NCBI GenBank assembly: GCA_021826655.1
Contig: JAKAZC010000035.1
Coordinates: forward strand, 1 to 14,252
DNA: 14,252 nt
Direction: 5' to 3'
Origin: Actinomycetes bacterium
GTDB lineage: Bacteria > Actinomycetota > Acidimicrobiia > Acidimicrobiales > RAAP-2
Shown here: positions 1 to 14,252 of the stretch, piece by piece
Layout of the letters: each line of letters opens with the position of its first letter
Numbering within the stretch: the first letter of the stretch is position 1
Translations under genes and position numbers: made by a program
Notes under the pieces: model-generated
Databases searched by the model: none
What the model saw: the letters and a program-made list of their open reading frames with translations, nothing else
What the model was told of the DNA's origin: nothing

Positions 1-909
1 GAGGCCGCCCATCGAGCCGTGGAAGGGGGCGTCACCGAAGGCGAAGATGCCGCCGTCGGAGGCGACCATCCAGTAGCCGTGTCCGGAAGGAGTGGCCGCG
101 AGCCCGACGACCGGCCGGTCGAGCGGAGTACCGGCCAGGTCACCGCTGACGGGGAAGGTCCCATAGGCGATGACCCGGCCGAACGACGTGGCCATGGCGT
201 AGCCGCCGCCGTCGGCACTGGCGGCCATCCCGATCACCATGCAGTCGGTGAGCGGGGACGAACAGGGTGCGGGTGGGGGTGCCGGCGGCGCGGTGGTCCA
301 GCACGCGGCGTCCATCTCGGCCGTCGCGTTGTCGACCGCGAGCGTGGTCGTGCACGTCGGGTCGATCGTCCACGGCGGTACGCAGGCGACCACCCGGCAG
401 ACGATGCGTCCGATGCAGTCGATCTGCTGATTGCACTGCCCGTAGCGGAATTGGAAGCATCCGGTCGCCCACGAGTCGCAACCGGCGGGGCCGCAGCCGC
501 AGGTCGTCCCGTCGCACCCCGGATCGCAGAATCCCCATCCGTTGCCGCATCCGGTGGTGCAACCGCACGAGGCGTGGCAGTCCATGTAGTAGCGCGGCCC
601 GCCGCAGTAGGACGAGTTGTCGGCCTTCCACCAGCCTCCCATGACCGTGTCGGTGGGGCAGTAGTTGTAACCGTTGTTGATCGAACAGCAGAACTCCGAG
701 AACCCGGCGCAACACGTCGTGCCGCAGCCGCAGGACGTGTCGGCACAAGTGCACACGGCGGCATAGGCGGTGCCTGGGCGCAGGAGCAGGTCCACGCCGG
801 AGCCCACGGCCACCGCGCTGCCGACGACGGCCGAACGGTTGATGAAGCTCCGACGGGACAGCCGGGCACCGAGGAACGATGACGCCCGGTCCACCAGGGC
901 GGTGCTCAT
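1..909 (-). CDS. Tat-exported Cys-rich MauA-like light-chain protein fused to DGGxFAFGD repeats (3' end outside window)
   Basis: The visible 303 residues begin with a twin-arginine signal (SRRSFIN at 18-24, hydrophobic stretch, likely cleavage after AYA at 48-50), so the protein should be exported folded. Residues 53-223 hold 28 cysteines. The block around CPTDTVMGGWW (84-94), Tyr101, Tyr107/108, Asp110 and CG (115-116) lines up with the methylamine dehydrogenase light chain segment around its first cofactor tryptophan. From about residue 224 the chain becomes a tandem repeat module ([18 protein letters not shown] at 278-295) and runs off the window. The ATG overlaps the MauE-like stop as ATGA, which indicates translational coupling. 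MauA family members carry tryptophan tryptophylquinone in a Tat-exported periplasmic subunit. Here the second cofactor Trp is not clearly present (Asp164 in one alignment, Trp147 in another), so amine dehydrogenase activity is not claimed. The export signal and cysteine content are certain; the family link is inferred from the motif and from its neighbours. Confidence 0.72.
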   Translation of the reverse strand, partial: MSTALVDRASSFLGARLSRRSFINRSAVVGSAVAVGSGVDLLLRPGTAYAAVCTCADTSCGCGTTCCAGFSEFCCSINNGYNYCPTDTVMGGWWKADNSSYCGGPRYYMDCHASCGCTTGCGNGWGFCDPGCDGTTCGCGPAGCDSWATGCFQFRYGQCNQQIDCIGRIVCRVVACVPPWTIDPTCTTTLAVDNATAEMDAACWTTAPPAPPPAPCSSPLTDCMVIGMAASADGGGYAMATSFGRVIAYGTFPVSGDLAGTPLDRPVVGLAATPSGHGYWMVASDGGIFAFGDAPFHGSMGGL

Positions 910-1448
910 GCCGGCCCCCGGGTGATTCCGAGCAACTGGCGGGTGGCCCCCAACGTGGCCAGGCGGCCGAGCGCGAGGAAGGCCAACCACGCGCCCAGGA
1001 GGCTCACACCCGCCAGGGGCACACCGTGCCATGGCTGACCGGCCAGGAGGGACGGCAACCACCCGCCGGGGGCGGCCGCGGCCATGGCTGTCGCCGATGC
1101 CGACAGCGCGAGGTCCACGACGACATGGAGGCGGGTCGCCGGCGTATCGGGCGTGCCGAAGCAGCCGCAGGTCGCCAGTGGTCCGCCACGGGCGCGCGCC
1201 AGGGTCACGAAGGCGGCGAAGCCCAGGTAGGAGAGTGCGACGAGCGCGGCCGACGAGGTCGAGGGACGAGCCAGGCCGGCCACGCCCACGAGGGCCTCGG
1301 CGGCGGCGGCGGCACGGACGAGGAGGACCAGCGCGGCGAGTGGGACGGGAACCGTGGCGGCGGCGGCCCGAGCCGTGTCTCCCGGCCGGACCGCCTTGGC
1401 GACGCCGGCGGCGACGAGCAGCACGCAGGCGACGAGGTACGGACCCAT
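906..1448 (-). CDS. MauE/DoxX-family redox-associated membrane protein
   Basis: This is a 180-residue integral membrane protein with about four hydrophobic segments (roughly 2-20, 33-58, 66-84 and 106-127) and a fifth near 143-165. It carries a CGCFG motif at 94-98, the C-x-C pair characteristic of the MauE/DoxX redox membrane group. MauE is required with MauD to make the disulfide-rich light chain of methylamine dehydrogenase, probably by moving electrons or disulfides across the membrane. Its position directly upstream of a very Cys-rich exported protein fits that role. The start overlaps the preceding gene by one base (TGATG), and its stop overlaps the next start (ATGA), so three genes are tightly coupled. 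Family assignment is good; the substrate is inferred from context. Confidence 0.82.
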   Translation of the reverse strand: MGPYLVACVLLVAAGVAKAVRPGDTARAAAATVPVPLAALVLLVRAAAAAEALVGVAGLARPSTSSAALVALSYLGFAAFVTLARARGGPLATCGCFGTPDTPATRLHVVVDLALSASATAMAAAAPGGWLPSLLAGQPWHGVPLAGVSLLGAWLAFLALGRLATLGATRQLLGITRGPA

Positions 1449-1936
1449 CAGTTCCACGGCGCCCCCACGGACGCAGGAGCCGAGGTGGGCCCGACCGCAA
1501 GCTGGCCCAGCAGCGCGTTGACCCGTGGGACCAGTTCCGCCCGGCGGGTGTGGCCGCCCAGCACCACGTAGAGCGTGAAGGGGCGCCCGGCCTCGGTGAA
1601 GAACCACTGGGTCCCCGACTGTCCGACCAGGCCGCGCCGCAGTACGTAGGGGAGGAAGTCCGACGTCGACAGCCGCCGGGGCATGCCCGCCCGTGCGAAC
1701 AGCCGGGTTCCCGCGCTGTCGGGCCCGTATTCGAAGAGGGAGGCGAACACATCGCTGCCGGTCATGAGGTGCACCGCACCTCCGCCGAAATCGCCCACCT
1801 CGACGGGCAGGGCGAACGTGGCGAAGTGCGCCACCGCGCACGGCAATTCCGGGCCGGATCCCCGGCGCTTGAAGATCCGCCCTTCGAAGCCGGCAGGCAG
1901 GTCGGCGGTGATGCCGTGGGCGCTCATGGTCGCCAC
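1448..1936 (-). CDS. Unrecognised 162-residue protein in the mau-like operon
   Basis: I do not recognise the family. The product is about 162 residues from GTG at 1936, or 159 from ATG at 1927. Neither start has a clear ribosome binding site; the GTG lies two bases after the preceding stop and suggests coupling. It has no signal peptide, no membrane segment and only one cysteine (in ELPCAVAHF), which is unlike the other members of the operon. It looks like a soluble cytoplasmic alpha/beta protein, with alternating hydrophobic strands such as TQWFFTEAGRPFTLYVVLGG near the middle to C-terminal half. Since it lies between the MauD-like and MauE-like genes and overlaps the latter, a role in maturation or regulation of the exported Cys-rich protein is possible, but this is only inference from position. 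Confidence 0.75.
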   Translation of the reverse strand: MATMSAHGITADLPAGFEGRIFKRRGSGPELPCAVAHFATFALPVEVGDFGGGAVHLMTGSDVFASLFEYGPDSAGTRLFARAGMPRRLSTSDFLPYVLRRGLVGQSGTQWFFTEAGRPFTLYVVLGGHTRRAELVPRVNALLGQLAVGPTSAPASVGAPWN

Positions 1937-1938
1937 GG

Positions 1939-2772
1939 TCAGCCCGCCCGACGGACGTGCCGGTCGGACACGGGCATCCGGGCGTCAGGTGGGCCGTAGA
2001 GGTCGTCGAGCGAGGAGGGGTACAGGCTCGGGTCGCCGGGGTGGATCCCGGCGGCCCGCAGCTCGTCGTCGTTGGCCGACTCACGGGCGGGCCCGCCGAT
2101 CCCGATGTCTCGGTCCGCGCGTACCCCCGGGGCGAACGCTGCCGCGTCGACCTGGGCCCGACGCACCAGTTCGGCGACCTGGTGGAAGCGGTTGGCCACG
2201 CCTTCGCCGATCCGACGCCCCGACGATCCGTCGACGAGGACGAAGAACGGTGAACCGGGCACCTCGTAGTCGGTCCACGCCTCGCTCGACATCACGACCG
2301 CCAATCCGGGCGGTGCCAGTTCGGCGACTTCCCCAGGGATCTCACGGTCGGCGCCCTTGGTGACGACGACGAGACGGGTGCCGTCCGGCAGCCCGAGCCC
2401 CCCCGGGTCGCGGAACGACTCCCAGAACCCGGCGCACGACGAGCAGCCGGTCGACAGGAAGGCGAGCAGCGTCAGCCCGGCGGAGCCCGCCGGAGCGACG
2501 GCGAGGGCGTCGCCCCCCGGGGTCATCCCGGCGAGCGCCGGAGCGGACGTGGCGTCGCGTCCTGGGGCCAGGGTCGGCCCCAACGTGAGCGGCACCGCCC
2601 CTGGCCGGTCGGTGGCGGCGCGGCCGTGTCCCGTCACCTCCACTGGTTCCCCGACGCCCGCCCCGAGGTCGTGCAGGGCCTTCAGGATGTCGGCATGGCT
2701 GCGAAGCAGCCCGGCGACAAGGACGGCCAGGAGTAGGACGACGAGCGCGAGCAGGACGACGAGCGCGACCAC
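1939..2772 (-). CDS. MauD-like membrane-anchored thioredoxin-fold protein
   Basis: The 277-residue product starts with one strongly hydrophobic anchor (2-23), followed by an extracytoplasmic linker and a thioredoxin fold. The active site is STGCSSCAGFW, with Cys110 and Cys113 forming CxxC. A cis-proline loop is seen at VPGSPFFVLVDG (171-182, Pro175), also typical of the fold. MauD proteins supply or isomerise disulfides in the methylamine dehydrogenase light chain; the Cys-rich product three genes downstream is the obvious client. The reading frame is open to 2880, but the GTG at 2772 is chosen because a GGAGGT site lies five bases before it and the anchor begins immediately after. It is the first gene of the operon, with a large inverted repeat 57 bases upstream. 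Confidence 0.83.
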   Translation of the reverse strand: MVALVVLLALVVLLLAVLVAGLLRSHADILKALHDLGAGVGEPVEVTGHGRAATDRPGAVPLTLGPTLAPGRDATSAPALAGMTPGGDALAVAPAGSAGLTLLAFLSTGCSSCAGFWESFRDPGGLGLPDGTRLVVVTKGADREIPGEVAELAPPGLAVVMSSEAWTDYEVPGSPFFVLVDGSSGRRIGEGVANRFHQVAELVRRAQVDAAAFAPGVRADRDIGIGGPARESANDDELRAAGIHPGDPSLYPSSLDDLYGPPDARMPVSDRHVRRAG

Positions 2773-2777
2773 GGGAG

Positions 2778-2783
2778 ACCTCC
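2778..2783 (-). promoter_or_regulatory. Ribosome binding site fixing the GTG start of the MauD-like gene
   Basis: GGAGGT on the minus strand, followed by five bases (CTCCC) and GTG at 2772. It is the strongest Shine-Dalgarno match in this operon. It argues against the longer frame beginning at 2880, which would put 36 non-conserved-looking residues in front of the membrane anchor. Confidence 0.75.
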
Positions 2784-2828
2784 GGTTGCGTGGGTCGATG
2801 GCGACCACCGCCACCGGACCCGGCGCAT

Positions 2829-2866
2829 GCCACCACTGTACGGAGTCCCTTCCGCAGAGTGGTGGC
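2829..2866. promoter_or_regulatory. 38-bp inverted repeat between the mau-like operon and the VOC gene; candidate operator or leader hairpin
   Basis: The left arm GCCACCACTGTACGGA (2829-2844) and right arm TCCGCAGAGTGGTGGC (2851-2866) pair at 14 of 16 positions around the six-base centre GTCCCT. It lies between divergent genes, 57 bp upstream of the MauD-like start and about 100 bp upstream of the VOC start, so a transcription terminator is not expected here. It lacks a T-run. It could be an operator for a dimeric repressor or a structured leader of the mau-like mRNA. Confidence 0.6.
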
Positions 2867-2969
2867 AATCGCGGCGGCACACCCGGCGTCGCAGCCGTTC
2901 GGTGATCAGGACGCGCCTAGGCTCGTCGCGATCGGTCGGCGGACCGGCGGCGGCCAGGGGGAGGCACCC

Positions 2970-3350
2970 ATGGGATTGCGCATCGAGACGGTGACCATCG
3001 ACGCCGTGGACCCCGAGGCCCTGGCCGCCTTCTGGTGTGCGGCACTCGACTGGGTCCACCGGGTGGACGAGGACGGTGACATCTGGATCGAGCCGGACGA
3101 CGATCACCCGGACGCCGGTACCGTGCGTCCCCTGCTCCTCATGCGCGTCCCCGAGATGAAGGCGGGCAAGAACCGCCTGCACCTCGACCTCGTCCCCGAC
3201 GACCACGAGCGCGAAGTGGAGCGGCTCGAGGCGATCGGGGCCACCCGACCGAACGTCGGCCAGACGGGGAACGAGTCCTGGGTGGTGATGGCCGATCCCG
3301 AGGGGAACGAATTCTGCGTCCTGGACGAGCCGGACCTCGTCGGGGACTGA
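2970..3350 (+). CDS. VOC-superfamily (glyoxalase-like) protein
   Basis: This 126-residue protein is a single glyoxalase/bleomycin-resistance type domain of the short actinobacterial group. It opens with the usual strand and helix (IETVTIDAVDPEALAAFWCAAL is the pattern of residues 5-26), continues with KNRLHLDLVPDD (67-78, His71 in a typical metal position), and ends with MADPEGNEFCVL (107-118), a hallmark of this fold. The substrate cannot be read from the sequence; members include dioxygenases, lyases and binding proteins. The start at 2970 is preceded by a GGGGGAGG site about five bases upstream; a longer open frame to 2790 would cross the intergenic palindrome. A possible -10 box TAGGCT lies at 2918-2923. 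It is transcribed away from the mau-like operon and converges on the SDR gene with 23 bases between stops. Confidence 0.85.
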   Translation: MGLRIETVTIDAVDPEALAAFWCAALDWVHRVDEDGDIWIEPDDDHPDAGTVRPLLLMRVPEMKAGKNRLHLDLVPDDHEREVERLEAIGATRPNVGQTGNESWVVMADPEGNEFCVLDEPDLVGD

Positions 3351-3373
3351 CGGACGCGCCGACGGACCGGTGG

Positions 3374-4294
3374 TCAGCCGGCGCCCGCCGTCTCGGCGGC
3401 CGCCTTGACCTCGGCGGCCTTCCGGTAGGCCTCGAGCTGGTCCAGGAGCGGCATGCGCTCCTGGCCGACCGTCGAGTCGAGCCGCGCCGCGATCTCCTCG
3501 GGGGTCCACCGTCCGTCGGCGTACACGGCCCGCACCTCTCGGGGCTGGTTCCAGACCGCGATCTTCGGGCCCACCGACGTGAAGACCTGACCGGTCACAT
3601 GCCGGGCCCTGTCCGACAGGAGGTACACCACCATCGGTGCCACGTCCTCGGGGTCGCCCATCTCGGCGAGGTCCATGGGCACGTTGGCCGACATGCGCGT
3701 GCGGGCGACGGGGGCGATGGCATTCGCGGTGATGCCGTACCGATGGAGGCCGGCCGCGGCCGATCGCACCAACGACACGATGCCGCCCTTGGCCGCGGCG
3801 TAGTTGGCCTGGGCCACGCTGCCGGCGAACGCCCCCGAGGTGAAGGCGACCAGTGCGCCACCGCCCTCCTGCTTGCGCATGACGGCGGACGCGGCCCGGA
3901 ATACGGTGAAGTGCCCTTTCAGGTGGGTCTCGATGACCGTGTCCCACTCGTCCTCCGCCATGTTGAACAGCATCCGCTCCCGCAGGATGCCGGCGACGGC
4001 GACCACACCGTCGATCCGACCCCAGCGCTCGACGCCGGTACCGACGATCCGCTCCCCGCCGGCCAAGGTCGTCACGCTTTCGGCCACGGCCACTGCATCG
4101 CCGCCGGCCGCGACGATCTCGGCGACGACGGCCTCGGCCACCTCGCTCTTCGGGTCCTCGCCCGCCATGGACACACCGATGTCGGCGACGACGACCCGGG
4201 CACCCTCGGCCGCCGCGGCCAGGGCGACGGCGCGACCGATACCCCCGCCGGCACCGGTGATGGCGACGACCTTGCCGTCCAGGAATGCAGTCAT
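3374..4294 (-). CDS. SDR-family dehydrogenase, Hsd4A-like (beta-hydroxyacyl-CoA / 17-beta-hydroxysteroid type)
   Basis: The 306-residue short-chain dehydrogenase has the dinucleotide-binding TGAGGGIG at 13-20, an acidic residue at the end of strand 2 (VVVADIG, Asp38) favouring NAD, and the catalytic Ser153, Tyr165 and Lys169 (YAAAK). The AGILRERMLFNM segment, the HLKGHF segment and the C-terminal extension after GQVFTSVGPK resemble the mycobacterial Hsd4A group, which oxidises 3-hydroxyacyl-CoA intermediates of the sterol side chain. The usual NNAG is VAVAG here (98-102), a small deviation. The start is supported by AGGAGC eight bases upstream. It is divergent from the acyl-CoA synthetase across a 280-bp gap containing a KstR-type operator. 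The SDR family is certain; the steroid or acyl-CoA substrate is inferred from similarity and neighbours. Confidence 0.88.
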   Translation of the reverse strand: MTAFLDGKVVAITGAGGGIGRAVALAAAAEGARVVVADIGVSMAGEDPKSEVAEAVVAEIVAAGGDAVAVAESVTTLAGGERIVGTGVERWGRIDGVVAVAGILRERMLFNMAEDEWDTVIETHLKGHFTVFRAASAVMRKQEGGGALVAFTSGAFAGSVAQANYAAAKGGIVSLVRSAAAGLHRYGITANAIAPVARTRMSANVPMDLAEMGDPEDVAPMVVYLLSDRARHVTGQVFTSVGPKIAVWNQPREVRAVYADGRWTPEEIAARLDSTVGQERMPLLDQLEAYRKAAEVKAAAETAGAG

Positions 4295-4393
4295 GGCGCG
4301 TTGCTCCTCGTGTTCGTCGTTCGGTTGTTCGTCGTGGCGACCGGTGGTTCACCGCGGCGCCGCCGCCGGAGCGCCCCCCGTCCGAAAGGCAGG

Positions 4394-4423
4394 TTGACCA
4401 CCTACTGGAACCTGTTCTAGCGT
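4394..4423 (+). promoter_or_regulatory. Promoter of the acyl-CoA synthetase gene with embedded KstR-type operator
   Basis: The -35 is TTGACC at 4394-4399; after an 18-base spacer the -10 is TAGCGT at 4418-4423. Between them, and overlapping the first two bases of the -10, is TGGAACCTGTTCTA (4406-4419), an exact fit to the KstR consensus TnnAACnnGTTnnA. A repressor bound here would block the polymerase. The same site could act on the divergent SDR gene, whose start is 112 bp away, though no good -10 is evident in that direction. The remaining gap, 4295-4393 and 4424-4574, holds no gene I can support. Confidence 0.68.
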
Positions 4424-4574
4424 CCCCACCGGGTCGGCGCCACCCCGCTCCCCGCCACCGTCCGCCCCCACGGGAACGAAACGGAGGCGGTGCGATGGAG
4501 TCCCCGCCGACCACCGTCCCACAGCACGACCGCGACGGTACCGCAGCGACGACGACACGGGGGAATGCGACGAC

Positions 4575-6125
4575 ATGGGTGATCTCGGTTTCTGGGCACT
4601 GGCGCACGAGCATCCGGAGCATCTGGCGCTGGTGGCGCCGGACGGCACCGAGTACACGTCGGGCGAGCTCCTCGCCCGGTCCAACCAGGTCGTGCACGGA
4701 CTCCGCCGTCTCGACCTCCAGCCCGGGGACGTGGTGGCCACCCTCCTGCCCAACGGGGTGGAGATGTTCGAGCTCTACCTCGCGGCGCTCCAGGCGGGCT
4801 GGTACCTGGTCCCGATCAACCACCACCTGATAGGACCCGAGGTGGCCTATATCCTCGCCGACTCGGGTGCAAAGGTCTTCGTGGCCCACGAGCGGTTCGC
4901 CGAGGTGGCGCTCGACGCGGCCGAGGAGGCCGAGCTCCCGTCCTCGATCTGCCTGGCGGTCGGGGACATCCCCGGCTTCGGCTCCTACGCCCGGATGCGC
5001 GACGTACAACCGACCGCCGACCCCGAGGGTCGGACGATCGGCGACGTCATGAACTACACGTCGGGCACCACCGGCAACCCGAAAGGCGTCTTCCGCAAGC
5101 TGAGCGGCCTGTCACCCGAAGAGGCCGCCCTGGGCCAGTCCGGGATCCTCTTCCTCTTCAACGTCCAGCCCCAGGACGACAACGTCCACATCGTGGGCTC
5201 GCCGCTCTACCACACGGCCGTGATGCGCTTCTCGGGCGCCTCGATCCACCTGGGCCACACCATCGTGGTCATGGACAAGTGGTTGCCCGAGGACATGCTC
5301 CGACTGATCCAGCAGTACCGGGTCACCACGTCGCACATGGTGCCCACCCAGTTCCACCGGCTCCTGGCCCTGCCGGCGGAGACCCGGGCGCGCTACGACG
5401 TGACGTCGCTCCGCCACATGATCCACGCCGCCGCACCGTGCCCGGTGGACGTCAAGCACCGGATGATCGACTGGTGGGGCGACGCCATCGACGAGTACTA
5501 CGCGGCGTCCGAAGGCGGCGGCACCCTGGTGAGCGCCCAGGAGTGGCTGACCAAGCCGGGCACCGTCGGGAGGGCGTGGCCGATCTCGGAGATCGCCATC
5601 TTCGACGACGACGGGAACAAGGTCGAGGAGCCGAACGTGATCGGCACGGTCTACATGTCCATGTCGACCGGCGACTTCGAATACCACAAGGACGAGAAGA
5701 AGACCAAGGGCAACCGCATCGGCAAGTACTTCACCGTGGGCGACGTCGGCCTGATCGACGAGGACGGCTACCTGTTCCTGCGGGACCGCAAGATCGACAT
5801 GATCATCTCGGGCGGGGCGAACATCTATCCCGCCGAGATCGAGAACGTGTTGCTCGGCTTTCCCAAGGTCGGCGACGTCGCGGTCTTCGGCATCCCCCAC
5901 GACGACTGGGGCGAAGAGATCAAGGCGGTCATCGAGCCGGCCGACGGAATGGAGCCGTCCGACGAGCTCGCCACCGAGATCCTCGAGTACTGCGCGACCC
6001 GGTTGGCCAAGTTCAAGACACCGAAATCGATCGACTTCACCGACGCCATGCCCCGCGATCCCAACGGCAAGCTGTACAAGCGCAAGCTCCGCGACCCGTA
6101 CTGGGAGGGTCGGGAGAAGATCTGA
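4575..6125 (+). CDS. Fatty-acyl/steroid acyl-CoA synthetase (FadD family)
   Basis: The 516-residue adenylate-forming enzyme activates a carboxylic acid to its CoA thioester via an acyl-AMP. The P-loop is YTSGTTGNPKG (161-171); further core motifs are YYAASEGGG (308-316), the ribose-binding region around GDVG (389-392), DRKIDMIISGG (404-414) followed by YPAEIE, and the C-terminal catalytic lysine in PNGKLYKR (Lys499). The length is typical and all motifs are intact, so it should be active. It is soluble, with no signal. The substrate is not readable from sequence; with an Hsd4A-like SDR, a FadA5-like thiolase and a KstR-type operator in the neighbourhood, a sterol side chain or degradation product is likely, but an ordinary fatty acid is possible. 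No strong ribosome binding site precedes the ATG; GGGGGAA lies 11 bases upstream. Confidence 0.9.
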   Translation: MGDLGFWALAHEHPEHLALVAPDGTEYTSGELLARSNQVVHGLRRLDLQPGDVVATLLPNGVEMFELYLAALQAGWYLVPINHHLIGPEVAYILADSGAKVFVAHERFAEVALDAAEEAELPSSICLAVGDIPGFGSYARMRDVQPTADPEGRTIGDVMNYTSGTTGNPKGVFRKLSGLSPEEAALGQSGILFLFNVQPQDDNVHIVGSPLYHTAVMRFSGASIHLGHTIVVMDKWLPEDMLRLIQQYRVTTSHMVPTQFHRLLALPAETRARYDVTSLRHMIHAAAPCPVDVKHRMIDWWGDAIDEYYAASEGGGTLVSAQEWLTKPGTVGRAWPISEIAIFDDDGNKVEEPNVIGTVYMSMSTGDFEYHKDEKKTKGNRIGKYFTVGDVGLIDEDGYLFLRDRKIDMIISGGANIYPAEIENVLLGFPKVGDVAVFGIPHDDWGEEIKAVIEPADGMEPSDELATEILEYCATRLAKFKTPKSIDFTDAMPRDPNGKLYKRKLRDPYWEGREKI

Positions 6126-6140
6126 CCCGGCGGCCGGTCA
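6123..6140. terminator. Palindrome linking two convergent stop codons, possible bidirectional terminator
   Basis: TGACCCGGCGGCCGGTCA begins with the TGA of the acyl-CoA synthetase and ends with the complement of the TGA of the thioesterase. Five outer base pairs (TGACC/GGTCA) enclose a G/C-rich centre with one mismatch. There is no T-run, so intrinsic termination is uncertain. Only 12 bases separate the two genes. Confidence 0.35.
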
Positions 6141-6905
6141 GGCGTCGGGGGCCGTGGTCCCCGACCCGGCCCCCGACTCGCCAGCGTCCACCCCCCGCCG
6201 CATCGCCGCGAGGAGCCCGTCGTCGGGACCGGTCGCGTTCTGCTCGGCGATGGCCAGCATCTGACGGGGTACCACCTCGATGAAGAGCCCGTCGGCCTCC
6301 GCGGTCAGCACGTCGTCGTGGTACATCGCCGCCCAGGTCCGGATCTTGCGACCTTCGCGCTCGAGGAAGCGGGCCTCGAGCCTGAGCTCGGTGCGCAGGG
6401 GCGTCGGCTTGCGGTACCGCACCGTGAGCGTTCCGGTCATGCCCGGGTTGCCGGCCACCATGTTCGCCGCACCCAGGATCTCGTCGAACGTGGCTGCAAT
6501 GACCCCACCGTGGACGCAACTGGGCGGGCCCTCGTAGGGGTAGTCGAACCACGCCGCAGCCCGGATCTCGGGCGTTCCCCCCGGGCCGTCGACCACCTCG
6601 AGCCGCACCGGCGGCGCGATCGGGTTGAGGATGCCGGCGATCGGGCTGGTCGGGAAGTACTCGACGCTGGGCCGGTCCGCGTCCGGAGGTTGCCGCATCC
6701 GGCGGTCGGTGCCCGCCCCTGCGGCAAGCGACGCGGCGATCCGCTCCACGGCGTCGGCCGCCGCCGTCAGGTCCTGGTCGTCGGGGGTGCCCGACACCGT
6801 CATGGCGATGAGCGGGCGCAGCGCCTCGGCCATGCGGAGCCGGGCCGTGTCGGGGTGGTCGTCCGGGAACGGGATCGGGCGGCGGCGGCCGGCGAGATCG
6901 CTCAC
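6138..6905 (-). CDS. PaaI/4HBT-type hotdog acyl-CoA thioesterase
   Basis: The 255-residue product has a variable N-terminal half (1-110) and a C-terminal hotdog domain. The central helix motif is [16 protein letters not shown] (130-145), with HGG (132-134) and the acidic Asp141/Glu142 where PaaI-like thioesterases place their catalytic acid. It is followed by the [14 protein letters not shown] strand pattern typical of the fold. Such enzymes hydrolyse acyl-CoA esters, releasing free CoA; in catabolic clusters they often relieve CoA sequestration. The GTG start overlaps the stop of the enoyl-CoA hydratase gene (GTGA), so both are one translationally coupled transcript, controlled by the operator upstream of the hydratase. 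The substrate is unknown. The C-terminal tail after about residue 215 is low-complexity and unlikely to be catalytic. Confidence 0.85.
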
Positions 6906-7696
6906 GCGCGGATGTAGACGGGAGGGCGCTTCTCCGCGAAGGCCCGCATGCCCTCGGCGGCGTCCGCGGTGGAGAAGATGGGCCAGCCGATCTCGAGGTC
7001 GGCGGCGAGCGCGTCGGCCTCCGACATCCCGTCGGTGACGCGCAGCGAGGTCTTGATGGCCTCCACGGCCAGCGGACCGTTCGACCCGATGACCCCGGCG
7101 ATCTCCAGAGCCTTGTCGAGGGCGGTGCCGTCTGGCACGACGTGGCCGATCAGGCCGACGTCCTTTGCCTCCGCCGCGCTCATCGACCGGGCGGTCAGCA
7201 GCAGATCCATGGCCACCGTATAGGGGATCTGCCGGACGAGCCGGACCACTGACCCGCCGAGCGGGTAGAGGCCCCGCTTGGCCTCGAAGAGACCGAAGAC
7301 CGCGCTCTCCCCTGCCACCCGGATGTCGGTTCCCTGGAGGATCTCGGTGCCACCAGCGACGGCATAGCCCTCCACCGCGGCGATCAGGGGCTTGGCCAGC
7401 TGGTGGTGGCGGAGAAGTGCCTTCCAGTGCAGGTCCGGGTCGGCGGTCATGCGCGCGGACACCTCGTCGTTGCCCGGACCGGACATCGACTTCAAGTCCA
7501 TACCTGAGCAGAACGTCCCACCGGCGCCAGTCAGGACGGCGCAGCGGATGTCGTCGTTGGCGTCGATCTCGGTCCAGGCGTCCACCATGCCCACCAGCAT
7601 CGGTCCAGAAAGCGAATTCTTCGCCTCCGGGCGGTTCATCGTCACGACTGCCGTCGTGCCGATCACCTCGTAGCTCAGGTGCTCGGTCTCGATCAT
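6902..7696 (-). CDS. Enoyl-CoA hydratase/isomerase (crotonase family)
   Basis: The 264-residue crotonase-fold enzyme adds water across the 2,3 double bond of an enoyl-CoA. Oxyanion-hole segments are [12 protein letters not shown] (from about 60) and GYAVAGGTE (110-118). Both glutamates used by true hydratases appear to be kept: Glu118 in AGGTEILQ and Glu138 in [15 protein letters not shown]. Hydratase rather than only isomerase or hydrolase activity is therefore plausible. The frame is open to 7777, but ATG at 7696 is preferred because AGGGAG lies eight bases before it and the crotonase domain starts at once ([13 protein letters not shown]). A KstR-like operator overlaps a -10 box about 110 bp upstream. 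The thioesterase follows with a 4-bp overlap. Within a KstR-type regulon it would act in beta-oxidation of a steroid side chain or another acyl-CoA. Confidence 0.9.
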
Positions 7697-7804
7697 GGTC
7701 TTGCTCCCTTCGGGGCGGGCGTCCTCCGCCGGTTCCCCCTCGTGCGCAGGTGCGCCGCGGTCGGTCAATTCCTCCACGAGCCCCGGCAGTGCCTTGGCCC
7801 CCGG

Positions 7805-7822
7805 AATCTAGAACGCATTCTA
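7805..7822 (-). promoter_or_regulatory. KstR-like operator and -10 box upstream of the hydratase-thioesterase operon
   Basis: TAGAACGCATTCTA (7809-7822, plus-strand reading) matches TnnAACnnGTTnnA except for one base (ATT for GTT). On the minus strand it is followed by a -10 of TAGATT (7805-7810) that shares two bases with the operator, the same arrangement as at the two other sites. No good -35 is seen. The rest of the gap, 7697-7901, shows no gene. Confidence 0.6.
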
Positions 7823-7901
7823 CTTTCCTGGCCCGACCCGGGCGGGACGCCGGCCCTGCCTCGTCGAGAACCTTCCGGACGCCGTCGTGTCGCCGATGGG
7901 A

Positions 7902-9881
7902 TCAGGACGGTGACGGGCCGCCGGTGATCCCCACCACCGGGGCGTTCAGGGACTGACCCCCGGTCGAACCCTCGAACGGCGCGTCGCCGAACGAAAAGAT
8001 CCCGCCGTCGGAGGCGACCAGCCAGTAGCCCGCCCCCGTGTGCGACGAGGCCACGCCCACGACGGGACGCACCAGGGGCCGACCGCCCATCGACCCCGCG
8101 TAGGGTGCAGACCCGAAGGCGAAGACACCGCCGTCGGAGGCGACCAGCCAGTAGCCGTTGCCGGCGCCGGCCGGAACGGCCATGCCGACGACGGGGCGGG
8201 CCAACGTCAGTCCGCCGGTCGAGCCGAAGAAGCCGGCGTCCCCGAATGCGAAGACACAGCCGTCGGACGCGACCAGCCAGTAGCCGTCGTGGTCGGGGGT
8301 CGAGGCCAAGCCCACCACCGGTCGGGTCAGCCTCAGCGCACCGGTCGACCCGAAGAAGCCGGCCGAGCCGAAGGCGAACACCCCACCGTCAGCCGCGGTC
8401 TCCCAGTACCCAGGCGTCGCCGGGAGCGGGGCCGGGGGGCCGGGCAGGCCACCCGGGCCCGCGAACGCGTGCAGACGGTCCGCCGACGGGGCGATGACCA
8501 GCCCGTCGGCCGCAGCAGGCGACGGGAACGACGACGGATCCGAGCCGATCGCGAATTGCTGGACGGCACCGCCGTTCGCCGGGTCGAGCGCGTAGAGGGT
8601 TCCGCCGGTCACCGACCACACCAGTCCTCCGGCCACGATCGGCGAACCGTGGGCACCACTCGACGTGTGCCACAGGGCGGTGGGCGGTGCCGCTCCCGGC
8701 CGGACCGCCCGGAGGCCGTCACCGCACGGAACGAACAGTGTCCCGTTGAGGTCGGCCGATCCGCCGAAGGCGTCGGCGCCGCAGAAACCGGGGGTGGCCG
8801 CCACCTGGCCGCCCACACCGCCGAGCGGAGACTGGTGGAGCACGAAGGCCGTCTTGGACTTGCCCACCTGGAATGCGAGTCCGTCGGGAAGCAGGACCGG
8901 GGCTACGGAGCCCAGGTCGGCGTCTCCTCCGTTGTCGGACGTCCATGAGGACGGGGCGAACGAGTCGAGGAGGGTGGCCGTGGGAGTCAGTTTGAGAACC
9001 CCGTCACTGGCGTCGTACGGATCTCCGGCCGACGAGTAGGCGCTGTTGCCCGTGGCTACCCACACGTTGCCCTGGGCGTCGACCGACGGAGCCGCGCCGC
9101 CCATCCACACCGCACCCTGGCCGTCGTGGGGCAGTCCCGCCACGGTGAACACCGCGGTCGGGCCACCGGACTCGGGGGCGGACACGACGAGACCGTGGTA
9201 CGGGCCGCAATCACCGTCATTGCCGCCGAAACCGACGATCACCCGCCCGTCGGTCAGAGCCAAGGACGCCCGTTGCAGCTCGTAGGCGGGGACGGTGCCC
9301 GGCGGGTCGATCACCTCGTCGAGGAGGACCGTTCCGCTGTAGAGGTCGAGGCCGATCAGGTGGTGGGAGGCCCCGCCCGGCACCTGTTCGGCGGCGACGA
9401 CGAAGATCTCGTCGTGTGCCGCGTCGATCACCGGCGTCGAGGTGATGCCGACGGTCGGGGTGATGTCGCCACAGATTCCGGACACCGTCGACGGACTGAA
9501 CGGCGTTCCGACGTGGGTCGACCACAGGATCGCTCCGGTGACGGCAGCGAAGGCGTACACGGTGTCGTTCTCGGTGGCGGCGAAGACCCGGCCTGTCGCC
9601 ACCAGTGGCTGGCCGTAGAGGCTCCCGTCGAGCGCGGGCGTCGTCCACGCCGGGCCGGCGGGCGAAAACGAGGCGCCCGAAGCATCGACACCGGTCCGCG
9701 ACCCGTTCTGGTCGAAGGTGGTCCACGAGGAGTCGGTCACTGTGTGGGTGACGACACCTGCGCCTCCCGACACTGCCACGGCCCCGGCTGCCGCCCCCAC
9801 CGTGGCCACCACGGTGAGCGCGACCGGTCCGGCGAGCCGCCGGCCCGCACGGGCCGGCGACGAGGACGGGTGGAGGCGCAT
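7902..9881 (-). CDS. Secreted PQQ-like beta-propeller protein with four C-terminal DGGxFAFGD repeats
   Basis: The 659-residue exported protein has an N-terminal signal ([20 protein letters not shown] within residues 13-33). Residues about 50-480 form a quinoprotein-like beta-propeller with several blade signatures, for example [32 protein letters not shown] and DRLHAFAG. Such folds occur in PQQ dehydrogenases and in non-enzymatic BamB-like proteins; I cannot place PQQ or metal ligands, so enzymatic activity is unproven. From residue 491 to the end are four 42-43 residue repeats with the pattern [25 protein letters not shown], the same module seen on the MauA-like protein at the left edge. The start is uncertain: ATG at 9881 gives the best signal peptide, while GTG at 9923 is in frame; neither has a clear spaced ribosome site. 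It sits alone between lipid catabolism genes. Confidence 0.82.
7905..8411 (-). repeat. Four tandem 126-129 bp coding repeats (GYW...DGGxFAFGD module)
   Basis: Units lie at 8286-8411, 8157-8285, 8031-8156 and 7905-8030, all in frame. The best-kept DNA core is the complement of GCCGTCGGAGGCGACCAGCC, which recurs once per unit with few changes and also occurs near 50-72 in the MauA-like gene. Each unit begins GYW and has one strongly conserved DG(G/C)xFxFG strand pair. Position and length suggest a small beta-propeller or beta-solenoid at the protein C terminus. Confidence 0.85.
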
Positions 9882-10005
9882 CCCCCCATGCAACCACGTG
9901 TACGGGTGACGCCGTACCGGCACCCCGGAGGTACCCGGAGCGACAGTGTGGCGAGGGCATCGGGCCGAGGACCGACCGGTTGGCGACCGGCCCCGGGCCG
10001 CCGCC

Positions 10006-11358
<1,353 letters not shown>

Positions 11359-11359
11359 C

Positions 11360-11379
11360 TAGGATACTTGTGCACACAA
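11360..11379 (+). promoter_or_regulatory. Possible -10 box and short dyad upstream of the FMN reductase gene
   Basis: TAGGAT (11360-11365) fits a TAnnnT -10. Starting three bases after it is the inverted repeat TTGTG-CA-CACAA (11368-11379), whose arms are perfect but only five bases long. The predicted transcription start would fall inside the dyad. No convincing -35 is present. Confidence 0.3.
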
Positions 11380-11427
11380 TCACTTTGTCCGACGAACGTG
11401 CCCACCGCTACCCCGCAAGGAGCTTCC

Positions 11428-12009
11428 GTGTCCAAGCCCATCCTCCAGATCATCATCGGAAGCACCCGCCCGGGTCGGGTCGGCCTGCCGGTGGCGCAGT
11501 GGTTCGACGGCGTCGCCCGTGAGCAGGGCGCGTTCGACGTCGAGCTCCTCGACCTGGCCGAGGTCGCCCTCCCCCTGCTCGACGAGCCGGGCCATCCCGT
11601 TGCCCGCCAGTACGTGCATCCCCACACCGTCGCGTGGAGCGAGACGATCGGCCGCGGCGACGCGTTCGTCATCGTGCACCCCGAGTACAACCACAGCTTC
11701 AACGCCGCGCTCAAGAACGCTCTCGACTACCTGCACGCGGAGTGGAACTACAAGCCGGTCGGCTTCGTCAGCTACGGCGGGGTCGCCGCCGGCACCCGCG
11801 CCATGACGGCGCTCAAGCCGGTCGTGGCGGCCCTGCGGATGACGCCGGTGGTGGAAGCGGTCAACATCCCCTTCGTGGCCCAGTTCCTCGACGACGAAGG
11901 ACGGTTCGTCCCGAACGAGGTGCTGCTTGCCGGCGCGGCGGGAATGCTCGCCGAACTGGCAAAACTCGAGTATGCACTGCGTCCGCTGCGCCGGGGTTCT
12001 GCGGGCTGA
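11428..12009 (+). CDS. NAD(P)H-dependent FMN reductase-family flavoprotein
   Basis: The 193-residue flavodoxin-like protein has the FMN phosphate loop GSTRPGR at 11-17, the PEYNHSFNAALKNALDYL signature (85-102) and SYGGVAAGTRA (115-125), which together define the NADPH-dependent FMN reductase / azoreductase-like family. Such enzymes reduce free flavin, quinones or azo compounds, or supply reduced flavin to a monooxygenase; the partner cannot be told. The GTG at 11428 is chosen because AAGGAG lies five bases before it and the first strand (KPILQIIIGSTRPGR) follows directly; an in-frame start at 11353 would add 25 residues of unstructured sequence. It is cytoplasmic, divergent from the FadA5-like thiolase, and followed by a 6-bp G/C hairpin at 12010-12029 without a T-run. 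Confidence 0.88.
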   Translation: MSKPILQIIIGSTRPGRVGLPVAQWFDGVAREQGAFDVELLDLAEVALPLLDEPGHPVARQYVHPHTVAWSETIGRGDAFVIVHPEYNHSFNAALKNALDYLHAEWNYKPVGFVSYGGVAAGTRAMTALKPVVAALRMTPVVEAVNIPFVAQFLDDEGRFVPNEVLLAGAAGMLAELAKLEYALRPLRRGSAG

Positions 12010-12296
12010 CGCCGGGTTGCCCGCCGGCGCCCACGGTCGGTCCGGCACGGACCAGGGGACGGCAGGGAGACGGCGACGAGGCGCGGACCACCGGTGCGGT
12101 ACTGTGCCGATCAGATGGGTGGGGGCGTCCCCCCGGCAGCGACACCGTCCGACCCGGGCATGCAGTCCCCGTCCGGCTGCCCGAGCACGTGGAGGAACGG
12201 GATGAGTGTGTCGAAGGTCCCCGAGTGCGCCGTGCCGGAATCGTCGCCGGTCCGATCCCCGGGATCGGCCGTGTCCGACCACCGGAGCGCCTGACC
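12010..12296. other. Intergenic region without a supported gene
   Basis: This 287-base stretch contains a CGCCGG/CCGGCG hairpin (12010-12029) just after the FMN reductase stop, a short GGGGG-CGT-CCCCC hairpin near 12121-12133, and a 31-codon frame from ATG at 12201 ending two bases before the next start. None shows protein-family signal or a ribosome site good enough to call a gene. Confidence 0.5.
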
Positions 12297-13448
12297 ATGG
12301 CATGGCTGACGAAACCGGGGTCCGACGTGGTCGACCTGACCGTGGTGGCCGTGCCCGGCTACTTCGTCGCCATGGGCATCGAGTACCTGTCCCAGCGACG
12401 CCGCCTGGCCCGGGGTGGAGGGCCCTCGGCCGGCGACTACGAGCGTCGCGACACGTTGGCCAGCTTGGCCATGGGAAATCTGAGCCTGCTCGCCCCGTTC
12501 GTGGTTCCTCCACTCCTCCGTCCGATCACCCCGGGCCGCGGCAGATTCGCCAAAGCCGCCATCGGAGTGTCGGCCGCGGCCATCGTGGTGACCACCGCGG
12601 CCGACGTGGTCGCCCGCCGCTCCGGGCACCGGTCGCCGGGGACCGTCGTCGCCGAGGACGGGGCCGCCCTGACGGCGGGGCCACCGTCGCCGGCACGCCG
12701 GATCGCCGCGATCGGCGGAGTGACCGCCGTTGCCCTGGGGGGCGTGGCGATCACCGCTGCCTGGGCCGCAGCCACCACCCCCGAACGACTGTGGAGCCGG
12801 CGCCTCGTGCCCCGGTTGGGCAGCCGGCCCGCCGTCCTGGCCGTCGCCCTCGTCGGCTGGGACTTCATCTACTACTGGAACCACCGGTTCATGCACACCA
12901 GCCGTTACATGTGGGCGGTCCACGAGGTCCACCACTCGAGCGAGCGGTACAACTTGTCCACCGCCCTGCGCCAGCCGGTGGCCGATGCTCTCGGCACGAC
13001 ACTCCCCTACGGCCTGCTCTGCCTGATCGGTGTGCCGCCCGACGCGGTGGCCACAGCGCGGGGCGTCAACCTGATCTACCAATTCTGGATCCACACCGAG
13101 TCGATCGACCGGATCGGCCGGGCGGAGCGGGCCCTCAACTCACCGTCCCACCACCGGGTGCATCACGGGACGAACCGGCAGTACCTCGACCGCAACCACG
13201 GAGGCATCCTCATCGTCTGGGACCGGCTGTTCGGGACGTTCGAGCCCGAGGACGAACCGGCGGTCTACGGGCTCACCACCAACATCGACACCTACAACCC
13301 TGCCCGCATCGCCAGCCACGAGTACGCGGACCTCGCCCGCGACATCGCCTCCTCGACGGGCTGGGCCGAGCGGCTGTCGTACGTCCTGCGGGGACCGGGC
13401 TGGGCGATGCGGCGTCGGGCGGAGCGGGCGGCGGTCCCGACGCCCTGA
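12297..13448 (+). CDS. Sterol desaturase / fatty acid hydroxylase family membrane di-iron protein
   Basis: The 383-residue integral membrane protein carries the complete histidine clusters of the family: HRFMH (196-200), HEVHHSS (209-215) and HHRVHH (285-290), with His266 in WIHTESI and NHGG (300-303) as further conserved positions. These bind two irons for O2-dependent hydroxylation or desaturation of a lipid in the membrane plane. Hydrophobic segments lie near 12-28, 55-75, 86-102, 136-158, 180-194 and 233-256. The region between residues 105 and 135 is a hydrophilic, poorly conserved loop. The start at 12297 is chosen because the first membrane segment follows directly, although no clear ribosome site precedes it and the frame is open far upstream. 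The substrate (sterol, carotenoid, alkyl lipid or fatty acid) is not determinable. It does not carry the KstR-type operator of its neighbours. Confidence 0.9.
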   Translation: MAWLTKPGSDVVDLTVVAVPGYFVAMGIEYLSQRRRLARGGGPSAGDYERRDTLASLAMGNLSLLAPFVVPPLLRPITPGRGRFAKAAIGVSAAAIVVTTAADVVARRSGHRSPGTVVAEDGAALTAGPPSPARRIAAIGGVTAVALGGVAITAAWAAATTPERLWSRRLVPRLGSRPAVLAVALVGWDFIYYWNHRFMHTSRYMWAVHEVHHSSERYNLSTALRQPVADALGTTLPYGLLCLIGVPPDAVATARGVNLIYQFWIHTESIDRIGRAERALNSPSHHRVHHGTNRQYLDRNHGGILIVWDRLFGTFEPEDEPAVYGLTTNIDTYNPARIASHEYADLARDIASSTGWAERLSYVLRGPGWAMRRRAERAAVPTP

Positions 13449-13527
13449 GCGCCCTGCGCGTTGAGCCGCTCGCCACCAGCGAAGGTCTGCGGCTCCGGGC
13501 CCGGCAAGCCGCGTCGGCGACCGACCA

Positions 13528-13953
13528 TCAACCCGTAGGCCAGGTTCCAGCCGGGGCGGCGGGTGGACGGCAGGGAAGGTCCTGCCCGTCCTTCGTCCGC
13601 ACCCTCACGTCGGTCACAACCTTGGGGGATGACGCCCTCGAACCTCGTCCGCCGCCAAAGGCCCCAGGCTCTGGGCCATGGGCCATGGGCCATCAGGATC
13701 TTCTCTTCGGAACCGCCTACCTGTCGCTCCTTGACATCCACACTGGAGACCTCGCTCAACGGGATCGAACGGGTGAGTCTGAGTTGGCCGTAGCCGAGGC
13801 CGACGTCCTTGATCCACAGACGGACCCCGTGGCTTCCGAGTTGTCAGTGGCCTCGGACACGAGTGCACGCTGGCCACCCCGATAGTGGCATTTCACGGCG
13901 AAACCGATGAAGACCGAGTCGTCATCAGCGTTCTCCGTTGGATCGACCTCCAT
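13528..13953 (-). pseudogene. Frameshifted remnant of an unrecognised protein gene
   Basis: Protein-like sequence runs through all three minus-strand frames in order. The first frame starts at ATG 13953, just after an in-frame TAG, and gives MEVDPTENADDDSVFIGFAV and onward. After a CCCC run (13825-13828, plus reading) sense continues in a second frame with RLWIKDVGLGYGQLRLTRSI and then VSSVDVKERQVGGSEEKILM. After a triplicated 7-mer it continues in the third frame with SPKVVTDVRVRTKDGQDLP and stops at 13528-13530. Adding one base to the homopolymer and removing one 7-bp copy would give one open frame of about 140 codons. No family is recognised. The region is visibly less G/C-rich than its neighbours. 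Sequencing error at the homopolymer is an alternative for the first shift. Confidence 0.5.
13673..13693. repeat. Three perfect tandem copies of a 7-bp unit (GGGCCAT)
   Basis: The unit GGGCCAT is repeated exactly three times at 13673-13679, 13680-13686 and 13687-13693. Since seven is not a multiple of three, gain or loss of a copy changes the reading frame of the minus-strand remnant. Loss of one copy is exactly the change needed to join its second and third frames. Confidence 0.9.
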
Positions 13954-14065
13954 CGACTCTGTCTATCGATCCTGCGGTTCAACGCGACGGCGGAATCTGG
14001 ACCCGTACGACCGAGCCGGCAGCGTTCGGTCACTCCCTCGAATCCGGGAGCCGGCCCCTCGACGT

Positions 14066-14091
14066 CTGGTACCATGCGTTGCATGGTTCAG
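14066..14091. promoter_or_regulatory. Dyad and extended -10 at the start of the PadR gene; candidate autoregulatory site
   Basis: ACCATGC (14071-14077) and GCATGGT (14081-14087) form a perfect 7-3-7 inverted repeat that contains both possible ATG codons of the PadR gene. CTG and CAG extend it outward on either side with a one-base offset. TGGTACCAT reads as an extended -10 (TGnTAnnnT); transcription would then begin near 14082-14083, giving a leaderless message from the second ATG. PadR proteins commonly repress their own promoter. Confidence 0.45.
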
Positions 14092-14252
14092 AGTGATGAT
14101 CCTGTCTGGCTCGCTCAGCTTCGACGGGGATCCGTCGAGCACTGTGTACTCGCCCTGTTGCGAAGCGAAGAGAGATACGGCTTCGAGTTGGCCCGAATGC
14201 TGGTCGACGCAGGAGGACTGGTCGCAAGCGAAGGAACCATCTACCCCCTCCT
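14083..14252 (+). CDS. PadR-family transcriptional regulator (N-terminal part, cut by window end)
   Basis: The visible 56 residues form the winged-helix start of a PadR repressor: WLAQLRRGSVEHCVLALL, then RYGFELARML, then GLVASEGTIYPLL, which matches the family's GxxxxxxLxLL, YGYEI and GTxYPLL signatures in order and spacing. PadR proteins are dimeric DNA-binding regulators, often of adjacent efflux or membrane protein genes; the target would lie beyond the window. Two in-frame ATGs are available, 14074 and 14083. The second is preferred because a plausible extended -10 (14067-14075) would start the transcript there; there is no ribosome site before either. It is on the opposite strand from the frameshifted remnant, 130 bp away. 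Confidence 0.9.
   Translation, partial: MVQSDDPVWLAQLRRGSVEHCVLALLRSEERYGFELARMLVDAGGLVASEGTIYPL

Follow-up and report, generated by a model that had tools for sequence, protein, structure and literature searches.

A mau-like gene cassette in Actinomycetota with a cysteine-rich exported protein and an apparent MauF-like selenoprotein family

Four coupled genes and a cysteine-rich exported protein

At the left edge of the window (the whole 14,252-nucleotide stretch of contig JAKAZC010000035.1 that was analysed) lie four genes on the minus strand, at the positions given by the initial annotation:

1939..2772, minus strand: MauD-like membrane-anchored thioredoxin-fold protein (277 aa, GTG start, CSSC motif)
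1448..1936, minus strand: u162, an uncharacterised 162-aa protein and cassette-specific partner (no obvious signal peptide; no Pfam family)
906..1448, minus strand: MauE-type membrane protein with a CGCFG motif (PF07291)
1..909, minus strand: Cys-rich Tat-exported protein, whose open reading frame runs off position 1, the window edge
760..909, minus strand: Tat signal peptide, residues 1-50, with a conserved n-region like that of MauA signals (TIGR01409)
295..759, minus strand: MauA-like Cys-rich domain, residues 51-205 (alignment, invariant residues, AF2 model of the relative L038 and structural comparison)
1..240, minus strand: start of the C-terminal GYW(L/M)[13 protein letters not shown] repeat module, of a swappable class

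The genes are closely packed: a 2-nt gap separates the MauD stop from the u162 start, the u162/MauE junction reads TGATG and the MauE/Cys-rich gene junction reads ATGA. Coordinates, motifs and tight junctions all confirm the description of the four as coupled. The last product carries 28 Cys within residues 53-223 of its 303 visible residues, exactly the number first counted, and its proposed Tat signal passes TIGR01409 (17.9 bits; NCBIfam cut-off 16.7). Across the family, a twin-Arg pair lies no more than 75 residues upstream in 121 of 123 loci.

The domain, with the motif string NxCP...GWW...RYYxDC...CxC...FRYGQC...IxCRVVxC..PW, has 902 homologues at E ≤ 1e-3. When the window protein was aligned with 120 of these (121 sequences), all 26 Cys columns of residues 1-210 were more than 90% conserved, and the conservation of the protein is far above chance. 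Beyond Cys, thirteen residues are invariant in 122/122 domains: N32, P35, G42, W43, W44, R56, Y57, D60, F104, R105, Y106, G107 and R122 (mature numbering of the window protein). The number of Cys per domain ranges from 16 to 28 and is even in 116 of the 122, from which we predict that all Cys of the displayed domain are paired in disulfides. No domain match at E ≤ 1e-5 came from a plasmid record, and querying PDB sequences with the Cys-rich protein returned a single match (E=7), taken as chance.

The C-terminal part is far less constant. In relatives the repeat module is replaced by LGFP, SLH, CWB2, FG-GAP-like, lectin or other modules (LGFP in 18, SLH in 9 and CWB2 in 5 of 109 tails), and in some loci it is absent. 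The continuity of the light-chain-like domain with its own repeats, emphasised in the initial annotation, therefore holds in the window but is not a defining trait of the family. These tails suggest that the domain is located at the cell surface.

Relation of the domain to the MauA light chain

The resemblance originally proposed to the methylamine dehydrogenase light chain, MauA, could be upheld only in part. A single-profile search of the window Cys-rich protein at E ≤ 0.1 found neither PF02975, the family of MauA and the aromatic amine dehydrogenase light chain, nor any other Pfam family; PF02975 rose above its cut-off in 0 of 16 cassette genomes, and a Pfam and NCBIfam scan of the window proteins gave no light-chain and no thioredoxin match. 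HMMER comparisons of MauA with the family, run in both directions, were not significant (best 0.0 and 3.0 bits, with reversed decoys reaching -1.3 and -3.5). Profile-profile alignment with hhalign was borderline, with P about 0.002 and 1 of 150 shuffles scoring equally high. The motifs NxCPPGT, W, DC and CxC nevertheless follow in identical order in the domain and in MauA, the invariant Asp of the domain corresponds in the alignment to the RDC Asp in MauA, both have an even number of Cys, and the signal n-regions share a Tat-type LVExxxR...RR pattern (a whole-signal HMM was dropped as a test of MauA kinship, because two E. coli signals reach MauA-like scores).

Structure prediction gave a similarly divided picture. 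A model built from 34 close homologues reached a pLDDT of only 31.6, while a later AF2 model of the relative L038 was good. Foldseek with the good model yielded four matches, none under E 7, whereas all 18 matches listed by a structural aligner were TTQ light chains, at low Z: a fold match that is weak but specific.

In the mature MauA chain used for comparison, we take the TTQ-forming residues to be Trp57 and Trp108. They are numbered 57 and 107 in the available text of PMC6405878. The first TTQ Trp site is retained as GWW in 122/122 domains. At the place of the second, mature residues 101-121, no column has Trp in at least 10% of the 122 domains, and the next Trp, W130 (105/122), lies beyond the aligned range. 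Further differences from MauA are the Cys content, 12 in the light chain versus 16-28 here, and the usual fusion of the domain to C-terminal modules. The co-linear motifs, the signal n-region and the weak fold match suggest a divergent descendant of MauA.

Helper proteins and selenocysteine

As in mau clusters, a membrane-anchored CxxC thioredoxin-like protein and a CGCFG protein are encoded beside the substrate, and family HMMs identify the two as true relatives of the canonical MauD and MauE, as the initial annotation had suggested. The MauD-like family HMM recovered canonical MauD at 7.3e-13 and the MauE family HMM recovered canonical MauE at 6.2e-12 (search set of only 8 proteins), and the window MauE matches PF07291 with E=3.6e-11 (43.9 bits, cut-off 27). 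TIGR02661 (MauD), judged at E ≤ 0.01 and not by its curated cut-off, matches 11 of 24 family members (best 1.5e-8) and does not match the window member; both CxxC Cys are invariant in 24/24. Unlike MauD, the cassette protein has a conserved GDPSLYP-type C-terminal extension. MauE and the substrate sometimes share a single reading frame (P0092, P0259). No Pfam family was found for the window u162, and no credible one among 24 relatives, two isolated matches (0.03-0.06, each in 1/24 members) being regarded as chance; a comparison with MauJ showed the two to be unrelated. The protein is almost exclusive to the cassette: u162 and the Cys-rich domain, counted singly in 85 and 87 of 395 genomes, share 84 of them (Fisher 3e-81, uncorrected for phylogeny).

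MauD, MauE and u162 all lie within 6 kb of the Cys-rich gene, on either strand, in 54/54 wide-flank loci. Inspection of the gap between MauD and u162 also revealed a MauF-like gene, which is present in 46 of these 54 loci and in 85 of all 123. In window-type relatives it adjoins the Cys-rich gene downstream; the equivalent place is left of position 1, and there is no MauF-like match inside the window. The suspected continuation of the operon past position 1 is thus borne out in relatives by this gene, which is followed by Lgt, SDR and NlpC/P60 genes in L020 and by Lgt in L006. Neither mauB nor mauG, whose presence directly downstream would have spoken for a classical cluster, was seen in the downstream stretches of these two loci. 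MauB (PF06433) was likewise found in 0/30 cassette genomes of unstated completeness (the control, one record, scored 4e-175), and a MauG-type domain (PF03150) occurred in one, G125, and in none of the other 29, in agreement with the absence of both noted at first. Compared with mau clusters, the cassette thus lacks MauB, rarely comes with MauG and has u162 as an extra partner. A 31-locus cluster of neighbouring ORFs consisted of SDR-type genes mixed with spurious frames. The cassette is common, with 85/395 genomes in one class, 26/66 in another and 30/396 sampled across the phylum.

The MauF-like family is related to canonical MauF by HMM (1.8e-20) and by hhalign (probability 98%, 156 aligned columns). 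Scans of the MauF-like proteins gave no Pfam match above its cut-off and none in NCBIfam at E ≤ 0.01, as was also the case for the canonical MauF scanned; weak DsbD_2 matches, all below cut-off, appeared in 4 of 7 cassette members scanned. Both groups share a WSPCG motif, whose Cys codon is TGC or TGT in 29 and TGA in 50 of the 79 cassette loci with the motif. The RSxWSP residues before the UGA are identical in the UGA and Cys forms, and at least 20 open codons directly precede the UGA in 50/50 loci. SelA was found in 47/48 UGA genomes versus 4/15 Cys genomes, tRNA-Sec (>55 bits) in 46/48 versus 3/15, and a SECIS-type stem of at least 6 bp, under the bacterial loop and spacing rules given in the available part of PMC13188914, in 47/50 UGA loci versus 5/28 Cys loci (22-23% in shuffles). 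In the relatives, then, a UGA aligned with the Cys of homologues, a SECIS-type hairpin and the Sec machinery, all three marks of a selenoprotein gene, are found together. Among L001-L021, all 18 window-type relatives that carry the motif encode Cys, and the window's own MauF-like gene would lie off the window. The MauF-like genes thus appear to form a selenoprotein family that no NCBIfam model covers, with one membrane helper apparently carrying selenocysteine in many relatives.

As in the known prokaryotic selenoproteins covered by the accessible portion of PMC13188914, Sec here falls in a thiol-redox protein, with UGA/Cys pairing and bacterial SECIS geometry. The sole DsbD entry in that portion is the rhodanese/DsbD fusion TsoB, and the text contains no words starting with Mau or methylamine. 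In the titles and abstract openings of open-licence literature we found no description of such a cassette or of a MauF selenoprotein.

A putative thiol-redox system derived from the mau cluster

These observations are best explained by one dedicated system, which has probably kept the MauF-MauE-MauD-substrate part of a mau cluster for a substrate that is MauA-descended, disulfide-folded and held at the surface. The cassette would have dropped MauB, amicyanin and MauG. Its substrate would be an exported protein whose N-terminal domain, derived from MauA, retains the signal n-region and the all-disulfide character as well as the hairpin bearing the first TTQ Trp site and the conserved Asp; as the second TTQ Trp is lost, no TTQ would form, and heavy chain and MauG would not be needed. 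The MauF-like protein, DsbD-like and with Sec or Cys at WSP-U/C-G, would carry thiol reducing power across the membrane, and MauD (CxxC) and MauE would draw on it to make or sort disulfides among the substrate's 16-28 Cys. Lacking a signal peptide, u162 may assist the Tat substrate in the cytosol, and the variable C-terminal modules would anchor the domain at the cell surface. The label of redox protein in the initial annotation is conjectural for the Cys-rich product; a case for redox chemistry can be made for the helpers, namely for the CxxC of MauD and the Sec/Cys of the MauF-like protein.

Several other readings have to be weighed against this one. The thirteen non-Cys residues from N32 to R122 that are invariant in 122/122 domains, together with the Asp matched to the RDC Asp in MauA, would suit an enzyme derived from MauA that carries another kind of protein-derived cofactor, with Trp-Trp, Tyr, Asp and FRYGxC building a new active site on the light-chain scaffold for amines or some other substrate at the cell surface. 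A MauG-type domain in only 1/30 genomes and the even Cys number in 116/122, by which no Cys is left over for a CTQ-type link, make this unlikely, although a modifying enzyme may be encoded nearby. We give less credence to the view that the domain is unrelated to MauA and is a disulfide-rich module for adhesion or the wall, which took MauD/E/F-type helpers into service for its oxidative folding. The negative PF02975 and Foldseek searches and the low Z agree with it, and wall-binding tails suit a structural role. MauE/MauD homologues also occur without other mau genes in the Streptomyces candidate RiPP clusters of PMC7794033, for which its available text proposes small precursor peptides, whereas the substrate of the present cassette is an exported, conserved protein.

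Two further alternatives are highly improbable. The in-frame UGA might be taken as the sign of a pseudogene or of another start in the MauF-like gene, since the part behind it is an open frame of about 200 codons in its own right in the loci examined. However, the UGA occupies one exact codon in 50 loci, with Cys in 29 others and RSxWSP unchanged before it, and is accompanied by SelA, tRNA-Sec and a SECIS-type hairpin. Still harder to credit is an ordinary TTQ amine dehydrogenase with heavy chain and MauG elsewhere in the genome: mau clusters do have as their core MauF, MauE, MauD and a Cys-rich protein exported by Tat, but MauB is found in 0/30 genomes with a working control, a MauG-type domain in 1/30, PF02975 is negative and no second conserved Trp stands at the TTQ place.

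A fuller version of the preferred, mau-derived system can be offered tentatively, as possible rather than probable. It would be an undescribed envelope thiol-redox pathway of Actinomycetota, in which a MauF-like membrane selenoprotein with interchangeable Sec and Cys powers MauD/MauE in folding a MauA-descended domain; this domain, freed of heavy chain and TTQ, would be accompanied by the exclusive u162, bear swappable wall-binding tails and have a new surface binding or catalytic site of invariant Trp-Trp, Tyr, Asp and FRYG.

To our knowledge, work on MauD, MauE and MauF has been confined to methylamine dehydrogenase clusters, in which what they do is not easily told apart from TTQ biogenesis. 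A widespread cassette that pairs these helpers with a light-chain-like substrate, without MauB or the second Trp and rarely with MauG, would isolate the folding role and make it directly testable. The Sec/Cys interchange pinpoints the residue to test in the MauF-like gene, and the displayed domain and u162 add two conserved proteins.

Cassette genes and spread of the Cys-rich domain

The cassette (1..2772) holds the following genes:
1939-2772, minus strand: MauD-like gene
1448-1936, minus strand: unknown gene (u162, 162-residue product)
906-1448, minus strand: MauE gene, exceeding the Pfam cut-off
909 to past position 1, minus strand: Cys-rich Tat gene (MauA-like product), whose Tat signal passes the NCBIfam threshold

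Consistent with the four coupled genes of the initial annotation, all were located on one strand, with junctions, from MauD-like to Cys-rich, of a 2-nt gap, TGATG and ATGA. The expected Tat-exported product was likewise recovered, with 28 Cys counted in residues 53-223. Adjacent to the cassette, window 3374-7777 carries what we take to be SDR, acyl-CoA synthetase, thioesterase-like and enoyl-CoA hydratase genes, and this flank looks syntenic in the related loci L006 and L020. Further along (7902-9923, minus strand) lies a protein of 673 residues bearing a PQQ_2 propeller and closing with repeat copies; since the same repeat (10 letters) comes after the Cys-rich domain, it is a module shared within this genome.

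Protein searches yielded two sets of homologues, 902 like the window's protein and 1105 of another type (120 listed for each; the sets may overlap). One homologue, P0002, named Acidimicrobiales, is 93% identical to the Cys-rich protein, which makes the window probably acidimicrobial; in two others, P0092 and P0259, MauE (PF07291) reads in the same frame as the Cys-rich protein, as possible fusions. A scan of genome contigs gave 38 domain loci, and genome surveys with an alignment of 24 mature domains (A3) found the domain in 85 of 395 genomes from the class of genome G009 and in 30 of 396 sampled across the phylum. It also occurs in 26 of 66 genomes from the class of G612; none of these is among the 395, and we treat them as belonging to another class (names for classes and phylum were deduced from the titles of the loci). 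The examined set came to 123 unique domain loci.

Cassette cohesion and a MauF-like fifth gene

Where the domain has 4.5 kb or more of flanking sequence on each side (54 wide-flank loci), MauD-, u162- and MauE-like genes lie within 6 kb of it on either strand in every case. Same-strand copies were found at 102 (MauD-like), 98 (u162) and 105 (MauE) of the 123 loci, the misses being mostly on short pieces. Gene order varies among the types, and the set thus stays together through rearrangement. Pfam scans gave no credible relative of u162, which is present in 87 of the 395 genomes, 84 of them also carrying the Cys-rich domain; u162 is an extra partner almost exclusive to the cassette. G088, G296 and G357 have a u162 match without a Cys-rich match, and two of these three u162 matches are partial.

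The gap between MauD and u162 reaches at least 450 bases in 41 of the 84 loci with both genes on one strand, and encodes a membrane protein whose family HMM matches canonical MauF at 1.8e-20 in a search of 8 proteins, against 0.006 for the runner-up, and with 98% probability by hhalign; its DsbD_2 matches fall below the cut-off. This MauF-like gene was found in 85/123 loci and in 46/54 wide-flank loci, with no match at the loci themselves of L030, L033, L036, L093, L102, L119, L121 and L124. In the 18 window-type loci (of L001-L021) with a match, it is encoded on the strand of the Cys-rich frame and further along, the two centres being 0.4-1.5 kb apart. No match was obtained inside the window; given this spacing, the window's own gene would fall left of position 1, in agreement with the earlier proposal that the operon continues there.

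A MauA-like domain with divergent tails

According to a portion of PMC6405878, methylamine dehydrogenase (MADH) requires two Trp, joined through MauG to form the cofactor TTQ. The Cys-rich domain keeps GWW, which is invariant with Asp-Cys and FRYG.C in 122 domains, while no column of mature residues 101-121 has Trp in 10% or more of them; the next frequent Trp, W130 (105/122), is past the range aligned to light chains. The heavy chain MauB was absent from all 30 cassette genomes (completeness unstated) in a search whose control worked, and a MauG-type domain occurred in 1 of the same 30. That match (PF03150; G125:C1:3622829-3623425) falls within a frame of 710 residues; the G125 cassette is about 1.8 Mb away on the same contig.

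The domains carry 16-28 Cys, an even number in 116 of the 122; MauE has been speculated, in a section of PMC7794033, to act in disulfide formation in the MADH beta subunit. Continuity of the domain with a repeat, as initially described, holds for the window but not throughout: tails elsewhere match other families or are short. Pfam matches in 109 tails comprised LGFP (18), SLH (9), CWB2 (5), FG-GAP_3 (5), RCC1_2 (5) and a ricin-type lectin (1). By motif, the 122 domains divide into GYWLV repeats (33), GDWxGDG (21), PFG/HGF (13) and other tails (43), one locus falling in two classes; 13 tails are shorter than 40 residues, and at least two of these, L028 and L116, stop with the contig end. Because the commonest recognised tail families are wall or surface binders, we infer that the domain is held at the cell surface. 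In the most divergent members, L139-L142, the chain ends right after the domain, and these may lie close to a stand-alone ancestor.

Probable selenocysteine in the MauF-like family

The first membrane segment of the MauF-like protein bears the motif WSPCG, as does canonical MauF. Its Cys codon is TGC or TGT in 29 of the 79 loci that have the motif and TGA in 50 (L022, L035, L096 and 47 others), where the in-frame UGA precedes GESM and the frame is open upstream in 50/50. SelA (TIGR00474) was detected in 47/48 UGA genomes versus 4/15 Cys genomes, and tRNA-Sec above 55 bits in 46/48 versus 3/15 (raw counts, kinship ignored). Bacterial SECIS rules, as set out in part of PMC13188914, place a loop of 3-9 nt, with G within its first two positions, 16-37 nt past the UGA. 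Applying those loop and spacing rules to stems of at least 6 bp, with the free-energy rule left aside, we found a SECIS-type stem in 47/50 UGA loci, 5/28 Cys loci and 22-23% of shuffles. The UGA form, which lies outside the window, is thus a probable selenoprotein and probably a new family. All 18 window-type relatives with the WSPxG motif have Cys, so the window's own MauF-like gene is probably of the Cys form.

The selenoprotein form of MauF had no counterpart in NCBIfam or the literature searched. Overall, the exported domain, MauA-like but free of TTQ, appears to be served by mau-type maturation genes (F, E, D) and accompanied by an additional partner almost confined to the cassette; the MauF of many relatives contains a predicted selenocysteine.
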